A stretch of DNA of 64,000 nucleotides from Bdellovibrio reynosensis (GTDB lineage: Bacteria; Bdellovibrionota; Bdellovibrionia; Bdellovibrionales; Bdellovibrionaceae): contig NZ_CP093442.1 of the NCBI RefSeq assembly GCF_022814725.1, positions 1,302,001-1,366,000 of the forward strand. The letters are read 5' to 3'. Below are positions 1-64,000 of the stretch, piece after piece (the stretch's first letter is position 1; each line of letters begins with the position of its first letter). Made by a program: the position numbers and the translations under genes. The notes beneath the pieces were generated by a model that was given only the letters and a program-made list of their open reading frames with translations, had not been told where the DNA came from and did no database searches.

Positions 1-137
1 GTCACTGGATCTGGTGTCACAGTTTGGCTTGAATTGGGGACTTCTAGATTTTTCGCCGGTACAAAAGAATTGCCGCAGGCTGAAAGAGAAAGGCCTAAGG
101 CAAAACTTAAAAGTACTCGCATTTTAGAACTTCGCAT
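1..137 (-). CDS. Lipoprotein, 5' part only (runs off the left edge)
   Basis: The minus strand opens with ATG after a good ribosome site (GGAGG seven bases upstream). It encodes MRSSKMRVLLSF, then a hydrophobic stretch ending in the lipobox LSAC, so Cys22 should be lipidated by signal peptidase II. The residues after the Cys are polar and low-complexity (Asn, Pro, Thr, Ser), as in a linker. Only 45 codons are visible, so function cannot be assigned. It lies downstream of the SNF2 gene on the same strand. The opposite strand is also open here, but it has no start in the window and the signal peptide makes the minus strand far more convincing. Confidence 0.75.
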   Translation of the reverse strand, partial: MRSSKMRVLLSFALGLSLSACGNSFVPAKNLEVPNSSQTVTPDPV

Positions 138-242
138 TGATGTTCCTCCATGGGAGTACTCTAGGTAAAAAAGGTTTTAATAGAAGGCTTTTGCCCCATT
201 CTCTGGCCCTAAGATGGGAAAGTTTTTGCGCTAACTAAAGGA

Positions 243-3200
243 TCATTTCAATCCAAGCAAAAGATCAAAGTCTTCCTTAGTTAAAGCTCCACTGCCCGGT
301 CCAATCTCTGATTCCTTTTCTGGGGTAGCAAAAAGAGATTTAAACTTTGAATCTTTGCGATTCTTTAGAAGCTCAATTTTTTCTTCTAAGGATTCATGCA
401 TGATGTAGCGGAAAACCTGTACGGCTTTGTTCTGACCAATGCGGTGGGCACGGTCGGTGGCTTGATTTTCGACGGAAGGATTCCACCACGGTTCTAAATG
501 GAATACGTAGCTGGCTTTGGTCAAATTCAAACCGACCCCGCCCGTTTTTAAAGTCATAACTAAAACAGCGCCACCTTCCACTTTATTAAAGTCGGATAAA
601 ACTTTTTGACGCTGTTTTGTTGGCACCCCGCCATGCAAAACAAAGACAGGGATATTTGCGGCTTTCAGGATTTTTTCGGTGTGCTCTAAAGTTTGTAAGA
701 ACTGTGTAAATACCAAGGCACTTTCACCAGAAGAAACAATTTCTTCTAACGAATCCATCAGCGCCTCTAACTTCGGCGGCACCTTATCGTAACGAATATT
801 CGGAAGATTCGCGGGATCCGAACATGCCTGACGAAGACGCAACAAGGCTGTTAGCATTTGCAACTGCACTGCCGTTTCCCCTTGGGTCAGAAGACTGTCC
901 TGAACTTTTTGGTTATAAGCCAGGGCAATATCGCGATAAATTTCTTTTTGCTGTTCTTCAAAAGCAATACTGACTTTCGTTTCTTGCTTTTCAGGCAACT
1001 GATCTAAGATTTCTTTTTTCGTGCGACGTAAAAGCAACGGCTTAATCTTAAGTTTAAGATCTTCAATTTCTTCACGGCTTACGATATCGGTATTCACAAA
1101 TTGACGACGGAAGTCTTCGATTTTTCCTAAACTGCCTGGAACTAAAAGATCCACTAGTGAATAGAATTCGCCATAATGGTTTTCCATCGGTGTACCAGTT
1201 AAACAGATTTTAAACTGCGCTTTTAATGAACGCGCAGAACTGGTGCGTTTTGTCGTAATGTTTTTTAGGTTTTGCGCTTCATCGAAAATCAGAATCTGCC
1301 ACTGGTATTGTGACAAGAAGGCTTCATTTTCCATCAGCAACCCGTAGGTAGTGATCACTACAAGTTCTTCTTTAAGTTCTAAGCGGCGGCCCAGCTTATC
1401 CATGTCTTTACTTGAAAACACGGTTAAAGGAATTTCCGGAGTGAATTTTTCCACTTCCGTTTGCCAGTTAAAGATTAATGATGAAGGCACCACAATAAGA
1501 ACCTGACGAAGTTCTTTTTTAGCGCGCAAGCTTTCTAAGAAAGTTAAAGTTTGAAGGGTTTTACCTAAACCCATATCATCAGCTAACAAAGCACCCAGTT
1601 TTAAGTTATACAAATCCTGAAGCCACTGGAAGCCTTCGGCCTGATAGGGCTTTAAGTCTGCCTTGATGGTCTTTGGAACTTGAATAGTTCTTTCTGATTT
1701 TCCAAGCTGATCATAGAAATCACAAAGTTTCTTCCATTCTTCATCACCACGGATGCCGTAGCCAGAAGAACGCAAAGCCAAAAGTTCAAGAACTTGGTGG
1801 CGTGGCAGATGATAAATCTTTTCAGCCCCAAATTTTTGACTGCTTTCCTTTTTTCCTTTTTGCAGTTTACGCCAGAAATTTTCTAAACGGCGTAACGATG
1901 GCATTTGTTTACGAGGAACGACGTAAAGCTTGCCCTCATGTTCAATGACTCCACCGCTACCGAAGCTGCCCATTTCTTGCGGGTCAATTTCTTGACCTTT
2001 CAGGAAGAATCTTGGATTGAGCTCAAACCAGTTGAAATGCCCCTGAGTCATATTGCTTTGCAAATTGAAGTCGACTTGGAAGTCCTCATCACTGAGTTCC
2101 TGCAAAGCTTGACCTTTAAAGAAGATTTGGAAATTTTCCGTCAACAAACCTTGCATCATCTCTAGGGTTTCATGAACAAGATTGACGTCTTCACCCTTAG
2201 AACGTGGCAAATGGAACATGCCAGAGATCAACATCCCGTCATTTTCAACATCCCCGGTCCACATTTTTGACAGCAGACTTGTGCGGGATTTTTTGAAAGC
2301 TTCACCACCCGTGGATAGCGCCAAGTATTTTAAAATCTCATAAAGCAGTCTGAATTCACGCTCGACAACGCCTTTTAAATTCACTTCCCCTTGTTCAGAA
2401 TAAAACGATTCACTGCTGCTTAAGCTTTCCAAAGTTTTTGAAATGAATTCTTCAAAATGAGTGAGTACCGATTTCGAACACAGTTCACTTAAAGACATAT
2501 CGCGGGCTAACACCACGCCCGTGCCACTGACTAAAAGCTTTTGCAGTTTTTCTTGAAGCAATGGGAAAATATCTTTCTTATCCACGATGCGGCCATCAGT
2601 CAGGGAGCCATCAAAATGATAAGACAGGGTTTCTAGGAAAAGGTATTGCAGAATACCCAAGTGCTTTAATAATTTTAAATCCCAATCCCGCTTTCCACGG
2701 GCCCGGGACGCAACGTCTTTAGCGTCACTATTTAAAAGAAATGGTAGTCCGTCGCTAAGAGTTCTCAAGAATAACACCGTGCGTGGAGTCCATCCTCGGC
2801 GGACCAAATCTTTTTGGCCCATGATACGCGCACGATGAGCGATGTAGAATAAACCCGTCTCTTCCAGATTCAAGTCCGTTTGACTTAACTGAGCTTCAAG
2901 GGTCACTGATTCGCCCGTAATTTTCACCGGGATGGTCCGAGCACGTAAATGCTTTAATAAAGATTTCGCTTCAATCTCGCCTTCCACTCTTAACGTCGGT
3001 GTTTCACCACGCTCTAAATGGATCGATCCAAAATCAGGGGAGATCTTATTCAAGACTGTTTCAAGCTCTTTCCATTCACGCTGCCATGGATGAACAATCA
3101 AAGTGCCGGAAGCTGGATCAAAAGCAAAAGAATCAAAGAAAGTGTAATCACGCTTGGCAGAGTTAATTAGTTTTAACTCGGTAATAAGCTCGCGCTTTTC

Positions 3201-4238
3201 GACAAACTCCACCCGCCATTCAAATTCAGAGGCTGCATCAAAGGAAATGTTTTTAACTAACAGCGCCCCTTCGCGGGAATGCTTTGACTGAATATATAGT
3301 GGCAAACGACCTTGGCGAACTTGGGTCGCAATATTTGCAAGCAGACCTTGCATAATAAGCTCAAGCTCTCGGATATTCTGACTGACAAAAAGATTTCCTA
3401 CCTGAGAAGTCAGTGGCCATTGCGAGAACAATGAGTTTTGCGTCTTAGCTTGCGGCAATAAGTGGCGAGGTACACTTTTATGAAGTGGATGACGAAGAAT
3501 TTCTTTCGCGCTGATCTGACTGCCGTCGCTGAAATTATAGCGCACAAGACTGACCAGACGGTTTTGTTCATTCACTTCGTTAAAGTAGTGCTCCGAATAA
3601 GCAGACAGTTTTCTGCGAAACACCTCAGGCATATTCCACAAAAGTGGCGAAAGGGCTTCCTGCTCTTTTGCAACTTCTTGAAGTTTGTATTGCCCTAAAG
3701 ATTCGGTGAAAAGCGACGTCAAAGACTCCCCACCCAAAAGTGGATGATCTTCTAAAAACAAACTGATGGATTCAAGTTCGCAAGGCTTTTCAGCGGGAGC
3801 CGTATTACTGCCTTGATGACTGGAACTAAGAAAGAGCGGCCCTTTCAGATCTTCAGCCAGCTCTTTCATTAAACTTGCATCACCAAGCTCACGCAAAGTA
3901 AGCCCGCGCCACACCAAAGTGAATGCTGCCCACTGGTGGCGACAAGCTTCCGGAGTGAAAGCTGAAGTCTTGCAATTTTCACAGTAAAAGTGAACAGCTC
4001 CGCCCTCTTCCACTTCAAAAGCTCTAACATTCAGATTTTTTTTAAGTTGGGGATCAAGCAGCGTAACTTTAAGCTGCAAAGCTTCGCCTTCGCCGGAAGT
4101 CTTCTCGTAAGTTTGAAATGCGCCATCTTCAAGAAGGTTTAATCCTTCCGCAAAAGCGTTTCGTTCTCCCAACGGCACCACCTCATCGGGTTCGCGAAGG
4201 TGGGAGATATTTAATAGCGTCAAAGGCGCAAAAAACAC
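243..4238 (-). CDS. SWIM zinc-finger, SNF2-family DNA helicase/ATPase
   Basis: This 1331-aa protein is a bacterial SNF2/HepA-type ATPase that would remodel or translocate along DNA in the cytoplasm. Near the N-terminus a CxxC...CxH cluster (Cys86, Cys89, Cys99, His101) fits a SWIM zinc finger. A long middle region matches the SNF2-associated part of these proteins. The ATPase begins near residue 870, with Walker A DDMGLGKT at about 886, DEAQ at about 985, the motif III-like LTGTPMEN, and the second RecA lobe with DRAHRIGQ near 1265. Length and order are typical of the bacterial SWIM-SNF2 family. The start is GTG, supported by AGGAAG seven bases upstream. It is transcribed alone. The substrate is unknown. 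Confidence 0.93.
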   Translation of the reverse strand: MFFAPLTLLNISHLREPDEVVPLGERNAFAEGLNLLEDGAFQTYEKTSGEGEALQLKVTLLDPQLKKNLNVRAFEVEEGGAVHFYCENCKTSAFTPEACRHQWAAFTLVWRGLTLRELGDASLMKELAEDLKGPLFLSSSHQGSNTAPAEKPCELESISLFLEDHPLLGGESLTSLFTESLGQYKLQEVAKEQEALSPLLWNMPEVFRRKLSAYSEHYFNEVNEQNRLVSLVRYNFSDGSQISAKEILRHPLHKSVPRHLLPQAKTQNSLFSQWPLTSQVGNLFVSQNIRELELIMQGLLANIATQVRQGRLPLYIQSKHSREGALLVKNISFDAASEFEWRVEFVEKRELITELKLINSAKRDYTFFDSFAFDPASGTLIVHPWQREWKELETVLNKISPDFGSIHLERGETPTLRVEGEIEAKSLLKHLRARTIPVKITGESVTLEAQLSQTDLNLEETGLFYIAHRARIMGQKDLVRRGWTPRTVLFLRTLSDGLPFLLNSDAKDVASRARGKRDWDLKLLKHLGILQYLFLETLSYHFDGSLTDGRIVDKKDIFPLLQEKLQKLLVSGTGVVLARDMSLSELCSKSVLTHFEEFISKTLESLSSSESFYSEQGEVNLKGVVEREFRLLYEILKYLALSTGGEAFKKSRTSLLSKMWTGDVENDGMLISGMFHLPRSKGEDVNLVHETLEMMQGLLTENFQIFFKGQALQELSDEDFQVDFNLQSNMTQGHFNWFELNPRFFLKGQEIDPQEMGSFGSGGVIEHEGKLYVVPRKQMPSLRRLENFWRKLQKGKKESSQKFGAEKIYHLPRHQVLELLALRSSGYGIRGDEEWKKLCDFYDQLGKSERTIQVPKTIKADLKPYQAEGFQWLQDLYNLKLGALLADDMGLGKTLQTLTFLESLRAKKELRQVLIVVPSSLIFNWQTEVEKFTPEIPLTVFSSKDMDKLGRRLELKEELVVITTYGLLMENEAFLSQYQWQILIFDEAQNLKNITTKRTSSARSLKAQFKICLTGTPMENHYGEFYSLVDLLVPGSLGKIEDFRRQFVNTDIVSREEIEDLKLKIKPLLLRRTKKEILDQLPEKQETKVSIAFEEQQKEIYRDIALAYNQKVQDSLLTQGETAVQLQMLTALLRLRQACSDPANLPNIRYDKVPPKLEALMDSLEEIVSSGESALVFTQFLQTLEHTEKILKAANIPVFVLHGGVPTKQRQKVLSDFNKVEGGAVLVMTLKTGGVGLNLTKASYVFHLEPWWNPSVENQATDRAHRIGQNKAVQVFRYIMHESLEEKIELLKNRKDSKFKSLFATPEKESEIGPGSGALTKEDFDLLLGLK

Positions 4239-4480
4239 TAAAACTTCCTAGGCTATGCTTTAAAAGGGCATCCGGTAGAATCCCGCAGAATCCCATGAAA
4301 GTCACGAACAGAACTGGGGCGAAATGGGCAAATAAATAAGAATTTCCTTATGAGTCTTGTTGACTTTAAAGAAGACGAAGGTCTTAAGAAATTCGAGTAG
4401 GTTCACAAAACATATTTCAAAAGTCTTAATTTCGCCTGGCAACCCTTCAGTTTCCGCTGTGAAGGCGCAATATAAGGCCT

Positions 4481-5191
4481 ATGCCAAACTTCAATTATCA
4501 AATCGTTCAATTACACCATGTTTGTGAAACCCAAAAAGACCTGGTCAACCAAATCTATGAGATGTGGACAGAGACATTTGATCAAGTTTTAACCGAAGCC
4601 GGAGCGACTCTGGATCATGGAGATTTTTTTAGATCCCATTCTGCGGGCGTATTGTTGTTTAGGGAAGAAGTCATCGGCTTTAACCTATTCACGACCTTCG
4701 ATATGCAGCTAGCTGCTCATCGAAATCACCATTATTTTAAAGAACTAGATCAAACCCTTTTCCAGTGCCCTGCGGGGAAACTGAGGAAAGTGATGACTAT
4801 GGAATACTTCACTGTATCGCCGAAATGGCGCCGTCAGTGCCAAGAGGTTAATTGGGGTGAAATCCTAGCGGGCCTTGGACTTAACTACTTTGATAACTCC
4901 AACGTTCATTTAGGCCTAGGAACCCCCAGGGTTGACGTAAAAGTCGATCAGATGTGCAAACGCCTGGGTGCCAGCGTCGCGGGCCATATCGAAAAAATGA
5001 ACTATAAATGCGCCGTTGTTCTTTTTGATAAGAAAGATGAAAGAAAATTCCAAGATCCTTTGACCCATCACTGGGTTAGTAAACTTTGGAACAAGTACCA
5101 CGACCGCAAAGAAGAAAAAAAGATTTCTCCGTTAGCAGCTGTGCATGAAATAGCCATTCCTACACTTGCGCCAAGTTTTGCTCACGCCTAA
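4481..5191 (+). CDS. GNAT / FeeM-like N-acyltransferase-type protein
   Basis: This 236-aa cytoplasmic protein has no signal peptide. The stretch from about 105 to 175 resembles the acyl-CoA-binding core of GNAT and acyl-homoserine-lactone/FeeM-type synthases. A strand ends in the SPKWRR pattern (compare the SPxxRR motif A), followed by a helix and another strand. FeeM-type enzymes join acyl-ACP to amino acids to make lipids or signals; whether that holds here is inference. Lysine-rich residues 180-215 may be a membrane- or nucleic-acid-facing tail. It is a single gene followed by a strong terminator. The ATG has no clear Shine-Dalgarno. Confidence 0.5.
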   Translation: MPNFNYQIVQLHHVCETQKDLVNQIYEMWTETFDQVLTEAGATLDHGDFFRSHSAGVLLFREEVIGFNLFTTFDMQLAAHRNHHYFKELDQTLFQCPAGKLRKVMTMEYFTVSPKWRRQCQEVNWGEILAGLGLNYFDNSNVHLGLGTPRVDVKVDQMCKRLGASVAGHIEKMNYKCAVVLFDKKDERKFQDPLTHHWVSKLWNKYHDRKEEKKISPLAAVHEIAIPTLAPSFAHA

Positions 5192-5225
5192 ATAAAATAA
5201 ATTCAGAAATTCTCACTCTAAAGTC

Positions 5226-5271
5226 GGGCCATTACTTAAAACTTGTTAAGGAACTGGCCCGGTTTTTTTTG
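5226..5271 (+). terminator. Rho-independent terminator
   Basis: A seven-base GC-rich stem (CGGGCCA / TGGCCCG) is followed by eight T residues. It lies 35 bases after the GNAT-like gene and ends that unit. Confidence 0.9.
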
Positions 5272-5315
5272 AACTCTCTTGTTTCGCTTACACTTAGATA
5301 CAAAGGGAGGCTTTT

Positions 5316-5822
5316 ATGAATACCATCCTTCGCGGAATCTGGGCCAGTGTTATGGCTACAGGTTCGATGACTCTGACCTTGTTTGGATATTTTAAAAAAC
5401 TTCCATTTTTACAGAAGGCACCACTTCCACCCGCTTTATTAAGTGAAGATGTGGTGGCTAAAACAGGAATTTCAAAATTTCTAAATTCGCAGAAACAACA
5501 ACAGGTCACAATGGTTTCCCATTTTGGTTATGGGGCTGCGGCCGGAGTTGTCTATGCATTTCTAGCTGAAAAAATTCCTGGTTCCAATCCTTTAGTAAAA
5601 GGTGCTGCGTTTGGTTTGGCCGTATGGGCTGCAAGTTATTATGGATTAATTCCAGGCTTGGGACTTGCTTCTGCCGGCGCACGCATGACTAAACAACGAA
5701 ATTTAATGATGGCTGTGAGCCACGTCGTATGGGGCTCTAGCCTTGCTTTTGCTGAACAAGAACTTCGCCATCGCGGAAAAGATATGCTGGATGGTCGACA
5801 ACATCCGCTGCGAGCGCATTAA
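5316..5822 (+). CDS. DUF1440-like inner-membrane protein (YagU type)
   Basis: This 168-aa membrane protein has an N-terminal hydrophobic segment (residues 5-25), a central pair of small-residue-rich helices (about 75-90 and 97-125, many Gly and Ala) and a C-terminal helix near 130-145, ending in a basic tail. The pattern resembles the DUF1440/YagU family of small inner-membrane proteins of poorly defined function. AGGGAGG lies seven bases before the ATG. The next gene starts 14 bases after its stop with its own GGAGG, so the two are probably co-transcribed. Confidence 0.55.
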   Translation: MNTILRGIWASVMATGSMTLTLFGYFKKLPFLQKAPLPPALLSEDVVAKTGISKFLNSQKQQQVTMVSHFGYGAAAGVVYAFLAEKIPGSNPLVKGAAFGLAVWAASYYGLIPGLGLASAGARMTKQRNLMMAVSHVVWGSSLAFAEQELRHRGKDMLDGRQHPLRAH

Positions 5823-5836
5823 TTTAGGAGGATGCC

Positions 5837-6391
5837 ATGACACCAGAAAGAGATCACACACCAATTCCTGACTTCACTCAACCTACCAAGGGAGAGCCCC
5901 AAGAAAACAGCTATGATGAAAATGAAATTCTGAATGACCAGGATGTGACCCGCAAACTGAATCCCCATCGCGACGATGAAAACTTGGGCGCTAAGTCATT
6001 ATCTTACGAATCTTTGGAAGACGAACCAGGGGATTTCATGCGCGGCGAAGTGGACGTCAAAGAACAGATGGACCGAGCCGCTGATGCCATGGAGTCTTCA
6101 ATCTTTGGTTATCAAAATCAATCCACGGAAGACAGTCCTCGCACAGAAATAGGTGCGTCCTTCCAACATACTCCTGGCGGAATTGAGGAAGTCGAACAAA
6201 AAACAGATGAGTGGCTTGCGACCCACAGCAAACCCCGAAATCGCCATTCGCGTGACAGAGAAAATCTTGACCGCAGTAATGAACACACTGGGGAACCTGG
6301 TGGAGAAACGGGAGCCTACACCGATATTGGCGCAGGCCGATCCGGAGTCACCCGCAAAGTAAACCCTGATCAAAAAAACCATTTACGCTAG
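5837..6391 (+). CDS. Hydrophilic, probably disordered protein with repeated VTRK-NP motif
   Basis: This 184-aa protein is very acidic and polar, with no hydrophobic core, signal or recognised domain. One motif appears twice: VTRKLNP at residues 37-43 and VTRKVNP at 170-176, both followed by Asp/His-rich residues, which suggests a short binding element at each end of a flexible chain. Such proteins are often stress-related or act as tethers, but nothing here proves that. TAGGAGG precedes the ATG. It probably forms an operon with the DUF1440-like gene and ends at a terminator. Confidence 0.75.
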   Translation: MTPERDHTPIPDFTQPTKGEPQENSYDENEILNDQDVTRKLNPHRDDENLGAKSLSYESLEDEPGDFMRGEVDVKEQMDRAADAMESSIFGYQNQSTEDSPRTEIGASFQHTPGGIEEVEQKTDEWLATHSKPRNRHSRDRENLDRSNEHTGEPGGETGAYTDIGAGRSGVTRKVNPDQKNHLR

Positions 6392-6406
6392 AAATAGCCG
6401 AACTAA

Positions 6407-6440
6407 TGTTGGAGTCTCGGGGCTCCAACATTTCCATTTT
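6407..6440 (+). terminator. Hairpin terminator
   Basis: A perfect eight-base stem (TGTTGGAG / CTCCAACA) with an eight-base loop is followed by the T-rich TTTCCATTTT. It closes the two-gene unit before it. Confidence 0.75.
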
Positions 6441-6481
6441 GTATTTTGACACCGAAATCCTGCTAAATTAAACCTTGTTTC

Positions 6482-7225
6482 ATGCCAACTCCTTTGTCCC
6501 CAACTGACTTATTAATCGACGTCTTGTCCTCCTCGTCTCTGTCTAAGGCACAGGGGCAGGCCTGTTATTTGATTAATAAAGAAGGACGAATTTTAACTTG
6601 GAATGAACCAGCGACTGAACTTTTTGGGTACGAATCAAAAGACATCCTAGGCAAAGACGAAGGAATTTTGTTCGTCAAAAGTGTCTCTGGCACTTTAGAA
6701 TATCCAAGCTATGACAGTCAGGGCTGGCGCTTGCGAGAAGATGCAACTTTTTTCTGGGCTCAAGAAAATAGTTACCCCATTCTAGGTAAGAACGGCGAAA
6801 TTGAATTCTATCTCAAGGTCGTCCACGACATTTCTGAAGAAAGAATCTTAGAGCAAAATTTAAAGAAATGGATAGCCACCTACGAAAAGGCGGATTGGGG
6901 CGTTTGTATTTCCCCAGGGATGTCCATGTTAATGGGAGAAATGAATCCCAAATATGCCAGCATGCATGGATATACCGTCGAAGAAATGAAAGGCATGCAC
7001 GTTAAGGACTTCGTAGCCCCCGAAGCTGCAGCGATCGCTGCCCAACATACCCAAATGATCTGGTCGAAAAGCCATCACATTTTTGAATGTCTTCATATTC
7101 GAAAAGACGGGTCTCGTTTTCCCGTTCTAGTTGAAGTGGGAGTTGTCAGAGACGACAACCACAACCCAACATATTGTGTCGTTCACGCTCGCGACATTTC
7201 AAATCTTAAGCACAGCTTAAAGTAA
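6482..7225 (+). CDS. Tandem PAS-domain protein without output domain
   Basis: This 247-aa cytoplasmic protein consists of two PAS domains, at about 20-130 and 133-245. Both carry PAS landmarks (GRILTWNEPATELFGY in the first, the YTVEEMKG and RKDGSRFPVLVEVG patterns in the second). Each ends in an S-box/PAC-like strand (VVHDISEER; VVHARDIS). There is no kinase, GGDEF, EAL or HTH segment, so it would sense a ligand or redox state and pass the signal by protein contact. The start ATG has no good Shine-Dalgarno. It is monocistronic. Confidence 0.88.
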   Translation: MPTPLSPTDLLIDVLSSSSLSKAQGQACYLINKEGRILTWNEPATELFGYESKDILGKDEGILFVKSVSGTLEYPSYDSQGWRLREDATFFWAQENSYPILGKNGEIEFYLKVVHDISEERILEQNLKKWIATYEKADWGVCISPGMSMLMGEMNPKYASMHGYTVEEMKGMHVKDFVAPEAAAIAAQHTQMIWSKSHHIFECLHIRKDGSRFPVLVEVGVVRDDNHNPTYCVVHARDISNLKHSLK

Positions 7226-7319
7226 CACTTCTGTATTGCTACAAGCCAGACCTTGGCTTTCTTGAAGTCTTTCTTTTCTATCGCTGAAATTAAATGAAGT
7301 TGTAGAAAAGGAGGGAGCG

Positions 7320-7661
7320 ATGACAAAAAAATTTATTATCGGACTCTTGTGTTTTTGTATGACATTCTTTACCGCGACTTCAAGTCTTGCGGGGTTGGTC
7401 ACTCTTGAAGAAATGCACCAAAGAGCGAGAACCCAAGCACCCCTTCAGCAACGGCTGTTAGAACAGCTTGAGCGCCCTGAAAGTCAAGAGCAGCTTGCGA
7501 AGTTTGGAATCACCAAGGACGAAGCCCGCGCGCGATTAGCTGCCATGAACGAACAAGAACTTAAAGACTTCATTCAGTCTAAAAACTTAAATCAAGCTGG
7601 CGGTGACATAGGCATTGTTACAGTTTTGCTTATCATCATTATTGTGATTCTAATTAGATAG
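7320..7661 (+). CDS. PA2779-family exported small protein
   Basis: This 113-aa protein has an N-terminal signal segment (residues 1-23, cleavage near SLAG), a charged helical centre rich in Glu, Gln and Arg, and a C-terminal membrane anchor made almost only of Ile, Val and Leu ending in Arg. This matches the PA2779 family, which is regularly encoded next to a PA2778-type cysteine peptidase, as it is here eight bases downstream. AAAAGGAGGGAG precedes the ATG. The role of the pair is not established. Confidence 0.82.
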   Translation: MTKKFIIGLLCFCMTFFTATSSLAGLVTLEEMHQRARTQAPLQQRLLEQLERPESQEQLAKFGITKDEARARLAAMNEQELKDFIQSKNLNQAGGDIGIVTVLLIIIIVILIR

Positions 7662-7669
7662 GACATCTT

Positions 7670-8587
7670 GTGCACTTTGTTCGGTATGTTTTACTTGCGG
7701 CATTTTTTCTGTTGCTGTGCAGTTGTATTAGTGCCCCAAAAATGCAATTAAAATCCTATGCTAACAAAGATTGGGACGCGCAAAAAAAACTGGATGTGGA
7801 ATTTGTTCCGCAAAAGAAAAACTTGTGCGGTCCCAGTGTCATAAAAATGGCAGCCGAGATTTACAATCCTCCATTGCCCTTAGCCTCATATCAAAAAATC
7901 AGCTTTCGTGAAAATCTGCAAGGAACTTTTAAGTCCGATGTTTTATCAGCAGCCCGTCGTCTGGATTTAGTTCCTTATAAAGTCAATAGCATCAAAGAAC
8001 TGATCGCCGAAATACACGACGGACACCCTGTTGTCGTCTTTCAAAACCTGGGCTTAAAGTGGATGCCACAGTGGCATTTCGCCCTGGTGGTCGGCTATAA
8101 CCTGGAAAAAAACGTTTTGTATTTACATAGCGGTACCACAGCCTATGAAGAATGGAAGATGGATCACTTCGCCTATTCTTGGCAAGGGGGCGGATCTTGG
8201 GCTTACATCCTTTTACCACCGTCGCAACTTCCCAAAACCGTGACGTTTGATGAAGCCTTAGATAATGCGATGTTGTTTGAGAAAATAAAAAAGCCCACTA
8301 TCGCAAAAACTATTTTTAAATCCATGACCCAGAAGTTCCCAGACCGTTATGAGCCCCACCTGGGCTTAGCAAATTTATATTACAATGAACAGAATCGGCC
8401 CTTGGCTATCATTCAGTCCCAAGAAGCCCTTAACAAAAATCCTTCAGAACCGGCTTTGCTTTTTAATCTCGCGATTCTTTATCACGAAGATGGTCAGTAT
8501 GAAAAAGCCTACGAAATGAAAGATTTAGCTCTTGTGGCAACTCCGGAAGAATTAAAACTTATGTACTTAGAAAAACTCTCTTTTTAA
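7670..8587 (+). CDS. PA2778-family C39-like cysteine peptidase lipoprotein with TPRs
   Basis: This 305-aa protein has a lipoprotein signal (LLCSC, lipidated Cys19), then a C39-type papain-like peptidase domain, then TPR-like helices near 200-300. The probable nucleophile is Cys53 in NLCGPS and the probable catalytic His is His136 in QWHFALVVGY. It starts with GTG eight bases after the PA2779-type gene, so the two are translationally linked. C39-like domains without an ABC exporter usually cleave or bind peptides in the periplasm. The substrate is unknown. Confidence 0.85.
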   Translation: MHFVRYVLLAAFFLLLCSCISAPKMQLKSYANKDWDAQKKLDVEFVPQKKNLCGPSVIKMAAEIYNPPLPLASYQKISFRENLQGTFKSDVLSAARRLDLVPYKVNSIKELIAEIHDGHPVVVFQNLGLKWMPQWHFALVVGYNLEKNVLYLHSGTTAYEEWKMDHFAYSWQGGGSWAYILLPPSQLPKTVTFDEALDNAMLFEKIKKPTIAKTIFKSMTQKFPDRYEPHLGLANLYYNEQNRPLAIIQSQEALNKNPSEPALLFNLAILYHEDGQYEKAYEMKDLALVATPEELKLMYLEKLSF

Positions 8588-8656
8588 AGGCCTTCAGCTT
8601 GACAAGAAGCCACTGCCAAAGCCATGCTTGCCCAGGTTTTGAGGGCTTTTTGTTCA

Positions 8657-9355
8657 ATGGAAATTATTTATAAAGACGATTATTTTTTTGCGATTAATAA
8701 ACCCTCTGGTTTTTTCGTGCATCCTCCGGAGCTATCTCCTTACCCGGTCCCACCAGAAAAAATTTGCCTTTATGTTCTGCGCGATTTACTGAAACAAGAT
8801 GTATTTCCGGTTCACCGTTTGGATGCTCCCACAAGTGGTTTGGTTTTATTCACCATGGATAAACCTGCCACCCGCGAACTGAGCCGTCTTTTTATGGAAA
8901 GAAAAATCAGTAAGTCCTATCTAGCCGTGGCCCGTGGTCACTTACAAACTGAAGGACAAATCGATATTCCGCTTGAAATCGCGGGCTTTGATGACTTGCA
9001 AGAATCCCTGACCCGCTATAGAACCATCAAGCACATTGAACTTCCTTTTGCGGTGGGAAAAAAGTATGCGACTTCACGCTATACAATGGTCGAAGTGAAT
9101 CCAGTTACGGGACGCTGGCACCAGATACGCCGCCACTTTGATCGCATCGCTCATCCTTTGATTGGAGATATCGAACACGGAGATACTTATCACAATCGAT
9201 TCTTTCGGGATGAACTGCAGATCCCGGGACTATGTTTAAAAGCGCAAAGTCTTTCGTTCATTCATCCTTGGACAAATCAGGATATAAAAATTGAAGCGCC
9301 CGCCTGTGAAAAATGGACGAAGCTAGAGAAATTATTTTCTGCGTCTGGTGTTTAA
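8657..9355 (+). CDS. truC: TruC-like tRNA pseudouridine synthase
   Basis: This 232-aa protein of the RluA superfamily lacks an S4 domain. The catalytic loop VHRLDAPTSG carries Asp55. The stretch RHFDRIAHPLIGDIEHGD, with a following NRFFRD, resembles TruC, which makes pseudouridine 65 in some tRNAs, more than the rRNA enzymes. A start eleven codons further upstream is open but has no ribosome site. The chosen ATG follows GAGGG and matches where TruC proteins begin. It is a single gene. A second RluA-type enzyme is encoded near 34.6 kb. Confidence 0.85.
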   Translation: MEIIYKDDYFFAINKPSGFFVHPPELSPYPVPPEKICLYVLRDLLKQDVFPVHRLDAPTSGLVLFTMDKPATRELSRLFMERKISKSYLAVARGHLQTEGQIDIPLEIAGFDDLQESLTRYRTIKHIELPFAVGKKYATSRYTMVEVNPVTGRWHQIRRHFDRIAHPLIGDIEHGDTYHNRFFRDELQIPGLCLKAQSLSFIHPWTNQDIKIEAPACEKWTKLEKLFSASGV

Positions 9356-9454
9356 CATTCTGTTTGTTCGCACTTTTAATCCATGACCATTTTCTAACTT
9401 AAATCCTTAATCATTCTTTGGTCCAATAAGCCATCATGACAAAAGGAGTTGTTA

Positions 9455-10780
9455 ATGAAATTGGAACGTCGAAATTTTATAAAGCTTGGTTTGACTCAAG
9501 CTTTCGTGCTAGGCGCAGCAAATAAGGCCTTCGCGCAAACCTCGCCCGGTTTCGTGAAAAGGCAAACAGGGCCATCGATTCTGCAAGGAGCTACGGACGA
9601 CTCCAAAACCCAATTTTCCGTCGTGCACGACAAAGTGGTGCCCTTAAAATTTCTGGTTACAAACACCCTAGGACAAAGCTGGTACCCAGATGATCAGCGC
9701 ACGATCACTTTTGCTGATCACGATCAGCAAATCACGAAAGTTTACTTTAAGAACTTATCCGCGCAAGATAACTACTTCCTCCATGTGATAGACGAAAACA
9801 CGGATCAAGTGATTGATCTGCGCGAGTTTCACACTTTGGATTTAACGAAAACGGCTGTGAACTTTGCTCTGTGTTCATGCATGCATGATATGGATCACAA
9901 GCCAGAAATCTGGCGCAGCTTGGTTAATAAAAATCCTGATGTGATTTTTTTTATCGGCGACTGTGTTTATGTGGATTCAGGTCTTATCGGCGGCGGTGGG
10001 GTCAATCCCGCGCACATGTGGAAACGTTTCTGTGAGTCTCGCAAAACCTTAGATATTTACTATAGCAAGACGCTGATACCAATTATTGCAACTTGGGATG
10101 ATCATGACTTTGGCAAAAACGACACTAATTCAAAAGACTTTGCCTATGTCAAAGAATCCCAAGATAACTTCTTAAGCTTTTTTGCCCAAGATCCAGATTA
10201 CTGCGACCTTTTAAAGCGAGGGCCCGGGGTCAGCAGTGCCTTTCACTTCAGAGACCAGTTGTTCCTATTGATGGATGATCGCAGCTTCCGGGAACGCCGT
10301 GGTTCACGGGAACGTTATGGCCACTGGGGGCAGGAACAAGAAACTTGGATGTTACAACTAGTGCGCAATAATCAGGGACCAACCTGGTTATTAAACGGCA
10401 GTCAGTTATTTCCTAACGTTCCTTGGAAAGAATCTCTTTCTGGCGACCACCCCGTGAATTTTACTGAGGTGCTAAAGGAATTAAAAAACGCCTATTCTAA
10501 AGTGATCTTTGGCTCGGGAGACGTTCACTACAGTGAAATTTCACGGATCGAGTCTTCATTTTTGGGGTATCAAACCTATGAAATTACTTCTAGCTCTATT
10601 CATAGCCGAAATATCCCGGGCTCCCCCGACGTCATTCCCAACAATCGACGTATCATCGGCAACGGTCAGCGCAACTTTGTCTTAGTAGAATCCACAGCCA
10701 AAGCCAATGGGGCTTCATTCAGCGCCACTAGCTTTAGTGCTAATGACAAAGCTGCTTTTCAGCTACAGTTAACCGTTTAA
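9455..10780 (+). CDS. Tat-exported PhoD-like metallophosphatase/phosphodiesterase
   Basis: This 441-aa protein has a twin-arginine signal (ERRNFIK) followed by a hydrophobic segment ending AFAQ, so it should be exported folded. Metal-binding motifs of the PhoD/metallophosphoesterase type follow in order: CSCMHDMD near 145, FIGDCVY near 170, TWDDHDFGKND near 225 and FGSGDVHYSE near 355. This fits PhoD-like phosphatases, which release phosphate from phosphodiesters in the periplasm. The start is the ATG after AAAAGGAG; a TTG two codons earlier is less likely. A 19-bp palindrome overlaps the stop codon. Confidence 0.88.
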   Translation: MKLERRNFIKLGLTQAFVLGAANKAFAQTSPGFVKRQTGPSILQGATDDSKTQFSVVHDKVVPLKFLVTNTLGQSWYPDDQRTITFADHDQQITKVYFKNLSAQDNYFLHVIDENTDQVIDLREFHTLDLTKTAVNFALCSCMHDMDHKPEIWRSLVNKNPDVIFFIGDCVYVDSGLIGGGGVNPAHMWKRFCESRKTLDIYYSKTLIPIIATWDDHDFGKNDTNSKDFAYVKESQDNFLSFFAQDPDYCDLLKRGPGVSSAFHFRDQLFLLMDDRSFRERRGSRERYGHWGQEQETWMLQLVRNNQGPTWLLNGSQLFPNVPWKESLSGDHPVNFTEVLKELKNAYSKVIFGSGDVHYSEISRIESSFLGYQTYEITSSSIHSRNIPGSPDVIPNNRRIIGNGQRNFVLVESTAKANGASFSATSFSANDKAAFQLQLTV

Positions 10781-10787
10781 CGGTTAA
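10769..10787. repeat. 19-bp perfect palindrome over the phoD-like stop codon
   Basis: TTAACCGTT and AACGGTTAA flank a central T, giving an exact odd-length palindrome that includes the TAA stop. No T-run follows on the plus strand, so it is not an obvious terminator. It may be a protein-binding site or an mRNA-end hairpin. Confidence 0.6.
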
Positions 10788-10799
10788 GAAAAAATTTCC

Positions 10800-10856
10800 C
10801 TCACCTTGAATTAGCATCGTGGATACAGGATAGTGCCACTTCTAATTCAAGGTGGG
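10800..10856 (+). promoter_or_regulatory. Leader hairpin covering the ribosome site of the next gene
   Basis: The 13-base arms CACCTTGAATTAG and CTAATTCAAGGTG match perfectly. Two further pairs (one G-T wobble) extend the stem to 15 over a 27-base loop. The right arm contains the GGTGGG that serves as ribosome site four bases before the ATG at 10860, so the folded RNA would hide it. If the arms are instead DNA, they form a candidate operator. Confidence 0.65.
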
Positions 10857-10859
10857 TTT

Positions 10860-11621
10860 ATGAAATTCCTTTTGTGGGTTCTTTTATTAATGCCAGTAAT
10901 GAGTCATGGAAAAAACCAAGTAATATTCTTAGTAAATACGAAAGAACACGACATTCGCGGTGCCGTAACAGCCCCTTATCTTGATGAAGCTGCCGACCGT
11001 GACGTATGGAAGAAGCTTTATCCCCACGCTCACCTTTACACGATCCGCGCTAATACCATCGAAGAAATGAGAAAAGACCTTGAAGTCGCTATGGCAAACC
11101 CGCCTGAAGACAAAGAGGTCTTGGGTCTTTTCATCCGTTCCCACGGCGTGAAGATGAAGCTTTACAATGAACAAGAAACTTTTCAGCTCAATTTTCCTGA
11201 AGACATTCCCCAAGCATTCGGTCCTATCGTAGGGCGCTTTTCTAAAGATGCATTGGTTGCGTTTAATGCCTGTTCTGTGCTTGAAGGCATGAATGAAAAC
11301 CAAGCCCAACAAGCCCTTTCGCAAATCACTTCTTCGTTAGGTATCACTAGCGGTCGTATTTACGCCAACCGCACGCCTGGCTATGAGGGCTTACGAAGTG
11401 CGATGAGAGTCGATATTCGCAATAAAGACATTCCCGCTTTGCAACGTGGTATTGCTGGCCTTATTTACGTGGGCTTCCCGATCACAGTTCCTATAGCCTT
11501 CCTTATGGAAAAAGGTTTTAACCGCGGCTACCTTATGGAAATCGATGGCACTAGCGCCAAAATCCACAGAACTGATTATTTCACTGTTTTAAAATGGCCG
11601 CTTAATTCGGTAGAGCTTTAA
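10860..11621 (+). CDS. Exported protein with caspase-like His/Cys dyad
   Basis: This 253-aa protein has a signal peptide (residues 1-17). The next part reads as a caspase-type fold: a strand into LFIRSHG (His95-Gly96), then 43 residues on a strand into VAFNACS (Cys138). This His-Gly and Ala-Cys-Ser pairing is how caspase, CHAT and clostripain-type peptidases present their catalytic dyad. The flanking helix-rich N-terminal half and a C-terminal hydrophobic segment (GLIYVGFPITVPIAFLM) could be a membrane anchor or pro-region. A start nine codons earlier (GTG) is open, but the ATG gives an intact signal peptide. The family call is inference from motifs only. Confidence 0.6.
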   Translation: MKFLLWVLLLMPVMSHGKNQVIFLVNTKEHDIRGAVTAPYLDEAADRDVWKKLYPHAHLYTIRANTIEEMRKDLEVAMANPPEDKEVLGLFIRSHGVKMKLYNEQETFQLNFPEDIPQAFGPIVGRFSKDALVAFNACSVLEGMNENQAQQALSQITSSLGITSGRIYANRTPGYEGLRSAMRVDIRNKDIPALQRGIAGLIYVGFPITVPIAFLMEKGFNRGYLMEIDGTSAKIHRTDYFTVLKWPLNSVEL

Positions 11622-11698
11622 AGCTAAAGATTCTGTCTAAAACTTCGACAAAAAATGATTTTCGTTTTTTAAAAATCCCCCATGCTAAACTGAGTTTC

Positions 11699-12559
11699 AT
11701 GATCAAAGAATTATGGAACTCTTTCCCGCGAATTCTAGAAGAAAAGATCAATGCCTTATTGGATGAGGCAGAACCTAGCTCTACAAAAGCCTTTCAACTT
11801 TATAAAACCTGCCAGCGGGAACAGGTTTTTTCGGGAACTTTTGAAAAGTTCACTGAACACTTAGATCAGTATTTTTCCATTGCCAAATCAGATCGCCGTA
11901 AAAGCGATATCGATCAACTGCTTGATCGCCCTTTGCATAGCAGCGTTTACTTAGAATTTCATTTAAACTTCAGAACAGCCCAAGTCAGCGCCTTGTCAGT
12001 TTCAAATATCGTAAGCTGGGCCCATAATCTTTTGCGTTTGAATTATCGCAACAACTCGCCGGTGATTTCGAGTGATGTTATTAACAAGGCTTTGCAATAC
12101 ATCATTAGCCCTCCCCTTTATGAAAAGGCTCAGGACATTAGCTTTGCTGATTTTTGTGAGGCTTGGAAAAAAACAGTCTTTAAACTTTTTGGGAAACAGT
12201 ACGACGGCGAGTTTACTCAGATCATGAATGAACTGAAGTGGCTTGATAAACAGTCCACCGAAATGGCGGAAGCTCGCAGCATCAGTCATGAGCCATTCAT
12301 CCCTACAATCTATTTAACACAAACTGAAATTGACTGGACGGAATCAGTTCACCGCGCGGTTTTCTTTCACCAACCGGTGCCGAAGTTTCCTTTGTCTAAG
12401 GGGCCGCAAAAGCAAAGACTGATTGATTTACAGCGAGCCATCAGTCTTTACAAAATCGTGCAATCAAGCAAACTCCCGGAGTTCGTAAAACACCGGGAGA
12501 ATATTCGCACAACCATTCTTTCGCGCTGCGAATCTTTACTCAAAGACCGGGCTCGCTAG
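11699..12559 (+). CDS. Hypothetical cytoplasmic protein
   Basis: This 286-aa protein has no signal or membrane segment and looks mostly helical throughout (many Leu, Lys, Glu and Gln). I do not recognise a domain. The composition is ordinary and the codon pattern matches neighbouring genes, so it is probably real. It begins with ATG with no strong ribosome site. Its stop directly abuts the stop of the convergent CARDB-type gene, leaving no room for a terminator. Confidence 0.72.
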   Translation: MIKELWNSFPRILEEKINALLDEAEPSSTKAFQLYKTCQREQVFSGTFEKFTEHLDQYFSIAKSDRRKSDIDQLLDRPLHSSVYLEFHLNFRTAQVSALSVSNIVSWAHNLLRLNYRNNSPVISSDVINKALQYIISPPLYEKAQDISFADFCEAWKKTVFKLFGKQYDGEFTQIMNELKWLDKQSTEMAEARSISHEPFIPTIYLTQTEIDWTESVHRAVFFHQPVPKFPLSKGPQKQRLIDLQRAISLYKIVQSSKLPEFVKHRENIRTTILSRCESLLKDRAR

Positions 12560-13069
12560 TTAGCCAAGTCCGAAGAACGCTTTCACGTTATTTTTTTCGT
12601 TGCACTCTTTAATACGATTGCTGTAGTCGGCTTTCACTTCATATTGAGCATCTGGATTGTAAACCCAGAACGGCACGGTGAAAGTCACCATTGTTTGCAT
12701 TCCTGCGCCTAAACCATGCACAACGACTTCACGAATGGTTGATCCATCAACCACAAGTCGCACGACAAAAGTCGCCGCCGCTTTCCCACCCTGGTTTTTA
12801 ACCACAGCCTTAATGATAGAACTATGAGTTGGATGATCATAAAGAGGATCTAAAAGATTTGACACGACCAGATCTGGATACGCTCTACAAAGCGGCGGAA
12901 GGATTCGGTCACCAGGGATTGGTCTTACAGGCTCCAATCTTGAATATCGGTCTTCGATACTGAACACTTCTGTTGTTGTTTCAAAGCCCTCATGGGCTTG
13001 CGCGACGGATGCTAAAGTTAAAGAAAGTAACATACCCGAAAATACTGTTTTGATGGTTTGAGATTTCAT
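12560..13069 (-). CDS. Exported CARDB-domain protein
   Basis: This 169-aa protein has a signal peptide (to about AQA-HEG) and one CARDB-like Ig domain. The features are PDLVVSNLLDP at the start, NQGGKAAATFVVRLVVDG in the middle, and the typical closing NRIKECNEKNN, where Cys and Asn sit in the last strand turn. CARDB domains mediate adhesion or form spacers in extracellular proteins. The start is the ATG after AAGGAG; a longer frame exists upstream but has no ribosome site. The two Cys residues (RAYPD side and EC) could form a disulfide. Confidence 0.8.
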   Translation of the reverse strand: MKSQTIKTVFSGMLLSLTLASVAQAHEGFETTTEVFSIEDRYSRLEPVRPIPGDRILPPLCRAYPDLVVSNLLDPLYDHPTHSSIIKAVVKNQGGKAAATFVVRLVVDGSTIREVVVHGLGAGMQTMVTFTVPFWVYNPDAQYEVKADYSNRIKECNEKNNVKAFFGLG

Positions 13070-13284
13070 GATTGCGCTCCTTGTTGCAGTGGTTATTTTT
13101 TGTCTGTGCGGCTCACTGTTAGTAAGGAAAAGCAAACAAGGTGCCATCAAAACTGGTGCTAAATGGTCCCTGCACTTTTAGAGTGTGGAAATGTCATTTG
13201 TCCGCGCGCATTGAGAGGACCTTGCTTGCTTTGTGTCTGCCTTTGCGACATAACAAAGCCACAAATTTTTTGAGGAGCGCATCC

Positions 13285-14115
13285 ATGCTTAGAAGTCTTT
13301 TTGCCTTTATGGCAGTGATTCTTTTTTCAGTAACAGGTTTTGCTAAAGAGTATGTTGAAGGTGACTTGCATAAAAACGACAGCAAGTGGTTTCAGTTCAA
13401 CATCATGCAAAGTATCGACAACAAGATTCCTTTTGATAATCAAAACGACACTTATTTTGAAATGGAATTTGGTGGACGTTCTGGGATCTTTGACCTTTAC
13501 GGTTACCTAGATGTGTTTGACGTTTTCGATTCAAAAGATAGCGATCGCCATGGCACAGACACACAAAATGAAGACAACTTTTTCTTTAAGTTTGCTCCCC
13601 GCGTTTCTTTTGATGCAGTGACAGGAAAAGATCTTAGCATAGGTCCGTTTAAAGAATTTTATGTTTCGATGTTGTTCAATATCGGCGAACAAGATTTGTT
13701 TGAAGAGTTCGTAGGCTTAGGCACCGACCTGGAAGTTCCTTGGATGGGAACTATGGGAGTGAACCTGATGGCCCGCTACGTGCGCGAAAACTTCAACGCT
13801 GCCAACGAAGGCCGTTGGGATGGCTACGTACTCGCTACAAACTGGTTTAAACCATTTTATTTCTTTAGCAATGGCAGCTTCCTAACTTGGCAGGGTTATT
13901 TAGATTACAAATTTGCAGCAACGCAAATTTCTGATGATGTGAATCGCACGGATTCTTCTTTAGAATGGTTTAACGGTCTTTACTGGCATTCCCCTCGTTA
14001 TGCCGCGGGATACGGTTTAAAGCTTTATAAAGATATGGCTTTATTCAAAGACGGTGGCTTTGCTGGAGAGACTTCAGGCTTCGGGCACTATTTGGCACTG
14101 ACCTATAAGTTTTAG
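13285..14115 (+). CDS. tsx: Tsx-like nucleoside-specific outer-membrane channel
   Basis: This 276-aa outer-membrane beta-barrel has a signal peptide (1-20, FAKEY), repeated alternating strands rich in Trp, Tyr, Phe and Gly, and a C-terminal Phe (LALTYKF) as recognised by the BAM machinery. The opening strand WFQFNIMQSID and later WDGYVLATNW resemble the Tsx family, which passes nucleosides. That is a plausible route for prey-derived nucleosides (inference). The start is the ATG after TGAGGAGC, which gives an intact signal peptide; an open frame further upstream is not needed. It is divergent from the CARDB gene. Confidence 0.83.
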   Translation: MLRSLFAFMAVILFSVTGFAKEYVEGDLHKNDSKWFQFNIMQSIDNKIPFDNQNDTYFEMEFGGRSGIFDLYGYLDVFDVFDSKDSDRHGTDTQNEDNFFFKFAPRVSFDAVTGKDLSIGPFKEFYVSMLFNIGEQDLFEEFVGLGTDLEVPWMGTMGVNLMARYVRENFNAANEGRWDGYVLATNWFKPFYFFSNGSFLTWQGYLDYKFAATQISDDVNRTDSSLEWFNGLYWHSPRYAAGYGLKLYKDMALFKDGGFAGETSGFGHYLALTYKF

Positions 14116-14132
14116 TCGTAAATCCAAAGACT

Positions 14133-14159
14133 TTGACTTTAAAATACAAAGGCTATAAT
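14133..14159 (+). promoter_or_regulatory. Sigma-70-like promoter
   Basis: TTGACT and a perfect TATAAT are separated by 15 bases, slightly short. Transcription would begin near 14166, about 20 bases before the next ATG. Confidence 0.5.
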
Positions 14160-14186
14160 TCCGATCTTCATTAACGGGGGCCCTTT

Positions 14187-15065
14187 ATGAAGTTCATTAT
14201 AGCCTTTCTTATCAGTTTCTCGTTCTTTCAAGCTCAAGCATCTGAAAAAATCCAAATCAAAAGCATGCAAGAAGTTCTGCAAAAAGTAGAACAGTATCAA
14301 AAAATTTATTCTCCATCGCAGATCCTTTTAGTTTTTGATATCGACAATACAATCCTGACTACTGAAAAAGACCTGGGCGGTGATGCTTGGTTTTCTTGGC
14401 AGGAAGAAAAACTTAAAAACAAAGATACTGCTGACTTAGCGGCTCCGGACTTTGATAGCTTACTTCGCGTTCAAGGTTATCTTTTCACTTTAGGCAAAAT
14501 GCGCACTCCGGAAACAATGACCCCGGCACTACTAAATCATTTCCAACAACAGGGTTTCCCCTTATTCCTTCTTACTTCCCGCGGCGCTGACTTCCAAAAC
14601 GTGACACAAAAGGAATTGGCCCGTCACGGTTACAACCCTACTTTGACTTCTCCAGGACCTTTAGGAGGATTTGCGAGCCGATTTACTCCGATCAACGTTC
14701 AACAACCTTCTGAAAACTGCCTGACTGCGCAAGAACTTGCTTTGTGGGGTGTCAAGGATTCACGTCCTTCTGTATATGAAGACGGCGTTTTCTATACAAG
14801 CGGCCAACATAAAGGTGCGATGTTAAGAGCCATCCTGTGCAAAGTACGCCAAGATTATCCTGTGATCATCTTTGTTGATGACCATGAAAAGCACGTAGAT
14901 CGCGTTTTAAAGGCTTATGAAGGAAGCGCAGTGGACGTAGTATCCATGCGCTATGGTGCGATGGATCCACAAGTGGAGCGCTTTAAGAAGTCCGATAAAC
15001 AAGAAGTTATTAGTGAGTGGAACAAGATCAAAGCGCTCTTAGAAGAAGTCTTCGGCGCTTACTAA
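14187..15065 (+). CDS. Exported HAD-like phosphatase (DUF2608 type)
   Basis: This 292-aa protein has a signal peptide (1-18). The HAD motifs are visible: LLVFDIDNTIL (nucleophile Asp51, Asp53), FLLTSRG as the Thr/Ser motif near 130, and IIFVDDHEKH as the acidic motif near 230. The arrangement resembles the DUF2608/acid phosphatase-like group that acts on small phosphate compounds in the periplasm. It stands alone between a promoter and a terminator. Confidence 0.85.
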   Translation: MKFIIAFLISFSFFQAQASEKIQIKSMQEVLQKVEQYQKIYSPSQILLVFDIDNTILTTEKDLGGDAWFSWQEEKLKNKDTADLAAPDFDSLLRVQGYLFTLGKMRTPETMTPALLNHFQQQGFPLFLLTSRGADFQNVTQKELARHGYNPTLTSPGPLGGFASRFTPINVQQPSENCLTAQELALWGVKDSRPSVYEDGVFYTSGQHKGAMLRAILCKVRQDYPVIIFVDDHEKHVDRVLKAYEGSAVDVVSMRYGAMDPQVERFKKSDKQEVISEWNKIKALLEEVFGAY

Positions 15066-15076
15066 AACTTCCCTTT

Positions 15077-15106
15077 AAAAGGGCGCCCCACAGGCGCCTT
15101 TTTTAT
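15077..15106 (+). terminator. Rho-independent terminator
   Basis: The arms AAAAGGGCGCC and GGCGCCTTTT form a GC-rich stem (one bulged G) over a short loop and end in a six-base T run. Confidence 0.9.
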
Positions 15107-15203
15107 TTGCGTCCATTACAGAACCCTCAAGGCACGTCCGCATCAGGCAATTCTTTTGACTCGTTCCCTAAAGAATTTTAGCTTTAAACACGGAGGCCTT
15201 TGG

Positions 15204-16088
15204 ATGTTTCGCAATAGTTTAATTGTTCTGCTATTCTGCTTAATACAAGCCCCCCTATTCAGTGCCCATGGCCACATGATTTACATTTACCACCCGCCTG
15301 AGTCCGACATGGACACACGCTATACCTATCACTGGGATTTGTTAAAAGCGGCCCTGGAAGCGACAAAAGAAAAATACGGAGCCTACACCCTTAAGCCCTC
15401 AGTACGCATGACAGAAGACCGCCAGGTGCGTGAGCTTCGCAGCAATAGCAAAAAGCTCACTGTGATGATTCGCGAAACATCCATTGAGCGTGAGCAGGAA
15501 CTTGAGACCGTTCGTATTCCAATCGATAAAAATCTTATTGGTTACCGAGTTCTTTTGATCAATAAAAAAGATAAAAAGACCTTTGATAGTATTAAAACCT
15601 TGGATCAGTTAAAGAAAATCCCCATGCGCCAGGGTGAAGGCTGGGGGGATATTGCGATCCTAGAGCAGGCTGGCTTTAATGTGATTAAAGAAGTTTATTA
15701 TGATCGCATTTTTGAAAACTTGATTTTTAGCGATCATACGACAGCCTTCCCTCGCGGCGTCACCGAAGTCCAAGATGAATTCGCGGCTCGCAAAAATCGT
15801 CTGCCAAACCTAGCTATCGAAGATAATATAATGATGTTTTATTCTTTGCCGACTTACTTTTGGTTTCCGAAAACTGAAGACGGCAAGAAACTGGCGCAAA
15901 GAACTAAAGAAGGTTTAGAAAAACTGATTGATAGTGGCGAATTTGATAAAAAGTTTAATCAATATTATGGAAAAGTCATTGATCAGTTAAACCTAAAGAA
16001 AAGAAAACTTTTTAAAGTTAACAATCCTTTTTTGCCGACCACAGTTCCTGTTGATAACAAGAAACTGTGGTTTGACCCGACAAAATAA
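15204..16088 (+). CDS. Periplasmic solute-binding-like protein (SBP family 3 fold)
   Basis: This 294-aa protein has a signal peptide (1-20). It has the two-lobe pattern of family-3 binding proteins: VMIRETSIERE in lobe one, GYRVLLINKKD as the hinge strand, SIKTLDQLKKIPM before lobe two, and IDSGEFDKKFNQYYGK at the end. No permease or ATPase genes are nearby, so it may be an orphan sensor-type binding protein. The start is the ATG after CGGAGG. A longer frame exists upstream but lacks this support. It abuts the convergent secreted gene. Confidence 0.78.
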   Translation: MFRNSLIVLLFCLIQAPLFSAHGHMIYIYHPPESDMDTRYTYHWDLLKAALEATKEKYGAYTLKPSVRMTEDRQVRELRSNSKKLTVMIRETSIEREQELETVRIPIDKNLIGYRVLLINKKDKKTFDSIKTLDQLKKIPMRQGEGWGDIAILEQAGFNVIKEVYYDRIFENLIFSDHTTAFPRGVTEVQDEFAARKNRLPNLAIEDNIMMFYSLPTYFWFPKTEDGKKLAQRTKEGLEKLIDSGEFDKKFNQYYGKVIDQLNLKKRKLFKVNNPFLPTTVPVDNKKLWFDPTK

Positions 16089-16652
16089 TTACTCACACAC
16101 TTTCGCTGAAACTGCTTTGATGTAGCTTCTGATTTGCGTCTCGTCGGCTTTTAGACGGTTTAGGTCTAAAAGCTCCCCACCTGCAATGATAAGATCACGG
16201 GTTGAGTGCGCGATCACTCGTTCGTAAACTAAGCCTTTTTCTTTAAGGCGAGCCTTACAAGCGTAACCTTCTGGTCTTTGTTTGCAGTATTGAAGACGTG
16301 CCAAACCGAAGGTGAAATCAGTTGTTGTCGTGATGTTGTAAGCACCTTCTTCAAAACTTGAGTAAAGCTGAGACAAAAAGTACGGAGATGTTTCAACTCC
16401 CTGACGAACTCCAAAATAATTAACAAAGTCGCCTTCGTTGATAAATTCTGGAGTGTCCTCAAGGAAAGCGCTGGCTTCTTCCCCATTAACTTCATCAGTA
16501 AACTGGGCAGTTACACCGTTGCTAGCAAGTTCAGAGCGAATGACTTCTCTAAGCTCACCTTTAAATTTAGAGCTTACCAAAAGACCGCAATCTGCTAGCG
16601 CCGTCACTGAAGTTAGAACCAATAACGAAGAAACAATAGCTGCTTTGAACAT
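16089..16652 (-). CDS. Orphan exported protein
   Basis: This 187-aa protein has a clear signal peptide (1-20, TALADC) and four or more Cys residues (after the signal, LQYC, YACKA, the terminal VCE), which suggests disulfides in the periplasm. No known domain is recognised. It lies 18 bases downstream of another small exported gene on the same strand, probably in an operon with it, and both end in Cys-rich tails. Confidence 0.75.
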   Translation of the reverse strand: MFKAAIVSSLLVLTSVTALADCGLLVSSKFKGELREVIRSELASNGVTAQFTDEVNGEEASAFLEDTPEFINEGDFVNYFGVRQGVETSPYFLSQLYSSFEEGAYNITTTTDFTFGLARLQYCKQRPEGYACKARLKEKGLVYERVIAHSTRDLIIAGGELLDLNRLKADETQIRSYIKAVSAKVCE

Positions 16653-16670
16653 CTCAAAACTCCAAAGAAA

Positions 16671-17072
16671 TTACTTACAAAGAAGGCTGCCGATAGATAC
16701 AGGCTTTAAAGGAAACATTTGTTCGCGTTGAATTTGCCCAATAACCAAACCCGTAACTCCGCGCTCAAGCGTTACCAAAACTTTTCCTTCTCCATTGCGA
16801 TTTTCGGTACATTGATAAACAGGAGACTTATCAGGGGTTCTTTCTCCTGTAACAGTTTCGCAAATGAGGCTTAAAGTAGAAGCCTCAGCACCTTCGCCTA
16901 CCGTATAAAGACCTTGCTGAACAGTTTTGATAGCCATTTCTCGAACCACTAATGCCACTGGCGTTCCGTCGTTTAAAGTACCTTCACAAGTTGCGTAAAC
17001 AGCAGGAGCCGGTCTTGCATTCGCAGCCACAGTAACCAACAACGACATTACAGAAACGATGATTGTTTTCAT
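16671..17072 (-). CDS. Orphan exported protein
   Basis: This 133-aa protein has a signal peptide (1-19, ANARPAP), then a beta-rich domain with paired Cys residues (ATCEG, ICETV, YQCTE and SLLCK near the end). No family is recognised. GGAG is nine bases before the ATG. It is first in a two-gene unit with the 187-aa exported protein and divergent from the next secreted gene across a region that holds a hairpin. Confidence 0.75.
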   Translation of the reverse strand: MKTIIVSVMSLLVTVAANARPAPAVYATCEGTLNDGTPVALVVREMAIKTVQQGLYTVGEGAEASTLSLICETVTGERTPDKSPVYQCTENRNGEGKVLVTLERGVTGLVIGQIQREQMFPLKPVSIGSLLCK

Positions 17073-17185
17073 AAAATCTCCTTAAAAATTTTCTGTTAAA
17101 TATGGGACTATTTAAACGATGGGACCCCGAATTTTCCAGTGACAATTCATAAAGTGAAGTTCTTATCTGACTGTCAAAATAACCT

Positions 17186-17243
17186 ACAGAATGGCTTTCA
17201 AAAATGCCATGTCTTACCTTTTTGAAAGTAGTGATTTTCTGTA
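17186..17243. promoter_or_regulatory. Nested inverted repeats in a divergent intergenic region
   Basis: The inner arms CTTTCAAAA / TTTTGAAAG (9 bp) sit inside the outer arms TACAGAA / TTCTGTA (7 bp). They lie between two divergent exported-protein genes, in the place expected for a shared operator. No protein family can be named for it. Confidence 0.45.
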
Positions 17244-17290
17244 AGCCTTTCCCTTAAATTTCAACTATATAGAAATATCGAGGTGCTGGT

Positions 17291-17770
17291 ATGGGAAAGA
17301 TATGGATTGTCTTAACTTCTGTGGTTCTATTTTGGGTACAACCCAGCTTTGCTGATACTACGGGTTGCTCACCGCTATTTCGCCAATCAAAATCCCTGAC
17401 AACTCAGCAGGGGCTTCAGCTTATTGCTTCGATCTTGCGGCCTCCCCGTCAGGATTGCTGGAACAAAGACAGCTCCGCTATTTTAGTAAGTTATGAATGG
17501 CAGCAGGTCAGTAAAGAGCTACCAAAAAACGAAGTGCTTTTTTGGGTGAACGTGCAAGGCCAACAACAGTTCGTGCCCGGCGACGTACTTTGTTTTGAAG
17601 CTAAAAGTCTTTTTGATAAAAACACTTCTTACGAAGATGTCTATCAATGCAAAGCCAGCGCTCAGTTAAAGCTTGAGCATTTTGGTTCTTTTATTTTAGA
17701 GATTGCTCCGCGGCTGAACGGTAAGTGGGATACCCACGGGTTTGAAAGAAATTATATTTTCAATTTTTAG
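17291..17770 (+). CDS. Orphan exported protein
   Basis: This 159-aa protein has a signal peptide (1-21, SFADTTGC), with later Cys residues in QDCWNK, VLCFEA and YQCKA that could form two disulfides. The centre looks beta-rich. No domain is recognised. GAGGTGCTGGT before the ATG gives a usable ribosome site. It is a single gene. Confidence 0.72.
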   Translation: MGKIWIVLTSVVLFWVQPSFADTTGCSPLFRQSKSLTTQQGLQLIASILRPPRQDCWNKDSSAILVSYEWQQVSKELPKNEVLFWVNVQGQQQFVPGDVLCFEAKSLFDKNTSYEDVYQCKASAQLKLEHFGSFILEIAPRLNGKWDTHGFERNYIFNF

Positions 17771-17782
17771 GTAAGTTGAAAT

Positions 17783-17817
17783 ATCCCCAAAGCTGCAGGT
17801 GCGCACACTTTGGGGAT
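17783..17817. repeat. Hairpin between convergent genes
   Basis: ATCCCCAAAG / CTTTGGGGAT gives a 10-bp stem over a 15-base loop. It sits eight bases before the stop of the 56-aa minus-strand gene. No T run follows on either strand, so termination is possible but not clear. Confidence 0.55.
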
Positions 17818-17824
17818 TAGCAGA

Positions 17825-17995
17825 TTATTTGCGCGGTTGACCCGGTCGCTTTTCATCGACATTTTCACTTTCCTCATTGCGATGATCTGCAGAATGGTCC
17901 ATTTGCTTGTTGCGTGACCGCTGATGCTGCAACTTTAAATCACCATCATATTTTTTGCTTGTCTGACTGAATCCCTTATTTTTATTTCCAGACAT
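17825..17995 (-). CDS. 56-aa hydrophilic basic protein
   Basis: A short frame begins with ATG after an excellent ribosome site (AAGGAGG with a seven-base gap). It encodes a Lys/Arg/Gln/Asn-rich peptide starting MSGNKNKGFSQ and ending KRPGQPRK. It has no signal, membrane segment or Cys. Composition suggests a nucleic-acid-binding or disordered peptide. The ribosome site and uninterrupted frame are the main evidence. It ends at a hairpin and is convergent with the 159-aa exported protein gene. Confidence 0.62.
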   Translation of the reverse strand: MSGNKNKGFSQTSKKYDGDLKLQHQRSRNKQMDHSADHRNEESENVDEKRPGQPRK

Positions 17996-18092
17996 GACTT
18001 GCCTCCTTGCTTCGCGACCTTCTTAGTTTAGCAAGTGAACGCACTTTTCTGGGTTTTGTCTATGCAATTAATCAGACCTTCGCCGTTGCAGA

Positions 18093-18707
18093 TTACTGTT
18101 GAACCATCAAACTTTGCTCTATCGCATAATGAAGAAGTTGAAAGTAATAAGAATCAATCACTTCTTTGCTTTTAAACGAGCCACGACTTTCAATAAATCC
18201 TAAAGCTGCTGAATAGTCTGTCGCCATATTGATACCCGCTTCATACTTTTCTCGGGATACCAGTGTCTCTAATTCTTTTTCCTTTTTCGTGATGGCTGCA
18301 TCCTCACACGCCAATGTTTGGGAACGACTAGAAAGGTTGCCGCAAATTTCTTCTAAAGATACTGGCTCACGCAAAGCTAATATCAAATCCTTGCGGCCAC
18401 TTTTAGGGTCCGCCAAAAAGGCATTTAATGATTTTGTGACGTTCGCGAACTGACGAAGGCGGCAACCCTCGGCTTTATGACAAAAACTATCTACAAACTG
18501 AAGATAGCTGCCACTAAAGCTAAAAAGACTATCCATGATCGCCGATCTCACTTCTTCATCGTAGGATGTAGTGACCTGCCCCGCTTTTTCCATCACTGGA
18601 CCATGAATTAATTCTTGAAACTGATACTGTGCTTCTTCGGCCGCAGTCCGGGCTAGGACATTTACAGAAAGGAGCAACATAACTAGAGTCATTGATAGGG
18701 TTTTCAT
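18093..18707 (-). CDS. Orphan exported helical protein
   Basis: This 204-aa protein has a signal peptide (1-19, VLARTAAEE). The rest is largely helical and charged, with Cys pairs at SFCHKAEGCRLRQ and ICGNLSS...LACED. No family is recognised. It is read divergently from the cyclic-nucleotide-binding gene and is separated from the 56-aa gene by about 100 bases. Confidence 0.72.
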   Translation of the reverse strand: MKTLSMTLVMLLLSVNVLARTAAEEAQYQFQELIHGPVMEKAGQVTTSYDEEVRSAIMDSLFSFSGSYLQFVDSFCHKAEGCRLRQFANVTKSLNAFLADPKSGRKDLILALREPVSLEEICGNLSSRSQTLACEDAAITKKEKELETLVSREKYEAGINMATDYSAALGFIESRGSFKSKEVIDSYYFQLLHYAIEQSLMVQQ

Positions 18708-18863
18708 GAAGTGATCCTTGGTTAAGAGGAAATAGGTCTAACATAGGTTCTGTCGGTTCCTTACTTACAATGACGAAAAGGCCAGATGGCAAGACTCGAT
18801 AATAGCCCAGCCTTCCAGTTGTAGAGTGGAATGACACAAAGTCTTTGGTACTCTTAAGCTTCT

Positions 18864-19307
18864 ATGCTGAATACAAAATTGCTCGGTAAAAAATTTGCGG
18901 ATCACCAATTACGAAAACTCGATGATGGCGAAATTCTGTTTCGCGAAGGTGACACCAGTCGTGAAATGTATGTCATTCAATCCGGACGCATTGAGGTTTT
19001 CAAGAAAGTTGAAGGCAGTACCATCGTGCTTGATTGTATTGAACGCGGTGGCATCGTTGGTGAGATGTCGATGCTTGAATCCCTGCCCCGCTCGGCTTCA
19101 GCTAGAGCTATTGGCAAAACCACACTGGTCGCCTTAGACACGGGAAGCTTTCTATTAAAAATTCGTAGAGATCCCACTTTTGCTTTTGAATTGATGAAGC
19201 AATTAAGCGGTCGTATTCGTATGACGAATGAAAAATTAATTATCCTGGTGAACAATGAACAAGTGACGAAGGCTAAGCTTAAGGAAGTGGTAGAAAACAA
19301 TCTATGA
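18864..19307 (+). CDS. Stand-alone cyclic-nucleotide-binding domain protein
   Basis: This 147-aa protein is almost all one cNMP-binding (CRP N-domain-like) beta-roll: EILFREGD, YVIQSGRIEVF, then the phosphate-binding cassette GEMSMLESLPRSASARA, with Arg in the position that contacts cyclic phosphate. There is no DNA-binding HTH, so it should act through protein partners. The next gene, a metallophosphoesterase, overlaps it by four bases (ATGA), making a tight two-gene unit. A lone sensor coupled to a hydrolase is consistent with signal-dependent control of that enzyme (inference). Confidence 0.88.
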   Translation: MLNTKLLGKKFADHQLRKLDDGEILFREGDTSREMYVIQSGRIEVFKKVEGSTIVLDCIERGGIVGEMSMLESLPRSASARAIGKTTLVALDTGSFLLKIRRDPTFAFELMKQLSGRIRMTNEKLIILVNNEQVTKAKLKEVVENNL

Positions 19308-20059
19308 TGATTGATATTTCAACTCGCAAAATGGTGGTGATTTCAGATCTTCACCTCGGCAATCCCTTTTCTAGCGCCAAAAAAAGCGTTATCGATTTTT
19401 TATATTGGGCCGCTGATAATAACTATGACGTCTGCGTGAATGGGGACGGCCTTGAAATCGCCCAAGTTTCTTTTACCCGACTTGCAGAAGATGTCCCTGA
19501 AGTGTTTCGCGCCGTGAAAGCTGTTTCCAAAGCAGGAAACCGCGTTTATTATGTCGTCGGAAACCATGACATTGTTTTAGAAAATTTCTTAGAAGACTGG
19601 GGCTCGATCATTCTTGCTCCATTTTTAAATGTAAAATGTGGCGACAAAAGAATTCGTATCGAACATGGGCATCTTTATGACCCCTTCTTTGTTAAGTATC
19701 CCCGACTTTATGAATTTCTAACTTGGCTAGGCGGGTTTCCATTGATGGTCAGCCCCAGGGTTTATCGAATTTGGATTAAATTTGAAGAGCTAAAATCAAA
19801 GTTCCGCAATTCATTGCGAACCTCGGGCGAAGTACCGACTTTACCAGGGGAACCGCCGGATTTTGTGGTAGCCGCTGAAGAAATTTGTGCCCGCGGTTTT
19901 GATTCAGTCATCTTTGGGCATACCCATCATGCTGGTCGTTTGACCCTACCAAGTGGCGAGTATTTAAATAGCGGGTCTTGGCTGATTGAACCCCACTTTA
20001 TTGAGATCAATCCCGAACAGGTGCAAATCAGAACGCATCTCACAGAAGTTCGTAAATAA
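19304..20059 (+). CDS. Metallophosphoesterase, LpxH-like
   Basis: This 251-aa calcineurin-type enzyme carries VISDLHLGN (Asp15, His17), VNGDGLEI, YVVGNHDIVLE, IEHGHLYDP and VIFGHTHHAG, a full metal-binding set. The order and the HGHLYDP feature are close to the UDP-2,3-diacylglucosamine hydrolase (LpxH) group, which cleaves a lipid A precursor, but the group also holds other hydrolases. It overlaps the cyclic-nucleotide-binding gene by four bases, which couples their translation. Confidence 0.85.
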   Translation: MMIDISTRKMVVISDLHLGNPFSSAKKSVIDFLYWAADNNYDVCVNGDGLEIAQVSFTRLAEDVPEVFRAVKAVSKAGNRVYYVVGNHDIVLENFLEDWGSIILAPFLNVKCGDKRIRIEHGHLYDPFFVKYPRLYEFLTWLGGFPLMVSPRVYRIWIKFEELKSKFRNSLRTSGEVPTLPGEPPDFVVAAEEICARGFDSVIFGHTHHAGRLTLPSGEYLNSGSWLIEPHFIEINPEQVQIRTHLTEVRK

Positions 20060-20126
20060 AATCTGCTTCATCCAGTTTTAATTTACAAGTTTTACTTAGC
20101 AGTGCTGGGTGCCCTAAAATTAAAAC

Positions 20127-20600
20127 ATGAGCGCGCAAAGGGATTCCCAACAACTATGGCTAAAAGAAGTGATTCAGCCCAAGCTTGAAACACTGTTTGC
20201 CCTTGGAAATGGCACTGCCTCAGCTGAGGAAAAATCAAACCTGCCAAAATTTTTGAAATCCTTGTTAGAAGATCTTGAACATTTAAACCTTGATAACTCT
20301 ACGGTGGAACTTTACGTCGAAAAGATCATCGATGGTGCTAAAGCCTTACAGAATCAAGAATTGCGTGATGCCAATGAAGAGGTTTTAAAATCTTTTGCTT
20401 TAAATTCTTTAGTTGCTGATAGCTTTGATCGATTCTTTTATTTAAGTTATTGGACAGAATACCAACCGCTTTTACGTCGTAATCCCGAGCTGAATCACGC
20501 AAATATAATGAATGCCTTTCGTATGAATTACCATGTGAAAGGCCTTGCAACCTATCTTTCAAATTCCTTAAAGTCCCGCTTTGACTTTTACATCGAATAG
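20127..20600 (+). CDS. Hypothetical helical protein
   Basis: This 157-aa, apparently soluble, strongly helical protein has no signal and no Cys. No domain is recognised. It follows the metallophosphoesterase by 67 bases and could be in the same transcript. Its 3' end overlaps the convergent NTF2-like gene by 13 bases, which is unusual but compatible with both being real. Confidence 0.65.
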   Translation: MSAQRDSQQLWLKEVIQPKLETLFALGNGTASAEEKSNLPKFLKSLLEDLEHLNLDNSTVELYVEKIIDGAKALQNQELRDANEEVLKSFALNSLVADSFDRFFYLSYWTEYQPLLRRNPELNHANIMNAFRMNYHVKGLATYLSNSLKSRFDFYIE

Positions 20601-20959
20601 AAAAATTCCTCTTTCACAATTTTGCCGTCTTTAACAGAGTATAAAGCCACTTCCTCAAAGTGCATCTTTTGATTGGATTTTTTGTTAGTGGCATCAAATT
20701 TATACAAAACAGCAAAGCGGTCCCCTGCTGGGAATGGTCCTTCTACTTCAACCGCGTGCACGACATTGTTTTCAGCCCAGTCTTTATTTTTTCTTTTGAT
20801 GTTCTCAATGCCTCTCATCTGCGCTGGATAATTTGGCATTTCTTCGGCTTCAATACTTTCAATGTTTGAATCATAAAGACTTTCTACGGCCTTCATGTTT
20901 TCGCCACGCTTACAGAAGTCGACAAGCTTCTTACCAACCTCCATGGTTTCTTTTTCCAT
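20588..20959 (-). CDS. SnoaL/NTF2-like fold protein
   Basis: This 123-aa cytoplasmic protein fits the SnoaL-like/NTF2 cone fold: an N-terminal helix pair (LVDFCKRGENMKAVESLYDSN), then IESIEAEEM and the strands RFAVLYKFDAT, MHFEEVALYSV and GKIVKEEFFY. Members bind small hydrophobic ligands or act as isomerases; the substrate is unknown here. GGAGG is present before the ATG. The 3' end overlaps the convergent hypothetical gene. Confidence 0.8.
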   Translation of the reverse strand: MEKETMEVGKKLVDFCKRGENMKAVESLYDSNIESIEAEEMPNYPAQMRGIENIKRKNKDWAENNVVHAVEVEGPFPAGDRFAVLYKFDATNKKSNQKMHFEEVALYSVKDGKIVKEEFFYSM

Positions 20960-21135
20960 AATCCATCCTCCGTGAAACTTATTTTCAAAGAGTTTTGGAA
21001 TCTAAGGCAGATGTAATTAAGCACCCACGAATTTGCCTGGAACAACCAAGCTCTGTTTTGCAACAAAGCTCCTGGCTTTTACCAAGCCAAGCTTCTTTAA
21101 TTTGGAAATCAAAAATCTACAAATGGAGATTACCA

Positions 21136-21456
21136 ATGAAGAAGATTATTTCAGCAGTGCTTTTGACATTTATTCTTTTAGGATCTTTGACGGCTTCGGC
21201 GTATCAAGGAGTTTTAACGTATGACGACAACGGCAGTTCAGTGATACAGCCATTGAAACAATACTGTGAAGATTCCCCGACGGATGAATACTGTTATCCA
21301 CGTTCGGGACAATGCCCCGATGGCTGGAGTGATGCTAAAAAATATTGCTGGGGTGGTTGGAAGCGCGGCTTTTACAAATGTGGCATCGCTTGCCGAGATA
21401 AACGCCCTTGCAAATGGGGTGACCACAGCGAACGATGTGGCGGCCATGGCAGCTAG
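21136..21456 (+). CDS. Small Cys-rich exported protein
   Basis: This 106-aa protein has a signal peptide (1-22, TASAYQG) and a mature part with about nine Cys residues in the last 60 residues, rich in Gly, Trp, Lys and Arg. The pattern (C-C-C-C spacing with GWK and CGIACRDKRPCKWG) suggests a disulfide-knotted secreted peptide. No family is recognised. The chosen ATG follows TGGAGA; the frame is open further upstream but without a ribosome site. It ends at a terminator. Confidence 0.75.
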   Translation: MKKIISAVLLTFILLGSLTASAYQGVLTYDDNGSSVIQPLKQYCEDSPTDEYCYPRSGQCPDGWSDAKKYCWGGWKRGFYKCGIACRDKRPCKWGDHSERCGGHGS

Positions 21457-21480
21457 CCTGAAAACAAACCCATCGCTTTT

Positions 21481-21517
21481 AAAGGCCCTTAGTGTAAAAG
21501 CTAAAGGGCTTTTTTTT
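21481..21517 (+). terminator. Rho-independent terminator
   Basis: The arms around GGCCCTTAG / CTAAAGGGC (one bulge) are followed by an eight-base T run, 24 bases after the Cys-rich gene. Confidence 0.85.
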
Positions 21518-21603
21518 CATGGATAATTTTTCAGCTGGCACTGAATAAAGCATTTTAGTAAGAATGAATCCTTCAAAAAATTGACATTACTTGGGGGATG
21601 TAA

Positions 21604-22086
21604 ATGAAGCCGGCTTCAATCTTCGCGATGGCATTAGTATCCTTAATTCTTTCTGCCTGCGCTCAAAACGGTAGTGGTGATGGTAAAAAAGGGACTCTGA
21701 ATAACAAAAATGTATCAGCCCATAACAGAACTCAGTGCCCGGCTGTTGATGGTTCCTATCTAACAACTCAAGACGGCAGAACATTCCGCATTTTGATTAC
21801 AACTGCAAAATTTGATAACACCATGGAATTTGCAGCGGATATTGATTTAGCCCAGGGTTCAGACAATAAAACTTCATTGCGCTATACGATCGATGGCAAA
21901 GCCTATGAAAACCAAGGTCTAACTTATATCGGTGTTTGTTCTAAAGGACAGATTGGCATCGCTTTTTATCAAAACAAGAAAGTGATCGCGACTTATAGAA
22001 TATCCGTAAAAGGAAATGTTCTTACAACGATTACCGTTGATGAAAAAGGAAAGAGCGACAGTTTAAATTGGAACAAAGAATACTAA
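21604..22086 (+). CDS. Orphan lipoprotein
   Basis: This 160-aa protein has a lipoprotein signal (LILSAC, lipidated Cys19). Its Ser/Gly/Asp-rich linker leads into a beta-rich C-terminal domain of about 110 residues with two Cys residues (TQCPAV, GVCSK). No family is recognised. It is a single gene ending at a strong shared terminator. Confidence 0.75.
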   Translation: MKPASIFAMALVSLILSACAQNGSGDGKKGTLNNKNVSAHNRTQCPAVDGSYLTTQDGRTFRILITTAKFDNTMEFAADIDLAQGSDNKTSLRYTIDGKAYENQGLTYIGVCSKGQIGIAFYQNKKVIATYRISVKGNVLTTITVDEKGKSDSLNWNKEY

Positions 22087-22109
22087 GAATTAAATTTTAA
22101 AGTTAAATG

Positions 22110-22146
22110 AAAAAGCCCCAGTTAAAATACCTGGGGCTTTTTTTAT
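22110..22146. terminator. Bidirectional terminator
   Basis: AAAAAGCCCCAG / CTGGGGCTTTTT is a perfect 12-base stem with A and T runs on both sides. It serves the lipoprotein gene on one strand and the 359-aa secreted gene on the other. Confidence 0.92.
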
Positions 22147-22147
22147 T

Positions 22148-23227
22148 TTAGTTATCCCAAGGGCGTTCTGCTTGCTCCATCAAGTAGCGCAAGAAGTGTT
22201 CATAATTTTCTAAAGTTGCCGCTGTCAAAGCGGGTCCTGCATTTTGATCCATCATCGCAAGGGCTTTAGCATAGTTTTTTAAAGCCTTAGAGCCAAAAGC
22301 CGCCCCATTTGGATGATTTTTTGAAATAACATCAAGATCTTTATCTAAACGATTTGCATAACAAGTCAAAAACTCTGTGTTCGTTCTAGTTCTTTGGCAT
22401 TCTTTTGCCCTTGATACAAACCCAGCCACAGGGAAATAGATCGCAGTAATGGAATCACCATTGACCAATCTTTCAAGTGAAACGCTGGCATTGTCATACT
22501 GAAAAATCGCGCAGTTTAAAAGATTGCGCTTGTTACGCTGACAAATATTCGCAGCATAACTAGGATAGTTTTTATAGAATTCATTCATCGCCGTTGTGAT
22601 CGCCTGGCGAACTGTTGCATCGCCTTTGCTGCGCTCTAATAGAACCTGCAACCCTGCTTGCCATGATGAAACAAATCTTACCTGCGCGCGCTTTAAAGGA
22701 TCTACGGGAGGCGCTGGTTGTTCAGGCGGAGCTGGAGGCGCTGGTCTTTCAGGAGGTGCTGGTTGGGGCGGCGCTGGCTGTGGTGGTGTCGGCTTCGTGC
22801 CATTTTTCAATACATCCGCAGTGCGCGCACATTCTGGAATTTGCAAACAATCTGCAAAATCAAGACTGTGATTATTTAAATCCATGAAGTTTTCTAAAAG
22901 CAGATTTCCGTTAGTGAACATCTTCACGTAAAGATAGTTATTGCTAGTAACACCCGCATTGAACTCAATAAAAAGCTCTACGGCCCAAGTTGGCGCCCCG
23001 TCACTAGCCAAGTTGAATTTGTACCAGCCATAGCCTTGGGCCAATCCGTTTGCACATGTCCCGCTAAATGAAGCCTTTGCAGGTTTTCGCCACGTCAATG
23101 TCGAGGGATGTGACAACGTACAACCTTCATCGGTTTTTACTTGATCGGACGAATTAAAAATTTCAGGTGCTTCTTGCATGGCAAAGACGGGGGTCGCAAA
23201 CAGAAAACAAAGTAGCATCATTTTCAT
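22148..23227 (-). CDS. Exported MORN-like/helical protein, paralogue of the 547-aa protein
   Basis: This 359-aa protein has a signal peptide (1-16), a N-terminal domain (about 35-135), a Pro-rich linker (147-176, mostly PAPP repeats) and a helical C-terminal domain (180-359) with Cys residues. The stretch FSGTCANGLAQGYGWYKF resembles a MORN-type turn. The C-terminal domain carries the signature NHPNGAAFGSKALKNYAKAL. A second copy of the same layout, with the helical domain duplicated, is encoded at about 31.8-33.4 kb. GGAGG precedes the ATG. Function is unknown; the extracytoplasmic location is clear. Confidence 0.8.
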   Translation of the reverse strand: MKMMLLCFLFATPVFAMQEAPEIFNSSDQVKTDEGCTLSHPSTLTWRKPAKASFSGTCANGLAQGYGWYKFNLASDGAPTWAVELFIEFNAGVTSNNYLYVKMFTNGNLLLENFMDLNNHSLDFADCLQIPECARTADVLKNGTKPTPPQPAPPQPAPPERPAPPAPPEQPAPPVDPLKRAQVRFVSSWQAGLQVLLERSKGDATVRQAITTAMNEFYKNYPSYAANICQRNKRNLLNCAIFQYDNASVSLERLVNGDSITAIYFPVAGFVSRAKECQRTRTNTEFLTCYANRLDKDLDVISKNHPNGAAFGSKALKNYAKALAMMDQNAGPALTAATLENYEHFLRYLMEQAERPWDN

Positions 23228-23493
23228 GGTGAATTTCCTCCTGGTTTAATGGTCTGGGTTTTTATACCAAATCACTTTTGAAGAATGCAGAATCATTCGA
23301 GCTAATTATGGAAATGTAATTGCAGATGAATCTTTGCAAGTTTTTATTTTGCGAATCAACATGGCTTATCCTTCTCATTCTAGGACGCTGTTCTGGAACA
23401 GATATTAGTCCGATTTTTTTGATATGTGATTTATCGATATTAAGGAATCAACAATATCTTTAGAGGGGGTGGAGAAAGACCGATAAAACTAAT

Positions 23494-26400
23494 GTGATTA
23501 AGAGCTTATTCCGCAATCTCAGTTTGAGACTTTTCTTCGGCGTTGCTGTTGCGTTGCTAAGTTCTGCTTGTACTCTTGAAACCACCCTTGCACCGACCAA
23601 AGAAGCTTTTGAATTAGAAATTTATCCGACCTTTGCTTCGACTGTTTCTAAAAGTTCAACGCAAACGTTTACTTTTTCAGAGAAAAATTTCGGCGCGAAC
23701 ATAGTACGCTTTGAATGTTCCTTAGATAATCTGGTGTGGGAAACTTGTGAAAGCCCCGTGACCTATTCAGGCTTATCAGAAGGCCGCCACACTTTCAGCG
23801 TGAAGGCTATAGATGCTTCCGGCGAAGAAAATATTGGCGGTCAACACGAATGGACGGTGGATACTGTGCCGCCAGTTCTTAGTGTTGATTCTCCACTGAA
23901 TGACAATGATCTGCTCATTTTAAACTCTTTGCAGGCAACCTTAAGCGGAACGTGTTCAGAAGACGGCCAATTAGTCACTTTAACCGGCGCAGCTGTTGGT
24001 GTGACGACATGTACTGCCAACGCCTGGAACATTCAGGCAGATGTAAGTGCAGCGGTCGATGGCGATTTAACCTTTATGGTCAGCCAAGGCGATATTGCTG
24101 AAAACTATACGACCGTAAGCCGCGTTGCCACCAAAGACACAACGGCTCCGGTTATAGCCTGGGTCAGTCCCGCAACAGATTTAGAAGGCGGAGCCGCGAT
24201 CACCGTCACTTGGAAAGTCACCGAGCCTCATGGAAGCGCCTCCGAAAATGTGATTTTAGATTATAGTGGTGATAATGGAAGCACATGGACTGTTCTTTCA
24301 ACTCAAGGATCTTTAAATGGGACCATCTCGGCGCAAACTTATAATCAGGCCTGGACCGCACCGAGTGCAAGCGTTGCCGGGGCCATTTTGCGTTTACGCT
24401 TAGCCGATGCCTTAGGTAACTTAGTCACATCCACTAAAACTTTTGCGATTGATACAGCAGCACCGGTTTTAAATTCTTTGGTCTTGGCCGATGGTAATGA
24501 AAACGTAGGGCTTCCTTCCCTGAATGCTTTATTGTCAGTGACGCCTTCAATTTCTGCGATTTCTCACTATCGTATTTCAGAAAATAATACCTTCGCAGAT
24601 ACCACATGGGTGGCCTATACCTCTCCGAACCTTACTTTCTCATTAAGCAAAATTGGCGCCTTAAAAACAGTGTACGCCCAGGTGAAAAGTAGCGCCGGCA
24701 TTGTTAGTAACGTTGTCTCAGACACCGTGACCCTAGAATACGGAACTCCTCCGGTAGCTTTAATCACCTCACCTACAGAGGGTGGGTCGTATTCTCCGGG
24801 TGCGGTGATGAATATTGCTTGGCAATGTTCCTCTAGTTCAGGCTCGGTGGCTTTAGCCACAAATCCAATTTCAAGCATTGAGTATACGGTCGATGATGGT
24901 GTGACGTATCACGTGATTGCGACAAACCAAACGAACAATGATACTGCGACCACAGGCCATTATAATTGGACGGTGCCAGCAGCGACGCCATCAGGCCAAA
25001 CGATCACGGGTACAACACCTATTCGCGTGTTAGTAGGTTGTAAAACGGCCGCTGGAATTATTGCCACGGGTTTATCTGGTTTCCAAAATTCGATTTGGAA
25101 AGTTCTTATTGGTAGTCCTGGAAACATGGATTATGGAATCCACTTAAGCGCTGCTGATATGACGACGTGGACTGCGGTTCACGGGGATTCTGCCAATAAT
25201 CTATATTCTGGATCTAAAAACGGTATTCTAAAAGTCAATCGTCAGACGGGTATCGTCGAACAGTGGTTGGGAAATCTTGAATCTGCAGGCTGCCCGACTC
25301 ATTCAGTGGCAAGCTTCACCCGCCCGCGCATTTTGGATATTTCAAATGGTGAAATGACCATTGTTTCCGGAATGTGTGGAACTATCACTCGCGTAAAAAT
25401 TTCGGATAAAAGTATCATATGGAACCGTAGTGTTCCCCATCTTTCATGGAGTTCTAATCAAACTTCCACTGAGGGTTTTTATCATAAAGCAGGTTATTAC
25501 TATTTTGCCGTAATTAACACGATCGGCACAGTTCTGGCGCTGTATGAACTTAATCTAAACTCTATTAGTAGCACCCCAAAACTTGTGATGGGTAATGGCT
25601 CTAGCTGTTCTAACACCTTGCCTGTGGTGGGCAGTGTTTCTTCGACTCTGCAGATTCATTGTACGCTAGATTCAAATTGGTGGAATGTTTCTTATGATCG
25701 TCAGAAAATTTTTATTTATAGCGTGACAGGCTCGACAACCAATCAAGTAACGCTGACTTTCAATAGCACTACTGCAAATTATGAAGTAACGGCTGTAGGT
25801 ACGGCGACAGCTCCTTGCACCCGCACGGTGATGATTGGAAATGATGCTTCAAAATACTATTGCATCCGTCATGCGGGACAAGGGCGCAATGTCACCTATT
25901 TTGATACTGCGACCAATCAGCTTCATACGACGCACGTAACTTTAAGTACATTTAACAATCTTGGTAATATGCAGATGCGGTTGGGATCTTCCGATTCAGC
26001 GGCCTACGTTATTTCAGGCGTGACCAATGAAATTTTCGAAGTGAAACATACAGGAACCGCTTGGGAACAATCTAATATCGGTGGGACTCCGCTATTTACC
26101 TATGGGAATGGTACTGACCCAACGAAGGTGGCTTTCACCTCACTAGCGGGCTTAGCGTATGACCCTGTGAATAAGTTTTTATACACTCGTGGAATCAATC
26201 ACATTCGCCGGATGAAAGTGGATACAACAACAACACCAGCGACTCCATTTATTTCCCTGATCGAAACTGGGATGAGCACGAACGCGGCGTTATCTAATAG
26301 CGGATCTTTTGGTGGAATTGCTGTTAACAAAACCGGCACTGCAATCGTCGTAAATCAATCAGTCAGTCCGGTTTATTATTGGAAGGCACTTGATTTAACC

Positions 26401-27141
26401 ACTTGGAATTCTGGTGCCAGCACCGTGGGTGGAGGTCAAATTTACCTTAACGGTGGCACCACGGCTGCCTACCCTACCTTAGGTACTTCTTTTGCTTATA
26501 ACGCTGGCGTGAACCTGCAGGATTGGGGTTCTACAGCGACGTTCTTAAGTGATGGTAAACTCTATTTCGTCGGCTCAAGCAATGATAGCTGGGATCAGAA
26601 TCTTTGGATTTTCCAAAGTTCGGGGCCAACCACTATCACTTCTGTGGCCGGAGCTACCGGCGCTGCAGGATATTCCTCTATCGGCGGCGGCGGCGCTACG
26701 GCGCTGGGCACCCCTCTGACTCGCATCTATGGCATGCAGTCAGCAACTAATAATGATTTGTTAGTATTTGATGCTCATCGTTTAAGAAGAGTTTCAGTAG
26801 TCACCGAAAGCGGTGCACCGAAAGTTTACGATGAAATCGATTTTTCAACTTTCACGAATTACCCAGGGAATTTACCCTGGGTCCATGCCGTGCAGGACAC
26901 TGCGACTGGCTGGAATTACTTTGTCGTGAATGAAGACACGGCTACAGGCAGGGCCACCCAAGTATGGGCCGCCCGTGCTGCTGAAGGATTTGTTCAAATT
27001 CCGATCACGGGTTTAAAACTTACCGGAATTCAAAATGCCACTCGCGGCAAAGGCCTGGGCTTAGAAGTGACGCCACTTGGTTTACTTCTTTTAGATACAC
27101 CGAAGAAACGTATCTTAACGACACCTCTAAAACCTTTATAG
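23494..27141 (+). CDS. Large surface lipoprotein with Ig-like and propeller-like parts
   Basis: This 1215-aa protein has a lipoprotein signal (LLSSAC, Cys26). It starts with an Ig-like domain of the type FECSLDN...CESPVTY...GRHTFSVKA (about 55-120), followed by three more Ig-like modules to about 540. Then comes a long beta-rich region (about 540-1215) with repeated Gly/Asn/Trp strands, consistent with a propeller-type or YncE/NHL-like fold. Such proteins are typical Bdellovibrio cell-surface proteins. The start is GTG; an ATG two bases upstream is out of frame. A GGAGA lies about 20 bases away, so the start is somewhat uncertain. Confidence 0.8.
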   Translation: MIKSLFRNLSLRLFFGVAVALLSSACTLETTLAPTKEAFELEIYPTFASTVSKSSTQTFTFSEKNFGANIVRFECSLDNLVWETCESPVTYSGLSEGRHTFSVKAIDASGEENIGGQHEWTVDTVPPVLSVDSPLNDNDLLILNSLQATLSGTCSEDGQLVTLTGAAVGVTTCTANAWNIQADVSAAVDGDLTFMVSQGDIAENYTTVSRVATKDTTAPVIAWVSPATDLEGGAAITVTWKVTEPHGSASENVILDYSGDNGSTWTVLSTQGSLNGTISAQTYNQAWTAPSASVAGAILRLRLADALGNLVTSTKTFAIDTAAPVLNSLVLADGNENVGLPSLNALLSVTPSISAISHYRISENNTFADTTWVAYTSPNLTFSLSKIGALKTVYAQVKSSAGIVSNVVSDTVTLEYGTPPVALITSPTEGGSYSPGAVMNIAWQCSSSSGSVALATNPISSIEYTVDDGVTYHVIATNQTNNDTATTGHYNWTVPAATPSGQTITGTTPIRVLVGCKTAAGIIATGLSGFQNSIWKVLIGSPGNMDYGIHLSAADMTTWTAVHGDSANNLYSGSKNGILKVNRQTGIVEQWLGNLESAGCPTHSVASFTRPRILDISNGEMTIVSGMCGTITRVKISDKSIIWNRSVPHLSWSSNQTSTEGFYHKAGYYYFAVINTIGTVLALYELNLNSISSTPKLVMGNGSSCSNTLPVVGSVSSTLQIHCTLDSNWWNVSYDRQKIFIYSVTGSTTNQVTLTFNSTTANYEVTAVGTATAPCTRTVMIGNDASKYYCIRHAGQGRNVTYFDTATNQLHTTHVTLSTFNNLGNMQMRLGSSDSAAYVISGVTNEIFEVKHTGTAWEQSNIGGTPLFTYGNGTDPTKVAFTSLAGLAYDPVNKFLYTRGINHIRRMKVDTTTTPATPFISLIETGMSTNAALSNSGSFGGIAVNKTGTAIVVNQSVSPVYYWKALDLTTWNSGASTVGGGQIYLNGGTTAAYPTLGTSFAYNAGVNLQDWGSTATFLSDGKLYFVGSSNDSWDQNLWIFQSSGPTTITSVAGATGAAGYSSIGGGGATALGTPLTRIYGMQSATNNDLLVFDAHRLRRVSVVTESGAPKVYDEIDFSTFTNYPGNLPWVHAVQDTATGWNYFVVNEDTATGRATQVWAARAAEGFVQIPITGLKLTGIQNATRGKGLGLEVTPLGLLLLDTPKKRILTTPLKPL

Positions 27142-27145
27142 ACCT

Positions 27146-27634
27146 TCAATGTCTTGGATTCTTTTCGGGATTAAGATCAAACATCGCTTTGTCGGTTTCC
27201 ATATCCACAGGGACAGAGTTGTTTTCGTGGATGATCATCCACTTCCCGTTTTGTTTTTTTAAGCCTGCTGTATAGCGAGCAAAGACATTCATGGTCTGTC
27301 CTTTGTCATCTGCAAAATTCATGTGCGTGACAGCAAAAAATATCGCCAAGTCCTCGCTGACAAAAGTTTTTTGGTAGACAAATTCATACTGAACCGCGCC
27401 TTGGGTGTATTGTTCAAACATTTCCCAGTTCTTGCGATACTCTTGGGCCCCTTCGATTTTCATTGGTGGCATAAGATCAAATGCAACCACATCGGGAGCG
27501 TAACAGGATAGAATTTTCTCGATATCTCGTGAACGAATGCCGTCGGCCCATTGATCCATCAGGGCACGCACTTCAGCTTCCGCAGAAGCACTTGATCTAT
27601 TTTTATTTACTTGGGCATTGGTTTGTGGTTCCAA
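27146..27634 (-). CDS. SnoaL/ketosteroid-isomerase-like protein
   Basis: This 162-aa protein of the NTF2-like superfamily (YybH/SgcJ type) has the helix EVRALMDQWADGIRSRDIEKILSCYAPDVVAFD and the strand set GAVQYEFVYQKTF, LAIFFAVTHMNFA, NVFARYTAGL and GKWMIIHENNSVPVD. The closing HENNSVP motif is common in this group. It is a single gene, convergent with the large surface lipoprotein only four bases away. Confidence 0.85.
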   Translation of the reverse strand: MEPQTNAQVNKNRSSASAEAEVRALMDQWADGIRSRDIEKILSCYAPDVVAFDLMPPMKIEGAQEYRKNWEMFEQYTQGAVQYEFVYQKTFVSEDLAIFFAVTHMNFADDKGQTMNVFARYTAGLKKQNGKWMIIHENNSVPVDMETDKAMFDLNPEKNPRH

Positions 27635-27736
27635 AGGACCTCCGTGGGTTTTCCGCCTATAATGGCAGGAAAATAAAGGTGATCAATTGACCTTGGAAAA
27701 AAGCAGAATGACTTTTATGCAGCTCTACAAAAAGTT

Positions 27737-29230
27737 TTATTCAAACTTAATGGATCCCTTCCATTGCGGATCATCAGTCCAAAAGAAGCTAGTGAAATGG
27801 GAAATCATTTTATCGCGCAGCTCTTCGCGGGATTTTTTATTTTCATCACTCCATGCGAAACGCAGAAAGTTTTCGTTGTGGGTGTCAAAATTTCCTAAGA
27901 AAAATGCAACATCCAATCCATGGACTGCTCCGAAGACTTCATTCCATGGATAAGGTGTTTCATCCCAAGCAAATGTATATCGATACGTAGGAGTATAAAC
28001 TTTGGCACCCAGGTAAAGTTTAAACAAAGTGTTTTCTAGAGCTAGGGAGCTTGACTTAGTCATTGCCTTAAATTTCAACGGATGCACCGACAATAGGTCA
28101 TCGATCTCAAGACCCTTTGGTGTCTTTTGAATCCATTGCCACAATTCTTGCTGCGTGGGTTTTAAGAAAGAACTTCCCACCATGTAAGTGCCTTCATCCC
28201 TAGTTAACCCCATGATCAAAGGAACTTGCTGAAAGTCCCCTAAAGCGGCGCCCTCAAGGCCGTGGGGAAAGACAGTTCCATCATGAATATGTTGAATTGG
28301 AATGGTAAAGTCTTGGGCTTTGATGATTTCTTCGGTGCTACGGGAATATAAAAACTCTCGCAGATATTTTTCGCTTTTTGATTTTATAAAATCTTGGGCA
28401 TCATCATTGTTATTAGCAAGACCTGCGTTGACTATAAGATTTTTCAAAAAATCATCGGCGCGGCATTCAGCAATTTTTCGCGGGTAAGAATTTGGAAGCC
28501 CAGAAGAACATATAGCTTTATGAAATAAATTTTTCGATAATGGCGTTTGCAGTAAACCCCATACATTCATACAACCCGCAGATTGTCCCATGATCGTGAC
28601 ATTGTTAGAATCGCCACCAAAGGCCTGAATATTATCTTTCACCCAGCTCAACACTTGGATTAAATCCAAGGTGACGTAATTTCCGGATTGATCCAGTTTA
28701 TCGCCGCTATTGATTAACGGCGAAGCCATAGCGCCAAGCATGCCTAAGCGATAGTTCATGCTCACAAATACGATTTTGCTTTTTTCAGATAAATAAGCAC
28801 CATCATAGATAGGGTCTGAAGCCGTTCCCTTAAGGTTTGAGCCACCATGAATCCACACCACAACAGGAAGTTTTTCTTGAACTTTGCGAGGCTTCCAGAC
28901 ATTAAGGTAAAGACAGTCTTCCTTCCCAACCGGCTTATCAAATTCCGAAGCCGGAACACGGGAAAAGAAATTTCCTTTTTGCGGGCACGCGATGGCAAGT
29001 TCTTGGGCTTTCAAAACTCCTGACCAAGACTTTACCGCGCGCGGAGCTTTCCAACGTAAATTCCCTACTGGCGGCGCCGCATAGGGAATGCCTAAAAAAG
29101 CTTCGGTGTTTTTTAGTTGAAGTCCTTCAACCCATCCGTCTTGAACTTTGACTTGTGGATTTTCTAATCCGTGGGCTGTAAGAAAGACAAGACTTAGAAT
29201 TACTGAAACCATTAATGAAGTAAGTCGCAT
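27737..29230 (-). CDS. Exported type-B carboxylesterase
   Basis: This 497-aa protein has a signal peptide ending near AHGLENP. It is a para-nitrobenzyl-esterase/carboxylesterase: the oxyanion-hole motif VWIHGGSNLKG (about 125-138), the nucleophile elbow IMGQSAGC (Ser217), an acid in the LTRDEGT region and the catalytic His in GAVHGLD. Such enzymes cleave short-chain esters. The start chosen is the ATG six bases after GGGGG; eight codons upstream another ATG is open but less supported. The next gene begins about 125 bases away. Confidence 0.87.
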   Translation of the reverse strand: MRLTSLMVSVILSLVFLTAHGLENPQVKVQDGWVEGLQLKNTEAFLGIPYAAPPVGNLRWKAPRAVKSWSGVLKAQELAIACPQKGNFFSRVPASEFDKPVGKEDCLYLNVWKPRKVQEKLPVVVWIHGGSNLKGTASDPIYDGAYLSEKSKIVFVSMNYRLGMLGAMASPLINSGDKLDQSGNYVTLDLIQVLSWVKDNIQAFGGDSNNVTIMGQSAGCMNVWGLLQTPLSKNLFHKAICSSGLPNSYPRKIAECRADDFLKNLIVNAGLANNNDDAQDFIKSKSEKYLREFLYSRSTEEIIKAQDFTIPIQHIHDGTVFPHGLEGAALGDFQQVPLIMGLTRDEGTYMVGSSFLKPTQQELWQWIQKTPKGLEIDDLLSVHPLKFKAMTKSSSLALENTLFKLYLGAKVYTPTYRYTFAWDETPYPWNEVFGAVHGLDVAFFLGNFDTHNENFLRFAWSDENKKSREELRDKMISHFTSFFWTDDPQWKGSIKFE

Positions 29231-29355
29231 AACTGCCCCCGTCATGGGATTCAAGATAGACTTGGTTTCGGGACTGATTCAAAGAAAACTGATTAGAACA
29301 ACATCATCATGTTGTGCTGCATTTAATTATTGCGAAAATTCCCATGAAGTCTTGG

Positions 29356-29937
29356 TTATATCCAGTGGACTTCAACTGTTGCTTGAGTCTGCAATTCCTT
29401 TTCAGGGGGACGAATCGGTTTTACGGCGCGAAGCTCAACATGCATTTCTCTGACAACATTTCTGTAGTGTCTGATGCGATGAAAAAGTTCGGCTTGAGTC
29501 AATTGCCCATGCTCTGCCTGAGAAATAAAAAGCGTGATTTTTTCTGTGCGCCAATCACCAAGGTAACCATAATCAGCGCGCCAATAATAGGGCTGAGAAA
29601 AATAACCGAAGCTGCCAAGATAATAAGGGCGCACGTGGGTTGGATCCTCCCACGCGTCATCACTTGTTCCATAAGGAAGGCGAATTGTGAGTGATGCCTC
29701 TGGGGTCGCCACGCGGTGAAGCTCTTGCATCAGCGGCAAAGTGTCTTTGATATGCTCAAGCACGTGTTCCATTTTAAATTCGCTGATCGAGGAATTTTCA
29801 AACGGTAAAGGCATTTCCACACAACGGTCTAAATCAAACTCAAGATCAATTCCCCTCCCCTTTTTTAGATCTAAATTGATCCAACCTTCTAAAGGGAATC
29901 TGCCACATCCTAGGTTCAGTCTATTGGCCACTGTCAT
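29356..29937 (-). CDS. SAM-dependent methyltransferase
   Basis: This 193-aa class I methyltransferase has motif I RLNLGCGRFPLEGW (residues 6-19), an acidic strand end LDLKKGRG, and the FKMEHVLEHI helix of the methyltransferase-11/UbiE-type group. TPEASLTIRLPYG follows in motif IV-V position. The substrate is unknown. The first ATG sits right on CGGAG; a GTG two codons later is spaced better and could be the real start. Confidence 0.83.
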   Translation of the reverse strand: MTVANRLNLGCGRFPLEGWINLDLKKGRGIDLEFDLDRCVEMPLPFENSSISEFKMEHVLEHIKDTLPLMQELHRVATPEASLTIRLPYGTSDDAWEDPTHVRPYYLGSFGYFSQPYYWRADYGYLGDWRTEKITLFISQAEHGQLTQAELFHRIRHYRNVVREMHVELRAVKPIRPPEKELQTQATVEVHWI

Positions 29938-30065
29938 CTCCGTTGCTGCTTAAGGGGTATTACAGACTGGGAACTGCTGTAATGCAAGCCCGGGTAAGGT
30001 AACTAGAAACGTCACTTTTTTGGGGATATAAACAGCGATCAGGTCTATTAGCGATTTTAACCCAT

Positions 30066-30104
30066 ATTCGCTGGGTAAGGCCTTTGCATTGTAACCCAGC
30101 GAAT
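30066..30104 (+). promoter_or_regulatory. Leader hairpin upstream of a small exported protein
   Basis: ATTCGCTGGGT / ACCCAGCGAAT is a perfect 11-bp inverted repeat with a 17-base loop, followed by TTTTAAG. It ends nine bases before the GGAGG that precedes the next ATG. It could be an attenuator, an mRNA-stabilising leader or an operator. Confidence 0.5.
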
Positions 30105-30124
30105 TTTAAGTCGGAGGTTCTAAA

Positions 30125-30463
30125 ATGAAAGCCCTATTTGCAGCATTGGTTATGACCCTGTCCTTTTCCCAAGCATTTGCGGATGGATATATCACGTGCA
30201 CGGCTATTGACCCAGATAACGGTCAAAGAGACGACATCATGGCCCTAGAGGCTGACATCGCCTTTATCTTAACTGAAAAAGGTGACGACGGAGTCCTTTC
30301 CTATATCGGTGAAAAAAACGGAGTTCGCAATTTTTCGAATTCCAAAGTTCAGGTGATCATGAATAATAACGATCATACTGTGACCGTGATTCAAAGGGCC
30401 ACAGGCGCAAGCAAGGTCCACACCGAACTAAAATGTGTGGGATCAGGTGATGATATCGAATAA
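30125..30463 (+). CDS. Orphan small exported protein
   Basis: This 112-aa protein has a signal peptide (1-19, AFADGY). The mature part is beta-rich with two Cys residues (ITCTAID and ELKCVG) that could form a disulfide. No family is recognised. Strong GGAGG with ten bases to the ATG. It ends directly in a terminator stem that overlaps the stop codon. Confidence 0.75.
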   Translation: MKALFAALVMTLSFSQAFADGYITCTAIDPDNGQRDDIMALEADIAFILTEKGDDGVLSYIGEKNGVRNFSNSKVQVIMNNNDHTVTVIQRATGASKVHTELKCVGSGDDIE

Positions 30464-30492
30464 AAAAAGCCCCGAGAAGGGGCTTTTTTTTT
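30462..30492. terminator. Bidirectional terminator
   Basis: AAAAAAAGCCCC / GGGGCTTTTTTT has a five-base loop and long A and T runs on either side. It serves the 112-aa gene and the convergent 107-aa gene. Confidence 0.92.
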
Positions 30493-30494
30493 GA

Positions 30495-30818
30495 CTAGAA
30501 CGTTGAATAGCAACGGCTAGAAGTAATGACTTGGTCAGCGTCGCGGACCATGTAAAGGCAGCTATACTCTGAAGAGTGCAAATGAACACGAACATGAGGG
30601 ATCACATCCCCTTTAGGAGTGATCACTTGGGAAGGTTGAACTTCCACGTCTTGAACGTGAGCCAGGCTGCACATTTCGCTTAAAGCATATTTTTGGTGAG
30701 TCGCCACTGTGTTTAGGGCTTTCATAAATCTTTCTTTGTGTTCATATTTGCTGCAAAGGTCGCCAGCTAGGGCTGCAGAAGACACCAAGAAAATCATTGT
30801 CGCTAGTAAAAGACGCAT
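30495..30818 (-). CDS. Orphan small exported protein
   Basis: This 107-aa protein has a signal peptide (1-18, AALAGDLC). Four Cys residues (DLCSKY, EMCSLA, YSCLYM, SRCYS) probably pair as two disulfides. No family is recognised. AGGAG before the ATG. It is convergent with the 112-aa exported gene and shares its terminator. Confidence 0.73.
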   Translation of the reverse strand: MRLLLATMIFLVSSAALAGDLCSKYEHKERFMKALNTVATHQKYALSEMCSLAHVQDVEVQPSQVITPKGDVIPHVRVHLHSSEYSCLYMVRDADQVITSSRCYSTF

Positions 30819-31035
30819 TTTTTATCCTCCATTCGGGTTTAAAAGCCTGGGGAAGGTAATGGACGCAGCCTAAGTTCTCAATGACTATCCCCTGGAACCC
30901 ACAAATCGAAAATGCATTGAGAAAGAAAGAGCGGAGCCTTAGGGTGATATCCATTTGACGCGCTCCATTTCAAGTTTGAAAAGATATCTAAAATTCTTTC
31001 ACTTCTGACTCTATCTTTGCCCTTTTAAAGGCTTA

Positions 31036-31049
31036 GAATGTATACATTC
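31036..31049. promoter_or_regulatory. 14-bp perfect palindrome, candidate operator
   Basis: GAATGTATACATTC is a perfect even palindrome 30 bases before the ATG of the next gene. Its size and AT-rich centre are typical of a dimeric repressor site. No family can be named. Confidence 0.45.
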
Positions 31050-31079
31050 GTTGTAAACGTCCGCTAGAGAGAGGCCCAA

Positions 31080-31754
31080 ATGTCAGCAAAACCGTCATTC
31101 CGTGACAATGTTGATGAGAACATTAAAGAAGAATTCATGACTGTAACTTTAAGTATTTCAGAAATGCTTAAAGCTGAAGGCAAAACTGTTCGTCCCTTTC
31201 TTTCAGGCATTCCGTATTTCTCTCAGCTACCTGCAGAAAAAAAATTGAACGTTCTTCAACAAGTGCGCTTTTATCAAGAACTTTGCCAAAGCCACATCAG
31301 TGAAGGATATAAAATCAACGACAACCTTTCATTTACTTGGCGCGCGTTCCGCAAATTAGGTTTGACCCCAAGTTCAGATCTTTTCAATTACGTTGAAAAA
31401 GAAGATATCGTTGAGATTTATTCTAAAGACCAAATTCAACTTTTCAGAAACTTTAATTTCTTTGACTGCTGTTCGTACACTTTAGAAGAGCTGCACACGT
31501 TGGAATGGTGGACTTTGTTTGAGCGCGATGCTCAATACAACCAGATGATCTTAGATGAAGCTTTAAAGGCTATTTCTGGTGATGTTCACGAAACTTTTGA
31601 GCCAAACGTTCCTTGGCACCCATTGCGCGAGGCCCGCTCTGCTGAAAAGTTAACAATGCATATGGGAATTCGTCGTATGGCACCCGTCTATAAAAACAAA
31701 CGGGTTGAAGGATTGGTGGTTCTTGAAAGAGCCACTGTCTTGAATAAAGAATAA
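31080..31754 (+). CDS. Hypothetical cytoplasmic protein, weak PAS-like region
   Basis: This 224-aa protein has no signal. The N-terminal half is helical. A stretch from about 110 to 165 (YSKDQIQLFRNFNFFDCCSY, then TLEELHTLEWWTLFERD) has the rhythm of a PAS-type domain with a strand-helix pattern and Cys pair. That is only a suggestion. AGAGAGAGG before the ATG. It is single and ends at a terminator; the upstream palindrome may control it. Confidence 0.6.
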   Translation: MSAKPSFRDNVDENIKEEFMTVTLSISEMLKAEGKTVRPFLSGIPYFSQLPAEKKLNVLQQVRFYQELCQSHISEGYKINDNLSFTWRAFRKLGLTPSSDLFNYVEKEDIVEIYSKDQIQLFRNFNFFDCCSYTLEELHTLEWWTLFERDAQYNQMILDEALKAISGDVHETFEPNVPWHPLREARSAEKLTMHMGIRRMAPVYKNKRVEGLVVLERATVLNKE

Positions 31755-31777
31755 AAAGCCCTGAGAAGGGCTTTTTT
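31753..31777. terminator. Bidirectional terminator
   Basis: AAAAAGCCC / GGGCTTTTTT has a six-base loop and lies between convergent genes, ending both. Confidence 0.88.
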
Positions 31778-31781
31778 CATT

Positions 31782-33425
31782 TTACCAAGCTACTGACGCT
31801 TGTTCATTCAGATAGAAAATCATCGCTTCGTAATTTTTTGTAACGGCGGCAGAATAGCCTTCCCAATTATCAAAATAGGAGATCGCCCAGGCATATCCAG
31901 CCAGTGCTTCGGCGCCAGCCTTGCCACCATTAGGATGTCTGCGCAGAACGGATTGTTCTAGTTCATCGATCTTTCTTTTCCAACAGCGATTATGGTCGCG
32001 ATTGTTTGGATTGCCCCCGCATTCATATAGAAATGAAGTGTAGCTTGTCGGAAAAGCCGCTTTGTAAATCGAAGTGCCTTTTAAGAAATTGGACATCGAT
32101 AAAACCGCTTTTTCATATTGGTAAATCACGCAAGCAATAACCAAAGCTTTTTTACGAATGCACATCCACGTCGTGTACGAATCATAATTGTCTTTAAATT
32201 GCTGCATACTTAAAGCGATGCCATCTTTAATGTTCTGAGCACCATTTTTTTCTCGGTCCACCCGTTGCAACATGTGATCGGTTGTTCTTTGCACAGCCAA
32301 GTGGAAAATTTGTTTAGCTTGTCCCATGTCAGTAAACTTGGTGGGAAATTCTTCTTGGGGCTTGGGTTGAGGCTGCGGCGCAGGCGGCTCTGGAACGCGA
32401 GACGACTTGACCAAATCCCACACATACCAGGCCAGTTCTTCACGCAAATGACTTACTTGCTGCATATACCTAGAGCCAGAATTTGCTTCTAAGTAAGCAA
32501 GTGCATAAGCCAAGGCTTCAAAAGCCTGTGATGCATATTTGCCGGCAGTTGGATTTTTAAGTTTGATTCTTTCTTCCAGTGCTTCAATTTCCTCGGTCCA
32601 ACAAGTATTAAAATTGTTTGCGCTCTGGTCATTGCATTTTTCCGATAGTGAGTCAGATGATGAATGCAAGCTTGCCAGCTCTTTATCGAGGTCATGTTTA
32701 TAGTGAATGGTTCTGAATAAATTCGCTAGCTTTCTTAATTGCTGAATTTCACACTGTTCGTTCGCTCGTCCATTTTGCTGGCAAATGGCGCGCGTGAAGG
32801 GAAAGAAGTTTTGAATGAATTTATCCATTTCTTCTTTGATGGTAGGGCTTAGATCAGCATCACGGTCCACAGCCGCAATCGCACATTCTGCCGCTTCCGC
32901 CGCCCAGGTTTTTAGAAGTTCCTGATTTTCAATCAATCCTTCTCGGTCTTCGTGTTCTTCCTCAACTTCCTGACCAAGACAATTTGTGGGCTGTATTGGT
33001 TCTGTAACTTCACTTTTCAGAAACTCTAAAGTACGAGTGCATTCTGAAATCTTTAAACAAGAATCCAAGTCCACCTGATAGCCACCAAGTTCTGCAAAGC
33101 CTTCAAAGCTAGCCTCGTTGTCCGTGTACATAATAACGTAATAATATTTATTAGCCACTCGGCCTTGATCAAATTCGATAAGAATTTCTACGCGTGAATC
33201 CGCAAATCCTTCTTTAGCAAGATCAAATTTATACCAGCCATACCCTTGCGCTGTTTTATTGGCACAGTCCCCGGTCCAAACTGATTTATCCGGACGTTGC
33301 CAAACTAATTCGGAAGGATGAAGGACCGTGCAACTTGTTGGTGGTTTTGGTGGTAGCGGTGGACTGCCGGCAAATCCTATTTGGGAAAAATTAAAAAACA
33401 AAACAAACAGGAAGAGTTTTTTCAT
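31782..33425 (-). CDS. Exported MORN-like protein with duplicated helical domain, paralogue of the 359-aa protein
   Basis: This 547-aa protein has a signal peptide (1-19). The N-terminal domain (about 30-140) with WTGDCANKTAQGYGWYKF is clearly homologous to that of the 359-aa protein. Two helical domains follow (about 165-345 and 365-547), separated by a short Pro-rich linker (PEPPAPQPQPKPQ). Each carries the same signature (NPTAGKYASQAFEALAYAL and HPNGGKAGAEALAGYAWAI). It overlaps the upstream trypsin-like gene by four bases (ATGA), so the two are translationally coupled. Function unknown. Confidence 0.8.
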   Translation of the reverse strand: MKKLFLFVLFFNFSQIGFAGSPPLPPKPPTSCTVLHPSELVWQRPDKSVWTGDCANKTAQGYGWYKFDLAKEGFADSRVEILIEFDQGRVANKYYYVIMYTDNEASFEGFAELGGYQVDLDSCLKISECTRTLEFLKSEVTEPIQPTNCLGQEVEEEHEDREGLIENQELLKTWAAEAAECAIAAVDRDADLSPTIKEEMDKFIQNFFPFTRAICQQNGRANEQCEIQQLRKLANLFRTIHYKHDLDKELASLHSSSDSLSEKCNDQSANNFNTCWTEEIEALEERIKLKNPTAGKYASQAFEALAYALAYLEANSGSRYMQQVSHLREELAWYVWDLVKSSRVPEPPAPQPQPKPQEEFPTKFTDMGQAKQIFHLAVQRTTDHMLQRVDREKNGAQNIKDGIALSMQQFKDNYDSYTTWMCIRKKALVIACVIYQYEKAVLSMSNFLKGTSIYKAAFPTSYTSFLYECGGNPNNRDHNRCWKRKIDELEQSVLRRHPNGGKAGAEALAGYAWAISYFDNWEGYSAAVTKNYEAMIFYLNEQASVAW

Positions 33426-34237
33426 AGGTTGGCTCCATTAACCAAATAGGGTTTATAAAAATCTTGAACTGAAAACAGGTTTAACGATTTATCCCAACCG
33501 TGAAAATCATCCTTAGTTACCGCTAAATTTGAAATGGCAATTCCACACAAATGCAAACGGCCGCCCTGCTTAATAAACAACGGTCCCCCTGAATCCCCAA
33601 AATAGAAACTATTAGTTGGGCTTCTTAGGGTATAAATGGCTTCTTTGTTGGCCTGATCTATTTTGACATCTAGTCTTTTTAAAACTGGTGAAGAGGAACC
33701 AGTTTTAGAAGTCGCACCATAACCAGCAGCGGTCACTGGCGCACCCAATTTTATAACTCCATACCAGTCGCTAACGATCGGCACAGGTCTAAATGAAGAC
33801 GGAATGTCTTCATCAAGTAAAACAACGGCAATATCATAGTTTTGCCTATTCTTTTTTTCTGGAAAGTACTTGGGATGAATAATGTGATGAGCCGCTTTAT
33901 ACCTAATAGCTTTATCTAAGCCTTCACTATTACGATTAAAGATGACGGATATATTTACTTTCGCATCTGCTCGGTCCTTATCAAAACAATGGGCCGCTGA
34001 TAGCAAAACTCTCGGGGCAATAAGAACTGCTGTACAGCTTCCCGATTTTAATTTTACTCCATCCGCTAGAATAGTTATGCCTAGTTTTACTGTATGAAGG
34101 GCAATTTCATCGTTTTCAGCAACGATAGATCCACCTATGATTCCATTCGGATTTTGATCTGAGACTGAATGCCTTGGCGACGGCGCACACGATGTTAGAA
34201 GAAAAGAAATTAAAAGCAGACTTATTAAATATCTCAA
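33422..34237 (-). CDS. Trypsin-like serine protease lipoprotein
   Basis: This 271-aa protein has a lipoprotein signal (LLTSC, Cys17). It is an S1-family protease: the activation-type IIGG (33-36) and the triad His83 (SAAHC), Asp135 (NYDIAV) and Ser216 (GDSGGP). It would act in the periplasm or at the outer membrane. The start is TTG, supported by GGAG at the right distance. The next gene, the 547-aa paralogue, begins in its last four bases; a chaperone, inhibitor or substrate relation is possible but unproven. Confidence 0.9.
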   Translation of the reverse strand: MRYLISLLLISFLLTSCAPSPRHSVSDQNPNGIIGGSIVAENDEIALHTVKLGITILADGVKLKSGSCTAVLIAPRVLLSAAHCFDKDRADAKVNISVIFNRNSEGLDKAIRYKAAHHIIHPKYFPEKKNRQNYDIAVVLLDEDIPSSFRPVPIVSDWYGVIKLGAPVTAAGYGATSKTGSSSPVLKRLDVKIDQANKEAIYTLRSPTNSFYFGDSGGPLFIKQGGRLHLCGIAISNLAVTKDDFHGWDKSLNLFSVQDFYKPYLVNGANL

Positions 34238-34587
34238 TTTGATACTCCACTGGAGAACTAAAAAATGGACCCTCTAAATAGCCTCTTGTTGAGTTTTTAT
34301 CAAAGATAAAAGTAAGCTTTGATTGACCTTACAAGTGTTTAATGACGTCTTCCTTCGTGAAAAAAGTTCTTTCAGGCACCGATAACCCTCACCCTGACCC
34401 CCGCCATCACTAAAAAAGCTAGGTCCCTTTTCGCGGTCATCGGGGTTTTCATACTGGGTAAGGCATTCCGAAGTCGTTGGTGAAGACGGAATTACGGGAC
34501 CCCACGGTAACATTTGGGAAAAAGTGAAAAATCGCTATGAAGCATTAAAGCCTTCATTATTACCTTAAATTCAGATACTTTCCGGGA
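34238..34587. other. 350-base stretch without a confident gene
   Basis: It has no terminator, tRNA or strong promoter that I can see. On the plus strand a 56-codon frame (34398-34568) with no start reads like the C-terminus of a protein (VVGEDGITGPHGNIWEKV, then NRYEALKP), possibly a decayed gene fragment. A 79-codon minus frame in the same place has no recognisable features. Confidence 0.4.
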
Positions 34588-35280
34588 ATGAAGAAGATTC
34601 CTAAAAAATATCAGCCCAAAGGTTTTGAAATCCTGCATGAGGATTTAGACGTTATTGTCGGCAATAAAGCGCCGGGGATTCTTACTGTTGCTGCCAAATG
34701 GGAGCGTGAAAACACTGTTCACGGCGTTTTGAATCAATACATTCGTAAGGGAAATCCCCGCTCAACTAAATCCGTATTCGTGGTTCATCGCCTGGATCAA
34801 GCAACTTCCGGGGTTTTGATTTTTGCAAAAACTGAAGAGGTGCAACAGTTTTTGAAAAATAACTGGAAAGACACCAAAAAAACCTACTACGCCATCGTGC
34901 ACGGAAAGATGGAAAAGAAATCCGGCAGAATTCAAAGTTATCTGACTGAAGACGAAGATTACGTCGTTCATTCAAGCAAAACTTCGGAAGAAGGTAAACT
35001 TGCGATCACTGAGTATGAAGTTTTAAAAGAGACTGACAAATTTAGCTTAGTTAAAGTCAATTTGGTGACTGGCAAGAAAAACCAAATCCGTGTGCATTTT
35101 GCAGGCGAAGGCCATCCGCTTGTTGGTGACAGCAAATATGGAAAACCAAATGCGAGCTTTAAAGATTTAAGGCTGCATTCTGCAGAACTCGAATTCACTC
35201 ACCCGCATTCGAAAAAGCGCATGAACATCAAAGCCCCGGTGCCAGCGTACTTCCGAAGCTTGATAGATTTTGAATATTAG
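34588..35280 (+). CDS. RluA-family pseudouridine synthase
   Basis: This 230-aa protein has the RluA core with catalytic Asp70 in VVHRLDQATSG, the KTYYAIVHG strand, and VTGKKNQIRVHFAGEGHPLVGDSKYG, the classic RluA-type substrate strand. There is no S4 domain. It would modify rRNA or tRNA; the exact target is not readable from sequence. CCGGGA lies close to the ATG. This is the second RluA-family gene in the window and is more RluA/RluD-like than the TruC-like one. Confidence 0.9.
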   Translation: MKKIPKKYQPKGFEILHEDLDVIVGNKAPGILTVAAKWERENTVHGVLNQYIRKGNPRSTKSVFVVHRLDQATSGVLIFAKTEEVQQFLKNNWKDTKKTYYAIVHGKMEKKSGRIQSYLTEDEDYVVHSSKTSEEGKLAITEYEVLKETDKFSLVKVNLVTGKKNQIRVHFAGEGHPLVGDSKYGKPNASFKDLRLHSAELEFTHPHSKKRMNIKAPVPAYFRSLIDFEY

Positions 35281-35319
35281 ATATTAGTGATACGGAAGAG
35301 CAGCTTTCCAACCCCGAGT

Positions 35320-37842
35320 CTAAAGGCGTTTGACCCAGATCTGCAATTTGTCGTCGCTAGGAATTGAGATATCAGCTCTACAATTCTTAGTGGCTGTATC
35401 CGTAATAGTTTGAATATAGAAAGTTTTATTCGTCTGATCAGAAGCGTAAGAGAAAAAGCCTCTTAAGTGAACCACTTCATCTTCATAAGCTCCGTGAGTA
35501 CCGGAATGATTTGTACCATCCCAAAGGCGCCATCTGCAATAAACGCCGCCATCGACGGGATACATTGAGTACATAAAGACTGATACTTCGTAATCGCCAG
35601 CAGGCAAGCTTGCAAAGCGAATGGCGGGAATTTTTCCCTCTGTAGGTGCTGACGCTAAACCAGTCACAGTCGCTGCTGCGCAATCTGCATCGGCGGTCGT
35701 ATAGGAAGTGAAACTTGCAGGTGCAAGCTGCCACTGACAGTTCGTTGCTCCTAACATTGTGAGTGAACCCACTAAGGAATTTGTTGCAGGGATATTGGTG
35801 CTGCAGACAATCCCCGTTCCAGTTCCATCCGAAGTACACATTTTATTTGCCGTCATACCGGTAACGCCCAAGGTGGGAACGTTGCCAGAAGAACTACCGG
35901 TCGTTGCTACTGCGGCTGTTCCTAATCCTAAAGCCGTGCGAGCATTAGCAGCCGTTGTTGCCCCTGTTCCACCGTTGGCTATCGCTAAAACAGAAGTTCC
36001 AACAGTAGCAGCTAATGAAATGTCTAAGGACCCGAACGCCGGCGCACCACCACCAGCAGGAACGCGCAATACCTGGCTTGCTGTGCCTGCAGCCGTACTT
36101 ACTGGTGCGGCACCCGCGCCCCCGCCTAGCACCACTCCGTTTGCTGCCAGTGCTGCTGAAGACGCCATGGTTGTTCCAGAATCAAAATAAGGAATACCAC
36201 CGCTTGTGCCTGAAGTTAACCCAGTGCCACCTTTAGCAACCGTTGCTGTTGGAAGTAATGTGGCTGAAACAGTACCGGAAGAGAGGTTACTTGCATTTAA
36301 ACTTGTTAACGCGGAACCATCGACGGCCGGAAGTTTTGAATCCGCACCCAGCTTCACGATCTGATTCGCACCCGTTCCGGTATTTACATTTGCTACACCA
36401 GAAGCAATCGTGATTCCAGACACAGCAGCACTGGTATCAAATCTTAAAATACCTTTTGTCGCATAACTTGCATCGCTAGGTGCTGCACCCGTCGAGTCTG
36501 CTGAACAGTCCCAAGTTTTAGCCGTGTTATTCCATTTTAAAATTTGTCCATCAGCGCATGCCGAAGTACTTGCAGCCACTGTTTGTTTTGCAGTGCCATC
36601 GTAAAAACGCACGGCTTTCATATCAGAGTTATACCAGCTTAAACCTTTGTGACCCGCAGCAAGCACAAGGGCATCTTCTTGAACTTGAGTTAAATTTCCT
36701 AGCAATAAAGTTTTGCCTGAACTCATGGTGATATGGCCTGAAGCTAGGATATCTTCGCTTCCCATATTCAAATCACCAGTCATCGTGCCGCCAGCAAGCG
36801 GAAGTTTTGGCGCCGCTGTATCAGCAGAACTGATACGAGCATCCACTGCTGTGTTGAAATCAGACATCTGGCTTGCGGTCACACTGATATTAGAACAAAC
36901 GAAAGTGTCACTCGCCGATTGCCAGATTAATACTTGGCTTGTTGTACATTGAAGCAAACTGCTCATTTGCAGTCGATCATCTAAAGCGGTTTGTAAGCCT
37001 GTTGTTTGCGAAATTGGTAAAGAAGCTACACTCAATAAGCCTGCTACCGTGACTGATAGACCGGAACCAATTTGCACAATACCTGTTGAAGTCGTTGTCG
37101 CAACTGCCACAGCTCCACCCGTGTCCGTCACACAAGAAAAACTTGTGCCATTGGATTTTAAGACTTCTCCGGCAGCACAGGTTGGTAAGGCATTTTTAGC
37201 GAAGGTTTGAACTGTGGGATCATCTTCATTATTTGGAACTTCAGTTGCAAGATCAGTTAGTTTTGCATAGTTCGCAGCTGCGACACCACCAAGTTTATCG
37301 GCGTCTTTTGCTTTGGCTGCTTCTTGCGCCACCATCGCATACGGCACCGTGCCGACTTGATAGTAAGGTAAAATTGCTCGGGCTCCACCTGTTCCCGTAT
37401 CAAAGATTATTTTTACTTTGCGAATATCGCCAGCCGCCGGAGTATAACTTCCAGAGCACACGGTTGATTCAGAACCTTGGTGAGCTGACTGTAAAGCATT
37501 TACTGTTGCTGAAGAATTAGAAAATACCTTAAGCAAGTTTTCGCGGGATTGTTCTTGCCCTGCAGCCGCATAAACGTTCACTGCTGCTGTACCAGTGCCG
37601 ACTGAAATAGAAAAAACACCCTCTGACGTTGAAAGGTCTTTTCCTAAATGTTGTTCTTCATACAATAAACAGTTGTCAGAGCTAAGGATTTGAACTTTGA
37701 AGTCTACGTTTGCTGCTGCTAATGGTAGGTCGCTAGAGTTATCTAAAATTCTTCCAGAAATATGAACTGACTTGGGACCTTCCGCATAAGCGATGGTGGC
37801 CATCAGTAAACCGAACATAAGTATGCTATATCTCAACGTCAT
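35320..37842 (-). CDS. Phage-tail-fibre-like secreted protein (MAT-type prey-recognition fibre candidate)
   Basis: This 840-aa protein has a signal peptide (1-20, AYAEGP). Residues 25-190 form a beta-sandwich-like head with the Bdellovibrio-typical strand YQVGTVPYAMVAQEAAKA. A long low-complexity shaft follows, with phage-fibre-like repeats (TVAKGGTGLTSG, LAIANGGTGATTAANAR). The last 150 residues form a distinct, Cys- and Trp-containing globular tip (from about GATNCQWQL to the C-terminus). This head-shaft-tip order is what is known of the mosaic adhesive trimer fibres that B. bacteriovorus uses to bind prey; assignment here is by resemblance. Seven bases upstream lies a small lipoprotein gene, in an operon. 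Confidence 0.82.
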   Translation of the reverse strand: MTLRYSILMFGLLMATIAYAEGPKSVHISGRILDNSSDLPLAAANVDFKVQILSSDNCLLYEEQHLGKDLSTSEGVFSISVGTGTAAVNVYAAAGQEQSRENLLKVFSNSSATVNALQSAHQGSESTVCSGSYTPAAGDIRKVKIIFDTGTGGARAILPYYQVGTVPYAMVAQEAAKAKDADKLGGVAAANYAKLTDLATEVPNNEDDPTVQTFAKNALPTCAAGEVLKSNGTSFSCVTDTGGAVAVATTTSTGIVQIGSGLSVTVAGLLSVASLPISQTTGLQTALDDRLQMSSLLQCTTSQVLIWQSASDTFVCSNISVTASQMSDFNTAVDARISSADTAAPKLPLAGGTMTGDLNMGSEDILASGHITMSSGKTLLLGNLTQVQEDALVLAAGHKGLSWYNSDMKAVRFYDGTAKQTVAASTSACADGQILKWNNTAKTWDCSADSTGAAPSDASYATKGILRFDTSAAVSGITIASGVANVNTGTGANQIVKLGADSKLPAVDGSALTSLNASNLSSGTVSATLLPTATVAKGGTGLTSGTSGGIPYFDSGTTMASSAALAANGVVLGGGAGAAPVSTAAGTASQVLRVPAGGGAPAFGSLDISLAATVGTSVLAIANGGTGATTAANARTALGLGTAAVATTGSSSGNVPTLGVTGMTANKMCTSDGTGTGIVCSTNIPATNSLVGSLTMLGATNCQWQLAPASFTSYTTADADCAAATVTGLASAPTEGKIPAIRFASLPAGDYEVSVFMYSMYPVDGGVYCRWRLWDGTNHSGTHGAYEDEVVHLRGFFSYASDQTNKTFYIQTITDTATKNCRADISIPSDDKLQIWVKRL

Positions 37843-37849
37843 AACAGCC

Positions 37850-38125
37850 TCACATCACTTGGTAACGAATATTTAGTTCCGCGCGATACGCTCCGTCTTG
37901 AGATTGAGCTTGTTCAGAGGATGTGATTTCTCCCACGACTCCTTCAACTCTGTATTGTCCTGATTGATCCTGTGCTTGAATTTGATTCGAAGGGGAAATA
38001 GTGGCTTTTCCCTTTGCCGCAATCAAGGGTGCGACCGTTTCTTCTAAAGAAACTATCGACGCTTCCAACGAGCAGCCCGCAAGAATTCCCGACAGAATAA
38101 AAACAAAACACATTCTCAAGCGCAT
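37850..38125 (-). CDS. Small lipoprotein, operon partner of the fibre gene
   Basis: This 91-aa protein has a lipoprotein signal (GILAGCS, Cys18). The mature part has an internal repeat: QAQDQSGQYRVEG and QAQSQDGAYRAEL, the second ending in a strand NIRYQV. It precedes the fibre gene by only seven bases. A role in anchoring or exporting the fibre is a natural guess, without direct evidence. A second ATG four codons in is also possible. Confidence 0.72.
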   Translation of the reverse strand: MRLRMCFVFILSGILAGCSLEASIVSLEETVAPLIAAKGKATISPSNQIQAQDQSGQYRVEGVVGEITSSEQAQSQDGAYRAELNIRYQVM

Positions 38126-38245
38126 GTATTAGATTTATCGGGTTCCTTAGTATCGACCTTAAACTCATTACTGTTTCGTAAGACAAGTATGGAAAATCCA
38201 TGGATTTTCCCGGAATTTCCCTATGACTTTAGATAGGAGCCAATG

Positions 38246-38605
38246 CTAATCGGCTTTTCGTGACCACGGCCAGCGGCCTTCGATTTCCACTTCTAAAGAG
38301 AAGCTTAAGAACGTTCTGATGATAACAATAAGCGCGAGCACACCCAGCGATATAAAGGTGGGCTCTACGGCGACGGTACCGATGATATCCCCTGCCACGA
38401 GGAATTCTAATCCCAGCAAAATCGCTTTACCTAAAGAGCTTCGTAAATTTTCGTAGGCGTGTGGGTTCTTTGCAAAGTGTTCGCGAACATAATTCACAGT
38501 GGCGATAAGGCCGCCAATGACAATGACTAATACTCCCCACACTTCTATCACTTTAGCGAGGACATCGAGATTATGATTTATCGTAGAAAGTAGTGGCGAC
38601 TCCAT
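38246..38605 (-). CDS. DUF1622 membrane protein
   Basis: This 119-aa inner-membrane protein has three hydrophobic helices (about 17-40, 57-80 and 85-103). VIVIGGLIATVNYVRE, SLGKAILLGLEFLVAGDIIGTV and IRTFLSFSLEVEIEG are all close to the DUF1622 family pattern. Function is unknown. It is a single gene. Confidence 0.85.
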   Translation of the reverse strand: MESPLLSTINHNLDVLAKVIEVWGVLVIVIGGLIATVNYVREHFAKNPHAYENLRSSLGKAILLGLEFLVAGDIIGTVAVEPTFISLGVLALIVIIRTFLSFSLEVEIEGRWPWSRKAD

Positions 38606-38671
38606 TTTGGTATGGTAGCGCCTATGAACGATGCCGAAAGAGAATAAAATATTTCTTTGCTAACTATCATC

Positions 38672-38705
38672 AAAAAAAAGGCAGTCTTGATGACCGCCTT
38701 TTTTT
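38672..38705. terminator. Terminator at the end of a minus-strand gene
   Basis: AAAAAAAAGGC-GTC / GAC-GCCTTTTTTT forms a stem with one A-C mismatch and A/T runs on both sides. It ends the 79-aa exported gene. Confidence 0.8.
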
Positions 38706-38728
38706 GAATTCTCTTTTTTAGGAGATTA

Positions 38729-38968
38729 CTATTGGCACTGATCTTTTAGTGCTTTTTGAACGTTTTGGTAACGAGCATAGATCTCTTCGTATTGATCCAT
38801 GTACAACTCAATTTTATCTTCGTTCATTGTGCTGTTCATTTTTTCCTGAATCCAAGAAAGTTCAGCAGCAAGTTTACCTTTGTAAGAAACCAGTTGACCG
38901 CAAGAAAGAGCTGCTTGAGATACAGAAGCTGACAAAAGAATAGAAAGAGCTAAAACACAAGTTTTCAC
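38729..38968 (-). CDS. Orphan small exported helical protein
   Basis: This 79-aa protein has a signal peptide (1-19, SQAALSC). The mature part is one or two helices, rich in Tyr, Gln, Glu and Lys, with Cys at both ends (LSCGQ and DQCQ) that could close a disulfide. AGGAGAAAATC before the ATG. No family recognised. Confidence 0.72.
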   Translation of the reverse strand: MKTCVLALSILLSASVSQAALSCGQLVSYKGKLAAELSWIQEKMNSTMNEDKIELYMDQYEEIYARYQNVQKALKDQCQ

Positions 38969-39125
38969 GATTTTCTCCTAGGTTGGGCTATTTTCAGGCG
39001 CAACCTATGATAGAGGCATGAAGAAAACAAATGCTTTTTGGTTATTTTTCTTTTTTAGACAAAATCAGAGCTATTTTTCATTAAATAACAGATTTTTTTA
39101 ATTGGAGCTGCTTAGCTTCTAACTG

Positions 39126-39851
39126 TTAATAATGGAATTCCATACCCTTAAATTTGATCACGCGACGATTTTTCTCTGCCACTAAGTGGGCCCAGTTAGG
39201 GAGATTAAATCTTTGTGGGGCTGCGATCTCATAGATCTTTTTTGTGCGCACGTTTTGAATTTGAAGTGTGTATTCATACGCAATTGTGAAGCGCATGTAT
39301 TTCTTTGTTACGCCGATCACTTCAAACTTGCTATAAGCCGGAATTTTTTCATTATTTAAAACAGTGGGAAATGAATTGATCACATGATCACCGACAAGAC
39401 CGCGGCCTGTTTTTAATGTCGGGCTCATGGAAAGTTGATCTTTGATTTGGCTGAAGTTGCCAACAACAGTTCCAGGCGAAGCCCTGACACCCACTTTGAC
39501 GCTAACACCTGTGGGATAAAGATTTTCATCTAATTCTTCTAAAACGATGTTGTAAACGACATCGTTGATCTTTCCTTCTTTCATGTCATAGGTCTCAAAA
39601 GAGTTCGCGGCATTTATGCGAAAGTACTGATCCTTTTTAATCATCTTTTGTTGGTACTCAGTGAATTTTAAATCAACCTTAGAGTCACCTGTAGGCATCA
39701 TGAATTCGGGATATTTTTCGACAGTGTAAACATCTGCTTCAGCGACCAATAACAACCGTGTTCGAAGTTCGCCAAAGGTCACCGGTTCACGCTTTTCTGC
39801 GAACGCTATCGAACCTAATAGTAATAGTAATCCAAACACTATCTTTGCCAT
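39126..39851 (-). CDS. Orphan exported protein
   Basis: This 241-aa protein has a signal peptide (1-18, AFAEKRE) and a beta-rich mature part. No Cys cluster or known motif is seen. The tail is basic (KNRRVIKFKG). It is single, and I see no terminator in the AT-rich downstream gap. Function unknown. Confidence 0.7.
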   Translation of the reverse strand: MAKIVFGLLLLLGSIAFAEKREPVTFGELRTRLLLVAEADVYTVEKYPEFMMPTGDSKVDLKFTEYQQKMIKKDQYFRINAANSFETYDMKEGKINDVVYNIVLEELDENLYPTGVSVKVGVRASPGTVVGNFSQIKDQLSMSPTLKTGRGLVGDHVINSFPTVLNNEKIPAYSKFEVIGVTKKYMRFTIAYEYTLQIQNVRTKKIYEIAAPQRFNLPNWAHLVAEKNRRVIKFKGMEFHY

Positions 39852-39987
39852 GTCTTGGGCTTTGCAGAATGTATTCCAGATAATAAGAAAATTAGCTAAT
39901 TATAGAGTAAAAACTAGTGTCCATTTTTTTGACAGTATCCCCATGGTGTCACTTCCTGTTTCTAAATTTCGATGAGACCCTTCTACC

Positions 39988-40380
39988 ATGGTTGAATTAC
40001 TAAAAGACTTCCCGCCTTACGTTGTTGCCTATAAAGCCACTGGAAAAGTCTTTCAAGATGAATACGAGCGAGTTGTCATGGCCAGGGTCGATGAAGTCGC
40101 TGCTCAATATGATGCCATCAATTTTTTAGTACGGCTTGAAACTGAAATGGAAAACTATAGCGTGGCGGCGCTGATTGATTATTTGAAAATCAGTTTTAAA
40201 CATATTCATCGTTGGAATCGGATGGCGATTGTTTCAGATGAAAAGAAGGTTCGTTTATTTTACGACGCCTTAAGCCCTTTAGTTCCAGGTAAGATCATTG
40301 GCTATGAATTAAAGGATTATGACAAAGCCAAGGCTTGGGTGTCGGAACCTTTCTTGCGAGATGAAAACTGGCTAAGATAA
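39988..40380 (+). CDS. SpoIIAA-like (STAS-type) protein
   Basis: This 130-aa protein matches the SpoIIAA-like family (DUF3478 type): VVAYKATGKVFQDEYERVV near the start, INFLVRLETEMENYSVAALIDYLKI, then the strand RWNRMAIVSDEKKVR and the closing LVPGKIIGYELKDYDKAKAWV. These are small cytoplasmic proteins of unclear function. It is single. Confidence 0.83.
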   Translation: MVELLKDFPPYVVAYKATGKVFQDEYERVVMARVDEVAAQYDAINFLVRLETEMENYSVAALIDYLKISFKHIHRWNRMAIVSDEKKVRLFYDALSPLVPGKIIGYELKDYDKAKAWVSEPFLRDENWLR

Positions 40381-40390
40381 GTCGAGGTCG

Positions 40391-40454
40391 ATTCTCAACG
40401 GCCTTTCATTTATTGAGAATTATTCTCTATTAATAGCCTTCACCAAGATTCTCT
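40391..40454 (+). promoter_or_regulatory. Array of Fur-like half-sites
   Basis: ATTCTCA and TGAGAAT (inverted, 8-bp match ATTCTCAA/TTGAGAAT), then a 15-base TGAGAATTATTCTCT (7-1-7 layout close to a Fur box), then a fourth ATTCTCT at 40448. The 7-1-7 unit has only two positions off a symmetric Fur-type consensus. The nearest gene downstream is the 58-aa Cys-containing one. Fur binding is inference. Confidence 0.5.
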
Positions 40455-40481
40455 CTAATCCTAATCTTACGGAGGTGTTCA

Positions 40482-40658
40482 GTGCGTATTGTTCATCTTG
40501 TATCTGGAAGTGAATGCAAAAGTACTCTGTTGTCGGCTCATGCAATGAATCTGCTTCAAGCGCTTTTCAATAAGTCAGCTGACGCAAAAGAATTGGCTCG
40601 CTTGTGTTGCAAAGCCGGACTTTGCCCGCTTACTTTGCGCGATAAACTTAAAAAATAA
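40482..40658 (+). CDS. 58-aa Cys-containing protein behind a Fur-like site
   Basis: A GTG-started frame follows a perfect GGAGGT ribosome site with a five-base gap. The peptide begins MRIVHLVSGSECK and has four Cys residues: one near the N-terminus and a C-terminal LCCKAGLCP cluster, with a basic end (RDKLKK). It has no signal. The Cys pattern could bind metal or heme. Being placed behind an array of Fur-like half-sites suggests iron control, but this is inference. Confidence 0.62.
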   Translation: MRIVHLVSGSECKSTLLSAHAMNLLQALFNKSADAKELARLCCKAGLCPLTLRDKLKK

Positions 40659-40761
40659 TCTGCACTAATTGTGGCGCCATTGTAACTTCAGTGACGGGTA
40701 TTTAACTTATACCTGCAGTCATTTTCATGTAGAGCTTCCTCTTCTTTAAATTGGAGTTCTA

Positions 40762-41379
40762 ATGAAAAAATTAATTATTGCAGCCTTGATCATGGCGAAT
40801 CCTGCTCTTGTGTACGCAGAAAACAGACCCAATCCGCCTGCTAAAAATTCAGATGTTTATGACATCAGCGACTATGACAGCTTCAATCCCTATTTTTCAA
40901 AAGAAGAACTTAGAATCATTCGCGAATTAGCACTGCAAGAGCCGCAGTATAAGTCTTCAGAAGACCATGACAAAAAAATCGTGGTTGTCACTGAGACTGA
41001 AGATAGCTTAGGCCCTGTGACTGTTTTTGGGTTTAGCGAAAAAGAAGTGCTAGCGATGGATAACGATCCGCAAGGGGCTGCTTGTTCAGATAAGCATAAC
41101 CAAGGCGATATTTCTAATCGTTGGTGTCATGCTTACTTTGTAAAACTAGTCGACACCTATTTGCGCAAGCAGGGTTTGAATAAAAATCTTTCTGCTTTAT
41201 TGGCCGCTTCGATCTTTGTTCCCAAAGAATTTCTTTATGACAAAAATCCATCTGCTTCTGATCTGGTGATTGCCGAATATGAAGTCTTTAATCGCTTCGG
41301 GACTAAGCAGAATACCCGCCTGACAGTTTCGCTTTTTGGCGACAAGACGGTATTTTTAACCTTTCAAAAGCGGTTTTAA
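40762..41379 (+). CDS. Orphan exported protein
   Basis: This 205-aa protein has a signal peptide (1-19, VYAENRP). Two Cys residues (AACSD and RWCHAY) lie close to each other. The rest is mixed alpha/beta. No family recognised. TTGGAG before the ATG. Single. Confidence 0.7.
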   Translation: MKKLIIAALIMANPALVYAENRPNPPAKNSDVYDISDYDSFNPYFSKEELRIIRELALQEPQYKSSEDHDKKIVVVTETEDSLGPVTVFGFSEKEVLAMDNDPQGAACSDKHNQGDISNRWCHAYFVKLVDTYLRKQGLNKNLSALLAASIFVPKEFLYDKNPSASDLVIAEYEVFNRFGTKQNTRLTVSLFGDKTVFLTFQKRF

Positions 41380-41423
41380 ATTCCGAAATTGAAAAACGCT
41401 GCAGTTCATACTAGTTTAGGCCC

Positions 41424-42188
41424 ATGGCAAAAGAACCTGGCGAACTGAAATGGATTGAAGATTTGCTTCCCGAGCATCGTTACCGCCGAAAATCCATGTT
41501 CGGCGGGTTTGCCTATTACTTTGATGAAAAAATGATGCTTTTGATTTTTGAATCAAAAGACAAACGGTGGAATGGTCTTATGTTTCCAGTGGAGCATGAT
41601 CTTCAATCGCCGATTCTTAAGAAATTTCCTGAATTAACTCCGCACATGATTTTGCCTAAGTGGCTTTATCTTCCGATTTCCACCGAAGGTTTTGATGAAG
41701 TGGCAACTGAAGTTATTCGCGAAGCTTTGCGACCAAATAGCGTTTGGGGAAGTATTCCTAAGCCAAAAAATAAAAAAGGCAAAAGTAAAAAACAAGACGA
41801 AGTTTCAGAGAAAATTGATACTCGCCGTCCGCGCATGTTTTCTGATGAACCCGTTGAAGATGTTTTAAAGAAAGCCAAAAAAATTTCTGATTTAAAAAAT
41901 CTCGGTGAGGTTTCAGAAAAACAGTTCGCGCAGGTTGGTATCACCACTGCTGCTCAATTCATCAAGCTTGGCTGGAAAAAGACGATTCAGAAGCTTGCGG
42001 CCCATGATCCAAAGCACCGCCACTCCCTTTATGCCTATGCCCTGATCGGGGCCTTAACTAATACGGAGTTCTCACGAATTTCTGATGAGGAAAAGGCAGA
42101 AGCCCGGGCCTTCGTAAAATCGTTGCCTAGGGAAAAAAAGAGCCCTGCCAAAAAGAAAAAAGTGTCTAAAAAATCGACTAAGAAATGA
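41424..42188 (+). CDS. TfoX N- and C-domain protein
   Basis: This 254-aa protein combines a TfoX N-terminal-like domain (KSMFGGFAYYFDEKMMLLIFE, about 23-110) with a TfoX C-terminal domain (about 155-235) in the form ISDLKNLGEVSEKQFAQVGI and AYALIGALTN. A lysine-rich tail (last 15 residues) may contact nucleic acid. TfoX/Sxy proteins activate competence in some bacteria, but many members have no proven role. It is single; no other competence gene is nearby. Confidence 0.85.
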   Translation: MAKEPGELKWIEDLLPEHRYRRKSMFGGFAYYFDEKMMLLIFESKDKRWNGLMFPVEHDLQSPILKKFPELTPHMILPKWLYLPISTEGFDEVATEVIREALRPNSVWGSIPKPKNKKGKSKKQDEVSEKIDTRRPRMFSDEPVEDVLKKAKKISDLKNLGEVSEKQFAQVGITTAAQFIKLGWKKTIQKLAAHDPKHRHSLYAYALIGALTNTEFSRISDEEKAEARAFVKSLPREKKSPAKKKKVSKKSTKK

Positions 42189-42272
42189 ATAATCTTAGAG
42201 AATTTTCCTTTTCTTAGGGGTTATTCAAGTTCCCTCTTGCGCCCCAGGGGATGAACTGGCTAATTACTGCCT

Positions 42273-44834
42273 ATGGAAAATCAAAATCTAAAGCGACCTG
42301 AACTGCTTCTTCCTGTGGGCACCAAGGATATGGCCTTGGCGGCTATTCATAATGGCGCTGATGCCATTTTTATGGGGGTACCGGGATTCAATGCCCGCGG
42401 TCGCAGCCATGATTTCCAAATCGAAGAGGTTAAGGACATTATCGATACCTGCCATCTTCATGGCGTAAAAGTGAACCTTGCTTTTAATATCCTGATTTTC
42501 CAAAACGAGCTTCAAGGTGCGGTTGAAGTTTTAGAAAAAATCCTTCCGTTAAAACCTGATGCCTTCATCGTCCAAGATTTGGGCTTAGTGCGCTTGATCC
42601 GTCAAATGGCGCCTTGGCAGCGTGTGCATGCTTCAACACAAATGAGCGTCACTAATGCTGAAGCAATCCAATGGTTGGATGATTTAGGTATTCAGCGCTT
42701 TGTGCTTGCGCGCGAAAACTCCATCAGCGAAATCACCGCTATTAAACAAAATACGACGAAAGAAATCGAAGTCTTCGTTCACGGTGCTTTGTGCGTGAGC
42801 TATTCTGGACAGTGTTTTACTTCTGAAGGCATCGGTGGACGCTCTGCCAACCGTGGCCAATGTGCGCAAAGCTGCCGCTTCACCTACGAAATGCACGTTG
42901 ACGGCGAAAAGCGTGACCTTAACGGCAAGTCTTTCCTAGTTTCCCCACAAGATCTTTGCGGTATCAACGAAGTTCCCCAGCTTTTAGCAGCAGGTGTAGA
43001 TTGCTTCAAGGTTGAAGGTCGCCTTAAAACTCCTGAATACGTGGCGACGGCCGCTCGCAGCTTTGATGAAGCCATCACTTCAGCGCAAGGTGGTAAGGCT
43101 TTAGCTAATCCTATCCTTAAGAAAAAACAAATGGCTTCAGCCTTCTCTCGTGGATTTTATAGTGGCTGGTTCCATGGCGTGAATCACCAGGAATTGGTTG
43201 AAGGTACTTTCAGTGCCCACCGTGGTTTTGAGTTCGGTAAAATCACTCGTGTTAATGGCAACTCTTTAGAAGTTGAATTGAATCCTGCGGCTTTCTTGCA
43301 AGGTTTAAAAGCGGACTTCATTAAAGCCGGTGACGGTATCTTGTGGGTGTATAAGGACCGCTCAGGACAAAACTTAGAAAAAGGCGGATTTGTATTCGCG
43401 GTTAAATGCCTTTCTTCAAGCAAATTTGAATTAGAGTTTTCTAGAGACATCGCGATGGATGGCCTTTACCTGGGCGCCCGCGTTTTCTATAACCATGATA
43501 AAGATCTTAAAAAAGACGTTTCATTAAGTGTTGAAGATAAACAAAGAAAGAAACGTCTTCCTGTTTTCATTCGTGCTCAAGCTTCTTTAGGTCAACCACT
43601 GACCGTTGAATACACAGACGGCACCTATACAGTTTCAGCTTCTTCTGAAAACGTGTGCGAAGCTGCCAAGAACAAGGGCCTCAATGCTCAAGACCTGCAA
43701 GAAGAGCTTTTTGCTTTAATGGGTAGTCCATTCCGCGGGGAAGGTTTTGAGTGCATGATTGATGCTATGACTCCCCTTTTCTTGCCTCACCGTCAAATTA
43801 AGGAATTGCGCCAACAACTAGTCAAAGAATTGACTGACCTGCGTATTAAAAATGGCGCGGCTCCGGTTATTCCGGCGCAGCCTGCGGTGATGGATTGGAT
43901 CGCTAGTAAAAAAATCTCTAAAACTTCTGCGCACCCTGGTTTGAAATTGAACTTGTTATTACGTGATAAGCATCAAGTGGAAGATGTTGCTAATGCGATT
44001 AAGAATGGCGAGTTGACGCCGGCTGGGATCAATTACTTTATCTTGGATTTTGAATTCGGTTTGGATTTTGAACCAAGCTTAAATGTTTTAAGAGCGCAGA
44101 ATCTGAAAGTTGCTGTTGCGACCACGCGTATCTTAAAACCTAATGAACACCGCAATATCAAAGCTCTATTAAGAATGAATCCTGATGCGATCTTGGCTAG
44201 AAACTTAGGCGCTGTTCAGTATCTTCAAGCTAATGGCTTCCAAGGCGAAATCCTTGGCGACTTTAGCTTAAACGTGGCCAATCATTTAACTGCCCAGTAT
44301 TTGCTTGATAAAGGCCTTACAAGCGTTTGTTTGGGTTATGACCTAAATCACCTTCAGGTCAGCGAATTGATTCAAGCGGGTCAAGCTGAACGCTTTGAAG
44401 TGACAGCTTATCAATACATGCCAAGCTTCCACATGGAGCACTGTGTGTTCGCGGCTTTCCTAAGCAAAGGGACTAGCTTTAAAGACTGCGGTAAGCCTTG
44501 TGAAAAACATGAAGTGAAGTTGAAAGACCAATTCGGCAACTGGCATCAGATTAAGCCTGACCAAGAGTGCCGCAATACTATGTATAACGGGACCTCGCAG
44601 TCTGCGGCTCGTTACGTGAAGGAATGGGAGTCCTTCGGTCTTGGTTACATCCGCTATGAAGCTTTAAAAGAGCGTGGTGCGGAATTGATCACGAAAATCC
44701 AAGCGCACTTGGACTTTATCTCTGGAACTAAGAATCTGGAATCTTTGATTAAGGATTTAGGAAACGTAGAAAGCTACGGACTTTCAGAAAGTCATTTCGG
44801 CAGAGAAAAAGAATATCAGAGCAGAAAGAAGTAG
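42273..44834 (+). CDS. rlhA: Peptidase-U32 family protein, RlhA-like (rRNA hydroxylation)
   Basis: This 853-aa protein has the U32 core from residue 1, with LLLPVGTKDMALAAIHNGADAIFMG and the signature EVFVHGALCVSYSGQCFTS, then a Cys cluster (GGRSANRGQCAQSCRF). DUF3656-like and C-terminal parts follow. It is considerably longer than E. coli RlhA (about 650 aa), and a second TIM-barrel-like half with another Cys cluster (MEHCVFAAFL, DCGKPCEKHE) is present. RlhA makes 5-hydroxycytidine 2501 in 23S rRNA; a relationship is likely, same activity inferred. Single gene, followed by tandem repeats. Confidence 0.82.
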   Translation: MENQNLKRPELLLPVGTKDMALAAIHNGADAIFMGVPGFNARGRSHDFQIEEVKDIIDTCHLHGVKVNLAFNILIFQNELQGAVEVLEKILPLKPDAFIVQDLGLVRLIRQMAPWQRVHASTQMSVTNAEAIQWLDDLGIQRFVLARENSISEITAIKQNTTKEIEVFVHGALCVSYSGQCFTSEGIGGRSANRGQCAQSCRFTYEMHVDGEKRDLNGKSFLVSPQDLCGINEVPQLLAAGVDCFKVEGRLKTPEYVATAARSFDEAITSAQGGKALANPILKKKQMASAFSRGFYSGWFHGVNHQELVEGTFSAHRGFEFGKITRVNGNSLEVELNPAAFLQGLKADFIKAGDGILWVYKDRSGQNLEKGGFVFAVKCLSSSKFELEFSRDIAMDGLYLGARVFYNHDKDLKKDVSLSVEDKQRKKRLPVFIRAQASLGQPLTVEYTDGTYTVSASSENVCEAAKNKGLNAQDLQEELFALMGSPFRGEGFECMIDAMTPLFLPHRQIKELRQQLVKELTDLRIKNGAAPVIPAQPAVMDWIASKKISKTSAHPGLKLNLLLRDKHQVEDVANAIKNGELTPAGINYFILDFEFGLDFEPSLNVLRAQNLKVAVATTRILKPNEHRNIKALLRMNPDAILARNLGAVQYLQANGFQGEILGDFSLNVANHLTAQYLLDKGLTSVCLGYDLNHLQVSELIQAGQAERFEVTAYQYMPSFHMEHCVFAAFLSKGTSFKDCGKPCEKHEVKLKDQFGNWHQIKPDQECRNTMYNGTSQSAARYVKEWESFGLGYIRYEALKERGAELITKIQAHLDFISGTKNLESLIKDLGNVESYGLSESHFGREKEYQSRKK

Positions 44835-44850
44835 TTCTTAGAGGCTACTT

Positions 44851-44899
44851 CGGCGAAGCGGAAGTGTAGACCAGTCGGCGAAGCCGAAGTGCAGACCAG
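44851..44899. repeat. Two tandem 24-base repeats
   Basis: Two copies of CGGCGAAG[C/C][G/C]GAAGTG[T/C]AGACCAG lie one base apart and differ at only two positions. A third partial copy (CGGCGG) follows, and GCCGAAGT / ACTTCGGC form an inverted pair there. They fill the gap between the U32 gene and the convergent chorismate mutase gene. Confidence 0.7.
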
Positions 44900-44900
44900 C

Positions 44901-45188
44901 TTACTTCGGCGGAAATTTCGATTTTAGGTAAGTTTCGTATTCTCTTAATAGGGAGTTCATCACTCCCTTAAGAAGTTCATCAAATTGTGGGTCTTTTTCT
45001 TGGCCCTCATTTAAAGCGACAAAATCTTTAATTATTTGAGCTTCGCGTTCGGCATTAAAGAACGGCTGACCTTCTGCTTGTTTGATTTTCCAGATGGCCA
45101 TAGTCAAATCGCGACGACGCACTAAAAGCGCATGCATCTCTTTATGAACTTGATCGATTTCCTGACGAAGGCTTGCGATGGTATTCAC
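44901..45188 (-). CDS. Chorismate mutase (AroQ type)
   Basis: This 95-aa all-helical protein matches the AroQ fold: LRQEIDQVHKEMHALLVRRRDL at the start, then AIWKIKQAEGQP and NAEREAQIIKDF. It would convert chorismate to prephenate for Phe and Tyr synthesis. There is no signal, so it is cytoplasmic. It lies 13 bases downstream of the RlmI-like gene on the same strand and is probably co-transcribed. Confidence 0.83.
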   Translation of the reverse strand: MNTIASLRQEIDQVHKEMHALLVRRRDLTMAIWKIKQAEGQPFFNAEREAQIIKDFVALNEGQEKDPQFDELLKGVMNSLLREYETYLKSKFPPK

Positions 45189-45201
45189 AGATAGCTCCCT
45201 C

Positions 45202-46416
45202 TTAGTCCAAACGGAAAAGTGCGAATTTTAGATAGCGAAGTTCTTCCATCGCCAAAGGATATGGATGGTCCACGGGCTGACCACCCATATAAACCAACGT
45301 GCCTTTTTTGCGAGCTTTAGAGAAAGCTTCCTTACAGATCTCCATAAAAGCTTGAGTGGAAATGTGGCTTGAACAAGAACTTGCCGCAAAGAGGCCTTCT
45401 TGATTCACAAGCTTAATGGAATTAGAGAATACCTTTGCGTAAGCAGCTTTGGCTTGCTCCACTGATTTTTCGTTCGGTGCAAAGCTTGGCGGGTCTGTGA
45501 TGACGATGTCGTATTTTTTCTTTTCGGTATTTAGCTGTTCAAGGTATGCAAAGGCATCTGTCGCTACGTCATGGTGAACTGTATTCAGTTTGTTGATTTC
45601 AAAATTACGCTGAACCGCTTGAATAGCGACTTTGGCAATGTCGACGCTTGTCACTTCTTTAGCGCCACCTTTAGCAGCAAAAATAGAAAAGCCGCCCGTA
45701 TAACTGAATAGATTTAAAACAGTCTTTCCTTTAGCAAAATGCTGGATCATTTTGCGGTTATCGCGTTGATCTAGGAAAAAGCCCGTCTTAGCAGCGTCAC
45801 GAATGTTAGAGGCAAAAAGAACGCCATTTTCCAGGAATTGAACCTCAGGCGCTAATGTCCCGATGATGTTGGTTCCTTTTTCATCAGCGTCGTTACGGCG
45901 TTTCAGGTATACGCACTTAATTTGCGGGAAGGCCTCTTGGATTTTTTCGCCAATAGCTTTAGCATTCCAAGTTTTTTCCATGATAGCGTGGTCATGCTTA
46001 ATAACCGCTGTGTCGTTATAGATATCGACGATAAGACCTGGCAGACCGTCACCCTCCCCGTTAATCAAACGGAAAGAATTTGTCACTGAAAGATCAAAAG
46101 TACGGCGGATTTCAACGGCCTTACGCCATTGGTTTTCAAAATAGAGTTCTAAGGTGCGCTTGACGCTGTTTTTTCTAAAGATAGGTTCTTCGGCAAGGAC
46201 TAGAACTCTAAAACGTAATTGTGTGTCGTTTTGCCAGATCCCCAAAGCAAGGGTTTCGCCCTTATAGTTTAAAAGATGGATACCTGACTTAACAGAGCGC
46301 CCCTCTTCAAAGCAGTTTGCAAATATCCAGCGGTGGCCTTGCTTAAGATGTTTAGTTACATCGCGCTTAAGCTCTAGGGTCTGAACGGATTCATCAAAGG
46401 TCACAGCTGGGTTCAT
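45202..46416 (-). CDS. RlmI-like 23S rRNA methyltransferase
   Basis: This 404-aa protein has a PUA-like N-terminal domain (GHRWIFANCFEEGRSV), a middle RlmI-like part (VTNSFRLINGEGDGLPGLIVDIY) and a class I methyltransferase domain with GKTVLNLFSYTGGFSIFAA (motif I) and ITDPPSFAP (motif IV, DPPSF for cytosine C5). This order is that of RlmI/RlmK-type 23S rRNA methyltransferases. The start is the ATG 12 bases inside a TTG that also opens the frame; GGAG lies eight bases before the ATG. Co-transcribed with chorismate mutase. Confidence 0.88.
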   Translation of the reverse strand: MNPAVTFDESVQTLELKRDVTKHLKQGHRWIFANCFEEGRSVKSGIHLLNYKGETLALGIWQNDTQLRFRVLVLAEEPIFRKNSVKRTLELYFENQWRKAVEIRRTFDLSVTNSFRLINGEGDGLPGLIVDIYNDTAVIKHDHAIMEKTWNAKAIGEKIQEAFPQIKCVYLKRRNDADEKGTNIIGTLAPEVQFLENGVLFASNIRDAAKTGFFLDQRDNRKMIQHFAKGKTVLNLFSYTGGFSIFAAKGGAKEVTSVDIAKVAIQAVQRNFEINKLNTVHHDVATDAFAYLEQLNTEKKKYDIVITDPPSFAPNEKSVEQAKAAYAKVFSNSIKLVNQEGLFAASSCSSHISTQAFMEICKEAFSKARKKGTLVYMGGQPVDHPYPLAMEELRYLKFALFRLD

Positions 46417-46463
46417 TAGATTCTCCAAGGAGGTAAATATTTAAGCTAATTACGAAGGCTCCA

Positions 46464-46496
46464 CAAGGGCTTAAGGCGCCTTCTTGAAAGCCCTTG
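46464..46496. repeat. Inverted repeat between divergent genes
   Basis: CAAGGGCTT / AAGCCCTTG is a perfect 9-bp pair over a 15-base loop that itself contains the palindrome AAGGCGCCTT. It lies in the shared promoter region of the RlmI-like and cupin genes. Operator or cruciform. Confidence 0.5.
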
Positions 46497-46551
46497 GCGA
46501 ATTTACAAGGCTGTCTTGACTGTGGTGGGTTTCTAAACGACTCTCGCGCTT

Positions 46552-47811
46552 ATGAAGTCTTCTAAAACGTCTGTATCGCCTTTAAAACCAGTCCTGTTAG
46601 ATCAAAAGTTTTGGAAGAACTTTGCCGCGAACTATTGGGAAAAAAAGCCCTTAGCGCTTAAAAACGTCAAATCCGGTTTATTAGAAATGAGCGCTGCAGA
46701 GATCTTTGATCTTTTGGTCCTTTATAGCGACCGCTGCCGTAAGCTGAACGACCCTGAAGGCTTTAAATTTTATATCGATGGTTTTAAGGCCGATGCCGAT
46801 GATGTTTTGCAAGTCCTGCCCGTTAAGAGTGATAAGTCCCTGCTGGGATATCACGCCCGTATGGAAGCGGAGTTTTCAGATTACTGCCTAGTTTGCGATG
46901 AGCTCCTTAAGGTGAATTTAAAAAAGCAGCATCTGCTGACTGACTTTACCGACGAGCTTTACCATCACGTAGGTTTCCCGAATCGTTTTTCTGAAATGGG
47001 TCTTTATTTAGGGAACTATCGTAAGACTCCATTTGGGGTCCACGTAGACTCCTGCGGTGTATTTAGTTTCCCGGTTGCTGGAACTAAGACCTTCCGTCTT
47101 TGGACACCTGAGTTCGCCGAAAAGCATCCCGATCTGGATCGCGCTTTTAAGTATGATAAATACAAAAAAGACTCCTTGGTTTTAGAGGCTCGCCCTGGCG
47201 ACATGACTTATTGGCCGTCAAATGCTTGGCATATTGCTGAATCTGATGGCTCTTTCAGTGCGACGTGGAGCTTGGGCGTGTGGGTTGATCAACCTCACAA
47301 GAATATGTTCTCTGATTCTTTGAAGGATCTTCTAGATTCGAAGTTAGCTAAAGATGCACTCAAGCCGACAACTTCGTTTAAAACCCTGCACAACAAGTCT
47401 GGCGAAGTGACAGAACTTCCTAGTGCTTACCGCGATTCGATGGCTGTATTGCAGAACTTGTCTGCCCTTCAGTTGCAAGAGGCATTTTTAAAATCTTGGA
47501 TGAAGCATATTTCGCTTCAAGGTTTTAAGACAATTCCGAAGGTTGATTTAAAAATAACTCCGAAATTAAATATCAAACTGCGCAACAATCGCGCTTTAAT
47601 CCTGTGGCAACAAAGTCTTACCGACAAAAAAGTCTTCTACTTCAGTTTTGGTGGCGTTTTAGTTGAATCGAAATCTAGGGGCCTTCTTAAGCTCGTGACG
47701 GCCCTGAACGCAGGTAAGACTTGTTTGGTGGGTCAGTTCTTAAAAGGCTTAACTGCAAAAAAGGATTTAGCATTGCTTCAGAAGCTTGTGGATGCCGGTT
47801 CCTGCAGTTAG
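46552..47811 (+). CDS. JmjC/cupin-type 2-oxoglutarate oxygenase-like protein
   Basis: This 419-aa protein contains a JmjC-like cupin: the iron ligands fit FGVHVDSCGVF (His, Asp) and PSNAWHIAE (distal His), with SFPVAGTKTFRLW between. This resembles ribosomal-oxygenase-type cupins (YcfD/RoxA group), which hydroxylate ribosomal proteins. The C-terminal 170 residues form a winged-helix-like or helical part. No signal. Single gene. Target is not known. Confidence 0.8.
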   Translation: MKSSKTSVSPLKPVLLDQKFWKNFAANYWEKKPLALKNVKSGLLEMSAAEIFDLLVLYSDRCRKLNDPEGFKFYIDGFKADADDVLQVLPVKSDKSLLGYHARMEAEFSDYCLVCDELLKVNLKKQHLLTDFTDELYHHVGFPNRFSEMGLYLGNYRKTPFGVHVDSCGVFSFPVAGTKTFRLWTPEFAEKHPDLDRAFKYDKYKKDSLVLEARPGDMTYWPSNAWHIAESDGSFSATWSLGVWVDQPHKNMFSDSLKDLLDSKLAKDALKPTTSFKTLHNKSGEVTELPSAYRDSMAVLQNLSALQLQEAFLKSWMKHISLQGFKTIPKVDLKITPKLNIKLRNNRALILWQQSLTDKKVFYFSFGGVLVESKSRGLLKLVTALNAGKTCLVGQFLKGLTAKKDLALLQKLVDAGSCS

Positions 47812-47973
47812 CAGCAAACCCGTTCCAAGAATCTGGATTTCGTCTTAGTCTCCGGAAGCTGTTTTTAGAATACATCAATTTCATAGCTCATCAATTTGAT
47901 TTGGCGCCAAAATCTTTTGGCACACACCTTGCCCTATAGAGCCCCGTTAAGAACCTTTCATGGGGAAAAATCA

Positions 47974-50220
47974 ATGAAATCAACTGTCAAAAATATGTCG
48001 TCTTTAATGGCCTCAGTGTTAGTGCCTTTAACTGTCAGTCAAATCTTAATGGGCTGTTCTGCTTCGAAAACTTCCATTGATCCTACTGAAAAACTCTCTT
48101 TTGAAACGGAAAAATGCGTTTTCCCCTGGAATTTCGCAGAGTCTATAGAGCGCGGAGATGCAGCCTGTGTGGCAGTAAATCTTAAGAAAGGTGCAAATCC
48201 CAATACAAAAATTAAAACTTTCTGGGATCCTTCAATTAGTCCTCTTCACCACATCATCACCCGTGGCATGTTTAAAGACAGTCCGAAGATTGTTCAAATG
48301 CTTTTACAAGCAGGAGCAGATCCCAATGAAACCCTCTCATCTGGGGATCCTATTCTTTTTGAAGCAGCTAAAGGGTCAAGTTTTTATAGAGATGAAATAA
48401 CCTTGGCTTTGATAAAATGGCCAAAAACCGACGTCAATATTCACGATTCAAAGTTGAATCAGACCCTTTTAGAAAAGCTGCTGAATCAAGGCCGTGATAA
48501 AGAAATAAAACCTGTTTTAGCGGCTTTGTTAAATAGAAATGATCTTAAAGTCGAAAATATTAGCGAGAAATATTCTGTAGCTCACCTTGCTTTTACCCAA
48601 GGCCTTGTAACGGAGGCCATGCAGATAATTGAAAAAGGATCCAGCCCGAATTCTGTAAATGGAAACGATGTTCTTTTAAATTCATCCATCGCTTCTCAAA
48701 ATAAATCTTTTACTGATTTTTTATTAAGCAGACCCGATATTGATATTAACTTAAGAGCGAATATTAAAGACATAGATAAAGGCACTACGTCTTTGCATGT
48801 AGCGACTCAGGTCGATGCAGTTGATATTATGCAAAAACTACTTCAGAAAAAAGCCCAGGTTAATTTCAAAGACTTAGCTGATAGATTGCCTTTGCATTAT
48901 ATAAAATCTAAAAACGCCGCAGAAATCTTGCTGTCCCAGGGCAGTCTTGTTGATGCCCTAGACAGCTCTGGCAATACGCCACTTTCCTATGCTGTTCAGG
49001 GTGGTAAGACTGACGTAGCAGAACTATTATTAAGCAAAAAAGCCAATCCAAATGCTTTGTTGGAAAAATCCCCATTGATTTGCAGAATCTTAGAAACTAG
49101 CCACAACATTATGTTGGAAAAGGTTTTTAAATATAATGTAAATCCAGCGGTTGATTGCGGCAATACTACACCGCTTCTGACGGCCATTGAAAATAGTAAT
49201 ATCTTCGCCACTCAACTTCTGCTTAAAGCAGGTGTCCCATTAGATAAAAAAGACGGCCAGAATAAACTTCCCTTACAAGAGGCTTCTAAAAAAGGTTTGT
49301 CAGAAATCGTAGAACTCCTTTTACAAAATGGTGCGCCAGTAAATCTTCGCGATGCTAATGATAACACCGCCCTTCATTTCGCGGCTAATGAGAAAGTGTT
49401 AAAGGCTCTTTTAAGCGCTAAAGCTGAGGTGAACGCAGTTAATGCAGAAGGTGACACTCCGCTTTTCGCTGCAATTAAAAATAATCGTAAAAACTTGCCG
49501 CAAATTTTATTGAATCATCAAGCTGAAATTCATGGTTCAAACCGTAAAGGTCACAGCTTATTAATTTTAGCTTTAGAAAATGACGATTTAGACTTGGTTA
49601 AAGTTTTAGCCAATGCGGGTGCAAACATTGACGGGGAAAAAGAGTCCATCGAAAGACCCATCTTTTTTATCGAAACACTTGCGGAAGCTGTGTTCTTTGT
49701 AGAACGCAAAGCCGAGCTGAATGGAACACTAAGAGCATTAGCTGAACTTATCAAGAAGTGGAATCGATGGAGAACTTTGACACCTGCAGAAACAGAAATT
49801 TTAATTTATCTATCTTCGCAAGGTGCGCGCTCTATAGAGTTTTTAGATACGGTTCTGATTGAGAACAACTTAAATCTTATGTCTGGTTTATTAAGCAGTG
49901 GTTGGTCGCTTTCTTATAAAGAGAATGGCAGAGGCATCGACTCTAATAAAATTAGCAGTCATGAAATGCTCATTTTGTTATTAAAAAATGATCATACCTT
50001 TGAAGATTATCAAAAATTTATTTATACTCTGGAATTCAATATTCGCCGTCAAACCAGTGAACTTGAATCAGCAAAAGCCAAATACGAAAGTAAAAAGGCC
50101 AGCGGCGAAATCGATAATGATCTTGCTATCAGAATGCAGGTGCTAAAATCCGCGATAGACTATGACACTAAGATGATCGAAATCGCTGAAGAGTGGAAAG
50201 AAGGAAAACTTAAGCTCTAG
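47974..50220 (+). CDS. Ankyrin-repeat lipoprotein
   Basis: This 748-aa protein has a lipoprotein signal (ILMGC, Cys28) and then at least twelve ankyrin repeats (about 55-560): repeats such as GNTPLSYAVQGGKTDVAELL, GQNKLPLQEASKKGLSEIVE, NTALHFAANEK and GDTPLFAAIKNN. The tail (about 690-748) is a charged coiled-coil-like helix. Ankyrin proteins bind other proteins; the lipid signal puts this one outside the cytoplasm, so its partners are extracytoplasmic. The frame is open further upstream, but the ATG with GGGGA and an intact lipobox is the best start. Confidence 0.85.
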   Translation: MKSTVKNMSSLMASVLVPLTVSQILMGCSASKTSIDPTEKLSFETEKCVFPWNFAESIERGDAACVAVNLKKGANPNTKIKTFWDPSISPLHHIITRGMFKDSPKIVQMLLQAGADPNETLSSGDPILFEAAKGSSFYRDEITLALIKWPKTDVNIHDSKLNQTLLEKLLNQGRDKEIKPVLAALLNRNDLKVENISEKYSVAHLAFTQGLVTEAMQIIEKGSSPNSVNGNDVLLNSSIASQNKSFTDFLLSRPDIDINLRANIKDIDKGTTSLHVATQVDAVDIMQKLLQKKAQVNFKDLADRLPLHYIKSKNAAEILLSQGSLVDALDSSGNTPLSYAVQGGKTDVAELLLSKKANPNALLEKSPLICRILETSHNIMLEKVFKYNVNPAVDCGNTTPLLTAIENSNIFATQLLLKAGVPLDKKDGQNKLPLQEASKKGLSEIVELLLQNGAPVNLRDANDNTALHFAANEKVLKALLSAKAEVNAVNAEGDTPLFAAIKNNRKNLPQILLNHQAEIHGSNRKGHSLLILALENDDLDLVKVLANAGANIDGEKESIERPIFFIETLAEAVFFVERKAELNGTLRALAELIKKWNRWRTLTPAETEILIYLSSQGARSIEFLDTVLIENNLNLMSGLLSSGWSLSYKENGRGIDSNKISSHEMLILLLKNDHTFEDYQKFIYTLEFNIRRQTSELESAKAKYESKKASGEIDNDLAIRMQVLKSAIDYDTKMIEIAEEWKEGKLKL

Positions 50221-50329
50221 TTAGCAATGTATCGCTGATTTGCTAGAACAGGCATTTGACGTTTCTGAACTAGCACCTTGCAAGATCTGGCAAATGCAGG
50301 CGCCCTGCAGTAACTCGAACAAGTTCCTT

Positions 50330-51124
50330 CTATTTTTTCAACTTTAGGTATTTTCTAGGGACGGCATCTTTGTAAATGGGCTTTTCATACCAGCTATTTA
50401 GAATTTCTTGATAGCGCCCCGATTTACGAAGTTGCGCAAGGCCGCTATTAAATTTATTAATCAAGTCTTGGCCGTGTTTAATTTTTTTGGAAATCACTAA
50501 ATGGTATTCAGCTCGTTGAATATAATGATCATTGTGCGTAATGAGGATCGCTTTTTCGCCATAAAGTTTTTTCGCCAGCACATAACCCACCTCGACATCA
50601 CTGGGAACAGCTGCGGCTCTTTTAGCCATCAACATATTGAAACTCTGAACATCCGATAGCAAGCGAAGGACCTTTATAGCTCCTTTTTTTTCAGCCTCGA
50701 TAAACCCATCCCCCATCCCGCCAAAGCCAATTGTTGAAGCGATAAGTTTATCTTTTAAATCTGCATAATCGTTCCAAGAAAAAGGAGTGGACTTAAGGTG
50801 AAAGAAAGCATAGTGCCCGACGTAAATAGGATCACTGAATAGGTAAAAAGGTTCACGCTCTTTCAGACGTACAAAAGCGATGGTTCCATCCCACTCTCCA
50901 GTTTTTGAAAACTGGGCCGCGCGTGCCCACGGAAAAAATCCGTACTGAACATCCACTCCCTTCACTGCAAATGCTTCTTTAGTGATATGAGCAAGTATGC
51001 CTTTATTTTCAAGATGTTCTGAAACAAAAGGTGACCACTCTCCCGTAGAGATGCGCACCACTTCGTTTGAAAACGCGGTTTGAACAAAAAGATTCAATAA
51101 AAGAAACAATAGCTGAGCTGGCAT
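50330..51124 (-). CDS. Periplasmic solute-binding-like protein (SBP family 3 fold)
   Basis: This 264-aa protein has a signal segment (LLFLLLNLFVQTAFSNE). The binding-protein core has GEWSPFVSEHLENKGILAHI, ARAAQFSKTGEWDGTIAFVR, the hinge DLKDKLIASTIGFGGMG, and AQLRKSGRYQEILNSWY at the end. It resembles the binding-protein-like sensors common in bacteria without a paired ABC transporter. No clear ribosome site: the longer frame begins 25 codons upstream. No transport genes nearby. Confidence 0.78.
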   Translation of the reverse strand: MPAQLLFLLLNLFVQTAFSNEVVRISTGEWSPFVSEHLENKGILAHITKEAFAVKGVDVQYGFFPWARAAQFSKTGEWDGTIAFVRLKEREPFYLFSDPIYVGHYAFFHLKSTPFSWNDYADLKDKLIASTIGFGGMGDGFIEAEKKGAIKVLRLLSDVQSFNMLMAKRAAAVPSDVEVGYVLAKKLYGEKAILITHNDHYIQRAEYHLVISKKIKHGQDLINKFNSGLAQLRKSGRYQEILNSWYEKPIYKDAVPRKYLKLKK

Positions 51125-51215
51125 AAAAAAATATAATAGCACGGAAACAGTTAAATGATCCGGTGTTGAAGCTGTGTAATTCGCCAATGTTTCAAACAAT
51201 AGACGAACCCCGGAA

Positions 51216-51253
51216 AATATAGACCGGAACTCTATTAAGTCCCGGTCTATATT
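51216..51253 (-). terminator. Terminator of the DUF4288 gene
   Basis: AATATAGACCGG / CCGGTCTATATT is a perfect 12-bp stem over a 14-base loop, followed on the minus strand by a short T run. It is ten bases beyond the stop. Confidence 0.75.
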
Positions 51254-51263
51254 CTGAAATATT

Positions 51264-51686
51264 TTAGATGTAAGAACCTAATTCCTTACTCATAAACCTT
51301 TTGCGCATCTTAATTGTGCTATTTGTTTCCATCTTTCCAAGTCTACGTGTAATCAGATCATTTTTAGATGGTTTTTTAGTCAATACTCCAGTTGATGCAA
51401 AAACTTCAACACCAGTATCTAGTGATTCATAAATTTCAAAAACATCGCAGGCTTTTAAATACTCAGTGCGTACGGATTGATTTTCAAAATTTGTATAAGT
51501 GTATTGGCTGTATTCTTTAGCGTCTTTTTCAGCCGCTTTTACTGCGGCAAGCGGAGTTGCTGCTTGGAACAATACTACACGCTCTTCAAGCAATTCAGCA
51601 AAGGCCTGTTTGCCTTTTCCGCTGGATTTACCCACAGCACGAGTTATATAAAGCGTTTTTACGGCAAACCATCTTTTATTTTTCAT
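51264..51686 (-). CDS. DUF4288-like protein
   Basis: This 140-aa protein begins with WFAVKTLYITRAVG and has LLEERVVLFQAATPLAAVKAAEKDAKEY, as in the DUF4288 family of small cytoplasmic proteins of unknown role. The C-terminal 40 residues are basic (RRLGK, KMRKRF). No signal. AGGAAGAGAC precedes the ATG. Single gene, ended by a terminator. Confidence 0.8.
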   Translation of the reverse strand: MKNKRWFAVKTLYITRAVGKSSGKGKQAFAELLEERVVLFQAATPLAAVKAAEKDAKEYSQYTYTNFENQSVRTEYLKACDVFEIYESLDTGVEVFASTGVLTKKPSKNDLITRRLGKMETNSTIKMRKRFMSKELGSYI

Positions 51687-51749
51687 TGTCTCTTCCTATA
51701 CATAGTTCAGGTCACTCACAACACCTAAGAACTATAGTACACAGTTGTT

Positions 51750-52532
51750 TTAGAAACCACGAATAAAGTCTTCAAGCTGCCTTTTTTCTTTTTGATCCAA
51801 TGAAAATCCTAAAGGAGGCATGTGACCTTTTTGTATCAAGGCGCGAATAGTGCCTATGTGCTGGCGGCGTAAAAAACCGCGAGCGAAAGATCCACTTTCA
51901 TTATGGCAGCGTACGCAAGTTTTGACTTTCAAGAAGGTATTATCTTCGCGAGAATGATATGAAAAAGGAACAGTCAGATGTGCATCCTCTTGGTCATGTG
52001 TCCGATCATAAACAATTCTGCCATAGGCCTTCATTCTTAAATTCCAAGTGTGGATCTTGATTCGCTCACGCCACGTTAAGGCAGCGTCCTGACTTTCTGC
52101 GAACGGACGGATCGCACGCGGGCCGTTGTTATGACAGATAAAACAATTGGCGCGATATTCAACTCGTTGCTCAATTAAATTGTCGCTCCATTTTAAATCA
52201 CCGGGCTTTAACTGGTAAAAACGGGCCACCTTGGGATTTTTAGTTTTATCAATAAAGATGGCCAACCTGTCCCACTGGGTGGGATCAGCATTCGCTCCGT
52301 GATGACTTTGATTCATCATCCAGACATCCTGGTCTTTACCCCACTGCCAGGTGATTTTATTAAATACGGGTTTCAAATCCGCTGTTTTAGATTCCTCAGA
52401 TTCAATAGTGAGCGCGTGGCCATCAAAAGCGATCCATGCGATAGCTACAAGCAGATAGATAAGAATGTAAAGCCCCTGTTTAAAAGAGGCTTTCCATTTT
52501 AGTGAAACCAGTTTCTGGCCTACATCGGGCAT
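51750..52532 (-). CDS. Membrane-anchored di-haem cytochrome c-like protein
   Basis: This 260-aa protein has one N-terminal membrane helix (about 20-36) and two CxxCH haem sites: CFICH at 130-134 and CVRCH at 206-210. Both lie in the part expected in the periplasm. The remaining sequence is rich in His and Trp (HHGANADP, WNLRMKAYGR). The layout suggests an electron-transfer protein or peroxidase-like oxidoreductase; no family could be named. Its start overlaps the end of the upstream exported-protein gene by 13 bases, so translation is coupled. Confidence 0.8.
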   Translation of the reverse strand: MPDVGQKLVSLKWKASFKQGLYILIYLLVAIAWIAFDGHALTIESEESKTADLKPVFNKITWQWGKDQDVWMMNQSHHGANADPTQWDRLAIFIDKTKNPKVARFYQLKPGDLKWSDNLIEQRVEYRANCFICHNNGPRAIRPFAESQDAALTWRERIKIHTWNLRMKAYGRIVYDRTHDQEDAHLTVPFSYHSREDNTFLKVKTCVRCHNESGSFARGFLRRQHIGTIRALIQKGHMPPLGFSLDQKEKRQLEDFIRGF

Positions 52533-52912
52533 GTAAAGTTATATTCTTGGGATTCGATTTGAAGTTTGGCATAATAGGTAGGGTTTCCTGATCCAGGGCC
52601 ACAACGTCCACATCTGCCACCGTAATTCTTGGGATAAGAAAAAGACAAAGTAGCTTCTTTCCCCGTTTGCTCAGAGGTTAAGCCATAAGTGTAAGGTAGT
52701 TCCACCACTTGCCAACCAGTGAAAGTTTCTGACGTCGTATCTGGGTTAGTTACTACGCCTGTTGCTTGCGCCGGGCGCGCTTGAATGACCGTAACACTTA
52801 AGGAGGCTCCGGCATCGCTAAAACAATTGTGAGTCCCTAGGACCACGGGAGCCGGCGTTGCCAAAGCCAAAGAGTTCAACATTAAAATCATAACAAATAC
52901 TAAAGTTTTCAT
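52520..52912 (-). CDS. Orphan small exported protein
   Basis: This 130-aa protein has a signal peptide (1-18, ALATPAP). Cys residues are at HNCFSD, GGRCGRCGPG and FTCPM; the CGRCG pair may bind metal or form a disulfide. The centre is beta-rich. No family recognised. The di-haem gene starts inside its last 13 bases. Divergent from the LysR gene across only about 100 bases. Confidence 0.72.
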   Translation of the reverse strand: MKTLVFVMILMLNSLALATPAPVVLGTHNCFSDAGASLSVTVIQARPAQATGVVTNPDTTSETFTGWQVVELPYTYGLTSEQTGKEATLSFSYPKNYGGRCGRCGPGSGNPTYYAKLQIESQEYNFTCPM

Positions 52913-52995
52913 GGTTAATCCTTTCAGAGCTTTATCGCTGAATACTGATTAGCCCCTCTCGATAAATAATAAAAATTAATTGTTTTTATATATCC

Positions 52996-53010
52996 ATTAG
53001 AATAACTAAT
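52996..53010. promoter_or_regulatory. Candidate LysR-type binding palindrome
   Basis: ATTAGAATAACTAAT has arms ATTAG / CTAAT over five bases and contains T-N11-A. It lies four bases before the LysR ATG and 84 bases from the divergent gene. It fits autoregulation and/or control of that neighbour. Confidence 0.45.
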
Positions 53011-53014
53011 ACCT

Positions 53015-53869
53015 ATGAAAATCTCGAACTTAGGCCTTTCCGCCTTCCTGCAGACCGCCAAGGACTTGAATATTACAAACGCCGCCAAAGAGCTGGGATT
53101 AACCCAGTCTGCTTTGTCGCAACGTATTTCCCTTCTTGAAGCAGATCTTGAAGTGACCTTGTTCGTGCGAGAACCACGAGGTTTAAAACTCACGGAGGCA
53201 GGAGAAAAACTGCTGAAATTTGCCAGTATTCAAAAGCAATTGGAAAACGAACTTCTGTGGGACATCAAAGGCTCTCAAGAAAATATCGCCGGTCATTTTA
53301 GATTAGCGGCCTATTCTTCGGTTTTACGCTCTATGATTATCCCTTCTTTAGCGGGCCTCATGCGCGCTCACCCGGGAATCAGCATCGATTTTCAGTCCTA
53401 CGAAATGTATGAGCTTCCGGATGTTTTGAAATCTGCTAAAGCGGATCTTATCGTCATGGATTACAAGTGGGGTAAAAGCGGCTTGCATGAATCCGTGCTT
53501 GGTTATGAGGAGTTTGTGGTGATTGAAAGCGTGAAACATCAAAGTCCCGCTGACGTCTATTTGGATCATGGCCCCTTAGATAATGCGACGGAATCATTTT
53601 TTAAAAATCAGTCCAAAGTTCCCAAACTTATTCGTAGATCCTTTATGGGCGATGTTTATGGAATTATTGACGCGGTTGAATTGGGCCTGGGCCGCGCGGT
53701 GATGAGCCGTCATTTAGTCAACGACAATAAGTACGTGAAGATCGTTCCGGGATATCAAAAGTACAAACGACCCATTACTATTCACTACCACGATCAGCCC
53801 TATTATTCGCGCCTGCACAGTTTGATTTTAAAAGAACTTGAGAAAAAGGCGCCGTCCTTTTTGAGCTAA
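53015..53869 (+). CDS. LysR-family transcriptional regulator
   Basis: This 284-aa protein has an N-terminal winged HTH (FLQTAKDLNITNAAKELGLT, then SQRISLLEADLEVTLFVR) and a LysR substrate-binding domain (about 90-280). The likely targets are the divergent exported-protein/di-haem genes, the usual layout for LysR regulators, with a palindrome between them. No effector can be named. No ribosome site is seen upstream of the ATG. Ends at a terminator. Confidence 0.92.
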   Translation: MKISNLGLSAFLQTAKDLNITNAAKELGLTQSALSQRISLLEADLEVTLFVREPRGLKLTEAGEKLLKFASIQKQLENELLWDIKGSQENIAGHFRLAAYSSVLRSMIIPSLAGLMRAHPGISIDFQSYEMYELPDVLKSAKADLIVMDYKWGKSGLHESVLGYEEFVVIESVKHQSPADVYLDHGPLDNATESFFKNQSKVPKLIRRSFMGDVYGIIDAVELGLGRAVMSRHLVNDNKYVKIVPGYQKYKRPITIHYHDQPYYSRLHSLILKELEKKAPSFLS

Positions 53870-53874
53870 AAAAC

Positions 53875-53905
53875 AAAAAAAGGCAGCACTGTTGGCTGCC
53901 TTTTC
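53875..53905. terminator. Bidirectional terminator
   Basis: GGCAGC / GCTGCC with A and T runs on both sides, between the LysR gene and the convergent subtilase gene. Confidence 0.85.
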
Positions 53906-53927
53906 TTACGTGTAGTAAATCGAGAAA

Positions 53928-55532
53928 TTAATTAATTTTGCGATACTTCTTACGTACAGCGTACGCACCATCAACGGCAGCTTTGGCATTGACCAAGCCC
54001 TTGCCAGTTTGATTTGGAATTTCAGTTTTAATTGGAGTCGCTGTACCGTCCATGATTTGACGAATTTTCCAAGAAGTGATGCCTGGAACGACAGATCTCA
54101 TCAATGCCACAACACCTGCCACATAGGGAGATGACATTGAAGTACCGCTGAATTCTGCATAATCTGCGGCTTGAATTTCAAACTGCACCTTAAGTGACGA
54201 AGAGTTTGCTAAGTTAGCGATTAATTCTTCGCCAGCTGTTTTTTCGACCATAATTACAGGGACCTGGATTTCGTTTGGATCTTCACTTAATGACCCGCTT
54301 ACCAAAGCTGAATCGTTATTGCAGATAACCAAAGCTGAAGCCCCCGCTTTTTGCGCGTTTTTGATTTTATCTAACAATGGCAAATTGCCACGTTTAACTA
54401 CTAGGATCTTTCCTGTTGCATTTACTTTTGTAAGTTCATCCACTGTGCCGTATTCACCAAAAATAGATGCTTCATTTAGGGAAGTCGTAGGAACCCCGAT
54501 AAATGTCACTCCAGGAAGAACTTTCCAATCACCACTTTGAGTTTGAAAGCTTGAAAGCGCAGCTCGGCCCATCCCCAATGGTACTGCAGAACGAATACCC
54601 ACACCTGGCGCCATTAAGTCTAAAGCTGGGCTCCAGTTAGAAAACGCTGCACGCTGCCCGCTCATATCAACTGCACCTACTGCCGTCACAGAAAGATATC
54701 CCGCAGGCAAAGGAGTCGCCTCCATACCATTGTTACCCATAGCTGCAACAACTGGAATTTGCTCTCCGTCTAATTGATTAATCATAAATCTTTCAGTAAC
54801 GCTTCCGCCGCCACCTAAAGACATATTCACAACATCTACTTTTTCACGAAGGGCCCAGCCTAGAGCTTTTGCAATCGCATCACTCTTACAACCTTTTACT
54901 CCGCACACTTTAGCAATAAGTAGTTTCGCTTGAGGAGCCACACCCACGGCCTCTTGTGCCGCTTGAGCTGCAATAATACCAGCTACGTGGGTTCCGTGAC
55001 CGCCATCATCTTTTGTGTTTTCAGGGCCGCCTTCATCTGTAAAATTCTTCATTTGCTCAATTCGGCCCGCAAAAGCCGGATGATTTTGATCAATACCTGA
55101 ATCGATCACCATCACGCGCGCGCCAACACCACGGCTCATAGTCCATGCTTGAGGTACGCTGATCATTTTAAGACCTTGGGAAACCGGCACCTGATTGTTC
55201 ATCAAAGTCATGCGCGGTAAATTAGAAACCGGCGTCGGTGCCAGCTGCACCCGAGGAGCACCGTAAACTTTTTGTTTTTCGATGAAACGAAGGTCTTTTG
55301 CATCAACGAAATTAAAGATTTGATTCTGGTTCTGCGCTTCTACGATCAAAACTTGCAGATCAGACAAATCACTATCTAGACGAACCCCTGCATTATTCTG
55401 AATTGAAGATTTGAAGGCTTGCGCTTGATTGTGATCTTTAAATGAAATTAAGAATTTTTCAGCACTCGCTGAAGAGGCGATTAAAGATAAAACACCAACT
55501 GCAATGATAGTAGTAAGTTTTTGACGGTTCAT
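53928..55532 (-). CDS. Exported subtilisin-like serine protease with PA insert
   Basis: This 534-aa protein has a signal peptide (1-24, SASAEKF) and an inhibitor-I9-like propeptide (about 25-95). It is an S8 subtilase: Asp144 (VIDSGID), His179 (GGHGTHVAG) and the Ser in GTSMSSPYVAG near 485. A protease-associated (PA) domain is inserted at about 335-455. A likely extracellular or periplasmic protease, in keeping with predatory lifestyle. ATG start. It is the first of a probable minus-strand run of secreted genes. Confidence 0.93.
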   Translation of the reverse strand: MNRQKLTTIIAVGVLSLIASSASAEKFLISFKDHNQAQAFKSSIQNNAGVRLDSDLSDLQVLIVEAQNQNQIFNFVDAKDLRFIEKQKVYGAPRVQLAPTPVSNLPRMTLMNNQVPVSQGLKMISVPQAWTMSRGVGARVMVIDSGIDQNHPAFAGRIEQMKNFTDEGGPENTKDDGGHGTHVAGIIAAQAAQEAVGVAPQAKLLIAKVCGVKGCKSDAIAKALGWALREKVDVVNMSLGGGGSVTERFMINQLDGEQIPVVAAMGNNGMEATPLPAGYLSVTAVGAVDMSGQRAAFSNWSPALDLMAPGVGIRSAVPLGMGRAALSSFQTQSGDWKVLPGVTFIGVPTTSLNEASIFGEYGTVDELTKVNATGKILVVKRGNLPLLDKIKNAQKAGASALVICNNDSALVSGSLSEDPNEIQVPVIMVEKTAGEELIANLANSSSLKVQFEIQAADYAEFSGTSMSSPYVAGVVALMRSVVPGITSWKIRQIMDGTATPIKTEIPNQTGKGLVNAKAAVDGAYAVRKKYRKIN

Positions 55533-55542
55533 TTTCTATTCC

Positions 55543-55986
55543 TTATTTTTTCGTGCAAGTATATTTGTGGCGAATGTTCATTGGTGCTTTATCAGGACAA
55601 AGCAGGATCGTAACATCATCCATTTCAATTTGATTTCCAACTGGTGTGAAGATCGTGATTGAATCCACAGCTAAAGGTAATGACGGACAGATCGCCGAAG
55701 AAACATGGGTCTGCATTCTGGCGCGAAGATTTTGTCCTTCACAACTTGTCGTATAAGTTGTTGGGAAGCCGTCACCTTTAGAACGGGTCACTGGAACTCC
55801 GTCAGCAATCAGCTTGGTGCCATTAATTTGATAGATGACCTGGCCTTTTTCATAGCCTTTGCTGATGCTAAACGAAGTGATCGGGCCAGACTCAGATGTA
55901 CACTCGAAGTTGCCTGATAGCTCAGGGCAAGCAAATGCAGGAATTGAAACTAATAACATAATCAGATTTAAAATAATTTTTTTCAT
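55543..55986 (-). CDS. Orphan exported protein
   Basis: This 147-aa protein has a signal peptide (1-19, AFACPEL). Cys residues at FACPEL, NFECTS, TSCEGQ, SAICPS, LLCPDK and YTCTKK suggest up to three disulfides. The mature part is beta-rich. No family. The frame extends upstream, but the ATG gives the intact signal. Eleven bases upstream of the subtilase start on the same strand, so it is probably co-transcribed. Confidence 0.72.
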   Translation of the reverse strand: MKKIILNLIMLLVSIPAFACPELSGNFECTSESGPITSFSISKGYEKGQVIYQINGTKLIADGVPVTRSKGDGFPTTYTTSCEGQNLRARMQTHVSSAICPSLPLAVDSITIFTPVGNQIEMDDVTILLCPDKAPMNIRHKYTCTKK

Positions 55987-56076
55987 CGCAGGGACTAAAT
56001 CGCTCCGTCTATTGCTTGTCAATACATGTGCAGAGATGGCGCAACAGGCGAAAAAATCATCCCGCGTTAACTAGAT

Positions 56077-56108
56077 AAAGCAAACCGAAGACAGGCTTCG
56101 GTTTGCCT
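56077..56108 (-). terminator. Rho-independent terminator
   Basis: GCAAACCGAAG / CTTCGGTTTGC is a perfect 11-bp stem with a five-base loop and TTTA following on the minus strand. It ends the 281-aa exported gene. Confidence 0.82.
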
Positions 56109-56116
56109 AAAATTCA

Positions 56117-56962
56117 TTACTCACAGATCATATCTTGCGGCATGTAGGCATTGCCTTCACCGCACATGGCTTTCCTGAAAAGGCCGCGCAATTCTGCTGC
56201 AAATGAAAGCTGTTGCATGGTCATTTCACCCGCTCCAACTTTGGCCAATTCAGCTAGCATTTGATCATGCTTAAAGTGACTGAATTTTTCGATAAATTTT
56301 CTATCAATTTCTTTAAGGTTTAAAACCACATTCGAGAATGGAATTTCGATAGCTTTATATTCTGGATCGTAATCTCCATCAAAAGGCTTAAGATCTTGCG
56401 CCAATTCTCTATCATTCAGAAAGGTTTTTGCTGTCATGAAATTTGTAAGCTTAAGTTCGCTCCGGAAAGTGCGGTCGTACAATTTAATACGGCCTGGTAG
56501 CAGATCATGTAAGCCTCTTAAAGCAGCTTGATCCACGTTATTTACATGCTCTCTTAGCGCAGTCTCTGGGAACTTTTCTTGCAAAGCTCGCTCGTAGGAT
56601 TCGCGAACCATCTCATGAAATACCAGCACTGTTAATTTTCGTGCCTCGACAGGCTTATGACCTTCTGCCAAGAACTTCTTATAAGTATTCACTAGTGTTA
56701 TCGCCACAGTATAAACTGGAGCATTCTCGGCGTTCTTAGTATTGCCGCCAAGGTGCCAGCGGCTGCCATTTTCATAGTCAAAGATTGTACTTAGATCCAA
56801 ACGACTGTTTTCAGTGTTCACTTCCTTCTTATGATCCCAAGCAAAGACATCGTGGGAAAATAAACCAATCACTCCCACGTCTTGAACATTGAATGAAGCC
56901 AAACCTTGTGAACAAAAAAGTGCTGCTAATAAAAATGAAAATCCTAATTTTGCAAATCGCAT
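56117..56962 (-). CDS. Orphan exported protein
   Basis: This 281-aa protein has a signal peptide (1-22, QGLASFN). The rest is mixed, helical in the middle, ending in CGEGNAYMPQDMICE with two Cys. No family recognised. GGAGG precedes the ATG; a frame opening 16 codons earlier has no such site. It is followed by a terminator. About 98 bases separate it from the LamG gene upstream. Confidence 0.72.
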   Translation of the reverse strand: MRFAKLGFSFLLAALFCSQGLASFNVQDVGVIGLFSHDVFAWDHKKEVNTENSRLDLSTIFDYENGSRWHLGGNTKNAENAPVYTVAITLVNTYKKFLAEGHKPVEARKLTVLVFHEMVRESYERALQEKFPETALREHVNNVDQAALRGLHDLLPGRIKLYDRTFRSELKLTNFMTAKTFLNDRELAQDLKPFDGDYDPEYKAIEIPFSNVVLNLKEIDRKFIEKFSHFKHDQMLAELAKVGAGEMTMQQLSFAAELRGLFRKAMCGEGNAYMPQDMICE

Positions 56963-57060
56963 TGTTTCCTCCAGTGAAGTTTTCATGTCATAGACTGAAG
57001 GAATAGACAAAGAATACGCGCCAAGTTTTCAGTAGGTTTTCAGCTACGCGAATACGGACA

Positions 57061-57945
57061 TTAATTTTCCCAGAACGCCCCGTAACACCCACCTGATTTA
57101 CACATCACATCTTGATGTTTAACAATTTGCGCAGGTTTAAGTTCGTAATCGTAGACAGCAACTTTTCCAATCGCACCTAAGAAAAAAGAATTAAGACTGC
57201 GAGTAGCAATTCTTAACGGTGCAGACCCTGCACCGGGAATGACGTCGAATTGATGAAGGCCTTGCGTTTGTCTTAACCTTTTATTTTTATATATCTTCAC
57301 GTAGCCTGTAGGATATGTAGCTGAAGTTGCTTTCGTATTGATCACTAAAGTCACGTGAAGCCACTGATCCACTTTCACAGCATCCTGAAAATAGGCGCCG
57401 GAACCTAAGCCGCCAGTTAAGTTAAATGCATAACCTGAAATTCGATTGGGACGATTTTCTGCGTTGGTGTATGAGTACATGCGCATGGCGTACTCATGTT
57501 CATTCGGCATTCCTTTACCCATCCAGTAAACGTAACCACTTCCTTCCACTTTTGGAAATTCCAAAGTGCGTGGTCTGATCCATGCTTCAAGTGTCAGTAT
57601 CCCCGTAGTTGGCACCGATAAATTCGCAGCACTACGAATTTCTAAGTACTGATCAAGTCCATTAAAGTCTGCTGCGTATTCCCCGTTAGGCATTCTTACG
57701 GTGCGCGGACGAGATACTGAGGGAAAATATCTTCCCGCATTACCGTTCCCTGACAGATCCTGCTCGATCCCAAGTCTTGGTGAACCCATATTTAAAAACA
57801 TCACTGGGTTATCAGCTAAAACAGACTTATTGTAATTAGATAGTCGATCGGATTGCTGTGAAGATTGAGCTTGCAAACCTACCGCAAAGACAAGAGCGCC
57901 TATGAAAGTTTTTGTAGTTAATAAAAAGACATTCTGTTGACTCAT
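57061..57945 (-). CDS. Exported LamG/concanavalin-A-like protein
   Basis: This 294-aa protein has a signal peptide (about 1-26, GLQAQSS) and one LamG/pentraxin-like jelly roll: DLSGNGNAGRYFPSVSRP, then FNGLDQYLEIRSAANLSV, LTLEAWIRPRTL, WLHVTLVINTKAT and GKVAVYDYELKPAQI. It has two C-terminal Cys residues (CKSGGC). Such domains bind carbohydrates. GGAGG precedes the ATG. A role in prey surface binding is possible but inferred only. Confidence 0.85.
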   Translation of the reverse strand: MSQQNVFLLTTKTFIGALVFAVGLQAQSSQQSDRLSNYNKSVLADNPVMFLNMGSPRLGIEQDLSGNGNAGRYFPSVSRPRTVRMPNGEYAADFNGLDQYLEIRSAANLSVPTTGILTLEAWIRPRTLEFPKVEGSGYVYWMGKGMPNEHEYAMRMYSYTNAENRPNRISGYAFNLTGGLGSGAYFQDAVKVDQWLHVTLVINTKATSATYPTGYVKIYKNKRLRQTQGLHQFDVIPGAGSAPLRIATRSLNSFFLGAIGKVAVYDYELKPAQIVKHQDVMCKSGGCYGAFWEN

Positions 57946-58135
57946 GAAACCTCCATAGGTTGCTCAATGCAATTCAATGAGAGATTCAATGAAGTTGCCA
58001 TGGAAGAAAAGAGCCGTTGCGCAGATACATCAGGGTATAGCGACCTAAGCCTCTGCAATGTTGCAGGTTGGTTTTTAAAGAAGGATTTTTTGAATTTACT
58101 TTCTCTATTTTAATCAATGAGTGATGATCTTAGTG

Positions 58136-58600
58136 ATGGAAAACAAACATGAGATTCAAATCTTCATCGATGCAGACGGCTGTCCCGTTAAGGAAGAAAC
58201 CTACAAGGTCGCCGCACGCTACAAAATAAAAACCTATGTGGTAGCTAATAAGTATTTAAATGTGCCACTTGATCCACTCATAGAAATGAAAGTTGTCGCG
58301 GGAACATTCGATGCCGCAGATGATTGGATTGCAGAAACTGTTACCCACCGTGATATTGTAATCACTGCTGATATTCTTTTGGCCGAACGTTGTGTAAAGA
58401 AAAAGGCCCGTGCTCTAGGACCTAAAGGTGTCGAATTTAACGAAGACAACATTGGCTCTGCTGTCGCCAATCGCGAACTTATGCAAAACCTAAGACACAT
58501 GGGTGAAATGCGCGGCGGCCCCTCCCCCATGGATCAAAAGGCACGGTCGCAATTCTTGGGAAAATTAGATCAGATTATTCAAGCTCAGAAGAGGGTGTAA
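58136..58600 (+). CDS. yaiI: YaiI/YqxD-family (DUF188) protein
   Basis: This 154-aa protein matches the YaiI family: [49 protein letters not shown] and [14 protein letters not shown]. The fold is a PIN-like nuclease; function unproven. Starts with ATG or with a GTG five codons earlier; neither has a clear ribosome site. The 3' end overlaps the convergent DTW gene by 26 bases. Confidence 0.88.
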
Positions 58601-59204
58601 GACCGCGGCCCTGCAAAGTGGCAGTGAGCTTTTTTTGATACAAACCAAGTAAGCTGTCCCCTACTTCTTCGCCTTCGATAATTCGTAAAGCTAGAGCGAT
58701 GGCTTCTAATGTCGCAAGGCCCTCACTGAAGTGTTCCTTACGCAGATGATAGCGAGCTGTGTTTGCGGCACCGATTTTCACTCGCGGCAAATGCGCCAGT
58801 TCTGGATGGCGCGTGTTCAACTTACTGGCTTGGCGCCAGTTGCCATCAGTCACAATCAGTTGAATTGGTTTCTGCGGTTTGATGTCTTCTAAGTTCACCG
58901 CATCGTCTGATGGAAAAAGCACATAGGTTTCATACTGAGGTACAAGTAACGTATTTAAATCCAAACGCTCTGTTGATTGACCTCGCACGTACATCTGCGA
59001 ATTACTTAGAGCGTGCAAGGCAAGGCGACCTGTGTTGGTTGTGCGCTTCAGTTCTTTTGCGTGAATGATTAGGCTCACACGTATCTTAAGATCATGCTTA
59101 GGAATAAAAGCGCAGATACAACGCTGGCGATGTAGAAAACATGTAGGACAGGGATCGATAGTTTTTCGTTTGCGGGTAAAGATATTCAGCGTATGAACTT
59201 TCAT
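58575..59204 (-). CDS. DTW-domain tRNA-uridine aminocarboxypropyltransferase
   Basis: This 209-aa protein has a Cys-rich N-terminal part ([13 protein letters not shown]), then the TapT/DTW domain with [19 protein letters not shown] and [13 protein letters not shown], the last in the place of the DTW motif (DGNW here). This family makes acp3U in tRNA (TapT at position 47 in E. coli). The frame is open far upstream, but that region contains the terminator of the 142-aa gene, so the ATG used here is more likely. Confidence 0.85.
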
Positions 59205-59259
59205 AATGTACAGGTTCCATGCTTTTACCGCGCTGGTAAACATAAAAGCACCGCGAATT

Positions 59260-59288
59260 AAAAATGCTGTCCTCCAACGGAGGACAGC
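59260..59288 (-). terminator. Rho-independent terminator
   Basis: GCTGTCCTCC / GGAGGACAGC is a perfect 10-bp stem with a three-base loop and a T run on the minus strand. It closes the 142-aa exported gene. Confidence 0.85.
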
Positions 59289-59313
59289 TAAAGTACGAGA
59301 CAAGAATTTTTAA

Positions 59314-59742
59314 TTAGCGTTTGCAAGCTTTGCTGTCGAAAACTGGATATTCTCTTCTGTCAAATTTGATCGCCATTTGAGATCCATCAGACATCTGAAA
59401 TACCGCGAATGTAACATTATACAATCCCTCTATAGCTTGATCCACAGGTACTAAGTTATACGCGCGACCAGAAACTACTTTTCTATTATTTTTGCTGTTA
59501 GAAGCTGAAAAGTGGCGGGCACTTTCATTTTCCATGTCATCTGTTTCTCGAGCACTCACTATTTCACGGGTTGAATCATACCAGGTGCCTCCAATTACCT
59601 GCGAGACAATCAGCTTATTGTCTTCAGCTGCAAATTTGAACATACTACGAGTGTTGAGCTCACAAAGTACCTTTGTTTGCCCCTCAACCGCAGAGGCTTG
59701 AACCACTCCCAAGAAAATCAATGCAGAAATTAAAAGTTTCAT
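59314..59742 (-). CDS. Orphan exported protein
   Basis: This 142-aa protein has a signal peptide (1-20, ASAVEGQ). The mature part is beta-rich with Cys residues at VLCELN and KACKR. No family recognised. GGAGATT precedes the ATG. Single gene, ended by a terminator. Confidence 0.72.
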   Translation of the reverse strand: MKLLISALIFLGVVQASAVEGQTKVLCELNTRSMFKFAAEDNKLIVSQVIGGTWYDSTREIVSARETDDMENESARHFSASNSKNNRKVVSGRAYNLVPVDQAIEGLYNVTFAVFQMSDGSQMAIKFDRREYPVFDSKACKR

Positions 59743-60003
59743 TAGAAATCTCCTTTTTTATTGTTTGCACAAATCTGAAGAGCAATCGCTATGCCCACCT
59801 AAGGGAACTAAGACAATCCAGCTTAGCTTAAAATAAAGGATTTCTCAGGGGTGTTCCATTTTCTTTATAAGGAACATCCGCAACTTTTAAGTGTCGAAAC
59901 GTTGGTCGTTCTCTGCGGGTTTCGTCTGGAACTGTTGAACTGGAGGGATACTTAAGGTGCTATAGAAAAAGAGTAATAAAAAGATATAGGAAGGTTTTGG
60001 ACA

Positions 60004-60030
60004 TAAAAAAACCGAGAACTAAGCCTCGGT
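60004..60030 (-). terminator. Rho-independent terminator of the tRNA gene
   Basis: ACCGAG / CTCGGT stem with a seven- or eight-base T run on the minus strand, downstream of tRNA-Asp. Confidence 0.85.
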
Positions 60031-60075
60031 AATTTTGCCCTTATCGCTTGTGAGGATCGCCATTTTTTAGATAAA

Positions 60076-60152
60076 TGGCGGGGTGGACGGGACTCGAACC
60101 CGCGGCCTTCCGCGTGACAGGCGGACGTTATAACCAACTTAACTACCACCCC
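60076..60152 (-). tRNA. tRNA-Asp (GTC), CCA encoded
   Basis: The 77-base gene has the acceptor GGGGTGG / CCACCCC with G discriminator, anticodon arm CCGCCTGTCACGCGG giving anticodon GTC, T arm CGGGTTCGAGTCCCG and an encoded 3' CCA. A protein frame across it is an artefact. Confidence 0.97.
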
Positions 60153-60171
60153 ACATCGATTTGGAAGGTCT

Positions 60172-60200
60172 TTTATAGCTACTCTGGCCCCGCAAGACAA
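60172..60200 (-). promoter_or_regulatory. Promoter of tRNA-Asp
   Basis: TTGTCT and TATAAA are separated by 17 bases on the minus strand, about 20 bases upstream of the mature tRNA end. Confidence 0.7.
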
Positions 60201-60322
60201 CAACAATTTTGCAAAAAAACTTAGTCATGGCGCCCAATGCCCTTTTTTTGAGCATAATAGCGTCTTGGAAAAGGTATTTTTCAGGTATAGTGTAGCTTCC
60301 AGATACCTAAAAGGAGTCCCCG

Positions 60323-60598
60323 ATGAAAAAAGCCCTAGTTTTAGCGGCATTATTGTTTGCTCAAATCTCTTTTGCTGAAACCACGACGTACAAAGTGGAA
60401 GGCATGCACTGCGGTTCTTGCGCTAAATCTATCAAAGCCCATGTCTGCAAAATGGAAGGCCTTGAAAAATGTGAAGTGTCTGTAGGCAAGGTTGTGATTT
60501 CTCCTAAAGCGGGCGTTATAATCCCTCAAGAAAAAATCCAAGCTGAGATGTCTAAAGCTGGTGACTATAAAATCACCGGTTCTGAAACTTCGAAATAG
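60323..60598 (+). CDS. Exported heavy-metal-associated (HMA) domain protein
   Basis: This 91-aa protein has a signal peptide (1-18, SFAETT), then an HMA/CopZ-like fold with the metal site GMHCGSC (Cys30, Cys33) and a second Cys pair in HVCKMEGLEKCEVSVG. A periplasmic copper- or silver-binding carrier is likely. AAAGGAG before the ATG; a TATAGT -10 lies about 30 bases upstream. Single gene. Confidence 0.87.
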   Translation: MKKALVLAALLFAQISFAETTTYKVEGMHCGSCAKSIKAHVCKMEGLEKCEVSVGKVVISPKAGVIIPQEKIQAEMSKAGDYKITGSETSK

Positions 60599-60630
60599 TT
60601 TTTTCGCAAGCATTTGGCTACCTAACTAAA

Positions 60631-60670
60631 AAACTCCTCGTTCTGTTGTATATCAAATGACGAGGAGTTT
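60631..60670 (+). terminator. Candidate terminator of the HMA gene
   Basis: AAACTCCTCGT / ACGAGGAGTTT is a perfect 11-bp stem with an 18-base loop, but only three T follow. Confidence 0.55.
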
Positions 60671-60694
60671 AGCTTCTGTCATACTAATCACCTA

Positions 60695-61102
60695 ATGAAT
60701 GTCGAATCCACGCCCACCACTAAAGGGCACTTGCTAATTATTGATGATGAACCAGAACTGCGCGAAGTTTTGGTGGCCTTGCTTGAAGACGTCACTTCTG
60801 AAATCTCTCAAGCAGCTAACGGCATTGAGGCGATTGAACTTTTGAAGCAAAAAAAGTTTCACGCGGTTTTATCTGACGAAAAAATGCCAAAAAAATCGGG
60901 CTTAGATGTTTTGAAGTGGATGCGCGAACACGGCATTAATACTCCCTTTATTATGCACACCGGTTACGGCCAAAAAGACATCGTGCGAGAAGCGCAAAAA
61001 TACGGAGCCCAAGCCTTCATCGATAAACCGTGGGACGAAAAAACTTTGATCCGCACGGTTCAGGACGCCTTGAATCGCGGTATGCAGCAGGACAAGCCGT
61101 AA
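60695..61102 (+). CDS. Single-domain response regulator
   Basis: This 135-aa protein is a CheY-like receiver only: acidic pocket Asp17-Asp18 (IIDDEP), phosphoacceptor Asp61 (LSDEKMP), Thr89 (MHTGYG) and Lys111 (IDKPW). No output domain, so it would act through a partner. No histidine kinase is encoded nearby. Start ATG, with no strong ribosome site. Confidence 0.92.
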   Translation: MNVESTPTTKGHLLIIDDEPELREVLVALLEDVTSEISQAANGIEAIELLKQKKFHAVLSDEKMPKKSGLDVLKWMREHGINTPFIMHTGYGQKDIVREAQKYGAQAFIDKPWDEKTLIRTVQDALNRGMQQDKP

Positions 61103-61178
61103 GCTTTACTTGTCTGCCCCCTCACTATCCCTCAAAATAAGATTTTTCGGGCTGATAGCCCTAGAACAGGATTCGTAA

Positions 61179-61703
61179 ATGAATAAGCTTTTTTGGCTCG
61201 ACATGGAAATGACCGGACTTGATGTTGAGAAAGAAGTGATCATCGAGGTGGCGGCCATTGTCACTGATTTAAATTTTGCCGAACTTGATACTTTTGAAAC
61301 AGTGGTGAAACAACCGCAGAAGTATTTGGATTCAATGGACGCCTGGAACCGTGAACACCATAAAAAATCGGGCCTGACTGCAAAAGTTCCATTTGGGATG
61401 GAGCCTGACCAAGTCGAGGCAAAACTAGTCGACATGGTGAAAAAGCATTTCCCAGATCCAAAAGACCGCCCGGTGTTAGCTGGGAATTCGATCATGCAGG
61501 ACCGTCTGTTTATTGATAAGTACATGAAGGATCTTTCAAGCCGTTTGCATTATCGCATGGTGGATGTGTCTTCATGGAAAGTGATCATCAATAATAAGTT
61601 TAATTATTTCTATCAAAAGGCGAACAAGCATCGCGCGTTGGACGACATTCGCGAAAGCATCCAAGAACTTCGCCATTACACTGATAAGATCAATTTTAAG
61701 TAG
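61179..61703 (+). CDS. orn: Oligoribonuclease
   Basis: This 174-aa protein is a DEDDh exonuclease of the Orn type: WLDMEMTGLD (Asp8, Glu10), the NSIMQDRLFID acidic site, and HRALDDIRESI with the catalytic His and Asp. It degrades RNA dinucleotides, including pGpG from cyclic-di-GMP. Length is that of the family. Single gene. Confidence 0.95.
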   Translation: MNKLFWLDMEMTGLDVEKEVIIEVAAIVTDLNFAELDTFETVVKQPQKYLDSMDAWNREHHKKSGLTAKVPFGMEPDQVEAKLVDMVKKHFPDPKDRPVLAGNSIMQDRLFIDKYMKDLSSRLHYRMVDVSSWKVIINNKFNYFYQKANKHRALDDIRESIQELRHYTDKINFK

Positions 61704-61722
61704 TTAGATAAGGATCACGGCC

Positions 61723-62859
61723 GTGCCAGCAAAAAACCAAGCCTCTGAAGAATCCGCTTTTAAAAATTGGATCAACGAGGACTTGGTGAAAAGGACGGCC
61801 CATCATATCCAATTTCACTACCCTACTTTTGCTAGTAAAGAGTTTATAAAAGTTAGCCATGAACTACCGGCCTTGGAACTAAAACCAAGGATGCGCCTGA
61901 TTTGTGATTTTTTAAAAACTCATCTGCCATCGGATTATAAAAAGGCGTTGGCGATTTTGATGAAGGCGGCGACGGAGCCATCGCCAAAAATGAAACCGTT
62001 AGCCGGTTTTGATCTTTGGGCCTTCACCGAATTTGTTCAACGATATGGACTTGAAGATTTCGATGAATCCGTGGCAGCACTTAAAGAGTTAACCTCTAGG
62101 TTCACTGGTGAGTTTGCAATCAGACCGTTCTTGATCAAAGAAGAAAAAAGAACACTTAAAGTACTACATCAATGGGCAAAAGACCCCAATCACCACGTGC
62201 GAAGATTGGTTTCCGAGGGCTCAAGACCAAGGCTTCCCTGGGGTGAACAGTTAAAGCACTTTATTAAAGACCCCGCGCAAACCATAGAACTTTTAGAAAA
62301 ATTAAAATACGACGAAGAACTGTATGTTAGAAAGTCAGTCGCCAATCATTTGAATGATATCTCAAAAGATCATCCAAAACTTGCAGTTCAGGTGGCAAGC
62401 AAGTGGCTCAAAGAAGCGCCGGAAAAACATAAAGTAAAGATAAAGTGGATCGTAAAACACGCCTTAAGAACTCTTTTAAAGAAGGGCGATAAGGATGCAT
62501 TGAAGCTTTTAGGTTTCGAAAACTTAGCCAAAGTCGAAATCCAAAACTTCAAACTGGCAAAAAAAGAAGTCAAAGTAGGCGACTCGTTAGAATTCGCCTT
62601 CGATCTAAAATCCCCAAAAGACTGCCAAGTCATGATCGACTATTTGGTCCACCACCAAAAAAACAACGGCGAAACCGCCCCCAAAGTTTTCAAACTCGCG
62701 ATCAAAAACCTAAAGGCCAAAGAAGCTTTGGCTTTAAAAAAGAAACATTCATTCAAACCGATAACCACAAGAACCTACTACCCCGGCACCCACTTCATTG
62801 AAATCATGGTCAACGGAGTCCTACTAGCAAAAGCCAAGTTCGAACTAAAAACCAAGTAA
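61723..62859 (+). CDS. AlkC-like DNA glycosylase (HEAT repeats plus Ig-like domain)
   Basis: This 378-aa protein begins with the HEAT-like repeats of the AlkC/AlkD DNA alkylation repair fold: LICDFLKTHLPSDYKKALAI, then LKVLHQWAKDPNHHVRRLVSEG and LKYDEELYVRKSVANHLND. The C-terminal 110 residues are a beta-sandwich (KVGDSLEFAFDLKS, ITTRTYYPGTHFIEIMVNG), as in AlkC proteins that carry an Ig-like domain. It would remove 3-methyladenine from DNA. It starts with GTG, 19 bases after orn. Single or in the orn transcript. Confidence 0.85.
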   Translation: MPAKNQASEESAFKNWINEDLVKRTAHHIQFHYPTFASKEFIKVSHELPALELKPRMRLICDFLKTHLPSDYKKALAILMKAATEPSPKMKPLAGFDLWAFTEFVQRYGLEDFDESVAALKELTSRFTGEFAIRPFLIKEEKRTLKVLHQWAKDPNHHVRRLVSEGSRPRLPWGEQLKHFIKDPAQTIELLEKLKYDEELYVRKSVANHLNDISKDHPKLAVQVASKWLKEAPEKHKVKIKWIVKHALRTLLKKGDKDALKLLGFENLAKVEIQNFKLAKKEVKVGDSLEFAFDLKSPKDCQVMIDYLVHHQKNNGETAPKVFKLAIKNLKAKEALALKKKHSFKPITTRTYYPGTHFIEIMVNGVLLAKAKFELKTK

Positions 62860-62927
62860 CAAAAAGTTTTATGTTACATGCGAACTTGCCCCCAAACTCT
62901 CCACCACCGATCCGGTAACGCAGCATG

Positions 62928-63053
62928 GACGTAAAAAAGAACCAGGCACCTCCAGCGCTCTCGGCAGAGGCACCAAAGTGCTGAGGTATTTCATTTGGAT
63001 ATTTCCGGAGTTTTGACTAACGCACCGTAGACCCAAAAAAGAAGCAGGCACCT
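62928..63053. repeat. 24-base direct repeat pair
   Basis: GAC[GT/CC]AAAAAAGAA[C/G]CAGGCACCT occurs twice, 102 bases apart, with three differences. Neither copy is inside a gene. Confidence 0.7.
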
Positions 63054-63069
63054 TTTCCCCCTAACAGTT

Positions 63070-63260
63070 CCAGCTTTCGGGATGGATAAAGGGGGCTGCT
63101 CTGCTGGCAAAACCGAGTTCCACAGCGCCCGAAAAATCAGCAGTAGTAATCAGAAAACAAAAGACAAAAAAAAGGGAAGCCAAGATGGCTCCCCTTCGCG
63201 CGAGGACTGTCTGAGTGTTTTGCCAGCAGAGCAGCCCCCTTTAACCAACCCGAAAGCGGG
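63070..63260. repeat. 44-bp inverted repeat around the ahcY terminator
   Basis: The arms 63070-63113 and 63217-63260 match in 41 of 44 positions, including 27 perfect in a row (TAAAGGGGGCTGC... / reverse complement). The 103-base interior contains the ahcY terminator. The right arm starts four bases after the ahcY stop on the minus strand. Confidence 0.85.
63166..63196 (-). terminator. Rho-independent terminator of ahcY
   Basis: AAGGGGAGCC / GGCTTCCCTT stem with one mismatch, five-base loop and an eight-base T run on the minus strand. Confidence 0.88.
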
Positions 63261-63264
63261 TCAA

Positions 63265-64000
<736 letters not shown>

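Follow-up and report, generated by a model that had tools for sequence, protein, structure and literature searches.

An exported, MORN-like protein family of Bdellovibrio, one member of which appears to share an operon with an S1-fold protease

Organization of the locus

The window analyzed here, a stretch of 64,000 nucleotides from the source genome, Bdellovibrio reynosensis (3.58 Mb, a single contig), encodes three proteins that concern us: P0001, P0002 and P0003, all on the minus strand. P0001 (22148..23227; 359 aa) and P0002 (31782..33425; 547 aa) are predicted exported proteins, and both the positions of their reading frames and their paralogy, as originally predicted, are borne out: they are 30% identical across 301 aa (E 1e-39), in an alignment that spans an N-terminal domain (the ‘N-domain’) and a helical domain. 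The helical domain of P0001 also matches the second half of P0002 (29%, E 7e-22).

P0001 comprises an N-domain (22793..23134), a Pro-rich linker (22700..22792, limits approximate) and a helical domain with four invariant cysteines (22151..22612). P0002 begins with a signal followed by an N-domain with four cysteines (33003..33344), and continues with a first helical domain (32391..32906) preceded by the motif NCLGQ, a Pro-rich linker (32343..32399, limits again approximate) and a second helical domain (31785..32276). The two proteins had been said to share a signal, a Cys-bearing N-domain, a Pro-rich linker and a helical domain. Signal and domains are indeed common to both, but not the position of the linker: the Pro-rich stretches of P0002 precede the N-domain and separate its two helical domains, rather than joining the N-domain to the first of these.

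P0003 (33422..34237; 271 aa) is an S1-fold serine protease and, judged by eye from its lipobox, LTSC, a predicted outer-membrane lipoprotein. Its stop codon and the start codon of P0002 share the bases ATGA (33422–33425), a four-base overlap, and P0002 has what looks like a ribosome-binding site of its own, GGAG, ahead of its start (33433–33436). The overlap noticed earlier is real, and the translational coupling proposed for the two genes is supported. A divergent gene flanks the pair upstream of P0003, and a convergent gene (31080–31754) flanks it downstream of P0002; directly 3' of the P0002 stop, at the end of that convergent gene, is a terminator-like hairpin that reads on both strands (31753..31776) and is followed by a T-run. 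Hairpins are not enriched here, the scan having returned three against 3.8 expected by shuffling, and it is the position of this one, not the number, that carries the argument. Because of the overlap, the opposed flanking genes and the hairpin, P0002 and P0003 are predicted to form an isolated two-gene operon. A promoter scan of the same strand ahead of P0003 returned no site, which is weak evidence in either direction.

The gene next to the pair, by eye an RluA-type pseudouridine synthase, is present in 11 others among 28 genomes; at the nine of these loci that were compared, nothing resembling P0003 or P0002 adjoins it, and the gene order is not conserved. Foreign origin is not marked by composition: the G+C contents of the three genes, and of two further paralogs introduced below (352 and 379 aa), lie between 39.6 and 44.8%, against 43.0% for the window.

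The protease

P0003 matches the Pfam Trypsin profile above cut-off (1e-18) and displays IIGG at residue 33 and the complete catalytic triad, His83, Asp135 and Ser216, as expected of an S1 protease. Asp at position 189 is what gives trypsin its specificity; at the corresponding S1-pocket position, counted back from GDSGGP, P0003 has Ser, instead. The same residue occurs in its paralog at C1:64982, and three S1 proteins of another genome, G021, have Gly. Given this replacement ‘trypsin-like’ is a statement about fold only, and the original description of P0003 as trypsin-like stands for the S1 fold and not for the specificity.

The source genome has 19 S1 loci, but P0003 has no near kin among them: its closest paralog is 33% identical, and among the matches listed for 38 other genomes identity does not exceed 36%. 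P0003 is thus, as far as sequence comparison can tell, without a close ortholog, and both it and the P0002–P0003 pair appear specific to this genome. A PADLOC row for LmuA (4e-14) covers residues 42–245, which is simply the protease domain, and in our reading is no pointer to defence.

S1 proteases are well represented in the genus. BspK (Bd1962) is an active serine protease (PMC5288813), and Bd2269 is implicated in prey exit and lyses E. coli from within (PMC12546842), so secreted S1 enzymes of Bdellovibrio can harm cells. P0003 resembles these in its S1 fold and signal; it differs in its distance, as noted above, from the S1 matches listed for the 38 genomes, and in being the only one of the 19 here with a partner of the P0002 type.

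The N-domain

The N-domain is about 114 aa long, and four cysteines and three glycines are invariant in all 14 rows of its alignment. It has the motif W-x-G-x-C-x-N-G-x-x-x-G-x-G, in which G25, C27 and G34 are invariant and W23 and G36 nearly so. The MORN repeat family has a motif of the type G-x-x-x-x-G-x-x-x-G-x-G, and the N-domain conforms to this Gly/aromatic pattern, with Cys replacing the second aromatic. Modeled alone from three sequences (pLDDT 86, pTM 0.78), it folds into five strands and a closing helix.

Other comparisons point, weakly, the same way. The N-domain profile matches MORN4 (6jle) at only E 0.019. Among the top seven rows of a structural search are junctophilin-2, twice, and chains of the cilium or flagellum axoneme, all of which contain MORN repeats, but at Z of only 4.3–4.8; the three other rows, the first (Z 5.1) included, are chains of chloroplast import complexes. 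Foldseek places giant-virus models labelled ‘MORN repeat’ among its first rows (weak, E 0.026 and worse), and MORN proteins proper at E 0.24 or worse, also weak. The Pfam MORN family itself, PF02493, finds nothing in the source genome, in P0001 or P0002, or in the 14 N-domains searched one by one.

Because the matches are weak and PF02493 fails, we call the N-domain MORN-like and leave it outside the MORN family. With MORN repeat proteins such as MORN4, junctophilin-2 and the radial-spoke MORN proteins it shares the motif and perhaps, to judge by the model, a five-stranded meander. It differs from them in its four invariant cysteines, in having one motif per domain (in all 14) rather than a tandem run of ~23-aa repeats, and in belonging to exported proteins, where its fusion partner is an unrelated helical domain. 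Of the ten proteins aligned, six have one N-domain and four have two.

The helical domain and the mosaic structure of P0002

The helical domain has four cysteines that are invariant in all six rows of its alignment. The model of P0001 as a whole is weak (pLDDT 65.8), and the helical domain within it is of middling confidence. Its best structural row is 6ar7, a protein of Burkholderia thailandensis (VIA Z 8.5, rmsd 5.1 over 169 residues; Foldseek E 0.044), although helical models reach such Z values by chance; 6ar7 is 6% identical to the domain, and is itself uncharacterized and of no known function. The rhodopsins, ferritins and the like that also appear among the rows represent common helical arrangements, and were set aside.

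That P0002 has this domain twice, as first noticed, is correct, and it is the only full-length member to do so. A simple internal duplication is not the explanation, however: identity between the two copies is just 22.6%, and each is of the type of a different paralog. The first is 34.1% identical to the helical domain of the 379-aa paralog, with which it has the NCLGQ motif in common, and a fork of support 96/97 joins the two in a tree of the domain, although with six rows and long branches the tree’s other forks are unsure. The second, with 33.6% identity to the P0001 domain, is of the type found in P0001 and the 352-aa paralog. The N-terminal region of P0002, for its part, has its nearest match in the 352-aa paralog (52%, residues 1–148). 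P0002 is thus, to judge by its parts, a mosaic that combines two paralog types of helical domain.

Members and distribution of the family

A search of the source genome with P0002 recovered two further full-length paralogs, the 352-aa (L014:6351-7409) and 379-aa (L015:6304-7443) proteins, and two distant N-domain proteins, of 396 and 414 aa. Across 59 genomes, this one included, there is one more full-length copy, in Bdellovibrio bacteriovorus kdesi (G016, NZ_CP102930.1); a pattern scan of 84,980 species genomes, from which the source genome may be missing, found the kdesi locus only, and the viral contigs, plasmids and phages that were scanned yielded no homologs. A profile search places the helical domain in two of 140 genomes of the order, with five domains in four proteins here and one in kdesi. 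The N-domain is more widespread: it is found in 11 genomes, whether the 140 of the order or the 368 of the phylum are searched. Ten of the 11 are among the 24 members of the genus, and the other belongs to the same family. In the proteins inspected outside the source genome and kdesi, one or two N-domains are followed by a short Cys-rich domain, whose relatedness to the four-Cys helical domain is not seen by hhalign (probability 0.8%). An N-domain fragment with one stop inside lies at G011:C4:939931-940140.

That no described family was recognised at first agrees with profile searches of Pfam, NCBIfam, PHROGs and PADLOC, in which no family fits P0001 or P0002; weak rows such as DUF725, GIT1_C and DpdH in Pfam and NCBIfam fell far below cut-off and were inconsistent between members. 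Among the papers searched, none links Bdellovibrio with the MORN repeat, and the one in which both Bdellovibrio and MORN occur as words is unrelated; a search for a Bdellovibrio protease-inhibitor partner of the P0002 type found no report, judged by title. What emerges is a small, fast-evolving and almost strain-specific orphan family of exported Bdellovibrio proteins, newly found.

Is the protease link general?

Using an S1 profile made from 25 proteins, we scanned 5.5 kb to each side of 16 N-domain loci. P0002 alone is adjacent to an S1 gene. At three other loci, which form one syntenic group (G012, G021 and G022), S1 genes lie 3.3–3.5 kb away with several genes between, and at the remaining 12 there is none within 5.5 kb, although one of these (G010) is on a contig of just 8,534 bases. 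The 12 include the other five copies in the source genome, P0001 among them, and the copy in kdesi. The reverse comparison is much the same: within flanks of ~1.5 kb on each side, 18 of the 19 S1 loci of the source genome have no family member alongside. An overlap between genes is itself not special at such loci, since at two of the other 18 there is a one-base overlap with a gene upstream on the same strand. If the genome has ~3,400 genes, 19 of them for S1 proteases and six for this family, the chance of S1 adjacency is ~1.1% for any given gene, and ~7% for one of the six.

The slot of the 379-aa paralog might be mistaken for a second protease link, because G021 and G022 have three tandem S1 genes there. 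The slot is variable, however. A check of 15 further members of the genus brought the genomes with three S1 genes to a total of five (G010, G011, G012, G021 and G022), and showed a Dps gene in ten of the 15 and other cargo in some. The ten include the genomes (G018, G001, G009 and G014) that match the source genome with top identity at the nucleosidase flanking the slot, and in the source genome the 379-aa paralog adjoins this same Dps gene.

With one locus of 16 adjacent, and a chance of ~7% that this would happen anyway, protease adjacency is a single case and a weak one, not a rule of the family, whose basic function would seem to need no linked protease, since the other 15 do without. The original prediction proposed looking for a trypsin beside the other copies, and treated its absence as evidence against itself: that evidence is what every homologue but P0002 supplies. 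Its idea that protease and partner act together survives for P0002, and not for the family.

What might P0002 do?

How Bdellovibrio avoids digesting itself is known, to our knowledge, for just one cell-wall enzyme system (PMC4686830). The genus encodes many secreted proteases, as the 19 S1 loci here attest, and a coupled protease/partner pair is a directly testable candidate for another. Because the two genes are coupled in an isolated operon, we lean somewhat towards a functional relation between P0002 and P0003.

What form might it take? The N-domain, a MORN-type β-meander perhaps pinned by disulfides, could be a module that docks to the envelope, and the four-Cys helical domain a binding module. 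P0002, a mosaic with two of the latter, would be translated along with P0003, an S1 protease anchored in the outer membrane, would stay in or on the predator’s own envelope, and there would bind P0003 and keep it inactive until prey is met: self-protection by the downstream gene. There is a precedent (PMC4686830). Downstream of the gene for the endopeptidase Bd3459 lies that for Bd3460, an exported protein of the ankyrin type, which binds and inhibits that enzyme and binds Bd0816, too, which is encoded elsewhere, so that a single inhibitor can serve several enzymes; when Bd3460 is lost the predator rounds itself up. There as here, in the same genus, an exported enzyme is followed by an exported repeat-type protein, co-transcribed with it. 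Enzyme class and fold differ, however, as does distribution (common to periplasmic predators in the one case, a single genome in the other), and the binding and inhibition shown by that account for Bd3459/Bd3460 are guessed for P0002–P0003.

Restraint of P0003 by P0002 at the envelope, by analogy with Bd3459/Bd3460, is our tentative first choice, in near tie with chance adjacency; it is placed ahead since it accounts for the coupling and makes a more specific statement to test. The overlap, the ribosome-binding site, the isolation of the pair and the hairpin behind P0002 speak for it, as does the apparent export of both products, judged by eye from their sequences, the established order of enzyme and exported repeat inhibitor in bd3459/bd3460, and the confinement of P0003 and the pair to this genome. 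So does the coincidence, albeit with n=1, that the only full-length member to have gained an additional helical domain, of a different type, is the one with a protease partner. Against it are the 15 of 16 loci, every other full-length copy included, that are not S1-adjacent, the ~7% chance, the ordinariness of overlaps at S1 loci, the weakness of the full-length model (pLDDT 65.8), and the want of any resemblance, in sequence or fold, to a known protease inhibitor. P0001, P0002 and the helical domain match no Pfam inhibitor family over cut-off, and no known inhibitor appears near the top of the structural lists, which excludes nothing.

Hardly less probable, if still doubtful, is that the neighborhood is incidental. 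The family would then consist of general binding proteins, adhesin- or scaffold-like, that belong to the envelope or face prey and have spread within this lineage to variable sites; P0002 would by accident have come to lie downstream of a protease gene and to use the promoter of that gene. The copies do occupy unrelated neighborhoods, the 379-aa one in a hypervariable slot with other cargo in relatives, and the scan and chance estimate given above suit this explanation well. Less easily accommodated are the four-base coupling, complete with a ribosome-binding site for P0002, the way in which the two genes stand alone as a unit, and the fact that the coupled copy should be the unusual one, with two helical domains.

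The same coupling and isolation would serve if P0002 were not an inhibitor but an aid to secretion or folding, or a surface anchor or targeting scaffold, that P0003 needs for activity, and modules of the MORN-like kind serve mostly in interactions or at membranes. We think this unlikely, for P0003 comes with its own lipoprotein signal and an intact triad, and no such neighbor is needed by the 18 other S1 genes of the genome. A bolder version of self-protection is unlikelier by a shade: that these proteins are a new class, held on the predator’s own envelope by a disulfide-pinned MORN-type domain and clamping S1 proteases with their four-Cys helical domains, in which P0002 would be the cognate, two-headed inhibitor of P0003, while paralogs encoded elsewhere would restrain other S1 enzymes of the genome in trans, as Bd3460 does with Bd0816. 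Least probable, and very much so, is that P0003 cuts P0002 within its Pro-rich linkers and frees the helical domains to act on prey, for although long linkers of this kind do separate compact, Cys-bearing domains, paralogs with similar ones have no linked protease, and the helical domain has no effector-like match. Should the link prove incidental after all, this would still be an orphan family of exported proteins, expanded at the level of the strain, with a MORN-like domain, bearing cysteines, that the searched family libraries do not contain.

Genomic neighborhoods

Five genus members carry three tandem genes for S1 proteases (L071:3133-5847; L072:1789-4374; L082:6439-8976; L089:4763-7348; L090:7628-10219) in one common variable slot, which in most other members of the genus contains a Dps gene, instead. 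A B. reynosensis paralog of P0003, the S1-fold protease, is flanked by three unclassified, mutually paralogous, Cys-rich exported proteins of 490–511 aa, encoded on the opposite strand to it (L076:2709-8432).

In two relatives, G006 and G002, a gene for a protein with two N-domains (L073:6285-7520 and L019:5580-6827) is enclosed by a type II secretion or pilus gene cluster (gspK/gspL-like genes, named by eye), and lies on the strand opposite to it. Some 1.1 kb from the distant 396-aa N-domain protein is a 442-aa exported protein (L016:9387-10715) with no match in Pfam; its ATHG and DYSCHSG motifs are reminiscent of caspase-like peptidases. The 1215-aa lipoprotein (window 23494-27141) has relatives at 38–45% identity in G012 and G011 (L093, L098), close to the same pseudouridine synthase gene that adjoins the P0002-P0003 pair.

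Follow-up and report, generated by a model that had tools for sequence, protein, structure and literature searches.

A family of small lipoproteins, provisionally new on the searchable literature, is encoded directly upstream of mosaic adhesive trimer (MAT) genes with divergent heads in Bdellovibrio. The lipoprotein and its MAT very probably form a functional unit, and on the basis of head-tracking sequence divergence and an AlphaFold model the lipoprotein would, with modest confidence, be the anchor of the MAT head. We propose more tentatively that this family fixes MATs to the outer membrane by strand donation, in cis for divergent heads and through a common subclass, class b, for canonical ones. 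MATs are known prey-recognition fibres of Bdellovibrio, and a dedicated lipoprotein supplies a named, deletable candidate for their anchor. The authors who described MATs wrote that what the N-terminal domain binds on the predator surface had yet to be identified (Caulton et al., 2024; PMC10769870).

Results

The window analysed here is a 64,000-nucleotide stretch of the Bdellovibrio reynosensis genome (contig NZ_CP093442.1, positions 1,302,001 to 1,366,000), in which two minus-strand open reading frames of 840 and 91 aa were found as the initial annotation had described them (Table 1). On its sequence, the 840-aa protein is a MAT and the orthologue of B. bacteriovorus Bd2734; it aligns over 835 aa at 77% identity with a MAT of 843 aa in genome G006, which we take, in part from the tip sequence, to be that of strain HD100. 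The published length of Bd2734 is 843 aa, and its residues 691-843 make up PDB entry 8OKW (PMC10769870), which lists three chains. Bdello_MAT_N (NCBIfam NF053851, cutoff 60 bits), a beta-rich head domain present in none of 14 control genomes, matches the window fibre at aa 11-195 with 144.1 bits, and shaft residues 616-667 match the tail fiber protein family PHROG 10316 (E 2.4e-8). Together with the GGTG motifs of the shaft and the 8okw-like tip, these matches bear out the earlier identification of a mosaic adhesive trimer fibre of the B. bacteriovorus type. As the orthologue of a characterised MAT, the fibre is thus already known and not new. A Pfam search found no domain in either the lipoprotein or the fibre, and no autotransporter barrel in the latter.

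Table 1. Features of the lipoprotein-fibre gene pair, in window coordinates
Feature	Position	Strand	Basis
Lipoprotein gene, 91 aa	37850..38125	-	Signal peptide, lipobox LAGC, mature CSLEASIVSL...; ORF list; profile A1, 105 bits in own genome
Lipobox cysteine Cys18, family-invariant	38072..38074	-	Family alignment A1
Strand repeat copy 1, aa 50-64, QAQDQSGQYRVEGVV	37934..37978	-	Internal-repeat analysis
Strand repeat copy 2, aa 72-86, QAQSQDGAYRAELNI	37868..37912	-	Internal-repeat analysis
GAGG, Shine-Dalgarno-like motif of fibre gene	37848..37851	-	Sequence; overlaps lipoprotein TGA stop
MAT fibre gene, 840 aa, Bd2734 orthologue (77% identity)	35320..37842	-	Bdello_MAT_N, 8okw tip, whole-protein alignment
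Fibre signal peptide, aa 1-20	37783..37842	-	Sequence
MAT head (Bdello_MAT_N), aa 11-195, divergent subtype	37258..37812	-	NF053851, 144 bits; 148 bits in genome search
Shaft, aa 196-686, low complexity, GGTG tail-fibre motifs	35785..37257	-	PHROG match at 35842-35997
TNF/C1q-like adhesive tip, aa 687-840	35323..35784	-	phmmer to 8okw, E 2.4e-65

The Bd2734 tip crystallised as a trimer, and by analogy the window fibre, 77% identical to Bd2734 as a whole, would be homotrimeric; judging from published MATs, prey specificity plausibly resides in the tip. In HD100, every tagged MAT that was examined was displayed on the predator surface; deletion of bd2734 slowed predation on E. coli, and bd2734 and bd2740 were the two HD100 MATs whose loss did so (PMC10769870). 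MAT heads were found in 44 of the 66 genera of the order, own genus counted, and a genome-contig scan with MAT-head alignment A4 gave 7 loci. Two head cysteines (window fibre residues about 58 and 129) are invariant in 23/23 aligned heads (alignment A2) and likely form a disulphide. As for a prophage origin of the pair, neither protein was matched in 50,697 phage records and the sole viral-contig match was weak, and this origin was rejected.

The lipoprotein gene ends, rather than starts as initially annotated, seven bases upstream of the fibre ATG on the same strand. The junction reads ATG TGA GGC TGT T ATG, with the two genes in different reading frames; because the TGA stop of the lipoprotein gene overlaps the GAGG before the fibre ATG, the two are very likely co-translated, and translational coupling is the likely reading of this arrangement. 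In close relatives, the lipoprotein and MAT genes overlap by 4 nt (ATGA). The nearest upstream neighbour of the lipoprotein gene, 120 bp away and also on the minus strand, encodes a DUF1622 membrane protein (38246-38605, -; Pfam E 4e-27). Elsewhere in the window, a trypsin-like lipoprotein gene (33422-34237, -; Pfam PF00089, E 1e-18) precedes and overlaps the start of a gene for a 547-aa protein with no Pfam match (31782-33425, -), making a second lipoprotein-first pair that is unrelated to MATs.

Alignment and profile A1, built from 24 lipoproteins, have an invariant lipobox cysteine and a conserved mature start CSxEASI/L (CSLEASI in the window protein), which loosens to C-S-x-E/D-A-x-I/L in the family; mature chains are mostly about 65-80 residues long and carry a strand motif, TxxGYxVxSxV, around an invariant Tyr, usually in two copies. 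The internal repeat initially reported for the window lipoprotein is present, but the QAQ by which it was recognised is only the beginning of a longer two-copy unit (aa 50-64 and 72-86), whose copies are identical at 8/15 positions (z = 5.9 vs shuffles). Across 51 paired lipoproteins, the median z of the internal repeat is 2.3, with z > 3 in 35%, and the motif is visible in most. Profile A1 recovered about 85 credible lipoproteins in 24 Bdellovibrio genomes, and a direct search of 40 related genomes placed relatives of the window lipoprotein within the genus; it is 55% identical to the lipoprotein encoded before the Bd2734 gene in G006. No relative was found at a meaningful level in Pfam, NCBIfam or PDB, and phmmer, a sequence search, gave no match at E<=10 against all PDB chains. 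Bd2735, Bd2739 and Bd2440, our guesses at the numbers of the HD100 genes neighbouring paired MATs, are named in no paper found, and no title or abstract among the MAT papers found ties a lipoprotein to MATs, both within a search of openly accessible journal articles. The word lipoprotein is absent from the main text of Caulton et al. (PMC10769870).

MAT neighbourhoods of the A1 lipoproteins were fetched, heads were located by HMM, and 22 class b members were set aside. In the 24 Bdellovibrio genomes, 51 of the 62 remaining lipoproteins are encoded directly upstream of a same-strand MAT gene; of the other 11, several are found where a contig ends or immediately following a MAT, and one (L028) stands apart from MATs, before a trpS-like gene. 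The initial annotation had called the pair fixed, had proposed looking for the family beside other Bdellovibrio fibre genes, and had named wide occurrence away from such genes as evidence against it; these counts reveal a module that recurs across the genus and a family that for the most part adjoins MATs. A few MATs in other genera of the order (e.g. L201, L209 and L226) also have similar upstream lipoproteins. For background, a lipobox open reading frame lies directly upstream of 1/45 other window ORFs of at least 150 aa, and the pair stands clearly above what chance would give.

Pairing is all but restricted to divergent heads. The genome of the window encodes 20 MATs. A lipoprotein lies directly upstream of the five whose heads score lowest (in one case a distinct protein of 187 aa) and of none of the other 15, a lipobox scan upstream of those 15 returning 0/15 and a like scan of 20 canonical MATs sampled elsewhere 0/20. 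By coordinates in 15 genomes, an A1 lipoprotein is upstream of 35/76 divergent-head MATs vs 1/142 canonical-head MATs, with divergent defined as below 190 bits, a cut picked after the distribution was seen; Fisher p (4e-18) is descriptive here, since MATs are related to one another. About half of divergent-head MATs lack an A1 profile match, and a lipobox scan of 40 such loci that were fetched found a lipoprotein in 13, mostly of the 187-aa class, and in three more with a slightly looser filter.

Short MATs of ~600-690 aa (Bd2872-like; L120-L125 and L017) have no upstream lipoprotein, and beside them lies an opposite-strand gene of ~210-240 aa that weakly matched the beginning of the lipoprotein profile. 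Candidates for a lipoprotein-MAT fusion (Rosetta stone) were rejected: the 854-aa lipobox ORFs concerned (L101 4529-7093, L102 4204-6768) encode a different lipoprotein that follows a canonical MAT gene unfused, with sialidase/BNR-like repeats by eye.

The genes before Bd2734 and Bd2740 in HD100 both encode lipoproteins of the MAT-paired family, so that the anchor question can be tested directly on those HD100 MATs whose loss affects predation. Bd2439 is probably also lipoprotein-paired, by position and length, and its deletion gave no predation defect on E. coli (PMC10769870); we claim no causal link between lipoprotein pairing and predation phenotype.

Class b, a highly conserved subclass (VSGSTQTG...YKVYSSVQGAIVSN), was found at > 100 bits in 20/24 genomes, namely in 20/21 genomes with canonical heads vs 0/3 without (p 0.002, shared ancestry uncorrected). 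It follows a MAT gene in several genomes, and in three loci it lies directly upstream of one. Directly after class b in most genomes is a conserved protein without a Pfam match (VDVRRNITLAEDD..., L183 1818-2687, +), possibly part of the same surface system. The sole canonical-head genome without class b is that of the window itself: class b was looked for in its cluster and not found, the corresponding place holding simple-repeat sequence. Where other genomes carry class b, this one has long simple repeats and a 352-aa ORF (L180 4890-7313; G000:C1 about 3168890-3171313). Its 15 partnerless MATs, of which 13 have canonical heads (208 bits or more), must therefore be held otherwise or by another lipoprotein, an exception that sets bounds to a general role of class b for canonical heads.

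Among 26 pairs with complete MATs, lipoprotein distance follows MAT head distance (Mantel rho 0.66, p 0.0005; 0.66 also as a partial correlation given the tip) and not tip distance (rho 0.08), and head and tip distances across paired MATs are nearly unrelated (rho 0.11), as befits a discrete tip that can be exchanged between heads. The C-terminal ends of paired MATs are, by eye, S74-like coiled coils, TNF-like or C-type-lectin-like, an S74 end being confirmed by Pfam in one. Divergence that follows the head and not the tip argues for a role of the lipoprotein at the fibre base. The head correlation could also come from linkage alone, because it is at its head-coding end that the MAT gene borders the lipoprotein gene, and tip swapping alone would then give the same head-not-tip pattern.

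AlphaFold was run on a natural in-frame pair from a Bdellovibrio MAG (L117), with the stop read through, as one fused chain with ten alignment rows. The head was predicted at pLDDT about 80-93 in most blocks, and within the lipoprotein residues 31-50, which hold the first strand motif and correspond to window strand repeat copy 1, reached 79/69 with the rest at <= 40; the lipoprotein alone, from the same three sequences (3 alignment rows), stayed at about 40 throughout. Nearly all top rows of the structural matches describe one Ig-like sandwich extending from model residues 37-40 to about 243. Since the head begins only near residue 108, a lipoprotein strand would fill a position of that sandwich, and the lipoprotein hairpin apparently sits within it. 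Fused chains may pack together artefactually in AlphaFold, and this one pair is suggestive of lipoprotein-head contact. A Foldseek search against PDB returned nothing below E 0.001, and on the VIA matches, which are to generic Ig-like domains (Z < 8), we base no family assignment.

Discussion

In the mechanism that we propose, the lipoprotein and fibre genes would act as one translationally coupled module, and the lipoprotein would be exported, lipidated on Cys18 and kept in the outer membrane. The Ig-like beta-sandwich of the MAT head would be completed by the short strand motif of the lipoprotein, and the completed head would peg the trimeric fibre to the membrane with the tip facing prey. 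Divergent heads would each have a dedicated lipoprotein in cis, and canonical heads would all depend on a common class b lipoprotein whose gene lies close to a MAT cluster. The MAT identity, the pairing and its bias to divergent heads, the co-occurrence of class b with canonical heads and the head-tracking divergence are computed results. That the lipoprotein is lipidated, sits in the outer membrane and anchors the head, and that the head is exposed at the surface, is inferred from general knowledge, and strand donation in detail, taken from one structure prediction, is a tentative suggestion. If the mechanism is true, a rule by which head type decides the lipoprotein and the tip decides prey would explain how tips are freely swapped with the mounting kept; it would also be a new way to mount a trimeric adhesin and would reveal which surface component the MAT head binds.

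A rather unlikely alternative is that the lipoprotein is a biogenesis helper, a periplasmic protein that guides MAT trimerisation or export and is absent from the finished fibre, so that it could act in export across the outer membrane rather than in anchoring. A precedent is SadB, an inner-membrane lipoprotein for the trimeric autotransporter SadA (PMC3953254), and both a tightly coupled small upstream gene and a fibre in which Pfam finds no autotransporter barrel would suit such a chaperone. SadB, however, is trimeric and MATH-like, whereas mature proteins of this family mostly run to about 65-80 residues and carry short strand repeats, and phmmer matched no PDB chain at E<=10; a dedicated variant for each head subtype is more readily explained by a lasting partner than by a general-purpose helper, and the model would put the strand in the folded head.

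Less likely still, the lipoprotein may be an independent envelope or surface protein that is co-inherited and co-expressed with the fibre and makes no physical contact with it. The 11/62 non-class-b members apart from MAT genes, such as L028, and a head correlation obtainable from linkage alone would agree with this, but the pair turns up at numerous loci, other genera of the order included (L201, L209, L226), with divergent heads and hardly ever with canonical ones, and the modelled strand is ordered only with the head present. A role in folding or modulating the adhesive tip or prey specificity, for which joint encoding with the fibre might speak, is largely contradicted and very improbable, since lipoprotein divergence is unrelated to the tip (rho 0.08, partial 0.01) and paired MATs carry several tip types.

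Under the favoured reading of the lipoprotein as head anchor, several known systems offer comparisons. Bd2734 of HD100 (PDB 8OKW) has the same head, shaft and TNF-like tip as the window fibre, with no essential difference between the fibres. SadA/SadB of enterobacteria is alike in that a small lipoprotein is encoded beside a trimeric adhesin, and unlike in that SadB is an inner-membrane, MATH-like trimer serving a trimeric autotransporter, whereas the search of the MAT turned up no barrel and the present lipoproteins are shorter strand-repeat proteins; a sequence search of the window lipoprotein against all PDB chains (phmmer) gave no match at E<=10. In Fusobacterium, FAD-I is described as a small lipoprotein in the operon of the large adhesin RadD (PMC7023056). 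RadD is not a MAT fibre. Type V fimbriae join an adhesive fibre to an anchor subunit and are built by donor-strand completion of Ig-like domains. In Porphyromonas gingivalis fimbriae the anchor subunit is Mfa2 (PMC5954841). Donor-strand fimbriae, both chaperone-usher and type V, serve as an analogy only, as MATs are trimers of single chains in published structures: a type V fimbria is a polymer of lipoprotein subunits, whereas a MAT would consist of three long chains held down by a distinct lipoprotein of 70 residues.
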